In this document: piece after piece, positions 1 through 64,000 of the stretch
How positions within the stretch are numbered: position 1 is the stretch's first letter
How the letters are laid out: each line of letters begins with the position of its first letter
NCBI RefSeq assembly: GCF_020520425.1
Contig: NC_079491.1
Span: 5,133,143 to 5,197,142, forward strand
Length of the DNA: 64,000 nt
Source of the DNA: Spinacia oleracea
Lineage: Eukaryota > Streptophyta > Magnoliopsida > Caryophyllales > Amaranthaceae
Direction: 5' to 3'
Made by a program: the position numbers and the translations under genes
The notes under the pieces: generated by a model
Database searches by the model: none
What the model saw: the letters and a program-made list of their open reading frames with translations, nothing else
Told to the model about the DNA's origin: nothing

Positions 1-365
1 CGTCATCCTAGCGAAAGGATGAGGGACGACCTCAAGTTGATCCTTCCAAAGAGAAGCTAAATGTCAACAATCATTGTTTTTACTATCTATACACTAGTAC
101 ACTCCACAATGCTATTTTCTTGTGTGCAAAAATCATTCACAGAAAGCAATCAGATCATATTATACCACATCAGAAAATAAATAAATCAGACCAGATCAAC
201 TGAAAAGAACAAGCCTTTATAGTATGTACGAAGTAGTACATTATAGCCAGCGATAATAACCCGAATAAATCCTTTTTAAGGGTGAATAAGTGTAACATTA
301 TAGCCAACAATAACAACCCCAGAAGTCACATTAAAATCGTACGTTTGGGCCATTATTTACACTGA

Positions 366-1640
366 TATAAACCTGGTCCATGCTAACTTAGCATGGATCA
401 GGGCAACGGAGTAATTTGTATGAGAAACATGTGTAACTGTCACGTGACAGTTATTTTGTGATTTTAAATAGTAACTATATACGTATTACAGTAACTATGT
501 GTTTTAAAGAGTTACTATGTGTTTTGTAGAGTTTCAATGCGATTTTTGTTTATCCCACTTTATATACGTTTTAAACTTTTTATTTTTCAAAATTTCAGAT
601 CTACATTCTGTTCATTTCTCTTTCATTTCTCTTTCATTTCTCTCTCTTCATTTTCTCTCTCTTCATTTTCTCTCTATGCTTTTCAAAATTTAGCCCAAAT
701 TTCTAGGTTTTGTTCGATTTTCTTCGTAATTATCTTATAATTCTTATAATTGGATCTATTAGATGAGGAAAAATTGGAGGAAGTAGTAGATCAAGAAGGA
801 GGTTCGTCGTTGCCGAAACCGAATCGAAGAATTTGCGCTCGTCTACAAATTTTCGCAAGAATTTTTAGAGATCACATCTCGGTTTGTTGTTTTTTAAAAG
901 AATTTTAAGTCTATTTTTATTTAAAATTGAAATATTTGTTGTTTTGGAGAAATTAATGTTTGTGTTTTACCGAAATATCGTTTTCACTTCGCAAATTGAA
1001 TTCGATCAGTGACTTCACGATTTCAAATAGTAACTATATGAGTAATACAGTAACTATATGGTTTAAAGAGGTACGTAGTTCTATGTAATTTTAATGGTTA
1101 CTATATGTATACAATAGTTACTATATTATTTTAATGGTTACTATATGTGTACAATAGTTATTATTTTTTTGAGTGATTTGAAATGTTTGTTGTTTTGTTG
1201 AAATTAGGGTTAGTGTTTCATATAGTTAGTATATAAATGATATAGTTACCTTTAATTTATGTTGTCAAATAGTGTTTTTAATAGTCATTGAAGTGTTCAT
1301 TGTGTTTATGTTAGTAGTAGTTTTTAGAGTAACTATATTTTTTTAAAAGTTACTATAACTTTAAATCAGTAACTATGTGTTTAAAATAGTTACTATATTT
1401 TTTAGAAAGTTATTATAAGTTTAAAACAGTAACTATGTGTTTAAGATAGTTATTATGTTATGAACAGTTTATAGTGACTTTTTGATAAATAATAGTTACT
1501 ATACGATTACGTTATGTACTATGTTATTTAGAGTATGTTTTTGTCCGCTTCTTAGATAGTGACTATATGATTATAATGGTTACTATATGTGTACAATAGT
1601 TAATATATTATAATAATAGTCACTATATGTGACACGAGCT
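366..1640. repeat. Motif-cluster element A (GTAACTAT repeats)
   Basis: The stretch begins with a hairpin-forming sequence at about 371-393 (GGTCCATGC ... GCATGGATC). It then carries about twenty copies, in both orientations, of a short motif close to AGTAACTATAT or its complement (for example near 469, 488, 1027, 1045, 1098, 1116, 1366, 1387, 1423, 1492, 1575 and 1615). A closely similar hairpin followed by the same motif lies at 4098-6348, so both look like members of one mobile family. The right end is not defined; I place it where the motif stops. No convincing coding region is inside. The 73-codon reading frame at 519-740 is pyrimidine-rich low-complexity sequence and is not called. Confidence 0.45.
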
Positions 1641-2829
1641 GAGCGGCACAATCAGATCATACTTGATCCTTATCAAGACCAAAGTCTTGACAATTCGTGA
1701 GAACGCATGATTGCAGACTATTATCAAATACATATATGATATTTATGGTAACACATATCAGATCAAAGGACAAAATAGTATAAAGACAAAAAAAAATAGA
1801 ATTGGTCCCAAATGAATTACAAGATGGTGATAAGCAAGATGTGCTTGGATCTCAAGATCATAGTCTTCGTGTTAATGCAGAAAGCGTGCTCAGAACTCAA
1901 GAACATACAACCATCGAACGAGTTTGATCACTTCCTATCTCTAGAAGAAAAGAATTACACACTTGATTTTAATCTACAAACTCAAGGAGAATCATGGAAA
2001 AATAAGTACGTACTCAATGGAATGCCATAATCAAGACTCGGTCTTAGCATTCTAATTAAATTAAAAGTGTACATACAAAATTAAGGATATTTTAAATGGA
2101 CACCAAAAATTATTAGCTTATATAATAGAGATGACAGAGATCAGAGATGTCATTGATTTTGGGAAGCAAATTGGGCTCTTATGAATTAAGGGAAAATATA
2201 TCTCAGTCACGTCATATGTTATACATGCATGACAAATGGATGCTATACATGATCACTAATAATGATTAAGTATATAGTTTTATTATTGCTTCAGGTCAGG
2301 AGTGTGTAAGTAATCAAGATTAGATCTTGGCATTCTAAATTAAAAGTGCACCTATAAAATTAAAGATATTTTAAATAAACACCAAATATTTAAATTATTA
2401 GCATATATAATAGAGATAATAGAAATGTCGTTAATTTTGAGAAGCATATAATGATCGACTTTTGTTTTCTACATACTTTTCTCAATTTATTTTTATGGAA
2501 ATTAATTTTTAGTCAATTTTTACTTTTGACATGCATGATCATGAATCGTAAAGAAAAGTACAACTAGCGAGTCAACTGTAGACAAAGTTGACTAATTTGT
2601 TATGCACATGTCAGTTATCATCCCTACAAGAACATTTTAAAAAATGTTATTTTAATAAAGAAAAATAAGATATGGTCATGTCGGTCCATATCTGTACTTC
2701 TTATGATCGTTGATGAAAGAAATTGTGTGGTTCTTTCGTAATTTTGGCATCCATTAACTTATCCAAGTAGAAGAATAAATAATTGTAATTGATGTCAATT
2801 TTGTGTAGAAAAACATTCCTTATATAAAC
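1641..2829. other. Intergenic, with a direct duplication
   Basis: No gene is seen here. Two diverged direct copies of about 140 bp lie at 2029-2168 and 2312-2447. Both start with AATCAAGA and contain TTAGCATATATAATAGAGAT-like sequence, and they differ by scattered substitutions and small indels. A 72-codon frame at 1812-2030 has no recognisable features and is left out. The first 365 bases of the window also hold no recognisable gene. Confidence 0.5.
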
Positions 2830-2962
2830 GAGCGATTTCCTTCAATATTGCATAAAGATCCAATAATTTCCTAAATACGTTACTTTTTAAGTTATTTCCC
2901 ACCATATCGTCCACGTAAGCAAGGGAGAAAGAGAAGTAATTTTTTTTTTTCCGGTTCAGCAT

Positions 2963-3091
2963 TGAACCGCCATATGAGATAGCGGTTTCGTTTTAAAGCA
3001 AACCGTCATCTCAGATCGCGATTCAATGTTATAAACCGCTATCCCAGATAGCGGTTTGCATTAAAACAAAACCGCTATCTCAGATGGCGGT
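2963..3091. repeat. Four palindromic ~25-bp units
   Basis: Four imperfect palindromes follow one another at about 2965, 3000, 3033 and 3065. Each resembles AACCGCTATC, then a short centre, then GATAGCGGTT. They lie inside the Mutator-type element. Each could fold into a small hairpin; no function is assigned. Confidence 0.6.
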
Positions 3092-3174
3092 TTACTTAAT
3101 TGTAAATTATTTTCAATATGAATTACAGTTTAAATAGAAATATAATTTAGAAGTAACCTCTTGTGACATCAATT

Positions 3175-3247
3175 GTGTCTGTAGCTTAGTGGATAGAGTG
3201 GGTTGTTTCTACGTAGGAGGTCATGGGTTCGAATCCTACCTGATGTG
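3175..3247 (+). pseudogene. tRNA-Arg(TCT)-like sequence, decayed
   Basis: A 73-nt sequence has a good A box (TAGCTTAGTGGATAGAG) and B box (GGGTTCGAATCC) and a TCT triplet in the anticodon position (3208-3210). The acceptor strands (GTGTCTG and CTGATGT) and the anticodon stem pair poorly, so it is unlikely to make a working tRNA. A near relative follows 140 bp downstream in the same orientation. Both sit inside the Mutator-type element. Confidence 0.55.
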
Positions 3248-3314
3248 TTTATTTCTTTTTAACCATTTATTAATATTAATTATAAACATTTCCAAATTTA
3301 ACTTATCAACATTA

Positions 3315-3387
3315 GTGTTTGTAGCTCAGTGGATAGAGCATTTGTTTCCTAAACAGAAGGTCGTGGGTTCGACCCCTAGCTGATGCG
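3315..3387 (+). pseudogene. tRNA-Arg(CCT)-like sequence, decayed
   Basis: This 73-nt sequence closely resembles plant tRNA-Arg: an A box TAGCTCAGTGGATAGAGC, an anticodon loop with CCT at 3348-3350, and a B box GGGTTCGACCCC, followed by a T-run that could end Pol III transcription. The acceptor arms GTGTTTG and CTGATGC pair only through several G-T matches and one mismatch. Compared with the arginine tRNA acceptor GCGCCTG as I remember it, the 5' arm differs only by C-to-T changes, which suggests decay by cytosine deamination. A weak functional tRNA cannot be excluded. Confidence 0.55.
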
Positions 3388-3506
3388 GTTTTTTTTTTTT
3401 TTTACCATTTATAAATAGTACGTGGACGGTATAGTGGGAATTAAGTTAAAAAGTGGCGCATTTTGGGAATTTGACGTTCTTTACACAATATTGAAGGAAA
3501 TCGCTC

Positions 3507-3515
3507 TATATAAAC
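3507..3515 (+). promoter_or_regulatory. TATA box of dirigent gene, also the MULE target duplication
   Basis: TATATAAAC lies 71-79 bp before the ATG at 3586, a normal plant TATA position. The same nine bases occur at 2821-2829 on the far side of the Mutator-type element, so the insertion copied the TATA box. The copy left next to the gene keeps the core promoter while everything upstream was pushed 677 bp away. Confidence 0.6.
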
Positions 3516-3585
3516 CAACTCCTCTCTCTTTCCCAAACAAACAAATTTTACAAAAAAAAATATATAATCAACCAAATTTTGGAAC

Positions 3586-4152
3586 ATGAAAAACTCAATA
3601 ATTTTATTCATGAATTTGTTAGTATTTACAACTTTTAGTCGGGCTGATTGGCCCGAAACTTCAACTTGGGCCAAAACAGAACGTTATGGCCATGAACACA
3701 AAACTGTCCTACAATTCTACTTCCATGAGATTTCTATTGGGGAATCCTCCACCATTGCATTGATCGCCCAAGCCAAACCCGCTGACCCGAACGATGTATT
3801 CCCTTTCGGCAACTTGTACATGGCCGACGAGTTTCTAACTGTCGGCCCGAAAGCAAACTCAACGCTCATCGGCCGGGCCCAAAGTTTCTCCGGGTCATCA
3901 GCTTCTCAAGAAGGTGTGAACTCTTTTATGGGCCTGTGTTATAGCTTTGTTAACGGGGTCCATAATGGGAGCTCGTTTAACATTTTGGGCCGAAACTCGA
4001 TCTTGAATCCGATTAGGGAGTTACCGTTTGTTGGTGGTACGCGTATTTTTAGAATGGCCCGTGGTTATGCAATGGCCCAACAATCCCACTTGCATGGATC
4101 TGGTCCACGCTATAATTACCGTGGACCAGGGTATTTTTGTAAATTAATGTGA
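3586..4152 (+). CDS. Dirigent-family protein with element-derived C-terminus
   Basis: The 188-residue frame begins with a hydrophobic signal peptide (about residues 1-20), so the product would be secreted to the cell wall. Dirigent proteins are eight-stranded beta-barrels that steer the stereochemistry of phenoxy-radical coupling in lignan formation; this role is known for the family, not shown here. Family features are KTVLQFYFHEIS near residue 40, the ADEFLT segment near residue 80, GRAQSFSG near residue 97, and FRMARGYA near residue 155. Family members normally continue with a last strand rich in V, E and Y ending near VYVLHY. Here the frame instead runs into the palindrome at 4098-4128 of an inserted element and ends in unrelated residues, so the final strand is lost. 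The gene has no intron, as is common for the family. It is probably non-functional. Confidence 0.8.
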   Translation: MKNSIILFMNLLVFTTFSRADWPETSTWAKTERYGHEHKTVLQFYFHEISIGESSTIALIAQAKPADPNDVFPFGNLYMADEFLTVGPKANSTLIGRAQSFSGSSASQEGVNSFMGLCYSFVNGVHNGSSFNILGRNSILNPIRELPFVGGTRIFRMARGYAMAQQSHLHGSGPRYNYRGPGYFCKLM

Positions 4153-4589
4153 ACCGGATAATCGACGTCTTATATTATAGAAACTATAGGTTATGTAAAG
4201 TAACTATATCTTCAAAATAGTAACTATGAAAAAATAATAACAATAATATAGTCATTTCGATAAGAATAATTATTCTATCCAAAGAGTAACTATATCATAT
4301 AGAAAAGTAATTTTAACTGTAAAACAATTACTATAAAAATAAGAATAATTATATATTCATTCTTGCAGACAAAAAAAGTAATTATAGAAAATATAGATTC
4401 TGTAAAGTAACTATATCTTCAAAATAGTAACTATGAAAATAATAATAATAATATAGTCATTTCGATAAGAATAATTATTCTATCCAAAGAGTAACTATAT
4501 CATATAGAAAAATAACTTTAGCTGTAAAACAATTACTATATTATAAAATAAACAATATGATATACATATGTTTTAGAGGTTGTATAGTA

Positions 4590-4945
4590 CTCCCTCCGTT
4601 CCTAAATAAGTGTCACATTTGGGCTCGGGCACGGTAATTAATAAAATTGTAAAGTGTGTAAGAGTTAATGATTGGGAATGTTTTTTTTTTGGGAAAAGGA
4701 TAAATTAGATAATTGTTTAATTGAATAATGTACAAATAAAAGTGTATGTGGGGATTGAAAAGTGGAAAAGTGTAGAATGCGTAAGTAAAAGTAATTATGA
4801 TTTATAGGAAAGTGGGAAAAGTGTATGAAAAAGTGTGAAAAGTGTATGGAAAAGTGAGAAAAGTACATGTTCAAAAATAGAAATGTGACACTTATAAGGG
4901 AACGCAAAAAATGGAAATGTGACACTTATTTAGGAACGGAGGGAG
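4590..4945. mobile_element. Stowaway MITE (356 bp)
   Basis: The terminal inverted repeats start CTCCCTCCGTTCCTAAATAA and extend into GTGTCACATTT. A TA duplication lies at 4588-4589 and 4946-4947. Stowaway elements are short non-autonomous relatives of Tc1/Mariner. This one is nested in motif-cluster element B, so it is the younger of the two. No coding capacity. Confidence 0.9.
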
Positions 4946-5159
4946 TAACATTTTTCTATTATATAGTTACTATTGTATATCACATAACTACTGAAATAAA
5001 AAAGAGTAACTATATCAAAAGTAACAGTAATTACAACTCCTAAACAATAATAAAGAAAACATTAACTACTTGGTTAGTTGTTTTATCTACGACATTCTAA
5101 TTATTTGCATCTATTAAATAAACTAGGTTAAACTCAAATATTTTTTTAACTAAAAATTA

Positions 5160-5271
5160 TTAATCGACACGTCCACGTCTCTTTTTTCTACCAGCACGTC
5201 CTCTCCTTCCTCTACCACGTCCTTGGTTTCCATTGTTGTCAGGATTTTCTTCTTCTCTTGCTTTTGTTTTC
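5160..5271 (-). pseudogene. RG-rich C-terminal exon remnant
   Basis: On the minus strand a possible acceptor (TTTTGCAAG, just upstream of 5271) leads into about 37 codons. They are acidic at first (REEEN) and then strongly basic and glycine-rich (GRGRGRRGRAGRKKRRGRVD), ending in a stop at 5160-5162. Such RG-rich ends occur in some transposon-encoded and nucleic-acid-binding proteins. It lies inside motif-cluster element B and may be the last exon of that family's protein. Upstream frames are broken, so no family can be named with confidence. Confidence 0.35.
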
Positions 5272-5984
5272 CTTGCAAAATTTATTTTTGTACGACTTCA
5301 ATTTTGGGTGCATCATCTTTGTATTTCTGAATCAATAATATTTAAACTAAGTTAGTGACTTAACATTTAAATATGAAAAAATGACATAGTAACTATGTAA
5401 AACATATAGTTTCTATTATGCATCATATAGTAACTCTTAGAATTAACGATGGTAAGATACTCGCAGAATTGCAGATATAGTTATTGTTATTGTTATAGTC
5501 ATATAGTTACTGTCATAATAATATAGTCACTTTTATTACTAATAACATAGAGTACAAAGAAAGAACATAAAAAAACATAATGATAACATAGTAACTATTA
5601 AAAACATATAGTTACTATTATACATGATATAGTATCTCTTAATATTAATGATAGTCATATACGAGCAGGGTTGCAGATATAGTTGTTATTATTATGATCA
5701 TATAGTTATTGTGTTCATAACATAGTAACTCTTATTACTAATAACATAGAGGACAACAAAGAGGTTGAACATAAAAATAACATTATAATATACATAAAAA
5801 ATTATACCTAACATATAGTTACTATAATACAAGATATAGTACCTATAAATATTATTGATGGTTATTTAGTCACAAAGTTGCAGACATAGTTGGTGTGATA
5901 ATAATATACTCGATCCATAATATAGTAACTACATCACTAAAAATATAGAATAAACATAAAAAACATGCACATAACATAATAAGC

Positions 5985-6320
5985 TAACATAGTACCTATT
6001 TCAAACATATAGTAACTATATAAAACATACAATAACTATTGAAGAAAATAAACATATGGTAACAAATCATGATAAAATAAACATATTACCTATTTCAAAC
6101 ATATAGTAACTATATAAATAATATAGTAACTATTGAAGAAAATAAACATATGGTAACAAATCATGATAAAATAAACATACTACATATTTCTAACATATAG
6201 TAACTATATAAATAATATAGTAACTATATAAATAATATAGTAACTATTGAAGAAAATAAACATATGGTAACAAATCATGATAAAATAAACAAAGTACCTA
6301 TTTCAAATATATAGTAACTA
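5985..6320. repeat. Tandem repeat, ~95-115 bp period
   Basis: About three and a half direct copies of a unit run through this stretch. Each contains ACCTATTTCAAACATATAG, one to three ATAGTAACTAT motifs, GAAGAAAATAAACATATGG and AATCATGATAAAATAAACA. Copy lengths differ because the 20-bp motif block is itself duplicated in one copy. The repeat lies at the right side of motif-cluster element B. Confidence 0.7.
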
Positions 6321-6356
6321 TATAAATCATACAATTTCATCATATATACCACAATC

Positions 6357-6776
6357 CAGTGGTGGAGCCTGAATGCTTTTTTCGGGGGTGTCGACAGTGG
6401 CATATCCAGGATTTTTAGTGTGTTGTGTCTGATAATCTTCCACAAAACACAATATATTAATAAAAGAAAATGTACAGTCCTAAAATTAATAAATATTCAT
6501 ATTACAATAAAATTATTCTCTACTTGTTTCATATGCGTGGTGGAAAGAATAACTTAATTTAAGAGGGGGGTGCTTGATTTGAAAATCTAAGAGACCAATT
6601 GTTTCTAAAGACTGGTCTCTTAGGATTATCGCAAAAAATAATCCAAAACTATAAGAGATCAGTTGTTTCTAATGTCTGGTCTCTTACGATTATCCCATAG
6701 TGTTGAGATCCGTCCTACATTATAACAGGTCTAAGAGATCGGTGGACCCCCTTGCACCTACCTGGCTCCGCCACTG
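6357..6776. mobile_element. hAT-type MITE (420 bp)
   Basis: The ends are inverted repeats CAGTGGTGGAGCC and GGCTCCGCCACTG, with one mismatch between the arms. They are flanked by a perfect 8-bp target duplication, CCACAATC, at 6349-6356 and 6777-6784. An 8-bp duplication with CAGTG ends fits the hAT superfamily. A second copy of a similar start (CAGTGGCATATCCAGG) occurs inside near 6391, suggesting nesting. There is no transposase. Confidence 0.85.
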
Positions 6777-6809
6777 CCACAATCTTTCATTGTAATAAGG
6801 TTATAAGAA

Positions 6810-8127
6810 TGATATTTCAGTAGGAACACTTGACAAGAGGGGGGGTGAATTGTTTCTTGGGAACTTGAGTAAGTTTCTTGCGGAATTTAAACAATAAAGA
6901 GACTGAGAACAATGAGCGAATAAAGATATAAAACGGAGGAACCTTCTTGACCCTAATCAAGAAGAACCTCACTACTCTTTTGTATTAATGCAATAACTCT
7001 ATTACAAATACACTCTTTAACTCGAGTTCCTCTCGAACACGAGTTCCCCACAGCAATCCCCTTCGATTACTGTGCTACTATTTCTCTCTCTGACTTAACT
7101 CTAAGTCGCTCCTTTTCTCTTTGACTTAACTCTAAGTCACTGTTTCTCTCTTTGACTAAACTCTTAGTCGCTCTTTCTCTCTTTGACTTAACTCTAAGTC
7201 ACTCAAGGATCACTCAATCCTTAAACCCAAAATACAATATGATAGATAGATTCTAGTACGTAATAAAGCTTATAGTAATAAGGAACTCAAGGAACACTCT
7301 ATTTTGCCAACTGACTCTTTTAAAACGTTTAAGCTCTTTAAGATAGATTTTGTAGAAATCAGTTGTATTTTGAAAAGCCAAAACTCTTCTCCTTTTATAG
7401 GAGAGTTTTACCTAAGGTTGGGTACCCATGTTCTCCTCAACTACCCACTAACAGTTACTGCTCAGTAATATGGGCATAGTTGGAGAGAAACAGGGAGACC
7501 AAATCAAAACACTAAATGCACGTTTAAACAGAAATACGTGGGAGAGTTTTAAGGATCATGAAAAATCTTTTGCTTGAGAAACAAGGAGAATGAAAACAGA
7601 ATCCTATGTTTACATTTATTAATTAAATTCATTTTATTTATTAACAAAGATTTTCCAACTTAAAACTCTTTTATAATTACAGTTAATATATTTCAATTTA
7701 AAACGTACCAAAATACTTAGGTTCCTTTCGTTCCAAATTACGTATAAACAATATTAAATACTTACATAAATCCTAAACATAAACTCATATGTTGTAGTCT
7801 TCATGTTGCACCTTTAGAAGCTTCACTCGAAGACTTCCCAATTTGTTCCTTCTCTGGAACATCGAGGATCCACATAATATATGAGGATCTCGCCTTAGGA
7901 ACTCGCCTAAGGATCTCGCCTTTGTAAACTTGCTTAATGATTATATCTTCAATGTAGTGTCTGACATGGATCAATTACTTGCTTATATTCCACGTTGCTT
8001 AGTTTATCAACTCAGGATCTCCTTAACTTAGCATTATCCCTCTAAGGATCTCGGAACCTATTATGCAACATAACTTAACCAATTGTCAGGAGTTTGCTTT
8101 GTCATCATCAAAACTTTAGGGTCAACA
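6810..8127 (-). mobile_element. Solo LTR, Ty1/copia (Maximus/SIRE-like)
   Basis: A 1318-bp sequence has TG...CA ends and a perfect 5-bp target duplication, AAGAA, at 6805-6809 and 8128-8132. Read on the minus strand it opens TGTTGACCCTAAAGTTTTGA followed by TGATGACAAAG, a start I associate with SIRE/Maximus-type copia LTRs. No internal region is present, so this is a solo LTR left by recombination. It contains a short tandem array with a unit near TTTGACTTAACTCTAAGTC (about 7080-7205). The clean duplication suggests moderate age; with one LTR no date can be set. Confidence 0.8.
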
Positions 8128-8518
8128 AAGAATATGGTAAGGAATAGAACATACTTTATACTTGATCGAACCAATGATACACTCCGTATTAGTCTATTAA
8201 AACTGATTGTCTGTATACAATAGATCAATTCAAACACTTCTAATGCGGGCGTGTGATTTTATTGAAAGAACTTATGTATTCAATATTTTCATCGACCAAT
8301 GTTTTACGTCATACGAATAAAAAACAAGGGAGTATTTAACATCAAATTTAAATTTGTAAAGTAAATATTTTCCCCACGAGGTATATATTTGGAGGATATT
8401 GTAATATTGGCAACAAATTAAATAGAAAAATACATAAAGGTTTGCAAAGAAAACAATCATCAACCGGATAAAAATCAAATAACAAAAACAATAGCCCCTA
8501 ATTACTGGGGAGTAATGT

Positions 8519-8773
8519 CTAATGACGTGAAGGGGAGATGTCATGGGAAGATGCAATACCAGTCCTCTCAAACCGTGATTTAGCAGCCAAAGCACACAAC
8601 TCGAGTTGGAGTTTTGATCTCATAGCCTTCTGCTCTGCAGCATAAAGAGCCTCTGAAAGCTTTGCGAATTCGTCAATGATTTGAACGTCTTCAAGGCCCT
8701 TTCCATTAATTGTATATGTTGAACATTTTTCTGTCGACATGCCTCTATCTATTAAACAACCTCCGATACTCAA
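8519..8773 (-). CDS. Possible terminal exon of an unknown gene
   Basis: An 84-codon minus-strand frame has normal-looking amino-acid use (FAKLSEALYAAEQKAM, then LQLELCALAAKSRFERTG) and begins next to a possible acceptor, TTTTTTGAG, near 8773. I do not recognise the sequence, and no upstream exon is obvious before the repeats at 8870-9245. It could be a last exon, a fragment carried by a transposon, or chance. The stretch 8133-8518 holds nothing else I can name. Confidence 0.25.
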   Translation of the reverse strand: MSIGGCLIDRGMSTEKCSTYTINGKGLEDVQIIDEFAKLSEALYAAEQKAMRSKLQLELCALAAKSRFERTGIASSHDISPSRH

Positions 8774-8962
8774 AAAACGAAAATAAATAAATCAATATTT
8801 AAAAAACAACAAATTTGTAAAATATAATAGAGAGGGAGAAAGCCTGAGTTGTATTCATTGAGCAATGCCATATATTTATAGTACAAAAGAGTAACGTAAA
8901 TCTATCCTAATATAATTAGGCCGACCTTAGAAATACAAGTTAAAAAGGTCTTGCATGCACAG

Positions 8963-9244
8963 GGTGTAAAATAAATTTATTGTGCACCAACATAACTTTT
9001 ACCCAGTTTTCTCTAACTTTTACTTAGTTTCTCTAACTTTTGTATTATTAAAAAAAAGTTAATAGATAAATATTTTAAAGTGTTCAATGATTAACTTTTT
9101 ACATTTTTACTTTTTTAGTGATTTTGAAAAAATATTTTTTATTAAAATGAATTTTTTTATAAATAAAAAGTAGATAACTTTTACCTATATAAGGGCAACT
9201 TTTAAGTATTTTACGTCAACTTTTAACTACGTTGTACAATAAAC
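8963..9244. repeat. Single-arm copy of the 57.3-kb foldback family
   Basis: The segment begins GGTGTAAAATAAATTTATTG and ends GTTGTACAATAAAC. It carries the same ordered blocks as the right arm of the foldback at 57315-57904: ACATAACTTTTACC, CTAACTTTTGTATTATTAAA, AATGATTAACTTT, then CTATATAAGGGCAACTTT. It is one diverged arm rather than an inverted pair. No coding capacity. Confidence 0.65.
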
Positions 9245-9677
9245 TAACTCTATGACCTATTTATTTGTATTTGAATTATCATGTAATTCTAATTCCGTAA
9301 CAAAATGCAAAAGATAGATTCAAAAGAGATGCAAAATATAGATGCAAAATATAAATGCAAAATAATACTTATTGGTTAATTATTTTGCTTGTTTTTATTT
9401 TTCTAATTTTAGTAAAGGGTAATATAGGCAATCACTATTTACGTCGTCCCATACGTTATATAGAGACTAGATTTTAGCACGGATTTTATTAAATTGTTAA
9501 GTTAAAATAAAACTCCTGTATATATACCAGCTGCTATATTTTATATATTATAATAGATTAGTGTTTGATTTTAGATTGAATTTCATTTTAGATTTATTTT
9601 TAATTATTACAGTGTTTGATTTTGGAGGGGTTGTATATACGTAGAAAAGGTGAGTTCAACTCCATTTAGAATTAGAA

Positions 9678-9848
9678 TGGCTAGTTCCCTTTGTAGAAAA
9701 GGCTTTGGTGCTTCACAAAGAAAAGATTAATATGGAACTTAAGATGGTGGAATCCGAGCTTGAAGCAGAGTTGTGTGAAATGAAAAGAAGATTGGTTGAG
9801 CAGAGAAAGCTTGTTTCAGAGATCCAATTGGTCTCTGCATTCACTTAA
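9678..9848 (+). pseudogene. Fragment of MATH/coiled-coil tail gene
   Basis: This 57-codon frame reads WLVPFVEKALVLHKEK, continues as a charged coiled coil, then VEQRKLVSEIQLVSAFT and a stop. It matches the ends of the tail exons at 51263-51715 and 46795-47169, which read WLVPFVEKALALHKN and EQRKLVPESLLV. There is no upstream exon and no start codon, and the flanks are unrelated, so it is an isolated fragment of the same family on the opposite strand about 37 kb away. MATH-and-coiled-coil proteins in plants have a similar (F)KLDWL...EKAL C-terminal region. Confidence 0.6.
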
Positions 9849-10792
9849 TTACTCACTTAATTACGCCCACCCAATATATAGTTGTTTAATTTCTTTTTCC
9901 TGTCATTAACTTAATTACTCCTCTCTTTGGTGAGCAAGTCATAGTCTAGTACAACATTTTTTATTCTCCCCTATAATTTTCCCTTAGCCGTGATCAAAAT
10001 CAAAACCCAATTCATTTTTCAAATAGAATTAGGTATGGGGGGCATGTTTAAAATAGACATATCATTTGAGCCCAAAAGCTAATAAAAATACACTTAAGTC
10101 CAGTACTACTCATAAGGCCTCAAAGGCCCAACAAAACACTATATATACCCCCTCAAGGGCAAGATAAAATGGGTCATTCTCTAACCCTAGAGAAGTCACC
10201 CGATTCTCTCTCCCCAAAAGACTCTGAATTTATAAATCAACTCTGACAACGGAGGCTCCGCCTCGATGACCCGTCCGGCCCAGAGTTCATCTTGGAGGCA
10301 TCGTACGTGGCCGGAACTCAAGACACCAAGAACGCTCAAACCATCATCATGACATCATTTCAACCCCAAACAGTAGGATTTAAGGTTTGCTGAATCAGGC
10401 ATTGACTTTTAAGACGATATCCAACAAAACTAATTTCACAATATCAATATGTATACAAATTTACACGACTAGAATTAAAAATTAGGGTGATTTGCTATGT
10501 AAACCGGTTGTACAAGGAGTATGGTACAAATAAATGTGAACATATATCTAAAGACAGCCTTGGTTGTTAGTTGTTACCCTAAGATGTGCAACCAATTGTA
10601 TGGTGATGATCAATTTCCGAAAGTAGCTACAAAGTTAAAAGTTAACCCCAAAATATAGTATGATCAATAATAGTATGACAGAATCGAGAAAGGCAACCTT
10701 GATAGTAAAGGAAACAAGTTTTGTATAGCCTACAAAATACAGATCGGTAACTCGAGGAATTCGATCTGTATTATGTCTAAACATTGCAACTA
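9849..10792. other. Intergenic; possible old LTR-like segment
   Basis: No gene is seen. About 10020-10370 is less AT-rich than its surroundings and reads like the transcribed end of an LTR element (TATATATACCCCCTC followed by CTAACCCTAGAGAAG and a GC-rich tail), but no partner copy or ends were found, so it is only suspected. A short hairpin, CAGATCG ... CGATCTG, lies at 10740-10770. Confidence 0.3.
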
Positions 10793-11069
10793 TCAAAATG
10801 AGCACCACTTGAATTTAATATAAGACCCCTGTCTTTGTTGTTGGAAGTCCTTACACAGCTCCGGCAAAGATGTCAACTTCTTCTTCATGTCCATATATTC
10901 GTGCTTTATTTCAAAATCTTTAATGTTATGCCACCAATATTTCTTGCATAAATTCCCCTTACAACAGCATTCTTCATCTCCCGATTTCTTATCGGCTAGT
11001 TTTTCACACAAGTACTGAAAATCAAACATATACTAATATAGTTTAAAACACCGTATCTCATATATAGTA

Positions 11070-11322
11070 CTACCTCCGTTTCAAAAAGATTTTTACGCTT
11101 TGAAAAATATGTCCAAAATTCAAAACTTTGACCATAAATTCTCACTATTATATCTATCAAAAATTATCTGAAATGTCTTGTTAGATTCATCTCGAAATGT
11201 ATTTTATAAATATCAATTTTTTATAATTTTTTGTCATACGAAATTGGATATATTAACGGTCAAACATTGCATTGAAGTCCGTGCAAATAGTAACTGTAAA
11301 GATGTTTTTGAAACGGAGGTAG
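11070..11322. mobile_element. Stowaway MITE (253 bp) in F-box intron
   Basis: The inverted ends are CTACCTCCGTTTCAAAAAGA and its near complement TTTTTGAAACGGAGGTAG. A TA duplication lies at 11068-11069 and 11323-11324. It sits in the last intron of the F-box/LRR gene, so it need not have harmed splicing. No coding capacity. Confidence 0.85.
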
Positions 11323-11635
11323 TAATACGTAAACAACTTGAATAGAAATGTAATCCAATTACGTACCTTAATCAAAGCATAACAATACCCATATGTGCTT
11401 AAGATAGTCGGACAGGTATTCCAAATCAAGCTATCTATAAAAGCTGTTGAAATTTCCTTGTCAAGTCTACAGAGTATAGGCACTTCTAGGTGAAGCCTAC
11501 GTTGGGAAATATGTCTTGCTTCACATTCATCTTGAACGTAATCGACCTTGCAAAATCAACCCAAAAAAATCACTTAATTAATGAAACAAGTTAACACATG
11601 ATCACAAAATTGAGAAATCAGAGGTAGGTTGTAAC

Positions 11636-11830
11636 ACTAAAAGAATTTGTATCTCTAATAACGACGGGGTAAAAATCCCGTCACAAAAGGTTTTTTGAGA
11701 CGGGGCTAACAACCAAACAAAGATGGGAACCACCGTCACAAATGTCTTTTACGATACGGGATTTTCCATTAATGACGACCACTTTTATGACGGATTCGCG
11801 ACAGGAGTAAACAATGGTTGCACGTACGTA
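11636..11830. mobile_element. Degenerate CACTA MITE (ACGACGGG family)
   Basis: The segment begins CACTAAAAGAATTTGTAT and contains ACGACGGGG, ATCCCGTCAC, GAGACGGGGCTAACAACC and ACGGGATTTTCCATTAATGA. These are the ordered blocks, in reverse orientation, of the intact copies at 27325-27604 and 40804-41070. The far end is lost. It lies in the second intron of the F-box/LRR gene, just beside the donor site. Confidence 0.65.
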
Positions 11831-12369
11831 CCCACTTGGAATCCGCAACAGTAACAGATAGGAAAACATATATGTTTTCTTCAATCTGGTCTAGAAACTT
11901 CTTTTAAGTCGATGAACCACGAGTTAAGAGCAGAATACACCTTAAAATAGAACGACATACACCGTACCGTAGGTGGTATGTTAAGAAAAGTAAACGTTGG
12001 AATTTTCACATTTCCATAATATCGAAATTTGCTTAATTTTGGACAGTCAATATAAACCTCTTCCACCCCATTACCAATAAAGTCAAAATCACACAAATTT
12101 GGACAATCAACGTAAATCGTTTTAAGTGAATAATTGGAAAGTAAACTTAAACTCTTGAGATGAATATTAGCTGCTTGAATCCTATTAACACCTTGGACAT
12201 CTTTAAGATCCACTTTCTCAATCAATGGAAACGCCATTGTAAGATCTTCAAACAGATTAGGCTCGTTAACAGAGCAACTAAGCTTGAGATCTCTGATATT
12301 ACTACAAGCAGATGGGGTGATCACCAACTTCGAACCAATATTTCGAAAATCAAAACTAGGAAGGTTTTT

Positions 12370-13127
12370 CAATGGCTACAAAGAAAAGGTAGCCACCATA
12401 ATAGTATTCAATCTTGACCATTTATTATTGAGAGACCAATCGTGTCCATTCATTGCTTTGACTTAAAAAAAATAGATAAAAGAAATAAAAAATTTAAAAA
12501 ACAAAAAAAATATGTTTTTGAAATTAAAAACGGTTTTTCTTTCTTCCTTTGTCTTTTTATTTTTTTTAAAAAACTGCCTTTTACCCCAAAAGAATAAAAA
12601 TGTCCGCAAAACCAGAAAACCTCCATTAAAATCAACAATTACTATCTTTTCTAATTTTTATAAAAGAGTACAATCATTCTTTAAGTCTTTCATCAATTAA
12701 TGATTGTATTTTAGAAGAAATCATCAACACCCAGTTCATCCATTAATGATAACAATAATAATTATAATAATATCATATCTTCTTTCCACTTGATTTTCTT
12801 GAAACTTTAAGAAATAAAATGAGAAGAGCAAACAAGAAGTAAATCATAAAATTAGAAATGAAACAAATTATTGGGTCATGAAAGCTTGAAGAAGCTCTTT
12901 TTTTTAATAGTAGGTTGAAGAAGCTAGAAAATGTATAATTTAATTTACCCGTGTTCCCGTAACTGATTATAAATTGACCTTCCTAATTTGTTATTTCAAT
13001 TTAATTTAAAACTATTTTTTATGTTTTTATTTTTTTAGTCAATTAAATGAATGGTCTGGATTTAATACTAAATACCAATGGTTTAGATTTGAAGATTATA
13101 GTGGCTACAGTTTTATTGTAGCCATTG
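12370..13127. mobile_element. TIR MITE (758 bp) inside F-box coding sequence
   Basis: Both ends read CAATGGCTACAA as inverted repeats. The similarity continues for about 90 bp through GTAGCCAC.ATAAT and GACCATT blocks. The element separates two collinear halves of the F-box/LRR coding sequence. I see no clear target duplication: the flanks are TTTTA and AAAAA in the gene's orientation. The superfamily is therefore open; Mutator-like is possible. The interior is AT-rich without coding capacity. Confidence 0.7.
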
Positions 13128-14274
13128 TAAAATTATCCTAGTTCCTGTACAATCAACATTATCGAGTAAGCTATAATCTGTACCTTCGATAGTAGCCCTC
13201 TTTAGGTTAGGAAATATCGAGAGTTTAAGGGATTCAAACAAAAAAGCGCAATACTCAAAGTGTATAACTTGAATTTCTGGGCAACAACTTGATAAGTTAC
13301 TTAATGCTTCATCATCCACTATAACTTGTAACAGCTTCAAATGTTGCAAAGAAGAAAACATACCCACATTGTTGTTGTTGATTAACTTGCACCATTCGAT
13401 AGAAAGAGATTGTAACTTGTTATTAGAAGCAAGTACAGTTGTGTAAGGGAACTCGTAACATACACCCCCTGGTGCTACTGCATCAAAAATATCATCATAC
13501 CAATGAGAGTCTTTTGTTTGCACAGAAACATACAATTCCTCGGCCTTAATTTTTCCAACCAAATCAATTAACCGATCAACACTTGAAAATTCATCGTCAG
13601 ATACAACAACAACATCCAATGTTAATTTAAGCACGGGTTGTGAGTTGTGTTGTATCGTTAACAAGTGATTTTCTGCAAAATCCATGAATTTGTCCCTAAT
13701 TTCACAAAGTTCAGGCTCTTGCCCAGTTTTGGCAGAAAGTAGTAATAGTGATGCAAAGGAATTGTGATCGTAATGCAAAGATGGACAAATGTTGTAGGAA
13801 ATGCATAATGTTTCCCAGTCTTTGGTTAAAATGCAAGTTCGACCTGCATCTTTAATCGGAACAAATGATAGAATGTGGTGAACAATGTGCTCCGGCAACT
13901 GCGAAATCCGATTATTGCTCATTGATTGATCACACCTACCTTAAACAAAATTAATTAATCGACAAAATTACGTACTATTCTGCAATTAGGGCTTTATTTT
14001 TCAAATACTTGTAAATCAAAATTGAGAATAAATCGTCAACAAAGAGATAAAAGGAAGTTACCGGTGATGTTGTTGTTGTTGTTATTGTGCCGCCGATGTT
14101 AGCACAGAGAATTGCTCCAAATTTTAGAGATGCGTAAATTATAAAATTACGGAGTATGTATTTATGTTGGTGCCAGACTGAGAGTATTTAATTTGAGATC
14201 GGAACCTCAATCTTAAACGGGCCGGACAGCCCACTAATAGTTGTTGACTAGAATAGAAGTCCGTGTGTTGCATT

Positions 14275-14836
14275 TGCCCCTCTGATTTAAGAGTTTTAGG
14301 TTTGTCGTCTCTTTTCTACTCCCCTGGCCTATAAACTGGAGGACTTATTTATAGAGTTAGGGATCTTTAGGGTTTTAAATGTACTTTGGGCTTTTTAAGT
14401 TGGACTTAACAATCACGACCCATTTTATAATTTTAACCCTTTTTGTTGGGTTTTTACCATTAAAATAAATCCCCTCAAAAAACCCATTAATATAAACGAG
14501 TTTATAACTAAAATGGGCCAAATTAGTTTAGGAACCCAAATTAATTAATTCTATTGACAGTCAAATAATTACCGAGTCAATACTTTGACTTTTTGACCCA
14601 AATAATATCCAACGTGACACATTAATGAATTTTTCGTGCCTACAGATTGCCCACTCGAGACTGTACCACGTACACAAAATGCCCCCTCGAAACTGTACCA
14701 CGTACCCAAAACTTGATTGGTCACGCCTCTTAACCATGAGTTAGATAAATTTTACTTTTGCCAGCAACTTTTAATTCTAGTTGATAAAATTGTCTACCTC
14801 CTTTGATTGGATGCTCAACATTATATTTTTCTGAGG
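14275..14836 (+). repeat. Direct repeat, copy 1 (pair with 18.12 kb)
   Basis: About 560 bp match 18121-18746 in the same orientation with many small changes. Shared blocks include AGTTGGACTTAACAATCACG, AAATTAGTTTA, GTCAAATAATTA, ACTGTA.CACGTAC, CCAAAACTTGATTGGTCACG and TTGGATGCTC.ACATTATA. The two copies lie about 3.8 kb apart. They could be the LTRs of an old element or a plain duplication; I see no coding remnant between them. The stretch 13928-14274, upstream of the F-box gene, holds its likely 5' region. Confidence 0.65.
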
Positions 14837-15120
14837 GTCAGTAAATCAGCTTATCAGCAGAGTCTTTAGAATAAATTTCACTTTTATCATTTAACTGTTA
14901 AAGGTAAGATAGAAAAGGGACTTATTCTCAACTATTTACTAATTATTTCATCCTTTGATAACAAAAAAAAAAAAGGACAATAAGACAATGTTTTGTTGGT
15001 ATTGATAACAGGAAGCAGAGTTCATAGATACTGAATGTGAGGGTATCCTAAGTTGCATAAACTAGTTAGGCTGTTTAATGTGCAAAGTGATTAATTTTCC
15101 CAAACAAATCATTAGTTTTA

Positions 15121-15506
15121 GGCAAATTTGTCAAAAACTACCTTATAAAATATGATTTTTGCGAAAAACTACCTTATAAAAAAAATGTTGTAATAAACTA
15201 CCTTATAAATTTTTTATGTTGTAAGATACTACCTTTGACCATATTATGAGCATTAATTTAAAATTACGACGTTGACTTTACTAGGTGCATATTACGCGAC
15301 ATCTAACGGGAAAGACGTAATTAAATGGCACGTGACATATATATGGTAAAGTCAATCCCGAAATTTCGATCAAACGTTCATAATTCGGGAAAAGGTAGTA
15401 TCTTACAACATAAATTTTTTATAAGGTAGTTTATTACAACATTTTTTTTATAAGGTAGTTTTTCGCAAAAATCATATTTTATAAGGTAGTTTTTGACAAA
15501 TTTGCC
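15121..15506. mobile_element. Mutator-type MITE (386 bp)
   Basis: The terminal inverted repeats are about 115 bp and nearly perfect, starting GGCAAATTTGTCAAAAACTA. They are flanked by an exact 9-bp duplication, TTAGTTTTA, at 15112-15120 and 15507-15515. Each arm carries three spaced copies of AAACTACCTTATAAA. The 9-bp duplication and long arms fit Mutator. The well-kept arms and duplication suggest a young insertion. Confidence 0.9.
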
Positions 15507-15515
15507 TTAGTTTTA

Positions 15516-16392
15516 TTCAGATCTTCTGAATTCCGCATTTCCATATCATATACAAATTGTATACGGAGTAGTTAGACATTAAACATAGTTGCACAAGATT
15601 TAGCTTTTCAAGTAACGGGTTATAGCCAAATGAAATAATTAATCTTTTAACCAATCTTAAGATTGTTCCAATTTCATTAGTGATGCGGATTAGGAACATC
15701 ACACATTAATCAATAAAAGATTATGTTTAACAATTAAAAGAAAGATTTATTGTTCTAGTTCCTTTAATTTCTTTATTAAAATGAAAAGGAATTGAGAGAA
15801 TCTGAGAGATTTGTGAAATATCTTGCTACCGATATAATAAAATCCAAGAAGTTCCAATCAGATAAAATAAATACAATTCAAATAAGTTTAGGGGTTTTTA
15901 GGTCTGCCCCTTTAATTCTCAAACTAGTCATGTTCATACAACAAATTTTTGACAATCCTCAGTAAAAGCATACATTTCTCATACTTCATAAAACTTAATA
16001 CTACTACAAAATGGTTTTTTGATCTACCGAATTTGGGTTAGACCTGATCCACCTCTGAAAAAGCATGTCTAGATATTTGGGTCGGAATCTTGCCAGACCT
16101 GATCCATATTCAACCCATTATCATCTCTAGCTAGTGAACGAATGAAGACCATAATTTTTACATTATACTCAAACATGCATATATACATCGAGAACGACAC
16201 ATGTTACTTCTTGATGCAAATTTTTACCGTCAAAAACTCTTTCCTAAAAATCATATGGTTTTAAGAATCATACGAATAAAGTAATAATCATTCTATAAAG
16301 AGTTCAATTAAGAAGAACGGAGGAGGTTCCACCTTAAAACCATATGCCAATAAGGGGAGTACGTAACCACTTAACCTTATTAAATATTAAGT
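15516..16392. other. Intergenic
   Basis: No gene is recognised. The 61-codon minus-strand frame near 15517-15702 looks like chance. A block at 16335-16392, and its continuation after the hAT MITE from 16675, matches 19676-19790 (TTAAAACCATATG.CAATAAG followed by CTTTTATCAA), so an old repeat here was split by the hAT MITE. Confidence 0.4.
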
Positions 16393-16666
16393 TAGGGGCG
16401 GAATTAAAAGGGGCTGGCGGGGGCCATGGCCCCCTATGATATGTTCAAGTATTAAATATGCACTATAAAAGCACATGTCTAGTATAGCTCAAGTGGTTAT
16501 TTTCCTTAAAAATTGAAGGTGCAAGGTAGGCACAAGGTTCGATTCTTAACTCCCTTAATTTTATACGTAGTACTTAGTTTTCTTATTTTATTTTGGTTTT
16601 TCAATGTTTTAAAAATTATATGTTAAAATTTGGCCCCCCTATATATAATTTCTGGTTCCGCCACTG
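16393..16666. mobile_element. hAT-type MITE (274 bp) with Pol III-like boxes
   Basis: The right end reads GGTTCCGCCACTG and the left end TAGGGGCGGAATT, a decayed complement. A perfect 8-bp target duplication, TATTAAGT, lies at 16385-16392 and 16667-16674. Inside, around 16480-16545, TAGCTCAAGTGGTTAT and GGTTCGATTC resemble tRNA A and B boxes at normal spacing. No transposase. Confidence 0.75.
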
Positions 16667-16910
16667 TATTAAGTGATTAACTATATCTTCTTTTATCAAC
16701 ATAGGACTCTTACACATTATGTTTAATAAATCAAATCTTAATAATCTTTCTCATACATTTACCTACCACATCATCATTCTTCCTAATCACATCATCGGCC
16801 ATATATATCATACGGATCAAATTTTTTTACCCAGCTACAAGGGAGGTACGACACTACGACCCGTGGGCCATGGTTGCAATTCGGCCTGCATCAAACTCAA
16901 TCGCTAACTG

Positions 16911-18104
16911 CTGTACTCGGGTACAGCCAGCTCTGCTTGTACCCAAAAACGACGCGCTTATATTGTTTGTTCATTCTTGTCGACCGTTTGTTCTTCTTTA
17001 TTGTACTGTTTGTTCATTCTTATTGTACTGTTTGTTCTTTCTTGTTGTACTATTTGTTCTTTCTTGTTGTACTGTTTGTTCTTTCATGTTGTTTTTTAAA
17101 TTCATCATCAAATTTTCATAATTGTTGTATTTTTTGTTCTTTCTTCTGGAATTTTATGTTCTTTTTTTATATTGTTTGTTCTTTCTTGTTATTTGTTTGT
17201 TTATAATAATCATATGGTTAATGTTCATAATTAAATTCTTCATTAATCTTTTATTCTTTCTTTTTGTATTGTTTGTTTTAATTTTCTTGTTGTACTGTTT
17301 GTTCTTTCTTGTTGTTTTTTAAATTCATTCATCAAACTTATTGTTGTATTGTTTGTTCTTTCATGTTGGCTTTAAAATTCACTATAAAATTGTACATAAT
17401 TGTTGTATTGTTTGTTCTTTTTTCTGAAATTTTATGTTCTTTTTTATATTGTTTGTTCTTTTTTGTTGAATTATTTGTTCTTTCTTGTTTATTTGTTTGT
17501 TCATAATAATTATCTGCTTTATTGTTTGTTCTTTCTTGTTGTATTGTTTGTTTTTTCATGTTGGCTTTAAAATTCATCATAAAATTGTTCATAATTTTTG
17601 TATTGTTTGTTCTTTTTTCTGGAATTTTATATTTTTTTTATATTGTTTGTTCTTTTTTGTTGAATTATTTGTTCTTTCTTGTTTATTTGTTTGTTCACAA
17701 TAAATATATGGTTAGTGTTCATAATGAAATTGTTCACTTCATTGGTCTTTTATGTTTTTACAAGCGCCTATATTGTTTATTTCCAAATAAATAAATAAAT
17801 GTTCATTTCCAAAATAGTAAATGTTCATTCCAAATAAATAAATAAATGTTCATTTCCGAAATAGTAAAAGTTCATTTTTGTAGTTTATTTCCAAATAAAT
17901 AAATAAATGTTCATTTCCAAAATAGTAAATGTTCATTCCAAATAAATAAATAATTGTTCATATCCGAAATAGTAAATGTTCATTTTTATACCAGTATATT
18001 AATGTTCAGTTTAAACAACACAAAACGACATCGTTTTGGATGGGGGTACAACCAGCTTTGGCTGTACCCGGGTACAATAAGCTTTGGTTGTACCCGAGTA
18101 CAAC
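16911..18104. mobile_element. TIR element with GTTGTACTCGGGTACAACC ends
   Basis: The left arm (16911-16957, CTGTACTCGGGTACAGCC then GCTTGTACCCAAAAACGA) is inverted relative to the right arm (about 18022-18104, ending TGTACCCGAGTACAAC). The core is low-complexity: a TTGTTCTTTCTTGTTGTA-like array (16960-17700) followed by an AAATAAATAAATGTTCATTT array (17770-17990). Several overlapping reading frames here are by-products of these repeats and are not genes. No target duplication is clear, so the superfamily is open. The stretch 16667-16910 holds no gene. Confidence 0.55.
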
Positions 18105-18120
18105 AAAAAATTTGCGTATG

Positions 18121-18746
18121 TTGCTCCTCTGATCTACGAGTTTTTTTGTCATGTCTTTTGTCCTTTCCTGACAAATGACCTGGAGCACTTTATTTATAAA
18201 GTTAAATGTGCTTTGGGCCTCTAAGTTGGACTTAACAATCACGACCCATTTAAAAAAATCCCATAGAATAATTTTGTAACTTTGTGGTTGGGTTTTAAGT
18301 TTTAACCATTTAAAAAAATCCCATAGAAAAAAAACCATTAAAATAAATGAGTTCAATTGAAATAACTAAAATGTGCCAAATTAGTTTAAGAATTAATTTC
18401 ATTGATCGTCAAATAATTATCGAGTCCATACTTTGTTTTTTTGACTCAAATGATACCCAACGTTGCACATTAACGAATTTTCCGTGTTTACAAATTGCCC
18501 CCTCAAGACTGTATCACGTACACAATTTTGAGTGTTTGCTCGTGATTAAGTCTCGAATTTTTTGTCTTCAATTGGAGTTTTATTGTTTGAAACAATAATT
18601 ACCCAAAACTTGATTGGTCACGTCTCATATCCATGAGTTAGATAATTTTTACTTTTGCCAACAACTTATAATTCTAGATTGATAAAATTGTCAACCTACT
18701 TTGATATATATATATATATATTGGATGCTCGACATTATATTTTTCT
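18121..18746 (+). repeat. Direct repeat, copy 2 (pair with 14.28 kb)
   Basis: This is the second copy of the repeat described at 14275-14836. It contains an internal duplication of TTTAAAAAAATCCCATAGA (18248 and 18308) and an extra block at 18530-18600 absent from copy 1. It ends in TTGGATGCTCGACATTATA after an AT dinucleotide run at 18705-18720. Confidence 0.65.
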
Positions 18747-18929
18747 ATCTTCTTTTGTACTAATGTCCTTGCTGGAGATTAACTTTAAGAGTTTCCAAAA
18801 GTCAAACCATAAAACATTCATCCAAACAGATAAGAAGTTGCACAAGGAGGGGGAGGAGTCCAACCAATTTGGTTTCTAGTAGCTTGAATGTTATATATTC
18901 CTGTTAAAGTAGTTTCTTGAGAAGTGATA

Positions 18930-19440
18930 TTTCCAAGCTAAAGCTCGAGATTCAAGAATACATCTTTCTGGAGGTTTGTGGTATGGTTTAACACCCTCCC
19001 ATTTCTCCTTAACCAGATATTCCAAAGAAAAAACGAGAAGCATTTGATTGAATGATATGCATGCCTCGAATTAAGTAAACATTTGCGAGGCAATCTATCA
19101 AGAACAGCCAACCAGATAAAGATTTGATTTTAGGAAGGGTAGCAACCTTCCAAATCCAATTAAGATCACAATTATTATCCACAATGTCAGGCAGTTTAAA
19201 AGACTTGAGTGCAACTAAAAAATCAAATTTGCCATTAAAAGTAAAATCGGAGATCACAAAATCTTGGGGGTTATGGCATTGGTCGCAGATATGAACACTC
19301 TCACAAAAGTTCTGCAAATCAGTGGGAAAATCCCAAGCATTGTTATTCCAACATTGAGAGACAGTCAGGTTATCTTCCCCCTTGTTTAAAGTATCATAAA
19401 TCTGAGATCCAATAGTAGTACGTACTTTCTCTTGCCCTTA
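18930..19440 (-). mobile_element. LINE remnant (zf-RVT region)
   Basis: Read on the minus strand the segment encodes the C-terminal zinc-binding region found after reverse transcriptase in plant LINEs. It runs from LIGSQIYDTL, through CESVHICDQCHNPQDF, to WIWKVATLPKIKSL and LIDCLANVYLIRG. This matches the usual W..IWK...PPK...FLWR...DCL...NL pattern with changes. Only about 500 bp survive; reverse transcriptase and endonuclease regions are absent. It is a 5'-truncated, decayed copy. Confidence 0.65.
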
Positions 19441-19675
19441 ATACCGATTCATTTTGACTTTTTGCACTATTCACATAATTCACTCGGACCCGCGGATGTA
19501 GGCATTTATAACTTTTTTGTAATCCTCATCATGGTGATGTTTCATGGGTCAGATAGAATACAGTACAGTAAGGTCCCAGCTGTGGGTCTGGCTCTAATAC
19601 CATGTTAAATACGGGTCTGGGCCGCACCCGTCATCAATAGAGAGTCCACTTAACAAGTCCAACAGACGTTTCTAT

Positions 19676-19790
19676 CTTAAAACCATATGGCAATAAGAGG
19701 AGTAGCCCTTGACCTTATTAAGTATTTAACTCTCTTCTCTTTTATCAATGTGGGACTCTCAACGCATGATGTTTCATGGGTCAGATTTTA
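19676..19790. repeat. Dispersed repeat copy (pair with 16.33 kb)
   Basis: This stretch (TTAAAACCATATGGCAATAA followed by GAGGAGTAG, CTTTTATCAATGTGGGACTC) matches the block at 16335-16392 plus 16675-16720. The surrounding 19500-19870 is non-coding; GATGTTTCATGGGTCAGAT-like sequence occurs at about 19540, 19768 and 19840, so it is probably part of an unidentified mobile element. Confidence 0.5.
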
Positions 19791-20125
19791 ACACTTCCCC
19801 TCACGTGTGAGGTCCCTTTTCAATATGGGTCACATGTGATGTTTCATGGGTCAAAGTGTCTTTATCAAGATACCTTACTACTTACCACTGTGATTCGTAA
19901 TAGTCATCTGTTTCTTGTTGTTAGTCCATTATTATCGACTTCAAAGTAGAACTCAAATTTGTCTTTTAAGTACGGGTGCAGGAGGAATATCATACAGTTC
20001 AAATTTGCCTAACAAGTTGTTGACAAAATTTAATTAATTGCTCTAGCCCGTTCTTCACAAACTTTTCATAAAGGCCGATCTACGGTAATATATTGTGTGG
20101 CGGCCTAAAAAAGAAAGGTTATTCA

Positions 20126-20280
20126 AACACAACAAAAATTTGTACCATATTAACGACGAGAAATCCCGTCACTAAAGGCCAATAATGGCCTGTAGCGAAC
20201 CCGTCATATAAAATGGTCGTCATTAATGGAAAATCTCGTCGTTAACCCGTTATAAAAGATATTTGCGACGGTTGTTTTAT
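20126..20280. mobile_element. Degenerate CACTA MITE (ACGACGGG family)
   Basis: The fragment contains TTAACGACGAGAAATCCCGT, AAAGGCCAATAATGG, GAACCCGTCAT, GGTCGTCATTAATGGAAAAT and TTGCGACGG. These are the ordered blocks of the intact copies at 27325-27604 and 40804-41070, in the same orientation. Both termini are eroded. Confidence 0.65.
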
Positions 20281-21093
20281 TAGGGTCACATTTTTCATTG
20301 GTTGGATCACATTTATCCTTGAATAAGGTAACTTATACTCCATATAGTTTAATCCTCGAATAAGGCCGATCACTTATAAGAGTTATATTTTTCACATTTT
20401 ACACACTAGGTTAGATATACAGCAAAATACCGTAGATTTGGCACACAAAAGTAACTTCTGCCCTTTCTTTGATCATAGGATTCATGCTGGTACGAAAAGA
20501 TTAATTAACTTCCGTATGCATGCATGTGAGGGAACCGGATAGTGCTAGAATCCTACTACGTAGTACTCCCTCCATTCCTTTTTGTTGTTCCCATTTCCTT
20601 TTTTGGCGTTTCTTTTTGTTGTTCCCCTACTGAATCTTTACTATTTTTGGCCATAGTTTTTTTACCAATTTACCCTAAGATTCCCCACTATTTACCAAAA
20701 ATACCCTAAGATTCTACCCTTTCCCACCCACTTTTACCCCACCCACCTTATTTAATTATTTAACCTAACCCCACCCCCCCTCCCTTTATAACCCGTTGCT
20801 ATCTCTTCTCACTCTCTCACCTCTTATTCTGATTTCTCTCTCACCCTTTCGGATCTCTCTCTCTCTCTTATTTTACTCTCTCTCTCTCTTAAAATCCCTC
20901 CCATGTTCTTGAGAAAACCCTAGGTTTTCCGCCTCTGTTCTGGGTTTTCCTCTCCAAATCTCACAAATCTGAAACGTTTTCGCCGAAAAACTTTCATAAA
21001 AATTACTCGGATTCATTTTCCGATCAGATCCCCTCTATTTTTGTCCCCTTTTTGATCCCTAATCGTCGCTGATCTTTGTTTTTCTGGTACGTA

Positions 21094-22279
21094 ATGGGTT
21101 CTTCTTTGTCTAGAACTCGAGGTGATTCTGGGGTGGGAACTTCTGGTCAAAGAATCCCCGATTCCAACTGTGATTGGGGATCCAAGTGCAACTGTCCCAA
21201 TAACGAGCATTCCTACTCCGCCGAATATAAAAACAATCTGTATTTGGCCCAAAAAGAAAATACGAGTACTCGAAACTATTTGGAAGAATGGTTTCGGAAG
21301 AGGGAAGTGGAGCCAGGAGAGGAGGTTGAGTCAAAATATGACGATCGGAAACCCACTCCCTCAGATCTGCGTTTTTTCGGTGAAGGAGATTCCGATGAGG
21401 TATTACTTTTGATTTTTTGCGATTTATTTAGGGTTATTGATGTCGGTTTTATTAAAATGGTTTGATGATTGTTTGCATGTCTAAAAAAGTGAGATTTGAT
21501 AAATGTTGGATTTATTTGGAGTATTGTTCATTAAACTCGGATTATTTATTGGATAAGTTGCTCTGATTTCCCATTGCATGTGTTAAAAATGCAGATCTGA
21601 TATTATTTCGAATTTGTTGGGAATTTTTTGGAGATTTGTTGGATTCAATCGGGCTTTTTATGTTATTTTTTGCTCTGTTTTCTCATTGCATGTTGTTAAA
21701 ATTGAGTTCTGATTTTATTTTGTGTTCTGCTTTTTCATTGCATGTTGTTAAAATTGAGTTCTGATTTTATTTGGAGATATTTGGAAATTATTTGAAGAAA
21801 ATCGGAATATTCATGTGTTTTGTTGATCTGTTTTCCCATTGCATGTGGTTAAAAATGGGATCTGGATGTATTTGGGATATTATTTGACATTTTTTGGGTA
21901 AAAATGGGATCTGGATGTATTCGGAAAATTAGTTGGATTTTAATGGAATTATTGTGTGGTTTGCTCTCATTTATCTCATTGCATGTGGTAACCATGGTGA
22001 TATGAAATTATTTGGAACTTTATTTTGAGTTGTTTGATTAAATCTGATTTTAATTCATGGTCCCCTGTTATTTTATGATGGCACTAATCATGTTGTTTGT
22101 CCCCTATTGATTGCAAGGAACCAAGTGGGTCTGATTCATTTGATCTGGTGTATGTTGGAGAGTGTGAAAATGAGAATGGTGATGCTGTTGGGTCTCCAGG
22201 GCAACTTTCATCTGGTTATCCCTCCTCAAAGAAAGTTGAAAAGGGAAAAAAATCGGCTTCAGCATCTGATGATGCTTAG
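21094..22279 (+). CDS. Second gene of the Mariner element, two exons
   Basis: Exon 1 (21094-21399) opens MGSSLSRTRGDSGVG and ends in GEGDSDE at a GT donor. Exon 2 (22118-22279) follows a TTGCAAG acceptor and reads EPSGSDSFDLVYVGE through to KKSASASDDA and a stop. Both join in phase 0, giving about 155 residues. The product is charged, acidic in the middle and lysine/serine-rich at the end, with three cysteines near residues 27-36. Upstream lies a CT-rich, 5'UTR-like stretch (20800-20990) containing AAAACCCTAGGTTTT. I do not recognise the protein. It is transcribed toward the transposase gene and may be a captured host fragment or an accessory factor. The 719-bp intron carries repeats of CATTGCATGTTGTTAAAA. 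Confidence 0.5.
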
Positions 22280-24132
22280 ATAAGTTTGTCTCCTTTCTCC
22301 CTTTTTTAATTTTATTGAATGCTGGCTAGCTGTGGAGTCATAAGGTGGATGCCAACAACTGTGATCTGTTGTTGGCCAGGGGTGTTGTTATTTGGATGAT
22401 GATGTTGTGATTAGTTGTATGGATGTTGATGTTAGATAATGATGTTATGATATTGATATTGATAATGATGATTGGATGATGGTGTTTCCATATGGTTATG
22501 AAATTTTGTGGAATGTTGTCTGTGTGATGAACATAATTTGATGGCTTAATGTCCCCTGTTTTATGGTATGTTTTGTGTATGATAAATATGATGCTTTGGT
22601 GAGTATGAGATTTGATCAGTATAACTATGTTTTGGATTAGTAAAGGCATGAAATGAATATAATTTGGGGATAGGGTTTGAGTTATTTCAGTCCTCTCAGT
22701 GTGGCCTTGTGTTGAATGCTTAATGTCCAAGCATGTCCCTTTAGGATACAGTAATGTCCCTTTATTTATTGTGATCGATGATGAGTCTTTTTAATGCTGA
22801 GGAACAAGTCTTACTAACCACAAATGCTCGTGCTGCCATTAGTATCAGTAATGATATTTCTCGGGCACTAAGTGTTTGTGGTTTGGAGTTGTTTTAATGA
22901 TGCTTGGGGACATTCTAAGATCAATATTAGGAGGTTTGTGATCTTCAATGATGTGATTGTTGATATTCTGAGATCTTTGTTTTGATAATTATCCTTTAAC
23001 TTCTTTTGTCCAACGGAGTGAATGTCATTTCACACAATGAAATGTGAATATCAATCATTCAATTGGGCAGAAGAACGTTAAAGATATGATAGTATTGAAA
23101 CTACTTGATCAATGATGTGTGTCAATATGTCTGAGAAATGAAACCCTGCATGTTAATGATCTGTTTAATGCTTCATGTCCCATGAATCAGTGGAGGTCTG
23201 TGATGAGTCTTTCATTTGATGAGGTTCAAACCCTATGTTTTGATCAGTTCATGGTGATCTGATGCATTGTTGATTGTTATGCTTGATCTGTGATGAGTCT
23301 TTCATTTGCTGAGACTCAAACCCAATGTTCCAATAACACTTGTGCACCATTAGCATCATTGATGCTCTTCCGGAGCTAAGTGTTAGGGGATAGGGTTTGT
23401 GTCAATGATGCTTGGGGACATTCTGAGATCTTATGTCATGTTAGACAGGAGAGGCAATTCATGTCTTGCAAAACATGTATAATGTGTTTCTGATATTCAA
23501 TGATGTTATTGTTGATATTCTGTGATGTATGTGTTGATAACCTAAGATATTTGATTCTAAACATGTCCTTCATCACCAATTACCAAAGGGAATACAGATC
23601 ATGTCACATCATTGATTGATCATGTATCCCCTTGTTTATAGTGTTGCCAATGCTGCCTTACCTCTTGTGCCTTGTTCTTTTTCTGCCAATGCTGCCTTGT
23701 TCTTGTTATGTACTTCTTCCTTGTTTATTGCCTTGCCTTGATTACTCTATATTGATGTGAATAAGAATGATGAAAAAAAACTTTACTAAACTTAAACATG
23801 AGATTCATTCATTGATGCTTCCAAAAGATATGCTTACAAAATGTTTTGCCTACATGTTATGCTTGCATTTAAGCTTACAAAAGTGACACATTGGTTTTAC
23901 TTGTCAATTTAAAAACATGTCCCCAAAACACAAAAAGTTATCTAATTGTTTTCACTTTGCTTCACTGGTTTGCTTTCCATTCATCATAGAGTTGCATGCA
24001 TTCATTAACTGCCCATATAGGTGCCTTGACTTGCTCTGGCAGTCTGCCTTCATCTTCTAAAATCTTCTTCTTGTTGTGTGGAAGTTGGTAATCATTGTTG
24101 CCTTTGTGTTTTAGAATCTCATTAGAAACAAA

Positions 24133-25608
24133 CTATAATGTCATCCACACATTAGACAATGTCTTAGGATGCAACTCATTAAAAGAATCATACACTGCTC
24201 CACTTAAGTCCTCCACAGTTTTAGGCATTTTCTTGTACATAAGTGATTGTATTGACCTGAAAAATCCCAAGTCCAAGATGTTGCAATCTGGACTGTTTGC
24301 TGGCTGTTGAGTCAACACAAAAGTGAACCCATCTTGTTTGTAGTGTAGTTGCCATTCAGGATCATTTTGCAATATATGTGCCTTTGCATTATCTTGAATG
24401 ATATAGATGACCTTTTCCCCTTCATGTGGTGGCCACTTAGCCTTGATTGCTGGAAGTAGCTTGTTGATCATCATTGCCCTTGTCTCTATTTGATTTACAG
24501 ACTTCACTGGCTTTGTTTCAATGGTCCCCTTGAGTCTGTTTTTTGATGTCCTCTTGGCTGCAATTGCATTTGTGAATGGAAATATGCCTATTTTACCATC
24601 AAATTCACATTCCCCATTTTCACCCCACCTTGGTCTGGCTACTGCTGCCATGAACATGAATTTTGGTATCTTGGTTCTTGAACTTGCACTTCTGTGTGGA
24701 TAGGGTTCATTGTTTGCAAGATAAACTCTCTGGTTTTTTTGAGTCAAATAAAACCACTTCTCATCAATATGAATGAAGTCATACATGCTGTAATATGTTG
24801 GTTCTTGTGGTATAGTGTAGTCCATTATCAGTCTGATTGCCCACCTTATCCTTGCCATTTTGCATGCTTCTGAAATGCCTGGATGTAAGGGACTTGAGTG
24901 TGGCTTTATAATTTTCCTCTTGATGAGCCTCCATACTGTTGTTGGTCCCAAATTCAGCATTCTTGCAAGATCTACGATGCATGTTCTGTCCCCCATGCCT
25001 ATTTGTGCAATTGAGTCATAGGAGACTTGAACCTTTTTCCTTCCACATCTGTGATATTGGCTTTGCACAATATATGAATTCATTGCTGCCTTATGTTTCT
25101 TTGCTTTGTCCCATATTTTGCCTATGGTTTTTCTGGTGTAATCATATTCTATGACTGCATCCCTTATTGCCCCATACAACAGAGTTTCTGAATCTGGAAT
25201 CTTTCTATTGAGCAGGAACACCAATATTTCTAGCCTCAATTCATTATTTATTCTTGGAGTCCTTGGCTTGTGATGATCTGTTGTGTGTGTTGCTGTTTGA
25301 TGATGATGAGGTGATGCATTTTCTAATGGTGGTGGAAAGTTCAAATCAAAAAGAAATGGTACCTCTTGAAAGTTGGTAGTTTGCTGCTGCCCTTCCCCTT
25401 CTACTTCTGGTACTTGCTGTACATATTCAGTGCTGTTTGGTACATCTTCATTAAACCCAATGTCCCCAAAATCAGCAGCAGTACTTTCAGAAGCTTGTAC
25501 CAAGTCAGCAGCATCATCACCTTTCTCCGAGTCAGAATCGGAGTTAATGCCGTCGCCTTCATCATCAGAAAAACCGAGGAAATCGTCTTCCTCTTGATCT
25601 GAAGCCAT
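24133..25608 (-). CDS. Mariner-like transposase (D,D39D)
   Basis: The 491-residue frame has an acidic N-terminus (residues 1-60) and a helix-turn-helix DNA-binding region (about 140-260, with LARMLNLGPTTVWRLIKRK). The catalytic triad comes next: HIDEKWF, then QDNAKAH, and then a third D 40 residues after the second, in QPANSPDCNILDLGFF. This is the plant D,D39D Mariner signature; the enzyme excises the element and inserts it at TA. The frame stops at TAG (24133-24135) just after NVWMTL. The same frame continues for 56 more codons to TGA at 23962, with family-like sequence (LPHNKKKILEDEGRLPEQV), and relatives usually have Q at that stop. So one C-to-T change has probably trimmed the C-terminus. 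It is read toward the plus-strand gene and has its own TATA box upstream. Confidence 0.85.
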   Translation of the reverse strand: MASDQEEDDFLGFSDDEGDGINSDSDSEKGDDAADLVQASESTAADFGDIGFNEDVPNSTEYVQQVPEVEGEGQQQTTNFQEVPFLFDLNFPPPLENASPHHHQTATHTTDHHKPRTPRINNELRLEILVFLLNRKIPDSETLLYGAIRDAVIEYDYTRKTIGKIWDKAKKHKAAMNSYIVQSQYHRCGRKKVQVSYDSIAQIGMGDRTCIVDLARMLNLGPTTVWRLIKRKIIKPHSSPLHPGISEACKMARIRWAIRLIMDYTIPQEPTYYSMYDFIHIDEKWFYLTQKNQRVYLANNEPYPHRSASSRTKIPKFMFMAAVARPRWGENGECEFDGKIGIFPFTNAIAAKRTSKNRLKGTIETKPVKSVNQIETRAMMINKLLPAIKAKWPPHEGEKVIYIIQDNAKAHILQNDPEWQLHYKQDGFTFVLTQQPANSPDCNILDLGFFRSIQSLMYKKMPKTVEDLSGAVYDSFNELHPKTLSNVWMTL

Positions 25609-25726
25609 TAAGTCCCCTGTTTTTTAGCTATTTAATGCTGAGTTGAGGAATAAATTTTGGTGTGTGTTTGTATTTATTGAACATGAGTTGGATCAGAATT
25701 TTGGGGTTTTGTGGGGAAAGTCACCC

Positions 25727-25734
25727 TATTTATA
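25727..25734 (-). promoter_or_regulatory. Probable TATA box of transposase gene
   Basis: TATAAATA on the minus strand lies about 120 bp upstream of the transposase start codon at 25608. The intervening sequence is a plausible 5'UTR without an earlier ATG in a strong context. Position and sequence fit a plant core promoter. Confidence 0.5.
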
Positions 25735-26336
25735 AAGGCATAACACTTTTTCAACCCCTCAAAATTTTGGAGGGAAAAACAAAGTCAATTTGTAATTGTT
25801 AGGGAAAATTTCGTGGAATTTTTGGAGGGAAAAGTGGGAGTCAGAATTTTGGGCAAAATTTCCACCCAAAAATACGTGACTCATTATACTGTGATTGGTC
25901 CATATTTTTTCAGTTGGGTCCCCCAGCCTATGTGACAGAAATTGTAACTCAATTTATTCAATACTTTAATAAATATCTACTTTTTCCCCAATTAATTTAA
26001 TACTTTCTCTCTCTTTACTTTATTCTTTTTCTTACACACAATCATTATTCTTACACCCAATCATTACCCATATCCCAATACAACCCAAGATTCAGTTTTC
26101 TTAAAATACCCCCAACATTCCTTATGGGTACAACAAAAAGGAATGGAGGGAGTATATGTCGAATTATCTACAGATAATTAAACAAAAGCTATATCCGAAA
26201 TATAAAACTACTTTTTTTAAGGTAAATATAAAAACTATCTTTTGTCAATCTTTATTTATTTATTTTTTTAAAAAAGTTCGAAATAATAAGACAATTAACC
26301 AAATACTAGTAGAATTAGATACATAATTTTGACAGC

Positions 26337-26344
26337 TATAAATA
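26337..26344 (+). promoter_or_regulatory. Probable TATA box of NAC gene
   Basis: TATAAATA lies 82-89 bp before the NAC start codon at 26426. Only about 185 bp separate it from the right end of the Mariner-like element, so most of the original upstream promoter was displaced by that insertion. Confidence 0.55.
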
Positions 26345-26689
26345 CAAGTGAGTGCAAGTACGTTATAATTTCACCGAAATTCAACAACGTACTTTTCTTT
26401 GCTTTAATTAATTTCAACCAAAACCATGGAACTGATCCAAAGCCCTAATCCCAATAATTATCCCACCATTGAAGCTGAACGTGAAGCATTCTACAAATCC
26501 CTTCCACCTGGCTTCAGATTCAGTCCCAATGATAGAGAACTCATTCTTTTCTATCTGATTCCCAAGATCAAAGGAGATGCTGTACCCTTGAATCTCATAC
26601 ACGAAGTTAATATCTACGATCATCATCCTCAACAATTTGCTGGTACGTATACATTATTTATTATTATTATTATTAATTCCGAGTATGCA

Positions 26690-28010
26690 TGTACGCATGA
26701 TACTTGAAATATTTATTCTTCTTTTCATATATTTGTGTTTAATTCTTGATTTTTAAACTTACTTTACTACGTACCTTGAATATTCCCTATTGGATTAGTT
26801 AATCCAATTTCAAATTCAGATTAACATTTATTTTATTTTATTAATTGGGCTGTTAATTTGATTTCAGTAATATAATGCATGTATGCATGATATATATCTT
26901 GAAATATTTATTCTTCTTTTCATATATTTGTGTTTAATTCTTGATTTTCTTGATTTGTAAACCTACTTAACTACGTACGTTGAATATTCCTTACTGGATT
27001 AGTTAATCCAACTTAAAATCCAGATTAACCGTAGAAATTGTTTTTTTAATTATTAATTAATTGGGTTGTTAATTTGATTGCAATATTATAATGTACGTAT
27101 GCATGATATATATCTTGAAATATTTATTCTTCTTTTCATATACTTGTGTTCAATTCTTGATTTTCTTGATTTTTTAAACTTACTTTACTACGTACCTTGA
27201 ATATTCCCTATTGGATTAGTTGATCCAATTTCAAATCCAGATTAACAGTAGGCATTTTTTTTTAATTATTAATTGGGTTGTTAATTTGATTGCAATATTA
27301 TAATGTACGTATGCATGATATATACACTACAAGAAATTGTACTATTAACGACGGGAAATCCCGTCGCGAAAGGCCAATAATTGTTGATTAACGACGGGAT
27401 TTCCTGTCGCGAACCCGTCATAAAAGGGGGCCGTCGTTAATAGAAAATCCCGTCGTAAACCCGTTATAAACCCGTCGTAAAAGACATTTGCGACGGTAAT
27501 TCCCGTCATTGTTTGGTTGTTAGCCCCGTCGCAAAAGGCTTTTGCGACGGGATTTTTAACCCGTCATAATTAAGTTGTCGTAAAAGATACAAATTCTTGT
27601 AGTGATATCTTGAAATATTTATCCTTCTTTTCATATACTTGTGTTCAATTCTTGATTTTCTTGATTTTTAAACTTACTTTACTACGTACCTTGAATATTC
27701 CTTACCGGATTAGTTGATCCAATTTAAAATCCAGATTAACCGTAGAAATTGTTTTTTATTTTATTAATTGGGTTGTTAATTTGTTGCAATAATATAATGT
27801 ACGTATGCATGATAATATCTTGAAAATTTATTCTTCTTTTCATATATTTGTGTTCAATTCTTGATTTTCTTGATTTATAAACCTACTTAAGTACGTACCT
27901 TGAATATTCCTTACCAGATTAGTTAATCCAATTTCAAATCCAAATTAACCCTAGACATTTTTTTATTTCATTAATTGGCTGGTTAAGTTAATTGAAATAA
28001 TATAATGTTG
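26690..28010 (+). repeat. Tandem array in NAC intron 1 (~5 x 200 bp)
   Basis: Five direct copies of a roughly 190-215-bp unit start near 26690, 26879, 27093, 27305 and 27803. Each contains ATGCATGATA, CTTGAAATATTTATTCTTC, CATATA.TTGTGTT.AATTC, TACTACGTACCTTGAATATT and ATTAATTGGGTTGTTAATTT. The fourth copy is split by the CACTA MITE at 27325-27604. A partial sixth copy lies in intron 2 around 28525-28568. Confidence 0.8.
27325..27604. mobile_element. CACTA MITE (280 bp), intact
   Basis: The ends are CACTACAAGAAATTGTA and AAATTCTTGTAGTG. They are flanked by the 3-bp duplication ATA (27322-27324 and 27605-27607), as expected for CACTA. The interior is a chain of short inverted motifs built on ACGACGGGAAATCCCGTCG and its variants. 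It inserted into the fourth unit of the tandem array in NAC intron 1. Confidence 0.9.
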
Positions 28011-28568
28011 ATATTGTAGAAAAATACGCAGCACAAGGGGCGAGAAAGTGGTATTTTTTCACACCAAGGGACAAAAAATACATGAATGGAGGTCGTCCGA
28101 ATCGAAAGGCCGGAGATGGATACTGGAAAGCCACCGGAGTTGATAAAAAAATAGTGGATGAGTCTGATATAATAATTGGTTATAAAAGGTCATTGGTGTA
28201 CTACGAAGGAAAACCTAAAAAGGGTCACAAGACGGATTGGATCATGTATGAATACGTTGTCAAGGATAATCCTTCAAGTACACTTCCAAACAATAACACT
28301 GGTATGAGGGTATGTATTATTTTCTCTACTCTAGCTCTTACTGCTTCTTTATATTTTCTAAATGCATTAATTAGAGGAACTTAATTAAGCCTAAACATTA
28401 CTTTAATTACATATGTTTATTGGCCTGATTTTATTTTAAATTCTAATAGTCAACCATATTGCTTTGAAAAATTACATTTTTTTTTATAATATTGTTCACA
28501 TAATAATGTTATTTCAAATCTAGACATTTTATTTTATTTTATTAATTGGGTTGTTAATTTGATTGCTA

Positions 28569-28839
28569 CTCTCTCCGTCCCAAAATTATAGTCCTAATTT
28601 CCAATTCGGGTGTCCCAAAATTATAGTCTTGTTTCTATTTTTGGCTATTAAGGTAATGGATTAAAAACGCAACAAAACAAAAACAAGTATTATATTCCAC
28701 TTCTCATTGTACTGTATTTCTCTTTCTCATGTGCTTTATTCAACTTTTTTATACAAATCAATCATTATTTGTACTTTATTCCACTTTTCCATGTACTATC
28801 ATCCATTTTTCTTAAAACCCGTGTATGAGACGGAGGGAG
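28569..28839. mobile_element. Stowaway MITE (271 bp) in NAC intron 2
   Basis: The inverted ends are CTCTCTCCGTCCC and GAGACGGAGGGAG with TA duplicated at 28567-28568 and 28840-28841. Internal sequence AAAATTATAGTC occurs twice near the left end. It lies within NAC intron 2, inside a partial copy of the intron 1 repeat. No coding capacity. Confidence 0.85.
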
Positions 28840-29041
28840 TATAATATAATGTTAATCACATATGTTAAGTTGATTGCAATAACAAAATGTTGATAATTTG
28901 ATATTGCTTGGAAAAATTACATTATGTGTTAACAAATTTATGAAATAGATAATATTTTTGTGTGAAAAAGTACGTTACCTTACTAACGATTATTTGTGTT
29001 TGATTTGCAATTAGCTGGATAACAATGTGCTATGCAGTATC

Positions 29042-29721
29042 TGTTTATGCCAAAATTCGTATGGGGGCGACTTTCGGCTAGGGTCGACACTAACTAAGCA
29101 GAGAATCAATGACACAAATAATGAGGCACGACACAGAGGAGTGTTGACGCGGAAAACCCAGGAATAAGGTAAAAAACCGCGGATAGCTATGAGGCTATCA
29201 ATCCACTAAGTACTCTATATGATTGTGTATGCTTTTTCTTCTGAGAATCGATAATTAAGATCTCAAATACAATAATGAATGATGAAACAGTTTATGACTT
29301 AAGAGTTTCGAGGCTTGAGTGAACGTGGCTTGCTTATCATTATCTTCGTCTTTTTATAGGGTATTCTCAACGGTCTAATCGGTTGAGAAAATCCCACAAA
29401 GATAGGAGAATCTTCATCACACGTCTCTTCAGCCTTCAACTGCTTCCGCGCTTCTCGCGTGAGTCTTGGACTCGTTCTTGCTAGCTTGACGGCGCTGCCT
29501 ATCATGGGCTTTAGGTCAACTTATCAGCCCGTTTCTCGAGGACGCGTCTTAGTTGCTTGTACTTTGTCGCCTGTCTTTCGTCGGCTGTACCTCGTTGTAT
29601 GATGCTACGTCGGACGTATCTCCCTGGAGCTGTGTTTACCTGCGACACAATACGACCTGGCTGACACGACACGACCAAACGTTAGAACGGTTATGTCGTT
29701 AGTCCAAAAAGTGGGATAACA
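29042..29721 (-). repeat. 3' LTR of the Tat-type element
   Basis: This is the 680-bp LTR at the downstream end of the element (minus-strand sense). It matches 38233-38912 base for base as far as I can see, at a constant offset of 9191. It ends in TGTT / AACA. A 68-codon frame inside both LTRs is not taken as a gene. Confidence 0.9.
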
Positions 29722-29738
29722 GTTTGCCCCCAATTGTG
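29722..29738 (-). promoter_or_regulatory. Polypurine tract
   Basis: On the minus strand ATTGGGGGCAAAC directly precedes the 3' LTR. A purine-rich run in this position primes plus-strand DNA synthesis in LTR retrotransposons. Confidence 0.55.
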
Positions 29739-30019
29739 AATTTGCGTAGTCACACAAAGCAAAAGAAACAATTCAAATTAAAAAACCGTCTTCAACTGCC
29801 TAGTTCGTGGGATAAAACCGTTCAAAATTCTAGAGTAATAAATACCAATTCACGACATGCAATAAAGTTCTTCACACCAAGTTTTTCAAAAAATTTCTAG
29901 ATCTGAAAGCAGGAGAGAGAAGAGGGAGAAAGCGAAGTCGATTTTCGCACTGAGTTTGTTCGATTTTCAGGTAAAATTTGCTTTCTTTTTCGATTTCCTT
30001 GTAGATTTTTGTAAGTGAG

Positions 30020-32278
30020 ATGGGTAGATCTAAGTCGGTTGTAGCGAGAGGAAAGGGGGAGTCGGGTTCTACTCGGGTTAAGTCCCTTAACCCGATATAT
30101 TCTACTGTGGTGGATCCGGCGGCTTTTGTTGAACTTGCTGGTTTGCCGCCGTCGGCGGAAGTGAAGATTCCCGGCTCGGATGAGGAAGCCTTTGATTGTC
30201 CAGAGGGGTATGTGGTTATGTATGAGTATCCGTTCACAATTGGCTTCAAATTTCCTTTCACTCCTCTAGTTAGGTCCTTTATCGAGGTTTTCCATTTGAG
30301 TCCGGGTCAGTTGATGCCCCAGATATGGCGGGTTTTCACGGTGGTGCATGGAGTTACTGCGGACTGGCGTACGCCGTTTGACCTGTCTGATTTGATGTAC
30401 TCTTACGACCTAGCACTGCAGAAGTGCTGTAGGTATACCTTGGTTACGAAGAAGGGAAAGACGAACTTAGGTGTTGGTTTAGGTGTGAACGACAGGGGTT
30501 GGCAGAGTCGTTTTGTCTTTGTAGGCAAAGATTCTCTGGGAGATAAAGGGCGGTTTCTGGTCGAGGGATGGACGATGGAAGGTAAATGTGTCGTTTTATC
30601 TTTGTTTCTCGTCGTTTTACTGAACGTCGCCTTACTTGGTTTTGTTTTGCAGTTGTCAAGGGGTCGTCGTTGACTGAGTTGAACGCTGATTCTGAGGATA
30701 AGTATCGGAAGTTCTTGGGTTATTCTGTCGAGGATAGGTCTTTCAGTCGCGACGGAGAGTTTTTAGACGAGCAGGCGGTGGACCGGTCAGGCGACGTCGC
30801 CGAGGAGGAGGAGATAGACGAGGGATCAGGTCAACTGACTCGTCGTCGGAAAAGGTTGGATTTGCTTGAGGAGGTAGTGGCAAACTCGTCGTCCGCCGAA
30901 GGTGAAGTAGGTGATATGGCTGACAACTCAGGTATTTGTCGTTTGTTTATTTCGGGGTTTGTATATATTTTTGTTTTTGTTTTGGATAATGTTTGACCTT
31001 TATTTTTTGTGTTGGGTGTAGAGCATACTCTTTCGTCTCGGCCTGTGTCGAGGATGTCTCAGAGTGAGATTCAGGAGCGTGCCAGGAAGCGACTTAGGTC
31101 GTCCTCGACTTCTGGTGGACGGGGTATGACGGTTGTACCTCGGTTTTCTGCGATAGGTTCATCGGCCGAGACGCCTGTCGTCATAGGTGCCGAAGGCTTT
31201 CATCCGATTGCTTCGTCGTCGCCTCCACAGCCGTTCAAGGCGTCGTCTGCTGCTGTCGACGTTAGTAAAGTGTCTACTTCATCGGCCAAGAAGCGACCTG
31301 TCGAGACGGATCCTGTCGAGGATACGGTTATCACTTTGCCCCCAAGCTTTTTGGGTGATGAAGAGGCGTCGGTTATATGGCCTTTCGCTGATCGCTTGAT
31401 CTTGCCTACGACGTATCGACGATACCACGAGGTGGATCCTCTTCCTGTCGCGTCGGACGCCGCTGAGCTTAGTCTGCGGGTGAGTTTTACTTAGTTCTTT
31501 TTGTTTGTGAAAGATGTATGTTGTGTAAATCTGTTTTGGCATTGGCTTTGCGCAGGCGTCGCAGGCTGCCTTGGCCGTGCGTAGGCAGTGTTCGTTGCTG
31601 TGCGACGAGGTGACGAATGCAAGGCAGCTGACGGCGACGGCGAAGAAGGCGGCCGCATCGTGGGAAGCGAAGTGGAAAGCTGCTGAGAAGAAGGTTGTGG
31701 ATCTTGCTGCGGTGATTAAGGCCAAGGGTGATCAATTGAAGGGTAAGGATAAGCAGTTAGCCGACGTGGCTAAAGATCTGGAGAAAGTGAAGGAGGAGTT
31801 GACCTCGACGACAGAGGAATTGGATGGATTGAGGAGCTTGTACGACGCCCTGCAGGAGGAGGCGAAGGACGTCGAGGCTCTTGCTATATGGAGGACGCGG
31901 GCGCAGATGATGTATTCCTGCCTGATTGGGGAGACTAGCCTTTGGCCGTGCCAAAAGGAGGTGGATGACTATCTGGCTAATGGCGGTACCATGGCTGACC
32001 TGTCGGTGCCCGTGGTGGATCCGGAGGAGTTGGCGAAGACGGCTGACACTGCTAGTACTGAGGCGACGGAGGTGGATGCTGCTTTGTTGGTGGTGAGTGT
32101 GCCTGTTCCGGACCAAGAGGGGGAGGTTTTAGCTGTTGGGTGCGAAGAGGAGGCCCTTGCCGTCGTTTCTCAAGACGAGACGGTGGACGTGGCGTCGGTG
32201 GAGGTGCCAGTCGTGCCCCCAGAGCAAGAGCCGGAGCAGGAAGTCGTGGTTTCTCCTCAGGAAGAAGGGATGTATTAG
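30020..32278 (+). CDS. Antisense extra gene region of the Tat-type element
   Basis: Several plus-strand coding stretches lie between integrase and the 3' LTR, opposite to gag-pol: 30020-30581, about 30653-30930, 31020-31480 and 31556-32278. They have GC-rich codon use, GT...AG boundaries between them, and coiled-coil-like sequence in the last one (about 31600-31880, lysine/glutamate/leucine-rich). The first part reads like the plant transposon proteins annotated in Tat elements (EYPFTIGFKFPFTPLVRSFI, then LSPGQLMPQIWR). Antisense extra reading frames, often spliced, are reported for Tat-lineage elements; their role is unknown. Confidence 0.6.
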
Positions 32279-32825
32279 TTTGTAGTTTTTGAATTTTCTG
32301 TTGGTTTTTGTGTTTTGTTGGTGGATTTCTTTACTCGTCGTCGGTGGCGGCGACGAGGTGGTTTGGATGACTTGTGTTTTTATTTGTCGTCGGTAGTGGC
32401 GACGCTGTGTGTGGATAATGTTTAGTTTTTGAAATTTCGGAAGTCGTGGCCTTAGGGGTCGCGCGTCGTGTGTGTTAAGTTTGTGTTTCTTTATGGTTAT
32501 CCCGTTGCGTTTTGATGTCTTAGTTTCGTGTAGCAGATGCTTTGCGAGTAATAAGTATTGAACCGACTGATGTGTAAAATCATACCTGCGTTGTTACTTC
32601 GTTGTCTCTTGCGGTCTCGCTCTGAGTCGTACGTTGTTGCTTGTGGATGTCATTCGCCGTGCGTCTTGCACTCTGCAAAAGAAAACAGGGGTCGCTAGGA
32701 GGATTGGCCGTTGGGGATGCCAACGGCCCTCCGATGCCTAAGTCAGTAATGGTTTTTAAAATAAAACGATAAAGAAAAGTAGAGACGACGGTGCGGCGAC
32801 TGATAAAATTGGTTACGACAAGGTT

Positions 32826-35800
32826 TCAAAAATGGTAGAGTTTAAGATGTGTGGCGTTCCAGCTTCGGGGGACCGACTTGCCATCTTTGGTAATGAGTCT
32901 GTATGCCCCCTTTCCGACGATTTTGTCGATCAAGTACGGTCCTTCCCAAGCTGGTGCTAACTTACCCGCGTTCAATTCTTTCGTGTTTTGAAATACTCTG
33001 CGCAGTACCCAATCTCCTTCTTTGAACATTTTCACTTTGACATTTTTGTTGAAGCACTTTGCCACGATTTGTTGCTGTGACGCCATCCTTATCAATGCTG
33101 CTTCCCTGAGATCTTCTGTGTTGTCGAGGTTTTCGCTGAGTTCTACGTCGTTTTGCTCTGGCGTCATGAGTCCATATCGTGCACTGGGCAGCGTCACTTC
33201 AGGGGGAAGTACCGCTTCGCACCCGTAAACGAGTGAGAAGGGAGTCTGTCCCGTCGCCGTCCTAGGCGTCGTCCTGTTGGCCCATAGGATGGATGGCAAT
33301 TCTTCTGCCCATCGCCCCTTCTTGTCGTCCAACCGCTTTTTCAGCGACGCGATGATCGTTTTGTTGCTGGATTCCGCCTGTCCGTTTGCTTGGGGGTATC
33401 TGGGCGTCGACGTCTTTAGCTCGATGTTCCATGTTTTGCAGAAAGCTCTTGTCTTGTCGCTGATGAATTGTGACCCGTTGTCGCAGATGATTTCTGACGG
33501 TATTCCGAACCTGCATATTATGTTAGTCCATATGAACGAGCATACCTCTTTGTCCCTTACTTGTTGGAACGCACCTGCTTCTATCCACTTGGAAAAATAA
33601 TCTGTTAGGGCTAACATGAAGACCTTTTGTCCTGGGGCGACGGGCAATTTGCCAACGATGTCCATCCCCCATTTCATGAAAGGCCATGGAGTTAGGGTTG
33701 GATGCAAGAATTCGGATGGTTTATGTGTCATACCTGCGTGTCGTTGGCACTTGTCGCATTTGGATACGTACCTCATGGCGTCCTTAAGCATTGTTGGCCA
33801 ATAGTATCCATTTCTTTTGATTCTGGTTGATAAGCTTCGTCCTCCTTCGTGTCCTCCGCAGTCTCCTTCGTGGTATTGTTTCAATAGCGTTTCCCACTCG
33901 ATCTCTTCGGCACATCGCATCAACATTCCGTTTGCTGATCGCTTAAATAGTACGTCCTGCAAAATAACATATCGTGAAGCTTTGAAGAGTATCTTTCTGG
34001 CGTCTAGCTTGTCGTCGGGTAGAGTTTCGTGCTTTAGGTAATCGAAGATGGGTTTGGTCCAACTGTCTGTGTTTAAGGTTGATAGGACGAGGCTGGCGTC
34101 TTGTGGTATGTCTTTTTCGACGGCGGGCGATAGTAGGTGCACTAGAGGTATGGTCGAGAATGGTGATTTTCTGAGTGCGGATCCTAGATTGGCAAGGGCG
34201 TCGGCTTGCGTGTTTAGGTCTCTTGGGATTTGTTTGATGGAGAAGGGTTTGAATTTGGAGGTTAACTCTTTTGCTTTCTCTAGATACAAGGTCATTTTTA
34301 GGTCTTTAGCTTCGTAGTCGCCGTTAATCTGGTTGACGATTAGTTGTGAGTCACTGAAGATGTTGAGTCCGCTTGCCCCTAATTCCATAGCTAATGTCAT
34401 TCCGGCGATTAGCGCCTCGTATTCTGCTTCGTTGTTAGTTGCCTTGAAGTCGCAGCAGATTGCCTGTGCTATCATGTCCCCTTGTGGTGACTTCAGTACG
34501 ACGCCTAAACCTGCACCACGAAAGTTAGATGAGCCGTCGACGAAGAGTGTCCATATTTCTTCTATGTTGTTGATGAGTTTGACTTCGTCGTCTGCTATTC
34601 TTTCTAGGTCGGGGCTGAAGTCTGCCACAAAATCTGCTAGAGCCTGCGACTTTACAGCCGTCCTTGGTTGATACTTGATGTCGAACCTTCCTAGTGCCAT
34701 TGTCCACTTCTCCATTCGACCTGTCAGTTCTGGCCTACGCATCACAGACTTGATTGGATAGTTAGTCATCACCACTATTTGGTGAGTTTCAAAATAATGC
34801 CTTAGTTTCTTAGCTGCAGTAACGAGTGCTAAGACGAGTTTTTCGAGGGAGGAATACCTGGTCTCTGCTTCCAGTAGTGACTTACTGATGTAATAAATGG
34901 GTAGTTGTTGTGCTTCGTCTTCTCGAGCTAGGACCGCGCTTACTGCCGTCGAGCTAACGGCTAAATAGAGTTGTAAGACTTCTCCTTCTTTTGGTTTGGA
35001 TAGGAGGGGCGGCGACATCATGTATTTTTTGAGGTTCTGCAGGGCTGCTTCGTGGTCGTCGGACCAGTTAAACCCCTTGTTTTTGCGTAGGACGTCGTAA
35101 AATAATCGGCATTTGTCCGACGACCGTGATATAAAACGGTTTAGTGCCGCCACTCTCCCTGTCAAGCGTTGTACCTCTTTTATGTTCCGCGGGGATTGAA
35201 TGTTGATGATCGCGCGCACTTGGTCGGGGCTGGCCTCGATTCCTCGTTGGGTGACGATGTAACCTAAGAATTTTCCTGCGGACACTCCGAAAGAACATTT
35301 AGTCGGGTTAAGTTTCATACCGTACTTTTTTAGTATGTCGAAGGATTGTCGTAGGTGTTCCACGTGATCGTCAGCCTTCCTCGACTTCACCAGCATGTCG
35401 TCAATGTATACCTCCATTGTGTCTCCGAGTTGGTCTTTAAACATCTTGTTGACTAATCTTTGGTACGTCGCACCTGCATTTTTAAGACCAAAAGGCATGA
35501 CTTTATAACAATAAATTCCTCTATCCGTTACAAAAGATGTTTTTTCCTGGTCGTCTGGGTGCATAAGGATTTGGTTGTATCCTGAGTAGGCGTCCATGAA
35601 TGTGAGTAGCTCGTGTCCGGCTGTGGCGTCGACCAGGGCGTCGATGTGCGGCAGAGGGAATGGGTCCTTGGGGCAAGCTTTGTTGATATCTGTGAAGTCG
35701 ATGCATACTCTCCATTTTCCGTTCTTTTTGCTGACGACGACGACGTTTGCTAACCAGTCTGGATATTTGACCTCTCTGATCTTCCCTGAATCTATCAGGT

Positions 35801-35927
35801 TTTGTACTTCTTCGTCTATGATTTTATTCCTTTCGGGTGCGAACTTACGTCGTTTCTGTTTTACCGGTTTGAAGCTGGGGTCGACGTTGAGCTTGTGGGT
35901 AATCACGTCTGGGTTAATTCCTGTCAT
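32826..35927 (-). CDS. Pol of the Tat-type element
   Basis: A 1033-codon region covers reverse transcriptase (the YIDDMLV catalytic motif, FGLKNAGATYQRLV), RNase H, and then a second, plant-type RNase H-like domain (FVDGSSNFRGAGLGVVL, NNEAEYEAL). After these comes integrase with its HHCC zinc-binding region (HEGDCGGHEGG ... CDKCQRH) and the D,D,E core (MDIVGKLP, CDNGSQF, GQAESSNK). The order RT-RH-aRH-INT places it in Ty3/gypsy, Tat lineage. It is an element protein, not a host gene. Confidence 0.9.
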   Translation of the reverse strand: MTGINPDVITHKLNVDPSFKPVKQKRRKFAPERNKIIDEEVQNLIDSGKIREVKYPDWLANVVVVSKKNGKWRVCIDFTDINKACPKDPFPLPHIDALVDATAGHELLTFMDAYSGYNQILMHPDDQEKTSFVTDRGIYCYKVMPFGLKNAGATYQRLVNKMFKDQLGDTMEVYIDDMLVKSRKADDHVEHLRQSFDILKKYGMKLNPTKCSFGVSAGKFLGYIVTQRGIEASPDQVRAIINIQSPRNIKEVQRLTGRVAALNRFISRSSDKCRLFYDVLRKNKGFNWSDDHEAALQNLKKYMMSPPLLSKPKEGEVLQLYLAVSSTAVSAVLAREDEAQQLPIYYISKSLLEAETRYSSLEKLVLALVTAAKKLRHYFETHQIVVMTNYPIKSVMRRPELTGRMEKWTMALGRFDIKYQPRTAVKSQALADFVADFSPDLERIADDEVKLINNIEEIWTLFVDGSSNFRGAGLGVVLKSPQGDMIAQAICCDFKATNNEAEYEALIAGMTLAMELGASGLNIFSDSQLIVNQINGDYEAKDLKMTLYLEKAKELTSKFKPFSIKQIPRDLNTQADALANLGSALRKSPFSTIPLVHLLSPAVEKDIPQDASLVLSTLNTDSWTKPIFDYLKHETLPDDKLDARKILFKASRYVILQDVLFKRSANGMLMRCAEEIEWETLLKQYHEGDCGGHEGGRSLSTRIKRNGYYWPTMLKDAMRYVSKCDKCQRHAGMTHKPSEFLHPTLTPWPFMKWGMDIVGKLPVAPGQKVFMLALTDYFSKWIEAGAFQQVRDKEVCSFIWTNIICRFGIPSEIICDNGSQFISDKTRAFCKTWNIELKTSTPRYPQANGQAESSNKTIIASLKKRLDDKKGRWAEELPSILWANRTTPRTATGQTPFSLVYGCEAVLPPEVTLPSARYGLMTPEQNDVELSENLDNTEDLREAALIRMASQQQIVAKCFNKNVKVKMFKEGDWVLRRVFQNTKELNAGKLAPAWEGPYLIDKIVGKGAYRLITKDGKSVPRSWNATHLKLYHF

Positions 35928-36110
35928 GTCCTCGTGTGACCAAGCGAAACAGTCCGAGTTTTCTCTTAGAAACGATACTATCTGACTTTTGATGTTGTCA
36001 GGCAGTGAGGCTCCGACCCTTATGACTTGGTCTGGCTTTGTCTGGTCTAGTACTATCTCGTCGATTTGTTGGTCGTCGGGGTCGTCCGACGTCGACCCTG
36101 GCTGTAATTG

Positions 36111-38174
36111 CTAGATGGGTGACTTGGATGGTTTCAGTGCTGTCTCGTAACATTTCTTCGCATCCCTTTGCTGCCCTTTGATTTCCATGACCCCCCACTT
36201 GGTTGGAAATTTGATTGATTGGTGATATGTTGATGGCACTGCCTTCATTTTGTGGATCCATGGACGTCCTAGGATGACGTTGTACGCTGATGGACAATCG
36301 ACGACGTTGAACTTGGTCATCATGTTGACGCCTTCTGCGTATGTAGGCAGCGATATCTCTCCTACCGTCCGTAGTGCTTCTCCACTGAACCCTACCAGGA
36401 CTGTTGATCTCCTTACTATGTTTTTCTCTTCTAATCCCATTTCTTGTAGTGCTTCCAAGAACAGTACGTTGGCTGAGCTTCCGTTGTCGACCAGTATCCT
36501 TTTGATCAATGCGTTTCCTATAGGGAGCGATATTACCAACCCGTCGTGGTGCTCCCGCTGTGTATCTACAGAATCTGAATCGTCGAAAGTAATAGCCATT
36601 GCGGTCAGGGACCTGTGTAGTGCGACTTCGTCTTCGGTTTGCCCCTCTTCTACTGTCTCAGATTCTCCCCTGTTAATTTTTTTAGCTGCAGAAGAGGTTA
36701 GTCCACAAATATCTGAACCACCGGAAATAACATTTACCACTTTATTGAACGGTGGTGGTTCTGGTCGCTCGCTGCTTGTCGCTGGGCCGGGCAGGGTGGT
36801 TTGCTCTTTGGAAAATGTTTCTTTTCCCTTGTCGCTCAACAGTTCCTTTAGATGCCCCCGTTTCAGGAGGTATGCGACTTCCTTTCGGAGGGAGATGCAC
36901 TCCTCGGTTGTGTGTCCGTTGTCGCGGTGGAAGTCGCACCATTTGCTCATGTCCTTCATGGAGTCCGGTCTGTCGTTCTTCCGGGGCCATCTGACTGTTC
37001 CACCTACATTTTGAAGGGCGTTCACCACACCTCCAATGTCGACGTTGAAGCCGTAGTCGGAGATGTTGGGGTGTTCGACCCGCTCGTTCCTGTAAACATT
37101 GTTAGTATCATAATACTGATTGACACTTTGTACCTGGTTTTGCCGGACATACGGTTGGTGTCGCCAATTGTTGTTCCTTGGGGTGTACGATCTTCTGTCG
37201 TTGCTGCCCCCCGTCGATCGTTGAGATGCTGTTCGGATAACCTCGTCGTCTTCGATTCGCATCTGGGCGGTGGCCCTTGATCGCACCTCTTCGAAAGTTG
37301 CACAGGGGTATTTGGTTATTTCCCGGTACAGCTCCGAATTGGGGATGAGGCCTCTCTTGAACGCCTCAATAGCAGTCCTGACATCACAATTTTTTATACC
37401 AATTTTTTCACAATTAAAACGGTTGAAATAATCGCGTACCGATTCGGTTGGCCCTTGAACCAACCGATAGAGATCACTGGTTTGTTTTTCTAACTGGCGA
37501 CTGCTGGCGAATTGTTGGTAGAAGGCGTTGATGAGGTCGGACAGACAGGAGATGGATCTGGGAGGGACGTTCGTGAGCCATTCCAACGCTGCTCCATCGA
37601 GGGTGCCACCGAATGATTTGCACATGACAGGTTCCACTAGGTCGTGCGGAATCCCGATCTGCCACATGCGCTGCTTGTAGAAGTTGACGTGCCTATAGGG
37701 GTCGGATGTCCCGTCGTACAGGGTGGTCCAGGTTGGGAGCCGGAGTGTGTGCGGAACCGTCACTCTAGCGATCGCTTCGCAGAACGGCGACGCGGCATAT
37801 CCGTCGGTCGGCTCGGTTTCCACTGGTGTAGGTGCCCCGGGGAACCTGGTCATCAACTTCATCAGGCGGGAATAGTGCTTTGTCATGCGTGCATCCATCT
37901 TGTTCAGGCGTTGGGTCACCGGATCGGGAGCTTCTTTGTCTTCTTCCTCGCGGGTTTCCTCCTCATCGTCGGTCACGTCTTCAAAGTCATCGGGCATCTC
38001 GAACGTTAGCTTTTTTGGCTTCCCACCTTTGTAGCGGGACTGGTGCTTGTTGCTCTTTACAGATTCGAGCTCTTTCTGGAGGGTTTCGTTGGATGCCCTC
38101 TCTTGGGCTAGTTCGGCTTGGGCTTTCTCGTAAGCCGCCTTCATCTCTGCGATCGTCATCTCTCCAGTAGTCAT
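36111..38174 (-). CDS. Gag and protease region of the Tat-type element
   Basis: A 687-codon region begins with a coiled coil (residues 1-45). The gag domain follows (YDGTSDPYRHVNFYKQRM, then LIPNSELYREITKY), with a zinc-knuckle-like CDFHRDNGHTTEEC, and near its end an aspartic-protease motif (ILVDNGSSANVLF). This is the usual content upstream of pol in plant Ty3/gypsy elements. The protein forms the particle and matures the polyprotein. Confidence 0.85.
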   Translation of the reverse strand: MTTGEMTIAEMKAAYEKAQAELAQERASNETLQKELESVKSNKHQSRYKGGKPKKLTFEMPDDFEDVTDDEEETREEEDKEAPDPVTQRLNKMDARMTKHYSRLMKLMTRFPGAPTPVETEPTDGYAASPFCEAIARVTVPHTLRLPTWTTLYDGTSDPYRHVNFYKQRMWQIGIPHDLVEPVMCKSFGGTLDGAALEWLTNVPPRSISCLSDLINAFYQQFASSRQLEKQTSDLYRLVQGPTESVRDYFNRFNCEKIGIKNCDVRTAIEAFKRGLIPNSELYREITKYPCATFEEVRSRATAQMRIEDDEVIRTASQRSTGGSNDRRSYTPRNNNWRHQPYVRQNQVQSVNQYYDTNNVYRNERVEHPNISDYGFNVDIGGVVNALQNVGGTVRWPRKNDRPDSMKDMSKWCDFHRDNGHTTEECISLRKEVAYLLKRGHLKELLSDKGKETFSKEQTTLPGPATSSERPEPPPFNKVVNVISGGSDICGLTSSAAKKINRGESETVEEGQTEDEVALHRSLTAMAITFDDSDSVDTQREHHDGLVISLPIGNALIKRILVDNGSSANVLFLEALQEMGLEEKNIVRRSTVLVGFSGEALRTVGEISLPTYAEGVNMMTKFNVVDCPSAYNVILGRPWIHKMKAVPSTYHQSIKFPTKWGVMEIKGQQRDAKKCYETALKPSKSPI

Positions 38175-38212
38175 GGTGAGAGGGGTGCTTTTGTGTGCAA
38201 CTTAGTTAATGT

Positions 38213-38229
38213 CCCCACAGACGGCGCCA
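38213..38229 (-). promoter_or_regulatory. Primer-binding site of the Tat-type element
   Basis: Just inside the 5' LTR the minus strand reads TGGCGCCGTCTGTGGGG. This resembles the tRNA-primer site found beside 5' LTRs of plant Tat and Athila elements. It starts a few bases from the LTR edge, as expected. Confidence 0.65.
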
Positions 38230-38232
38230 AAC

Positions 38233-38912
38233 TGTTTATGCCAAAATTCGTATGGGGGCGACTTTCGGCTAGGGTCGACACTAACTAAGCAGAGAATCAA
38301 TGACACAAATAATGAGGCACGACACAGAGGAGTGTTGACGCGGAAAACCCAGGAATAAGGTAAAAAACCGCGGATAGCTATGAGGCTATCAATCCACTAA
38401 GTACTCTATATGATTGTGTATGCTTTTTCTTCTGAGAATCGATAATTAAGATCTCAAATACAATAATGAATGATGAAACAGTTTATGACTTAAGAGTTTC
38501 GAGGCTTGAGTGAACGTGGCTTGCTTATCATTATCTTCGTCTTTTTATAGGGTATTCTCAACGGTCTAATCGGTTGAGAAAATCCCACAAAGATAGGAGA
38601 ATCTTCATCACACGTCTCTTCAGCCTTCAACTGCTTCCGCGCTTCTCGCGTGAGTCTTGGACTCGTTCTTGCTAGCTTGACGGCGCTGCCTATCATGGGC
38701 TTTAGGTCAACTTATCAGCCCGTTTCTCGAGGACGCGTCTTAGTTGCTTGTACTTTGTCGCCTGTCTTTCGTCGGCTGTACCTCGTTGTATGATGCTACG
38801 TCGGACGTATCTCCCTGGAGCTGTGTTTACCTGCGACACAATACGACCTGGCTGACACGACACGACCAAACGTTAGAACGGTTATGTCGTTAGTCCAAAA
38901 AGTGGGATAACA
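38233..38912 (-). repeat. 5' LTR of the Tat-type element
   Basis: This is the 680-bp LTR at the upstream end of the element (minus-strand sense), visually identical to 29042-29721. The GTATC target duplication follows at 38913-38917, where NAC exon 3 resumes. Confidence 0.9.
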
Positions 38913-38917
38913 GTATC

Positions 38918-39433
38918 CACAATAACGATGTCAACTATAACAATTATCCACAACAACAACAACAAGGCGGCGGCCTTATGGCCCTTATGTTTCCCAACAC
39001 CACTCAGTCGACGCCGTTGCTTCTACCTCCTCCTCCTCCGCCGCCGTCGTCTCTACCACCTTTGCTTTTCTCAGATTTTCAGTTACCGCCGCCCTCTCTA
39101 CCACCTTTGCCTGCCTCAGATATTCAATATGGTAGTACTAATAATGGCGATGGGCACATCTGGAATAATCAAAGTGGGACTGGTAATTTGTTGTGTTCAT
39201 CAATGATGAATGAATGCACACCCTCATCTACATCCTCATCTTCATCTTCATTGCTACCTCCTACTAATCAAAATCTGCAGATAATGGATTCCTCGACGGA
39301 TATGTTTACAGCCAATGGAGATGAAGATGTGGATTGGACTCAACTTGACAATCTAGAATTGCCAGAGAATTGGATTCAAGATACAATTACATGTTCTGAA
39401 CTTGAGAATTTTCTAAAGAATTTGGATTATTAG
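38918..39433 (+). pseudogene. C-terminal half of NAC exon 3 beyond the insertion
   Basis: The frame HNNDVNYNNYPQQQQQGGG continues directly from LDNNVLCSI at 29041 once the element and one target copy are discounted. It contains a proline-rich stretch (LLLPPPPPPPSSLPPL), a serine run, and an acidic, aromatic end (DVDWTQLDNLELPENW, LENFLKNLDY), all typical of NAC activation regions. There is no premature stop, so no coding decay is visible since the insertion. Confidence 0.8.
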
Positions 39434-40803
39434 ATGATATACAAAGCATAAGGTATTAATTAAGGTTACTTAATTTAGTGTGAGTCTCCCCTTCTTATTT
39501 GCTTTACCATTGAGTACTCAATGTCTTATAGTCATCTTGTTTCAGGAAAACAGTCATCACATTGTTTGTGCAGACTTATAGATTACACTTTTACAGCATG
39601 TATGTTAATCAAGTCATTTTTTGTAGGTAGAAATGTTTTAAGTGTATTTGAACGAGGATCATTCTCGGCCTATATCATCTTTAGGTAACTTTCTAGTTTC
39701 TATGCTTGATCACATGTACACCCTCAACTTGTTACGGTTGGTATCTAGCTAGATTGCCTCTTTACATTGTGTTTAATGCAGAAATGCTTACTTAAAGATA
39801 ATTAATTTTCTTGATATTTGGTAAGGGAAACTGATGATATTCCTTCTAAGCTTAAACTGATGGTTGAAGCCCTAAGATTAGTTTTATACTCTATCATAGC
39901 TCAACAAGGTATTTTAGCTTATCGATCATATATATTGAAGCACTTGGCAATTGCATATTATGTTGGAGCTTCTTTCCATTTTCTTATCTATTCTCCTGCC
40001 ACTAAAGACTTGAATTTCCTTAATTGTTCCAGATGTAGTTGGGGGATCAGAACATAACTTTCAGCATTGGGTTAATCTTGACCAAAAAATTACTAGGGGT
40101 CAAGGTTTGAAACTTTAACATAGTAATGAATATAAAATTATAAGTACATACAATCAATATATCACCGACATTTTACATGTAATTTTAGCTGGCCCCGAAT
40201 GGCCCAGGTGGAAGGTCATCCCCTGATTTTGATGAAGGAAGCGAGTTCCTTGAGATCGTTTAGTGTATTCTAGTTGAATGAGGGTTATTCAATTCTTGGC
40301 ATATGTCATCTTTTCCGAGCTTGTTTTTAGTAACCTCTTATGAAAAACCTTAGGCTAGCAATAGTTAAGTTTATATACAAACCTCAAAATCACGAAACAA
40401 ACTTTATGAAAAAACCTATTATTGTTATTGTCCTAAGTTCTGTATAATTAAAGTCGTGTTAAGGAAATTGTGTCATGTTTGATCCAATTTTGGATTACCT
40501 TCAGACCCGCCCGACCCATTGGATCCGGATGAGGGTCTGAATTTTTCAAACCCAATGGATCTGGGGCGGGTCTAGATCCACGTGAAAAATATGGGTCTGG
40601 GTCTCACTAGACCCGCCCCAGATCTGCCTCATCCCCATCCCTACTTGCAATTTTTAGAAATCTCAAGCTACTCGCTTGACTATTGGAGTTGAAATAAGAA
40701 ATTAACTTGGTCAAACAAGCTTTGAAAAAAATTAGCCAATGAAACAAATATTAAATTAAAATAAATTTAAAATATTATTACGAGTAGTAATTAGCTAAAC
40801 TAA
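39434..40803. other. NAC 3' flank and intergenic
   Basis: The first 300-400 bp are probably the NAC 3' untranslated region. A 79-codon plus-strand frame at 39818-40057 has no recognisable domain and I do not call it. At 40500-40650 a GC-rich block of repeated GACCCGCCC / GGGCGGGTC motifs looks like debris of a mobile element. No gene is recognised. Confidence 0.4.
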
Positions 40804-41070
40804 CACTACAAGAAATTGTACCGTTAACGACGGGAAATCTCATCACTAAAGGCCAAAAATCGTTGATTAATGACGGGATTTTCTGTCGCGAACCCGTCAT
40901 AAAAGGGGGCCGTTATTAATGGAAAATCCCGTCGTTAACCCGTTGTAAAAAATATTTACGACGGTTGTTCCCGTCGTTGTTTGGTTGTTAACCCTGTCGC
41001 AAAAGTCTTGCGACGAGATTTTTAACCTGTCGTTATTAGGTTGTCATTAAAGACGCAAATTCTTGTAGTG
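40804..41070. mobile_element. CACTA MITE (267 bp), intact
   Basis: The ends CACTACAAGAAATTGTA and AAATTCTTGTAGTG are flanked by the 3-bp duplication TAA (40801-40803 and 41071-41073). It is the same family as 27325-27604, with moderate divergence and several C-to-T type changes in the ACGACGGG motifs, so it is the older of the two. The stretch 41074-41900 beyond it holds no recognisable gene. Confidence 0.9.
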
Positions 41071-41904
41071 TAAATATCAAGCTAATAGTTAACCATTGGA
41101 GTTAACTAGGTAGGAGCCTAGGAAATATAATACATTGCTTGAAATATTATGTGGCATGACAAGATAATTTACTAATTACTAATTAGCTTACCGTTGGAGT
41201 TGGAGATGCTCTTAAAGCATAGCCCGAGAATGATAAATTGTTGTTGTGATAAAGATTGTACTATGATAAATTGATGTAGAAATACCTTGTTGAGCTAGGT
41301 ATTTCTTCCGACTAAAATTGATGTGAACAAAAACAACAACATCGATGTGAAGGTGATCATGGAATCTAGTGTGTACAACATGTGTCTGAGTCGATGGAAC
41401 AAACTATGGTAACAACAATGCTAATTGGAAGTATGTTTTGAAGAATAAGTGGAAGAAACTAAAGATGGATAAGGATCTCAGAGCAGAGGATATCATTCGA
41501 ACGGTATCCCTTAAATTTTGTAATTAATTTACTCATTAGCGGTTTGCTTGTTGTCAAACTTTACTGTTAAAATTAATGAGTGGTGGAAAAAGATGGCCTG
41601 CCCAAAATGTCTTAGCTGCATGTACATTTGATTTGAAGTTCACTTATGTATTACATGGATGGGAGGGAACAGGTTGAAGTAAAACTATTAATTGCTATAT
41701 AAGAGATATAAACTTGTAATAATTTTAAAGTCTGCAAACACAGTTTTGGAAAATCTACAATTAAACCACCAACATAAAAAAAGTCAACCCAAACAGCCGG
41801 TTAAACAAGCCAAGTGAAATAACCAACAGTCAAACGGGCCCTATATGCATTTTGTTTTACACTATGCACATCATTTTTCTTAGTATGCATTGACAAAAGG
41901 GAGA

Positions 41905-43114
41905 TTAGGAAATGTACCTAGGACGGGAGAGCGAAACAACGGGTTGAGCCAAACAACGAGGTGGCCAGAAGAATTCAGACAAACCAAAGTAAGTCGATAT
42001 AAGCCGACCCCGAAAATGATCCTCATTTAAATAGACAACAGCAATCTCCAAGTACATAGTTGCACCTTCAAACAACTTATTATCAGGAAAACAACTTCCA
42101 GCATTATAGGAAGGGAAAAGGTTCTTGGGGAACAAAATGCAGTTCCCTCTAAACCCAGGCAACATTCCCGCATCAACAAAGAAGCAATTATCAAAGGTGA
42201 TTCTATCTCCCAAACTATCAACCTTATTCCATACATGGAGCTTTTGATTTAGCTTATAAACTTCAAAGTATTGACCACCTGGCCGATTAATCAAATACAA
42301 TTCCCACACGATTCCGCCAAAAGCTTACGCCGATTACTACCTTCAGGTGAGATAGGGCCAGCAATGGCAGCTTTCACACTCGACTTACAACTATCAATCA
42401 GATAAGCTCTTCCCTTACGGTCTATACCACAAATTTGACCCTTGAAATTTACAATGTCATCAAAGCAACGACCTTGACCATTAGCTTATATCTTTAAATT
42501 TGCCACTACCTAGTTCCAAACAGATCAAGTTTCCATTTTTATCAAGGATGAATATCAGAGTTATACGACCACAAACAGAGAGAAAAACCACTTTAATAGG
42601 ACAACTACAAAACTCGTCGAGGTCAAACACATCTTCATTGCCATTACCAGAGCAGAGTTTAACCCCTTCACCAATACACGAAACTCGAAATTCTGATAAA
42701 TTCAACATCTTGGGAAAACAAGGGGGAAGATTTTGAACAATGGTTTTAGTAAGAGGAAGCCGGAAACGGAGCTTACCTGGGTTCAACTCTTCAACAGAGA
42801 CTAACCATGGTTTGGATGATTTGAATTTTGTATGATCTAACAGGTTGAAGGATATATGTCCGGCTTCTCACTAAGAAAATTGGGCAGTCGGAGTCCGATT
42901 GCTTGAAAATTGAGGCATGAGGTTGAATTTGGAGAGGTAAGCGAGAATCCAATAAGCGACGATTTCTCGAAGATGGGGAAGAAGAACGCCAATTCTTGCA
43001 AACTGACCGGAAATTACAGAGATCGTCATTAGTTTTGATACAATTGGAAATTTGAAGAAGTAATTCTTGAGGAAACTCCGACCAATCCCTCTTACACCGC
43101 TGCATTTCTCTCAT
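41905..43114 (-). pseudogene. F-box/DUF295 (KIB-type) gene, decayed
   Basis: The start at 43114 gives an F-box (DWSEFPQELLLQISNCI, then FRSVCKNWRSS). This is followed in shifting frames by DUF295 beta-propeller sequence: PWLVSVEELNPGKLRFRLPL, then GQGRCFDDIVNFKGQI, GELYLINRPGGQYFEVY, FVDAGMLPGFRGNCI, and a C-terminal EFFWPPRC. Plant proteins of this class act in SCF complexes or as regulators of GSK3-like kinases; the target here is unknown. At least three frame changes are needed along the path, near 42830-42860, near 42480, and near 42307 where GGG stands where paralogues suggest GGGG. So this is a pseudogene, or contains run-length errors in the assembly. Confidence 0.7.
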
Positions 43115-43745
43115 TTTGCTGAAGCAGGAAATACAGAATTTTAAGTTTTCAAATACAGTAGTAATTATAGACCTTAAAAAAAACAGTAGTAATAGACTGT
43201 AATACCAACGGTCACTTTGGAATTAAGCATTTCAAAGTTGTCCAATTACCGATGCAAACCAATGTCACTTGCCAGCAATGATAATCTTCCCAATTCAAAT
43301 AGTTACTGTGGATTTATTCGGTGGTAAAGAGTAAAACTGAAAAAAGCATAGTAAAAGAAATTACAGTAGCCGAATTGATTTTGGCACACTAAATATTGAT
43401 TTTACTAACATGTTTAAGGTGAGAATCTGGTTTTCTATGATATACGGTTTACTTACCGGTGTATTAAAATCAATAAAATAATCAAGAGTCAAGCTCTTGA
43501 ACTAAAAGTAGCATAAGCCAATAAATCGGGGAGTTCTTCAGCAGCCAATAGGCCCACTATTGATGAAAATATAGAGAACAAATGGCAAACCATGAAATAT
43601 AAAATTGGCTATCTTAAACATTCATAGGAAACCTTCAATGACAATCTTCTACAAAAAAAAATCTCAAAGATCTACTTTTAACATGAAATAAACCAGAGAC
43701 AAGAAATTAGAAGATCTCATAGGAGTAATGATTTGTTTGGAGTTT

Positions 43746-44165
43746 TTAACCAATTTGCACACCAAACAACATAACTGGTTTATGCTCTTTAAGGACGCCG
43801 CCACTTCCATTATCCCCTGAACTCATTAGTCCGCTCTCAGTACCATGTATAATGGCGTCAAGAGCCTCAATTGACAAGAAATCTGCGTACTCCTGGGCAT
43901 AAGTTCCCCTTTTTACCATATCTATTATGGTTTTCTGAGAGTGTATGTCTTGAAACCGAATCTCTTTAGTAGTTACGAATGGAAAATTAAGTGACAACAG
44001 TCTACCAACCTTTAGACATGCTCTGTCATATGCCAATGCAGCATCTACCTCCGTTTCATAAGTCCCAAGCCATATTTGCTTCTTGTTCACTGTGACGGCA
44101 GCACCCCATTTTCCATTTTTCCTTGGTGTAACTCCTCTGAGTTTTATGTCTTGGCCTCCTTCCAT
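43746..44165 (-). CDS. AP2/ERF-domain transcription factor, small
   Basis: I take the ATG at 44163-44165 (MEGGQDIKLRGVTPRKN) as start, because the upstream part of the open frame (to 44306) looks like untranslated sequence. The product has 139 residues. An AP2/ERF DNA-binding domain spans about residues 9-60: LRGVTPRKNGKWGAAVT, the WLGTYETEVDAALAYDRA core, and ending LSLNFP. These are the WLG and AA.AYD signatures that bind GCC-box or DRE-type promoter sites in the nucleus. The C-terminal part is short and serine/glycine-rich (SSGDNGSGG). There is no intron. It lies between decayed F-box genes and appears intact, though the tail is brief for an ERF. Confidence 0.75.
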   Translation of the reverse strand: MEGGQDIKLRGVTPRKNGKWGAAVTVNKKQIWLGTYETEVDAALAYDRACLKVGRLLSLNFPFVTTKEIRFQDIHSQKTIIDMVKRGTYAQEYADFLSIEALDAIIHGTESGLMSSGDNGSGGVLKEHKPVMLFGVQIG

Positions 44166-44581
44166 GATCGTTGCTGAAAAAAAAGAAGAATTCCTTGTTG
44201 AGAAAATTAATGAGAGAATGATAGAGATTATAAGAAGAGGGTACGAGTCAGAGGTTGAAGAAGATTGATGTAGATAGAAGCCCATGTTATGACTATTTAT
44301 AACCAAATAAATGACTAAAAATTATTACATGTTTTTAATTAGCACACCTCATTTTGATGAAAGTGAGGAGTTTTCATATAACAAATGACATCTTTGGGAA
44401 TAAATCCAAATTATGATGATTTCTTAGCTTAATTACAATGTTCCGTTTTACACGCGTTGCACAATTACAAGTCGTTTCATAAGGTAATGAATCACAACCA
44501 GAACTCACTCGATCTTATCCAAGATATTGTCATGAGCAAAGACATAATGAGGAGTTAATAACGTTGCAAAGATATACCGGG

Positions 44582-44866
44582 GGAGTGTTTGGTTTGGTGT
44601 ATAACGTTTTCATGGAAAATGATTTTCCTTGTTTGGTATGGCAAAAGGTGTAAAACAACTTTCCAATAATAACTTTCTTAAGGATGTAAAACATTTTCCA
44701 TTTGAAAGGAAAGGAAAACACTTTTCTAATTTTCCTTTTTCCTATGACTTTTTATAAGGACCCAAATAAAGGAAAACTAATTTGGAATTGTGTTTTTCCT
44801 TGGAATATGTTTTCAATGGAAAATCATTTTTTCACTGAAAACTTTTCCACCAAACCAAACGGAGCC
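44582..44866. mobile_element. Tourist-like MITE, left end eroded
   Basis: The right end, CCAAACGGAGCC followed by TTA, and internal blocks (AACGTTTTCATGGAAAATGA, CTTTTATAAGG, TTTTCCATGAAAAC-like) match the two better copies at 50795-51132 and 55002-55342. The left terminal bases have changed to GGAGTGTTTGG. Its family fits PIF/Harbinger. Confidence 0.65.
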
Positions 44867-46794
44867 TTAGTGAAAAATAAAGCCAATAGAAGCACAACAT
44901 CAGATCCAATTATAAGATTTGTTCCATAAGATGATCTAATAAATAAGGCCTAACAAATTTTCACATCTAATTCAAAGTGAAGAACTTTGTCAATGAAAAG
45001 AAGTAGCAATTCAGAAGTAGAAGGTATGTGTTCTGGTTAGGTACAAGTACGGTCATCCGGTCAGACCTCCTATGACCTATCTGAATAACATGCAAGTTGT
45101 TTCTTCTTATGGATGTGTGTCATGTAAGCAACAAAGGCATTGAGTGAAAACAGATAATCACATAATATTAGCAGTTAAGTAATAGTCGTAATACATTTCA
45201 TCACCATCAATTTCAGACTCTAGCCTTAAACCTGAACTCTTGTACACAACAATTACCAACAGTATTACAAAAAGCTTACCTCTGACATTCCTGGTTTCCT
45301 ACTTCAATTTGTCTCTTCAGTTAAGGAACAACTAATAAAAAGAGGTCATCTATCAAGTAAGCTAGCTAACTAACGCATTGATACCTAACTGCACAGGCCT
45401 TTATCCAATATAAAACACATTGCCAAACAATTACAGTAACGAAGATCATCAAACAGCAACGAACAAGAAGGTTCAGTAAATACGGTAAGAGTTTAGAAAT
45501 TGTAAAGGAGATACTTTATTATAGGGTAAGTTTCTTACTGCATCCATAAGTTCACAGGCCAAATGTCTCCTATATCTTTTAGGTTTGAATTATTCGAATG
45601 TGATACCACCACAATGATTTGTATGACCTCACAAGTCACCACAATAATTCAATTAGACAAACATCACAATGTAAAATAATTATGTAGCTTTTCTGATAAT
45701 CTAATGTATCCCAAGTTCAAAAACACAACTTGTCTAAATTCTACTTTTTAGTGACAAAATTCAGTTGCTTCTGTATCGTACGAGCATTAGTTTCCTAAAG
45801 TCATTATAACTCCTGCAACTAGTAATGTCAAAATGGAAACTTCTATCCTAAACATCAATAATCCAACGCCATGGTTGGAGAACCATTCACGTTGATGCAC
45901 AAACTGTATCCTAAACATCAAGTCATCAGTAATCAAACACCATAATTTGCAGAACCCTTCATGTATTCACGATGATACACAAACTTTCTCGTCAATAGTG
46001 AGTACAAAAATTTATATAATTCACGATGCATCTGCCAAGAGTGTAACTGACATATACGTGCTTGTGAAATCTCATTCTAGAGAGCTATTGCTTTTCTGTA
46101 ACCCAAATCTATACTACGCAGTACGCACTACTCTATGACAAGAAGTTTATGGGAAGTTGTACGTGTGTCCCCTTCTTAATCCTACACTCTAAAACAAACA
46201 GTTTCCTTCTCCGTTCCCAGTTCCCTTCTTCTGCATCTTTTTCCCTTCCCCTTTCAATGACAATACCCCATAAATAATTTGAATTACTGATTTCCTTATA
46301 TCACAAAAAATGCAAATTTTTCCATAGCAATAATTTTGAGCCAAACATGATACATAATCTTTTTTTTTTTTTTATAACATAATTCAATACATCATATAGA
46401 TATGAATGTTCTTATTTATTCAAGATCAATGTAAATAATAGATGTGGCAATCAAACCACTGAGAAATCTAAATAATAGAAATTTAACCCGATTGCACATG
46501 CTAAAAACTAGTCACATTAGACACACAAGAAATAGCAAGGAAATATTTACCACAACCTTTGTATATCACATTACCTACAAAACAAGAGGAACCCTATTCA
46601 TCAAACAATAAAGTATAGCATGGTAGCACCCATATTATACCATGCATAATTGTCAAAACCCAAACATATTAGCAAACCAAAAAATGTCATATTGAGTCTA
46701 GGTGTTACTCAACTATAATTAAGAAACCTTGTCAAAGGATCAAAAGACTGATGAATCTTACCATAAGGCAGGATCGAGGACTGAACAATGGCAT
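44867..46794. other. Intergenic
   Basis: About 1.9 kb without a recognisable gene. The sequence is AT-rich with a T-run near 46360. Short frames (for example 45947-46138) show no family features. Nothing else is seen. Confidence 0.4.
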
Positions 46795-47738
46795 TCAGCT
46801 GAGCAAATCTTTTACATCTAAAGGAGTAACCAACAGGCTCTCGGGAACAAGCTTTCTCCTTTCAGCTAACCTCTCTTCCACCTCACGCAACTTTCCTTCC
46901 ACCTCACGCAACCTTCCTTCTGCCTTGTGCGATTCCAGTGCAAGTTTGGATTTCTTAGCCTCAAGAACAATAATAGCACCTACCTGCTCCCTGTTTTTGT
47001 GAAGAGCTAACGCCTTTTCTACATGGGGTACTAACCAGTCTATTCTAAAATGCATCAACTGAAGGTTAATTATGGCTGAGTTTAGGAATTTAGCTTGGGA
47101 GTCATCCAAGGACCTTCCTGAATCACTTTGAAGAGTAATTATTATCTTAGCTAGAGACCCAAACCCCATGTTAAAACAGTATCACTGTGCACAACATGAC
47201 CTTGCATTATATTCCTGTGTTTATCCCAAATCTTCTGTAAAATTAGCTTCAAATGATCTGAGAGCTCACATCAACTCCTTCAAATTTCTCCTGTGAAACA
47301 CCCTTTCAAGAATTACAAAAAGAATGTAGAGAAACAGCAGAAGCCCTACCATGAAGAAGTATAAATAGATAGTTGAAAGACTTGGATGCCAATTAATTTA
47401 CCTTGGCACACAAATGTTATCAGAAAGGATATCTATGTCAACTTTAATTGGACTTTGGACCTCAGACTAAACCAAAACAGACATCTGTTACCTACATTGA
47501 AGTGCCACTTTCATGAATTGAAGCTCAGCATTAGCAGCTGGACCACAATCATTGCTGCCTTGAACTCGGACCTCTGAAACAGAATCCAGGGCATTAGCAT
47601 TGGAAAAGGAAATTTGATCATCACATAAAGTAGAAATTTTCCAATATGTTGGCAAGTTCCACTAAAGAGGAAGGGGGCAATATCTCCAACTCTGAGATGG
47701 GTTCTGAAGTAATTTTAGATTCATCTTCTCCTTTAACA
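46795..47738 (-). pseudogene. MATH-type coiled-coil tail exons, copy 1
   Basis: Minus-strand exons follow the decayed F-box/DUF295 gene. An exon near 47738-47640 (VKGEDESKITSEPISELEI) comes first. The last exon starts near 47290 (EKFEGVDVSS) and ends at 46795 with WLVPHVEKALALHKN, a KLREVEGKLREVEERL coiled coil, and DVKDLLS. The pattern (GVDV...QK.WDKH...LAKII...DWL...EKAL) resembles the C-terminal region of plant MATH-and-coiled-coil proteins. Frame is lost around 47245-47260 and again near 47170 compared with copy 2, so it is a pseudogene. Only the last 124 codons are open. It is a tandem paralogue of 51263-52200. Confidence 0.55.
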
Positions 47739-47765
47739 CTTTCAAGTAAAACAAGACTGTCAAAG

Positions 47766-48937
47766 TTAGCAGCATTCTCTAATCTCTCTAATCAAGTAAA
47801 AGAAAGTATGTTTGAGGCGCCAAAAGTTAACCCATACCATTTGGACAAACATTTGTCTGCAACGAGCCACGCAAGGGGGAGGCCAAAATACATGAGAATA
47901 GCCTGGATAAGACTTTATAGGCCTATAACCTCCCTCAAAGTGAAAAACAGCAAACTTAAGATCGGCATCTGACAGCCCCTCGAAAATTCTCTGATCATGC
48001 CTTGAAGTTCCATTATATTGGGGAAAACTACCTTCAGAAATACAATGCAATTCCCTCTCCACCCTGGGAAATCCTTAGACGAGGCAAAGAAACAAACATC
48101 ACATGTCACAAACATTATCCTATCATCACCAACACCTTTCACATACTCCCAATTTGTTTCCTCCTCATTCAACTTTAAAACTGTAAAGGTAACACCCTCT
48201 TCCTCACACCATATGTAAATTAGATACAGTTCACCACATGATACGACTAAACGTTTCTTGTTATCGCATATCAAACCCACATACATATGATCACTTGCTA
48301 TTTCCAGCACCTCCGGCAATTCCGGTTCACTATTAATCAACCAATAACACTCCACAATAATTTCCACTTACAAGCCATGTTTTGGATACATCCCCATCAT
48401 CAAACAATTCCATAACACCACAATCATTAATTGTAGGATCAGATTTGCATTTTGGGTTCACAAACAAAGCCACTTTTCATGCTAGGGTATAATTGTTTGT
48501 GGAAAGAATGGAATTTACACAATTCGGACAAGTGAAATCAAGATAAATCCAAAATGCGCGGGAAATTCAGGGGAAATTGCAAACCATAGGGTCGATAGAG
48601 GAAGAGCTCACCAGGGTTCGATTCCGCAACGGTGCACAACCATGGTGGGAGATTTGGATTATCAACTGCCAACTGGTCGCATGAGAAAACTGAAGCTGCG
48701 ACAAAAACTGGGGTGTCCACCTCATCAATGGCGTCTGAGACGATTTTGTAGGTGAAGAGATGGGATAAGATGTGCTTTGATACTAGGAGAGAGAGAAGTT
48801 GATGATCGCCATGTTTTGCAGACTCGCCGGAAGTCGAGGATTTCAGCGCGGGTCTCGAGGATTTCTACGGTGAATACTAAGAGCTCCGGCGATAATTCCG
48901 ACCAAGATACTGTTCGGCGGTGGTGACGTGTATTCAT
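47766..48937 (-). pseudogene. F-box/DUF295 gene, tandem copy 1, decayed
   Basis: Pieces in order on the minus strand are: F-box (WSELSPELLVFTVEILETRA, FRRVCKTWRSS), then NPNLPPWLCTVAESNPGELF, a damaged stretch with several stops (about 48370-48537), KRLVVSCGELYLIYIWCEEE, DVCFFASSKDFPGWRGNCI, and VFWPPPC at the end. These are the DUF295 propeller landmarks, in at least four frames. The closest relative is the neighbour at 52536-53788. It is a pseudogene produced by tandem duplication of the F-box plus tail unit. Confidence 0.7.
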
Positions 48938-49145
48938 TGCTATTTGGAATTGGAAGAGATTTGGGGGTTTTGATTAATTTAGGGTTTTGGACAGTGAGCA
49001 GAGGTCGAGTGCAAGGCATTATTGGAAGAGATTTGGGGGTTTTGATTAATTTGATTTTTTTTTTTTTTCCACCAATGAGGTTTTGCCTAATGGTTAAAAA
49101 ACTTAAAACTAAGGATACCCATTTCCCCATTTGTGATATAATTTA

Positions 49146-50794
49146 AATGTTTTTTTTAGTGATAATTAATTATTAAAATGCAATCATAAGGTAATTTATT
49201 TATTTTTTGGTGCTAGCACTTGGTTCACCCTTAAGGTTAATCTGAATTTGGGCGAGTTTTGGGTGGATAAGTTTCAGTCTCCTCAATTGTTGTTGTGGGT
49301 GATCGAACACTGGGTCCTCCCTACCAATTTCAGCCTCAATCACCACTGAACCAACAGAAAATTGGTACTCATAAGGTAATCTAACACTCTAAAAAGTTCA
49401 TCCATAAAAAACAAATCATTTCGTAAATCATGTTGTACAATAAATTTATTGTACATTGGCTGTGCACTTTTTTTTTCTTTTGAGGTTGGTTGTGCACTTG
49501 TTGTAAGTAAATCCTTATAACTTTGCATAGACTTCTTGCTCTGTGTTACACCTTTGCATCTCAATTTTTTATAAATTTTGCTCGTTTTAAGAGTGAGAAA
49601 AGAGAACACCAACAGACCCAATAGTACGATTCTTCCTCAAGGAATTAATGCGCAAAAAATAAAAATAGGGGATAAACTATAGTTATCACACAGAACGATG
49701 TCTAATGACTAAAAATATTCATTATCAATTTGTTGCTTGGTTTGCTTCTACATAGATGTGATGAATAGACCAAGCGTCTTAAAGTTGAAAAAAACGTGAA
49801 TGTTTGTGTTAAAACATCTCACAATTATTCTGTTAGTTACACATTTCCTCTATTCTCTTAAGATTGCAACAACTTGACTTTTACTATTTTTGAAGTGACC
49901 TTAAACCATATAGTTGGATGTTTCTCAATGAATATGTCCGATGTATCAAAGTTATATATTTTATACTAATATTTATACTAATATGTAATTATTGATGGTC
50001 AAAGTTGTACACTAATAATTCTGTCCATCAAATTGTTACAATTTTAAGGAAACAGGGATGGTAAGCAAAAATACATAAATTGGCAACTTTGATTAGCCTG
50101 TGATAAACACCATACATTGTCCATTAATATTAGTTTTGAAGTGTTTCTCAGATCAATCCGGTGCAGAAAAACTTATCTACACTTCAAAAGATCCAGCAAG
50201 TTAAGAAAATACTACATATTTCCTGCAGAGTATATGATAAAAACTTCTACCCAAAACATTAATTAGTAATCCGAAAAACAAAATACTAAGCAGAAACATT
50301 CATGATTCATGTATCATCAACCTTCAGCAAGTATACAACTTGATGAGACATCTCCAGGAATGTAGCTGATAGTCTGATACGGGCATGGAAATCGTGATAC
50401 CTGACAGAAACATTAGATATTAGCAAAATCAGATACGGATTATTCAACATCACTTGCATAATAATTAAGGTTAAGCATCCTGTTTAACAAACAGTGAAGT
50501 AATACCAAAATAGCAAAGTGGCACATAATAACACAAATATATACACCATCCACAATTGTAAAGCTCTCTGGATATGGAAGTAGCACGGTTATGAATAAGC
50601 ATGTAATAAGAATTGATATACATGACTGAGGAAAGACCGACTCACAAAAGTTATCCCCCTCACAATGTTTTCACGTTGGCAGGCTACACGCGCGCTGAAG
50701 TACACCTGATAGGAGCTAATCAGAATTCCAGATATAATAGGAGGCAGGAAATTTCGTGCTGGATCTATGGTTTGCTCTTCTACACAGGCTATAA
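49146..50794. other. Intergenic
   Basis: No gene is recognised in these 1.6 kb. A short stretch at 49431-49460 (TTGTACAATAAATTTATTGT) matches the terminal palindrome of the foldback family at 57.3 kb, a possible relic. Near 48950-49060 a 35-bp block containing GGAAGAGATTTGGGGGTTTT occurs twice, just upstream of the F-box start. Confidence 0.4.
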
Positions 50795-51132
50795 GGCTCT
50801 ATTTGGTTTGGCGTAAAACCTTTTCAGTAAAAAATGATTTTCCACGGTAATATTTTTTCAAGGAAAAACATAGTTCCAAACTAGTTTTCCTTTGTTTGGC
50901 TTCTTACAAGAAAATTAATAGAAAAAAGGAAAATAGGAGAAGATGGGTGAAGATTGATGGGAAGAAAGAAGATGGAAAAGTGGTTTCCTTTCTTTACAAA
51001 TGGACTTTTTCCACCTTTGGAGGAGTCATGGAAACTTGTTTTTCATCCCTTGCCAAACCAAACAAAGTAAAATGAATGAAAAGGGAAAAATTGTTTTCCG
51101 TGAAAACGTTTTACACCCTATCAAACGGAGCC
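50795..51132. mobile_element. Tourist-like MITE (338 bp)
   Basis: The inverted ends are GGCTCTATTTGGTTTGGCGT and CTATCAAACGGAGCC, with TAA duplicated at 50792-50794 and 51133-51135. A 3-bp TAA/TTA duplication and these ends fit PIF/Harbinger (Tourist). Two relatives are in this window (44.6 and 55.0 kb). Confidence 0.8.
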
Positions 51133-51262
51133 TAAATTGGAAATCATGTAAATTACCCTGGAAAAAATTTATAACAGCAGCTCATTGTAAATCAGCTCAA
51201 CCAAAAAGGCTTGAACAAATGATGATAGTATCTTACCAAAAAAGCAACACACGTACAGTTGT

Positions 51263-52200
51263 TCATCCCAGCAGATCTTTTACATCTAAAGGAGCTGAAA
51301 CCAACAGGCTCTCAGGAACAAGCTTTCTCTGTTCATCTAATCTTTCTTCCACCTCACACAACCTTTCTTTCACCTCACGCATCTCTACTACGAGCTTGGA
51401 TTTCGTTGCCTCAAGCTCTATAATAGCTTCTAGTTTCTCCTTGTTTTTGTGAAGCGCCAAAGCCTTTTCTACAAAGGGAACTAGCCAATCCAATTTGAAA
51501 CGCAGTGGCCGAAGGTCAAGCAGGGTTGAATATAGGTATTTAGCTTGGGAGTCATTTAGGGACATCCCGGAACCCCTTTGAAGAATCACAATTATCTTTG
51601 CTAGAGATTCTAAGGCCCATGTAAGGAGACTATCACTGTTCACTACATGTCCTTGCATTATATTTCCATGCTTATCCCAAACCTTCTGCAAAACTGGGAT
51701 CAAGAGAGAGCTCACATCAACTCCTTGAAACTTTTCCTGTCAATCACCATTTTCAACAATTTCAGAAATTAAAGTACTTCAAGTTTTTACAAAAATGTCA
51801 GGAATTGGGTGCCAATGGATCTACCTTAACACAAACAATGGTGTCTGAAAGAGAATCTACATCAACATCAGCAGCCTGAAATCTCTGCATTGAAGCGCCA
51901 CTTTCAGGGTACTCATGCTGAGAATTAGTTGCTGGAGCAGAAGCATTGTTGTTTTTACTGGGGACCTCTGGATCAAAATCAGAGGCTTTAGCTTAGGAGT
52001 TGGAAAGTTTGATTGTCACAAATTAAATGTAAAGGAACTTCAAAATGTGTAACTAAGTTACCTTCATGAACATGTGGTATATCCTCTGCGACTTGCAAAG
52101 AGGTGTGTGGTATCTCTACCTCAAAGATGGGCTCCGGAGAAATTTGAACTTCATCATCTTCGGGAACACTATTGAAGTAAGAAATAACCACACACTATTA
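51263..52200 (-). CDS. MATH-type coiled-coil tail exons, copy 2
   Basis: Three exons on the minus strand are visible. The first is near 52175-52068 (VPEDDEVQISPEPIFEVEI). The second is near 51993-51826 (AKASDFDPEVPSKNNNASA to SLSDTIVCVK). The last starts near 51739 (EKFQGVDVSSLLIPVLQKVW) and runs open to 51263 (DWLVPFVEKALALHKNKEK, a charged coiled coil, VPESLLVSAPLDVKDLLG). GT and AG signals flank each. The composition resembles the C-terminal region of plant MATH-and-coiled-coil proteins. No MATH domain is present; upstream lie an acidic exon-like stretch (52290-52405) and the F-box/DUF295 gene, whose last codons meet a GT donor. It may therefore be the 3' part of an F-box fusion gene or a remnant of a separate gene. 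Confidence 0.5.
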
Positions 52201-52535
52201 AAGGTTAGCAGCTTCATTGGACAACTATTATCAACTAAAAGCAATATGTGCTGAAAGTGAGGCTAATCTTACAATTTGGCTGATCATTGTTCATCCAGTT
52301 CTTCGTCTTTCCTTTCCTCATTATCATCATTCTCCTCCTCTTCCTCTCTGTCATCCTCCTCCTCATCAACATCTTCATGTTCTTTGTGTTCTTCTCCACT
52401 TCAACAATCACGATATATAGTTTCAAAGTTAGCATTTTTCACGAACTCATCTACTAGTAAACTAGAAAAACGGAAAGGGATTATGTATACATATATGAGG
52501 TGTTTTGTTGTTGTTCAATAAAATAAAGGCTACTC

Positions 52536-53788
52536 TCACCCTAAGGTACAATGTTTATCATTCCAAATCCATGATGGGGGTGGCCATAACACATCAGCAT
52601 AGCGGCTAGTGCTGCAGTTGCCTGGAGGCCCTGGATAAGATGAAGATAATACAACACCACAATCACCACGCTTCAAGTGAAAGACATGAATATCCCCATT
52701 ACTACAATAGTTGTATGCGCGCAGGAACGAAAAATCAGGGAATACAATGCAATTGCCTTTCCAGCCAGGAAAATCCTTGGCTGAGGCAAAGAAGCAGCCA
52801 TCAAAAGTGACGAACAATATCCTTTCCTCACCTATATCTTCAAGATAATCCCATTTCTCTTCCTCCTCATTCATCCTAAAACACTTTAAAGTTGCACCCC
52901 ATTTCCTACGCTGTACATGAATTGCATACAGTTCATCGCATGATACAACTAAAAATTTACGGGTGTTATGCTCACCCGAAGCCTCACAACATGAGTCTTC
53001 TACAACACTCGAAACCTTCAGTGAATGGTAATCAATGGAATAGGCAAAACCTCTGCGCTCAACAAGATAAATCTTCCCCTTGAAATTCACTAAATCATCA
53101 ATCAGCGGCCGTCCCTGACCCTATAAGGTATCTTATGTTTTTCCCCATTTCTAAGCCTTGTTGCATACATATCCCTCTGTTGAGACAACTCCATAAGAGT
53201 ACAATCATTAATTGCAGGGTGAGTTACACACTTTGGATTCACAAACAAAACCGCCTTGTAATTGTCCCTATTACCCTGACAAGTCGACCGATGGAATCTA
53301 CCCAATTCCAATACATTTAAACGGGACAAATCCATAGCTTTTGGAAAATCTATGGGCATAGTTGAAGCATTGGGACATCTGATAGAGAGCTTACCTTTGG
53401 TAAATTCGTCAACAAAGAATAACCAAGGTGGGAGACTGGGATTTACATTTGATTGCAAGAGGAATACAGAACTTGCCACTATATTATTGGTTTTTGAGTT
53501 TGTAAAGCCATACTCGTTAGTGAGACGATAGGGCCCACAGGGGAAGAGAGGGGATAATATGTTTTTTGGGGTGAGAAGAGAAAGAGGAGCAGAAGCTCGC
53601 CATGTCTTACAAACTCGACGGAAGTGAAGGACGTCAGCCCGTGTCTCAAGGCGTTCTGCTATAATTGTTAACAGATCCGGCGCCAATTCGGACCATGATA
53701 TTTGCCGGCAGCGGAAACGGGATTTCATTGGAAAATCCGAGGAGATTTTGGGTTTATGAATTATGGTTAATTTTGGCTTCCTGGACAA
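52536..53788 (-). pseudogene. F-box/DUF295 gene, tandem copy 2, one frameshift
   Basis: From 53788: an F-box at about residues 27-70 (ISWSELAPDLLTIIAERLET, FRRVCKTWRAS), then propeller landmarks NPSLPPWLFFVDEFTKGKLS, FHRST and VNPKCVTHPAINDCTLMEL. The frame ends at 53102. The next frame, open to 52536, continues GRPLIDDLVNFKGKIYLVER, VVSCDELYAIHVQRRK, DGCFFASAKDFPGWKGNCI, and DVLWPPPSW. The switch falls at GGG near 53117-53122; one more G would keep the frame, so either the gene is freshly broken or the run length is wrong. All other landmarks are intact. It is the better-preserved of the two tandem copies. Confidence 0.75.
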
Positions 53789-54639
53789 TGATTAGCAGAA
53801 TGTGTGGAGTTTTGCTTGTGGGAGTAATTTTCAGCTGTTAACTAATGGCTATTAAAGGTTAGTGTTTGACAAGAGTAGATGTTGAAGGGCCGGAAGTCTG
53901 CATTCTGTTAAATGTGTAATCCAATCCTGTCAGAAACAACAAATACTATAAACACAGGGTTATCCAACACTAAGATCACTAAGCAAGCTAATGTAAAAAT
54001 AAAAATCATGTCTAACAATATAACAATATAAAAAATAAATAAAAAACTTTGTACAAGTAGTGATAATGGAAAATGAACACCACATTATTGGCTTATTGCT
54101 GGTTGCAATAGTCTATATAACTCTATTGCTCAGACTCGGCTAGATATGTTAGACATGGCAATCTTGTGAAAACTATGCATGATTTTGATCCTAAATAAAA
54201 GTGTCCACGTGTAATACCCATGTCCAAAGTGTTGAGTATCCAACACGACTACTTGAGATGAAATGAAGAGTCGTAGTAACACAAACCAATTGAATTCAGA
54301 AGTAAAATAACACCCCATACAAAATTGTAGTAGTAGACACCCAACTAGAAACCATCACAATTGGCTTTTGATGCTTGTAATTGGAGTTTTGACCAAATGC
54401 AATGCATAAGAACCCTAACTGTTGAATTTTTCAGTGAGATTTTTTTCTTACAATTCAAAACCCCTCTTCTCAGGCATTATTTGATCTAATCATAAATAAA
54501 ATCATACACTCAAGCGCATGATACATACCACAATCTCAAAAAAAAAAAAAAACACAGTTCAAAATAAGGAAACACATAGTGTTTTTTTGTTTTTTTTTTG
54601 GACAACTAGGAAGTAGTTTTTCCATGTATATTATTATTA

Positions 54640-54955
54640 GTGCTTGTTTGGTGGAAATTAAAAACAAAGTTAAAACAATTAGTGCTCGTTTGGTCTAACG
54701 TAGGAAAAAATACATAGAAAGTAGTTTCCCATGTATATTAGTTTCCTACGATGTGTATAGAAAGTAGTCTTGTTTGGTTGGACGTGGGAAGTAGGATTTC
54801 TCATGGGAAGTTCCACTTACCTACCCCTAGGTAAGCGACTTCTTATATTTTGTGAGAAGTGGAAGTTCCCACATGAATTTTGTTAACCAAACAACTCCAC
54901 TCCCTTCCAATTCCTCGTGATTTATATGTCAACCAAACAAGCCCTTAAATAATAA
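54640..54955. mobile_element. MITE-like inverted repeat
   Basis: GTGCTTGTTTGGTGG near 54640 and GCTCGTTTGGTCTAACGTAG near 54685 are mirrored by CAACCAAACAAGCCC at 54937-54952. The internal blocks GTAGTTTCCCATGTATATTA and AAGTGGAAGTTCCCACATG form imperfect inverted copies. Ends of this kind are common in plant MITEs. Exact borders and target duplication are unclear because the left end appears duplicated. The stretch 53789-54639 holds no gene. Confidence 0.5.
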
Positions 54956-55001
54956 AAGAACATACTATATTCTTTATGTTTTTTTCACAAAACTAATCTT
55001 A

Positions 55002-55342
55002 GGCTCCGTTTAGTAGGGCGTAAAACGTTTTCAATGTAAAATGATTTTCCATGGAAAACAATTTTCAAGGGAAAACACAATTCCAAACTAGCTTTACTTT
55101 GTTTGGTAACTTAAAGCAAAATGGGAGAAGATGGTGAAGATTGAGGGGAAGAAAGGAGAGGGGGGTAGGGAGGAAAGAAGGAAAAGTGGTTTCCCTCCCT
55201 TTCAAATGGAAAAGGGTTTTCTACATTTGAGGGAGTCATGTAAAATTGTTTTACATCCCTTACCCAACCAAACAACGTAAAATGATTGAAAAGGGGAAAA
55301 TGGTTTTCCATGAAAACGTTTTACGCCCTACCAAAGGGAACC
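55002..55342. mobile_element. Tourist-like MITE (341 bp)
   Basis: The inverted ends are GGCTCCGTTTAGTAGGGCGT and CCCTACCAAAGGGAACC, with TTA duplicated at 54999-55001 and 55343-55345. It has the same family structure as the copies at 44.6 and 50.8 kb, with AAAACGTTTTCA near both ends. No coding capacity. Confidence 0.8.
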
Positions 55343-55345
55343 TTA

Positions 55346-57314
55346 ATGTTCATTTATTTTGAACTTGATGTTCATTTACTTTGAACTCTATGATATTTCG
55401 GGAGAATAATATGCATCATGAACTGAGTGTAGATCTAAGTGTGATTTAGCAATTAAACAAGTCTAAGATGATCCTTGCTCAATTTCGGTACTCAATTCGA
55501 ACAAGTATTATTACTAGGCGAGCAGTTTGAACTCAGATTCAAAGAACAAATACTAATTCGAACAAATAATGAAATCTAGATAAGAGATAATAAACAAGCC
55601 CCAATTCGAAAATAAACAAAAATCCAACAAGAGGGCATGAACAAAGGTGGGTTTTTGGAAAGAAAGAAAAGTACAACAAAAATTCAGAAATTTTAACATG
55701 AAACAAAACCCAAATTCGTTTGTTCATAATAAGAATTAAGAAATTAATAAAGATTAAGAAAGGGAGGGACTGAGGAGAGAAGTAAGAACACATACCTGAA
55801 CATGCAAGGAATGAACAGTTGAACAGGAATTACGGAGCAAGTTTCTACCGAGCAAGAGAGTGGGAAGATGATCCGAATTAGGTACCGTTTATTAAAAACT
55901 CAGAGTAACTCGATAGTTATGGGCCAGGCCGGCAAGATCGGCCCAGTACAAAAAAAGTCTGGCACAAACACAAATGGGTTGTGCGACGTTCTTGAGCCAC
56001 AATGTTTTGGAAAAGCACAACAAGGTACGACTTGACAAATTACGCTAAATTTGGTAAAGTTAGGCTTGGCCGATCCATAGATGGCGGGTCTGGGTGGTTC
56101 GTATCCATTCAGGCCTATGATTTATGGGGATCGAGCCTGAGTCCGGCCCGGGCTACAACCATCTTTAACTATATGTATTATAGATTTATAGAATATGTTG
56201 CTTATGCATTTTTTTTTTTTAAAAAAAATTTGTGGTATACATTACCCAGATACAGGGTATCTATATGGTCATATTGGACAGGGTACGTGTTTAAGTGTTG
56301 GACACGGTCATTTTGTTTCCACACTCATGATGCTTGGTCCAAACTCCAAAGTAAAGTGCAAAATGTTCATGTCCATATTCAAGTGTCGATAATCCTACAC
56401 GATTAGTTAAGATATCTAAAGTGTCCATGTGACATAGAGCGCGGTGAACCATTGAGGTTTACAAAATACAGCAACAATTAATTTATTCTAGACTTGATCA
56501 TATGGTGAGTCGGGCCGGATCGAGGCATAAAAAATCAGGTCGTTATGTCGGACCGGGCCGAGCCAAGATTCGGGCAAAAAAATTGTGTCCGAATCCGCTA
56601 TTCCAGGTGTTAAATACCAGGATTTTCGAGTCTTTTCAGTCCGCGCCAAATTTATAACTAAAAAGTGTAGATTTATGTTTCCCAAACCCGCCCCCCAAAA
56701 AAATTCGGGCCGACAATTTCTGCTCAAACCCACAACATTTCGAGCCAGACTCATCTTGATCAGCTCTAATTTATTCGTATTCTCCAAGTTCATTTGTAAC
56801 CTCTCACGAAGAAATTTGTGTTAATGAGTACGAGACTATTGAATTTTGATAACTACATTATATCAAGTACAACTAAGCTACACATTGTAGTTCATGGTAC
56901 ATGGGGGGATTATCAAATTAATTAGGTGATGACGGTATAGAACTATACTTGGAATTCTCTGTTCCCTGGTGCTCTTTGCCATTTCTATCCTGAAGGTAGT
57001 TTTGATCATAGTCCTAGTGTGTTGAGCTTATTCAATGAGGTAGTTGACTCGCTAAAGCTCGAAGAGGTTTAGCAAGTCAACTACCTTAAGCTTCGCATAA
57101 GCGTGTAACCAAAAGCTTTTATGTTGTGTTATAATTATTAAGCTACAAAGACCGGTACTCGTGTCGTTATTCACAAATAAGATACACATGAGTACAAGTC
57201 GTTTATTTCTTGAATCATAAGATAATTCACGAGACAATCACGCATGATTACCAAACCACCAAGTGAAAAATCTCTTCTATCAACCATTAAAGTTATTAAT
57301 TCATCGTATGATAC
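55346..57314. other. Intergenic
   Basis: About 2 kb without a recognisable gene. The 134-codon frame at 56002-56406 and the 101-codon frame at 56488-56793 overlap GC-rich, transposon-like debris (GGCCCGGGC-type and GGGCCGAGCC-type motifs) and show no family features, so they are not called. A 20-bp inverted repeat at 57038-57087 (GAGGTAGTTGACTCGCTAAA and TTTAGCAAGTCAACTACCTT) could form a hairpin. Confidence 0.4.
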
Positions 57315-57904
57315 AACACAAATTCTTATTTACAATGGGTGTACAATAAATATTGTACACCTGAGTAAAAGTTAACTCAAACTGCTAAAAAGTTAAGCTT
57401 ATATATGTAAAAGTTATCTACTTTTAGTGATAAATTTATTTCATTTTAATAAAAAAAAAAAATCTTCAAAATCACTAACAATGTATAAAATTAATCATTT
57501 AACCCTTTATAATGTTTATCAATCAATTTTTTTACTAATATAAAAGTTAATCAAAAGTAGGTTAAAGTTACAAAAAAAATGGATAAAAGTTATCTTGGTG
57601 TACAATAAATTTATTGTACACCAACATAACTTTTACCTAGTTTTCTTTAATTTTTACCCGATTTTCTCAAACTTTTATATTATTAAAAAAAAATTAATAG
57701 ATAAATATTTTAAAAGATTAAATGATTAATTTTATACATTATTAGTGATTTTGAAGAATTATTTTTTTATTAAAATGAAAAAATTTATCACTACAAAATA
57801 GAAAACTTATACCTATATAAGGGTAACTTTTAATCATTTTACGTTAACTTTAACTTTGGTGTACAATATTTATCATACACCCCATGTAAATAAGATTTTG
57901 TGTT
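57315..57904. mobile_element. Foldback element (590 bp)
   Basis: The outer ends AACACAAATTCTTATTTACA and TAAATAAGATTTTGTGTT are inverted. The two arms (about 57315-57608 and 57612-57904) are diverged inverted copies of one 290-bp unit meeting at the palindrome GGTGTACAATAA / TTATTGTACACC near 57598-57623. The same palindrome, slightly changed, stands near each outer end. One isolated arm lies at 8963-9244. It could form a long hairpin RNA if transcribed. No target duplication is clear. Confidence 0.75.
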
Positions 57905-59557
57905 TATTTATAGCACTTAATTGATTACAAATGAAAGAGGTGAGATTTATATCCCACACAGCTACACATTTATACCTGTTATTTAAAAAGTAAAATCATA
58001 TATGATTAGTTGACATGTATCATCCTCATCTTTCATCAACAAATTTGTAAAAAAAATTTCCTTCAAATTTTCTTTTTGTTGGTTGTTACTTAGTATATGA
58101 ATTATTTTACAACTTCATATCCTTCTTATTCAATATTAATTCACTATATAATTTATATATTTTTTCATTTTAACTGCCACCTCTATATAAATCATATATT
58201 CTCACTAAAAAATCACAAGTTTTGAATAAAATGAGCACTTTAAAAGGAAAGTTTAACAATAAACGGGCTCAAAGCTAGTTCTTTTAATTTTAACCACCAA
58301 TAAAACACCTGGAGCGAATAAAACTAATGATCTGATAATGGGTGTTGGGCTTACCACTCAATATATACCTTAGAGCACACACAACCTTGACATGTAGGTT
58401 GAGTCAAGTGATAATTGACAGGACAAAATGACTATAATGTTGACAGTGTACAAGGGTCAAAATTTTATTAATTTGCCCCGGGATGCATATGTGACCCAAG
58501 GTCAAGTTCATTAAAATTGGATGTGGGACCGCATGAAGCGCCACTTGCATAATGTTACCCGTTTGCATACGGAATTTTAGGCTAATATTTGTCGTGTGCA
58601 CGCAAATATTAATGCATTTTGTACTGTGTGCATATTTACTGCATGCATGCAATGAATATTTCATGTTTTTGGACTCATATATGGCAAAATTTTCAACCAA
58701 GGAAACTTAATCAAAAATTAATAGTCAGTTATGTATCAATTTTACTTCATTGTGCTATACATGTATGTTTAAGGTTATACGTTACATTTTTATTTGTATG
58801 GTTAATTTAATTTCATATTTATTTATTTCTTAAAATTAATAATTGCGTTAGAAGGTGAATTTATAGTTGAGTAAATATGTAAACGTAAAAAAAGTAGGTA
58901 AGAGAAATTAATAACCTTGAGTCGATCAAGAATGAAGAAGAAAAATGAGAGATTTAGGTAAGTGATATGTCAAGTTAATAGAATATGAGGTGGAAGAAGG
59001 AGAAGGATGAGAGAGAAATTATTTTTCATTTGACCGAAGGTCAAGGATGCACATGATCTAACAAAGGGTAACTTTAAACTTTGACTTTGGGCCTCTTTAA
59101 AACAAAATTAATTAGAGAAACTAATTCCCCAACACCTTTAATTGATTACAAATGAGTGAGGTGAGATTCATAACTCACTAAAAAGTAACATATCTTATCC
59201 ATACCTCCAGTTTTAACCATCGGATCTAACACATGTGTAGCGAATAAATATAATGCTCTTATATGAGCCGTAAAAAGTATTTTATCGATTTTTATAGGTC
59301 GTAAAAAATAAATTATTTTTATACTAAACCTTTATTAGAAGATTATAAATTGTCTATTTCGGGTACTGCTAATACGGCCACGACCTCTAACTCTTATGTA
59401 TTTGTAACTTTAAGGGGAAATAGGTCATTGACTAATTTCCAATTTTTTTTATTAAAAAATCTCCAGTAAATTCTTGCGGATTGTCCTAATAAAAGCGAAC
59501 GGCGGCAACATTACACATTTACACAACTACACTACACAATTACACACTCCACTTAAA
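57905..59557. other. Intergenic and 5' region of next gene
   Basis: No gene is recognised. A short block, TTAATTGATTACAAATGA followed by GAGGTGAGATT, occurs twice (57917 and 59139). The last 100 bp include a CACACTACAC-like 5'UTR (59510-59550) for the gene starting at 59558. Confidence 0.4.
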
Positions 59558-62500
59558 ATGGAAAAAGAGAGAGGCGTGATGACGATGGATGACCTCGCGG
59601 CTCTCGGCGACGACACTTTATACTTTCCGGGGATGATAGACGGAGGCGGAAACAGCGGCGGCGGCAGTGCATTTTTTCCCGACCTAACAAACTCCAGGTC
59701 GTATGACTGCTTGTTCAGGAACCAGATGAGATATTTCTACTGGAACCGAATCCAGAAGTTTGGGGGTTTGGAAGGTCTTCTTGGCAAGAAGGTGGTCGTT
59801 TTTCAGGTATAATTTACATATTTTGATTTGATTGTGCTGTGTATTTGTTGTCGAAATGTGTTTTGGTTTTGTAATTCGTTCGAATTCCGTGTTTTGTTTT
59901 GCATAATTTTTTTATGGAATTGTGTTTTTCTTGATGATTTATTGATTTTATGGCTCATTTGGAATTGTGCTCTAGCCTTTTAATTTGTTGATTTATTGTT
60001 GTTAGGTCAATATTAATATGATTTCTGTTTGGTATTCTAATCAAGTTTGAGTACAATATTTCGATGAACTTGTCTAGCGTCTTTGTTTTCTTGCGGATAT
60101 GAAATTTATGCTTCAAATTGATAGCGACAAAGATCGATGATGATGTATTGGAGTGTGGATGAGAATATCTTACAGATCTAGTTACAGTAAATTCATGCTA
60201 CCATTTTTGCTGTTTGGACTTAAAAGAAAATTAGTGATACGGAGTACTAGATAATTTGGACCGAAATAAAATCTTGAAGTACCGATTCTTTGATCAATAA
60301 ATTAGTCTAGGATTATGTAGGAAATTCGTTGAATTCAGTTTTGATATGCTGCTAAAATCTTGAAGTACCTATACACTAACCAGTACACAATTAGGGAACA
60401 TCTTACTTTCTGGTACATTATCCGATTCTCAGCGACATGCTTCTTGTGACGCTGAAGGGATATATTTTAGAGCGTTACGAAATCAAGTGTCAGAGTGTCT
60501 ATAATTATGTTGGAACATTAATTATCTGACGATTCTTTGATCCATTGAGGCATTAACCTATTCAATAAATCAGCCTAGGATTATGTAGGTGATAAAGGCT
60601 CCAATGAAATTTGTTGGATTCAGTTTTGATACCAATGAGATAATATTTGATTTGAGGTAGGAACTCCTGTCTGACTCTCCTAGCTAGTAGCTAGATGTTA
60701 TGTCCTCAATTTTTCTTGTCATTTCTTACTAATTCTCTTCTTTTTAGCTTGTCTTGGTTGATGAAAGTAGAGGCCTGCAAATGAAGCTGCGTAAGGACGT
60801 TTCCGGACAGAATCCAGAGGATCCAAATGTTGCTGAATGTTCTAGAAACTTGTTTAAAGGTTTTATAATGAGAGTACTATTTTGTTTTAGCACTCATACT
60901 TGTAGTCTAGTTTGAAATTAATGTTTCTTATGCACATTGCAGCTCATATTCCGCATTTGCTGCAATGCCTCCAAGATTCCAAACGCTGGGTGTACTCTCG
61001 CTCCTTGGTGAGTGATATTACATATTTGAGAATACTTTCACTTTCTCTACTAAATGCTTTTTTATTGTTGGAAATTCCACCTCCATGGAAAGTAAAATAA
61101 CTAAATAGCCTGTTTTTTGTTATCTTAATCAACTTTATAACTTCCTTTGAAGGTGATCAAAGAGTATAACAGGGCCTTGCTCGATGATACACTTCAGAAG
61201 CTCCTCTCCCATGACCCTGTTGGTGGCCTTAGAGACATAGCAATTGATATCCCATTCGGTACTCCTGACTCTGAGGTACTGTTGAGTTTATTATGTCTCT
61301 TTGACATCCCATTTAACAAGCCAAGTCTTATTGTTACTCCCCTTTCTTCATATGGCTAATATTTAAAAATGATGTTGTGGTTTCTTATGAAGGTTGATAA
61401 ACAGTTGTACGACTTGATGAAAAATCCAGTGAAGGAGTACAAAGATACACCCATGCCACTTGGAATTCATTGTACTGAGGTACTATTGAGATTATGATGT
61501 TTCTATTGGTAGTTTAAGCTCATTTGTTGTTGAAGGATTAATAAGACTAGTTCCTGCAGTCAATAGGATTAATAAGTAGGTGAAATGCTTATGATCTAGA
61601 ATGATATTGATAGTACTAGGGTCTGAAGTTAATAGTTTCTTTGACTGCAGTTGTTATAGAAAAGGTTCTGTTCTGTTTAACTTCCATTATTCTTTGGAAA
61701 TGGTTTGTTTCCTGAAATGCAAAACTAGCCACAAACTTGTCCACCCTATTGAGTATTGATTGATGTTTTGGGGGTTATCTACACTTATTCTTGATGCTTT
61801 TTTAGAGGAAGAATAAATATCACGGTATTCTTGCAGGACGTACGTGTTGTATCATCAGTGACTTGACTTTTAGAGCATTGCTTTGTCGCTTAAATATTTC
61901 TCATTCAGATTGTCACTGCTTAAATATTCATTGTCATGTTTGTTGTCTATTTAAATTGTTGTTGCTTTTGGGGTGCATCATTTTTTGGTAGGACCTAGTA
62001 TTATATATCACACCCCGTAGTCCAGTAGATTATCAAATAGCTGTGAAACTTATGAAAAAGGATGTTGTCAATTTGGAGTTTCTATTTTAATTGCTTGGAT
62101 ACAAAGAGGGGTATTTCTGGTCATCTTGAAGTTAGACTCTTAATCAACTAATAACCATGGGAATACATTAATATTTTCCAGACTATGATTCAATATAGCT
62201 TGCTATGTAGTAATATAATGACATGGATTTTTATTTTGGGGGGTATAAATACAACTGTAAAACTTGACAGAACAACTTAATTGGTACAAACATAACAATA
62301 GTAGATTAGTATTTAGCACTATGATTCAATATTTTTAAATAATCGATTGGAAAAACTTGGCCCTGTTTGAAGGTTATAGTGACATGTATTTGATTCAATT
62401 CAGGTCTTGATGTTTCTTGCTGGAGATTTTGCTCTCGATAATGCTGGAGGCTTGAACAGTCGTAATGCAGTTCTGAAACTCTTGCGTTATCTGAATACTG

Positions 62501-62702
62501 AAGACGGAATACAGAAAATACATGTAAGTCGCTTAGCCTCTGTAGTGAAGTCCTATATATTCTTGTTCGTAATGAGTCCAAATATTGTTTATTGTTATTA
62601 TAAAAATAATAATTGCAGGGGTTTGATGAGATAGCTGCTGGTTGCCCAAAAGTGAGCCCTGAGAAGATAATGTCGCTGAAAGACGTGCATTTGACTACTT
62701 GA
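59558..62702 (+). CDS. Seven-exon gene, 279-residue protein of unknown function
   Basis: Exons are 59558-59806, 60748-60859, 60943-61007, 61153-61275, 61393-61479, 62404-62523 and 62619-62702. Every junction has GT...AG and the phases close without a shift, giving 279 residues. The N-terminus is acidic with a glycine-rich run (GMIDGGGNSGGGSAFF). Then come FRNQMRYFYWNRIQKFGG, RGLQMKLRKDVSGQNPEDPN, HIPHLLQCLQDSKRWVYSRS, RALLDDTLQKLLSHDPVGG, VLMFLAGDFALDNAGGLNS and a C-terminal KVSPEKIMSLKDVHLTT. No signal peptide or membrane segment is visible, so it is probably soluble and intracellular. Four exons begin with valine immediately after the acceptor. I do not recognise the family. Clean splicing and absence of stops argue that it is a real, expressed host gene. 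Confidence 0.8.
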
Positions 62703-63981
62703 TCATTAGCTGCACTCGTGTGTTGGTTTCAGAAATTCTGTTCCACTTATCGGATTTTTTTTCGTTATGCTGTGAGTTTGTAATAATTGTAGAAAACTTT
62801 GTGAATAACGAGACGAGTACGTACTGGTCTTTGTAGCTTAACTTGGAGCTGATTAACCTTAGTTTTGACTGGATATACAGCCTGGTTAGAGGTAATGAAC
62901 CTCAGAAGATCAATTGATTTGAAGTGAACGCCTACATGTGCTTGACTATTTACGCCAAACATATAAAACTAAGCTACTCGATTTAGTTGTATCTTGTATA
63001 TATGTACACCACGTCACTGTTGGATTAGATCACATTGTACAGAACAGGTTTCTCTACATACAAAATTGTGACCATTTCCTAGGAATTGAGTGATATTGGA
63101 GAGGATACAAACTTAGGAAAAAAACAGGTTAGAGATAAAGGTCTTATTATCATGGATAATATAATGTTAGAGGATCGAGGAGATTTCCTAGAACAGTTTC
63201 TAGAGATTTTGCTAAAACGATAACCATCAATTAAACAAGAGGAAACCCCTCCACTGCAAATTACAAAAAAAAGGTTGTTAGAGGTTCGAGGAGGATTAAT
63301 TATGAATCCACCAAAGTTAATCAAACGAGCCAAGATAAACGTACTGTGGCTCCAACTTCTGCAATGGAAATCATAACATTATTATGCATGTTTTGGCACA
63401 TATTAGCTTTATGATCACGTTGACAATCAATTCTTTCCACTAATTGTTTATAAATTAATTTACCTCATAAAGTAATGCATGATCAATGAAACATCTCTTC
63501 TTGAATGTATATCTCTTCATCAACCAGACAACCAACACAAGCTAGAATAAACAGCTATAAGTTTCGTTTGGAATTCATGACCACAACATATACGTACGTA
63601 TTACATCGATTGTACCATTAAACTATTACATCGATGGAATGTAGGCATCCCAAAGAAAACACATCATATCATAATATTCCAGGGATGGATTCATGGATAC
63701 AATGGTGGCACAAATCCATCAGATGACCATAAGTAATTTGGTCAACCATATATTTTTTCTTTTTATAAGGACTATTGTACACATGTCATCGATCTTGACC
63801 ACTAGATAAATACTTTATTGGTCACGTACAAGTCAATAGCTGGAAAAACTCAGTCAATGCCGGTTAAATAAAAAAAATAGGTCATAAAATTTCAACATAT
63901 TTACAGAATTACCGTGTTATATATTTGCTATTGCATAACGGGTATGCAAAAATACTTCCTCGTAGAGTACGGTACATGTTA
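62703..63981. other. 3' flank and intergenic
   Basis: The first 200-300 bp are probably the 3'UTR of the seven-exon gene. An 84-codon minus-strand frame at 63079-63333 shows no family features. The rest is AT-rich sequence without recognisable genes. Confidence 0.4.
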
Positions 63982-64000
63982 CTTCCTCCGTTCTTTTTTA
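63982..64000 (+). mobile_element. Left end of a Stowaway/Mariner-type element, cut by window edge
   Basis: After TA, the last 19 bases read CTTCCTCCGTTCTTTTTTA. This resembles Stowaway-type ends and, with changes, the CTCCCTCCATTCCTTTTT start of the Mariner element at 20566. The body lies outside the window. Confidence 0.45.

Follow-up and report, generated by a model that had tools for sequence, protein, structure and literature searches.

A probable two-gene lineage of mariner-like transposons in spinach, with a second gene preserved by selection

Mariner elements are textbook one-gene transposons, in which the transposase suffices for movement, and the plant elements Vulmar1 and Soymar1 reportedly carry a single gene each. 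A 64,000-nucleotide stretch of Spinacia oleracea DNA (the window) contains a complete mariner-like element of 5,587 bp, flanked by TA on both sides, in which a plus-strand gene of two exons encoding 155 amino acids (gene 2) runs convergent to the transposase gene (Table 1). This raises the question of whether the second gene belongs to the transposon and, if so, what it contributes. We consider it probable that the element belongs to a lineage of plant DD39D mariners with two genes, the second of which would encode an accessory factor that perhaps is anchored in membranes and counteracts silencing.

Table 1. Features of the two-gene element, in window coordinates
Feature	Position	Strand	Remarks
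Whole element	20566..26152	.	TA-flanked, inverted ends
Left terminal inverted repeat, CTCCCTCCATTCC...	20566..20594	+	TA before, 20564-20565
TATA-like box, gene 2	20787..20791	+	Precedes CT-rich leader; same TTATAACCCGT in L074 element
Gene 2 exon 1	21094..21399	+	102 codons, MGSSLSR... to ...GDSDE; conserved core C26, C32, C34, H39
Gene 2 intron	21400..22117	+	GTAT...GCAAG; diverging repeat array with TTGCATGT
Gene 2 exon 2	22118..22279	+	53 codons and stop, ends SDDA; acidic
Noncoding spacer between convergent genes	22280..24132	.	Holds repeats, shorter than in siblings
D39D transposase	24133..25608	-	491 aa in window copy
TATA-like box, transposase gene	25730..25734	-	126 nt before ATG
Right terminal inverted repeat	26124..26152	-	TA after, 26153-26154

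The initial annotation had recognized the inverted ends correctly but had put their length at 28 bp; in the window copy they measure 29 bp with one mismatch. Together with the flanking TA, which is consistent with the proposed target duplication, the two arms (20564-20594 and 26124-26154, TA plus 29 nt) are 97% complementary. The ends are short, as in PlantMar elements, and begin with CTCCCTCC, a Stowaway-type start. The same junction recurs at other loci: CTCCCTCC lies at most 700 nt upstream of exon 1 in 28 of the 30 loci L009-L038 (which include the window copy as L034), with TA preceding it in all 28, and a CTCCCTCC[AG]TT site follows TA at 29 of the 30 transposase loci L039-L068 (window copy, L039). 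A diverged element (L074, with L077), read whole, holds a transposase and a convergent split gene 2 inside the same TA-flanked inverted repeats; its ends are CTCCCTCCGTTTC and its length is 6.6 kb. The transposase TATA-like box, TTTATAAATAGGG, is present there too, 122 nt before the ATG, and each gene would be transcribed from a TATA promoter close to its own end of the element. The window copy itself is partly decayed, with a stop in the transposase and a deletion in the spacer, which is about 636 bp shorter near 23630; the missing segment is present in all six siblings compared. Within the remaining spacer, TGATGAGTC occurs three times and TCAATGATG four times, and both words are also repeated in the L074 element.

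The transposase has the D,D39D signature that had been proposed for it: a count by eye on the translated sequence puts 39 residues between its second and third D (QDNAKAH...NILDLGFF), and the motif is retained in the L074 element. An in-frame premature TAG shortens the window protein to 491 aa, compared with 548 aa in sibling L040. Its matches to the IS630-Tc1-mariner family of NCBIfam (NF033545; E 3.9e-7, 29.8 bits, cutoff 100) and to Pfam DDE_3 (E 0.028) were both below cutoff; among solved structures, no match was found at E up to 1. The lineage shares with PlantMar (Vulmar1, Soymar1, Osmar and Ppmar) the TA target, seen at the window flanks and at other loci, as well as the CTCCCTCC ends, the D39D transposase and DLGFF at the third D. 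PlantMar lengths are given as 2-6 kb in a published account (PMC7325037), compared with 5.6 kb for the window element and 6.6 kb for the L074 element. The same account regards PlantMar structure as typical for Tc1/mariner and states that only one ORF is present in most mariner elements (PMC7325037). Unlike PlantMar as usually described, in which the transposase is the only gene, the window lineage also carries a split gene under selection, so that it departs from the group in the genes it holds and not in catalytic definition.

The convergent two-exon gene proposed for the plus strand is borne out. Its ATG is at 21094 and its stop at 22277-22279, and the intron, in phase 0, has the donor GTATTA directly following 21399 and the acceptor TTGCAAG directly preceding 22118; it would be spliced from 21399 to 22118. 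As the initial annotation had suggested, we looked for the gene in other copies and for purifying selection on its frame, and found both. Among the best-scoring of the matches listed, a sample in which intact copies are consequently over-represented, gene 2 lies convergent within 25 kb of 85 of the 87 scored transposases of the window subfamily (within 5.6 kb for 80 of those 87) and of all 36 scored transposases of a second subfamily (within 7 kb for 33). Synonymous differences in exon 1 far exceed non-synonymous ones, both between the window and L074 (pS 0.75, pN 0.14, P 3e-21) and between the window and L085 (pS 0.81, pN 0.18, P 3e-20), whose subfamily enters through gene 2 alone and not through its ends or transposase. 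Between S1-type copies and S2, dN/dS is 0.10-0.13 for both gene 2 exons and 0.16 for the transposase, ratios that are rough because synonymous sites are saturated; close pairs of copies give higher values, up to 0.42. Selection is weaker on exon 2 (P 0.001-0.003 for the window versus L072 and L074, and 0.09-0.11 in the L084 comparisons), and 6 of 38 copies have an exon 2 of less than full length. Splice sites and frame are kept despite saturated synonymous divergence: where both exons were read, the GTAT donor is present in 38 of 38 copies and the AG acceptor in 37. Subfamilies use different synonymous codons for G2, S3, S4 and S6 and yet keep these amino acids, and residues 8-13 diverge.

These patterns of divergence also bear on the idea that the plus-strand frame is an accident, an open frame in a repeated element and not a gene. 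The synonymous excess is frame-specific. In the comparison of exon 1 between the window and L074, the coding frame is the sole stop-free one of six in both sequences, an excess of synonymous change is absent from four other frames, and minus frame 1, which mirrors the coding codon positions, has a weaker excess (0.56 versus 0.18) and contains stops. This contradicts a chance open frame and, with the conserved splice sites and promoter-like boxes, makes an accident extremely improbable. Judged by its substitutions, gene 2 has experienced strong purifying selection ever since its subfamilies diverged, and is preserved by selection in at least four diverged versions within one genome; the transposon therefore probably relies on a helper protein. 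An accessory factor would make the element more successful and thereby account for the retention of the gene in transposase-bearing copies, and short derivatives without gene 2 could use its product in trans.

The initial annotation had offered two origins for the gene: capture from the host, or an accessory factor of a little-described subfamily. Plant transposons do capture host genes, and the intron of gene 2 is of the ordinary GT-AG type, as might be found in a host gene fragment carried along as a passenger. Such a passenger is nonetheless very improbable, given purifying selection across subfamilies at which synonymous sites are saturated and the presence of gene 2 beside nearly every scored transposase; pairing and selection make a gene long resident in the element likelier than one captured recently. 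Furthermore, among the matches listed in this genome, no relative of gene 2 was seen outside these elements: seven loci were taken from unusual matches to a DWGSKC pattern, of which four were gene 2 copies (two broken) and three were chance matches. Viral contigs gave 17 pattern matches and no relatives. In Pfam, no family matched the protein above cutoff. The best sub-cutoff match was Caulimovir_coat_dom (PF22909; E 0.011, 16.5 bits, cutoff 27), which, with E values up to 1 admitted, was hit by 7 of the 11 members, and DUF7112 appeared in 6 of 11, alongside others; we regard these as weak leads. Exon 1 matched no solved structure at E up to 5, and AlphaFold, run on exon 1 from 11 sequences, gave no usable model (mean pLDDT 51), with helices at 43-54 and 59-69.

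What the accessory factor might do is suggested by the protein itself, which is small and acidic (pI 4.6, charge about -11) and retains both a C-C-C-H set and the N-terminal motif MGSSxS[K/R]. N-myristoylation has the consensus start MGxxxS[K/R], to which the N-terminus of gene 2 conforms; across the ten rows of alignment A3, G2 is present in nine, and S6 and a K or R at position 7 are present in all ten, and one decayed copy (L069) lacks G2. On this consensus leans the mode of action that we tentatively favour, at somewhat less than even odds: the protein would be N-myristoylated, partly folded around its conserved C/C/C/H set, and would work in the cytoplasm or at membranes, where it would counteract host silencing or control transposase supply, and not as a DNA-binding cofactor.

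A nuclear transposition cofactor, which would bind element DNA or the transposase and bring the transposase to the ends, is somewhat less likely but is the closest competitor to this membrane-associated role. It has a precedent in PIF/Harbinger elements such as Ping/Pong, in which each element pairs a DDE transposase with a separate accessory ORF (PMC4482050). Consistent with a cofactor of this kind are the two-gene layout, the tight pairing with the transposase, the internal repeat arrays whose conserved cores could be binding sites, the C/C/C/H set, which could bind zinc, and a lysine patch in exon 2. However, the PIF/Harbinger accessory ORF has a Myb/SANT domain, and neither this nor any other DNA-binding Pfam family was found in gene 2 at E up to 1; one NCBIfam match to a regulator, PtrR, was far below cutoff (E 0.036). 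The acidity of the protein speaks against the cofactor as well, and the MGSSxS[K/R] start argues away from a purely nuclear role. The superfamily also differs, as does the target, which is TA at the window flanks and not a 3-bp duplication.

The intron of gene 2 offers a further clue, because it consists of diverging repeats of about 50-52 bp, or multiples of this, around TTGCATGT, which stays constant while the sequence between the repeats changes. There are six copies of TTGCATGT in the window intron and 4-9 per intron in all 38 counted, none on the opposite strand of these 38 introns, and only one in 99,600 strand-bases upstream of the genes; by chance, 0.04-0.10 per intron would be expected (six introns tested). 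The array is a candidate binding site, most likely recognized either by a host factor controlling the timing of expression or by the product of gene 2 itself. The latter would recall VANC of the Arabidopsis VANDAL elements, with gene 2 as a sequence-specific anti-silencing factor and the TTGCATGT array or the spacer repeats as its target. VANC target regions are rapidly diverging tandem repeats, according to one study (PMC10398659), and the intron and spacer of gene 2 likewise hold diverging repeats around short cores; the likeness extends to a plant element with an extra protein. Nonetheless, VANDAL elements are MULEs, of another superfamily, and are likened here by description and not by protein comparison. 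Gene 2 matches no Pfam family above cutoff, and the same core in S1, S2 and L084 introns fits a constant host factor equally well; we hold a VANC-like factor to be unlikely. More speculative still is a combination in which RY-type TGCATG repeats form an intron enhancer that switches on a myristoylated, membrane-anchored counter-defence protein in the embryo, such that new copies are inherited. To our knowledge, a two-component selfish strategy of this kind has no known case in a plant Tc1/mariner element.

Within the Tc1/mariner superfamily, the ciliate Tec elements are described as having several ORFs, one of which encodes a second functional protein (PMC7325037); they differ in that this protein is a site-specific recombinase, the transposase is DD34E and the hosts are ciliates. 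In the accessible portions of the open-access literature on plant mariners, their hosts and transposon-encoded acylated proteins, we found no plant mariner with a second gene, which is weak evidence of absence. Because the second gene has been kept under selection through saturated synonymous divergence, transposase alone would seem insufficient for long-term success in spinach, and gene 2 with its intron array provides a defined protein and cis array for studying the regulation of plant mariners or their escape from silencing. A spinach repeat survey lists 693 Tc1-Mariner pieces that total only 176 kb (PMC6337768); given this small total, two-gene elements of roughly 6 kb may have been overlooked there.

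On contigs C1-C6, 20 other places with IS630/mariner-type matches were picked by eye among the higher-ranking matches listed, leaving aside small contigs and some matches. Their distance to the closest gene 2 exon 1, of at least 209 such places, is between 77 kb and 6.3 Mb, which suggests that other families lack gene 2, but relatives that are more diverged or rank below the matches listed would escape this comparison. One of the 20, L087, was read in part and is a D39D mariner. As a separate observation, LDLGFFRSIQSLM is common to its transposase and to that of the window.

The initial annotation had described a mariner-like element with matching ends, a TA duplication, a D,D39D transposase gene and a convergent two-exon gene (gene 2) in consistent phase, all of which we recovered. 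With TA counted in, the arms are 31 nt long and 97% complementary, TA lies on both flanks, the minus-strand transposase has D39D spacing, and the plus-strand exons join in phase.

Features of the mariner-like element
Feature	Position	Strand	Description
Mariner-like element	20566-26152		5,587 bp; inverted ends CTCCCTCCATTCC..., TA at either side
D39D transposase	25608-24133	minus	from translation
Gene 2 exon 1	21094-21399	plus	
Gene 2 intron	21400-22117	plus	718 nt, phase 0
Gene 2 exon 2	22118-22279	plus	exons 1 and 2 give 155 aa

The window transposase matches the NCBIfam IS630 model at E 3.9e-7, a match that falls short of the model's own cutoff. Compared with a sibling it has a stop after codon 491 of 548, and the spacer between the genes is about 636 bp shorter, near 23630, than in all six siblings compared (for example, L041). 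Because the transposase is stopped and this part of the spacer is missing, the window copy is probably not autonomous; its gene 2 reading frame is intact. About 4 bp are shared at the break of the gap.

All results come from one genome (894 Mb, 242 contigs). The gene 2 protein search gave 498 candidates and the window-transposase search 658; internal stops were absent from 144 of the best 150 and from 77 of the best 87, respectively, by-eye counts that overstate intactness because the scored copies are the best-scoring ones. Degenerate patterns for the gene 2 protein words DWGSKC and KENTSTRNY matched 204 and 208 places (reversed controls, 1 and 0). In the window's own subfamily (S1), a convergent gene 2 exon 1 lay within 25 kb of 85 of the 87 scored transposases, and within 5.6 kb of 80. 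Of the two unpaired transposases, C2:88192540 has a DWGSKC word about 18 kb away and a KENTSTRNY word about 7 kb away, and C2:1525835 has neither nearby among the pattern matches listed. A second subfamily (S2), whose transposase is 71% identical to that of the window, has a gene 2 partner within 25 kb for 36 of 36 transposases (33 within 7 kb), this set being the rows at least 88% identical to the L077 query and one partner being a DWGSKC pattern match rather than an exon 1 match. One S2 element, read nearly whole as loci L074 and L077, is 6.6 kb long with TA and CTCCCTCC ends; its two genes converge as in the window, and both elements have one TATA-like box outward of gene 2 and another outward of the transposase. 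Elsewhere, two gene 2 copies lie face to face, 2.6 kb apart (L009, C5:19465316, plus; L010, C5:19467943, minus); the acceptor of L010 ends in AA.

Exon 1 sequences came from S1 (window), S2 (L070-L074, L082), L084, L085 and L069, a decayed S1-like copy. L085 is known from exon 1 and the intron start alone, and about ten copies like it are among the matches listed; gene 2 is broken in L081, L083 and L086. Purifying selection on the plus-strand frame, a check that the initial annotation had proposed, was evident in exon 1: the window differs from L074 at 49.8 of 66.2 synonymous sites and at 34.2 of 239.8 nonsynonymous ones (P 3e-21), and from L085 at 51.4 of 63.7 and 44.6 of 242.3, respectively (P 3e-20). 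Five sequences gave ten pairs, and every pair pointed in the same direction, nine with P <1e-10, the weakest being the window and L069 (P 0.06). In frame controls on two pairs, the coding frame alone was stop-free in both sequences; minus frame 1 contained stops and had a smaller synonymous excess (0.56/0.18 in one pair, 0.65/0.21 in the second), and no such excess was seen in the remaining four frames. For exon 2 alone, the window gave P 0.003 against L074 and P 0.001 against L072; comparisons with L084 gave P 0.09-0.11. Between S1-type and S2 copies, dN/dS was 0.10-0.13 for both exons and 0.16 for the transposase, rough values because synonymous sites are near saturation; close pairs gave 0.14-0.42, which fits what decaying copies would give. 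Among 38 gene 2 copies (the window's included, 29 being S1 copies picked by high score), the GTAT donor was present in 38, an AG-final acceptor in 37 and, counted by eye, a complete exon 2 in 32.

The initial annotation had left gene 2 as either a captured host gene or an accessory factor. Selection and pairing favour the latter. We consider it unlikely that gene 2 is a passenger, since a passenger would keep neither selection nor its place beside nearly every scored transposase; from these sequence comparisons, we regard gene 2 as an accessory gene that this mariner lineage has carried for a long time.

The predicted gene 2 protein (17 kDa, pI 4.6, net charge about -11) had no above-cutoff relative in Pfam, NCBIfam or PDB. 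In a ten-row alignment of exon 1 proteins, in which the nine non-window rows are 70-95% identical to the window, C32, C34 and H39 occur in every row and C26 in nine. Nine rows begin with MGSS[LSFT]S[KR]; G2, S3, S4 and S6 are kept despite synonymous codon differences, and residues 8-13 diverge. Such a start agrees with the N-myristoylation consensus and fits a candidate myristoylation site. According to the main rival reading, gene 2 would assist transposition in the nucleus, as Harbinger ORF1 does; the conserved N-terminus, and the fact that no DNA-binding domain was recognised, speak against this, and for these reasons we tentatively favour a product that would act at the membrane or in the cytoplasm, with counter-silencing as the first choice. 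Exon 1 weakly matched the Pfam caulimovirus coat protein domain, below the cutoff (E 0.011); 7 of 11 gene 2 members matched it at E up to 1. The predicted structure model of exon 1 was of too low quality for use.

S1 and S2 introns are barely alignable (71% of aligned positions versus 67% with shuffled sequence). Those of the window, L074, L072 and L084 are repeat arrays with a step of about 52 bp or multiples of it. TTGCATGT occurs 6, 5, 8, 4, 6 and 9 times in the introns of the window, L074, L072, L070, L084 and L069 (0.04-0.10 expected by chance), and 4-9 times in all 38 introns, on the coding strand only; upstream of the two genes, it occurs once in 99,600 strand-bases. Among S1 introns, lengths of about 718, 770 and 822 nt, each one 52-bp unit longer than the last, go with 6, 7 and 8 copies, except for one 770-nt intron with 6. 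Diverging repeats around TTGCATGT are kept across subfamilies (introns of the window, L069-L076 and L084). TGCATG is the opposite-strand reading of the RY core, a target of plant embryo B3 factors, and the array is possibly an RY-type enhancer or protein target array. Its orientation is no evidence for an RNA role, because tandem growth alone could preserve it. In the spacers of the window (22280-24132) and the L074 element, TGATGAGTC occurs three and four times and TCAATGATG four and six times (<0.1 expected), both motifs having been picked by inspecting these same two spacers.

According to PMC7325037, mariner elements mostly have a single ORF, and PlantMar elements are structurally typical of the superfamily; ciliate Tec elements offer a precedent within the superfamily for extra ORFs (PMC7325037). 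Near 20 other mariner-type matches in the spinach genome no gene 2 was found, which could reflect divergence beyond the reach of the search. Another D39D mariner transposase (L087, C4:27712420-27712790) lies 293 kb from the nearest of at least 209 gene 2 places. Short stretches at window 4590-4945 and 11070-11322, with inverted CTCCCTCCGTTCC and CTACCTCCGTTTC ends, resemble Stowaway-type MITEs. A 344-bp MITE-like copy (L007, 1501-1844) has ends 72-79% like those of the window element, and end pairs at 344-bp spacing recur on contig C1 among the matches listed.
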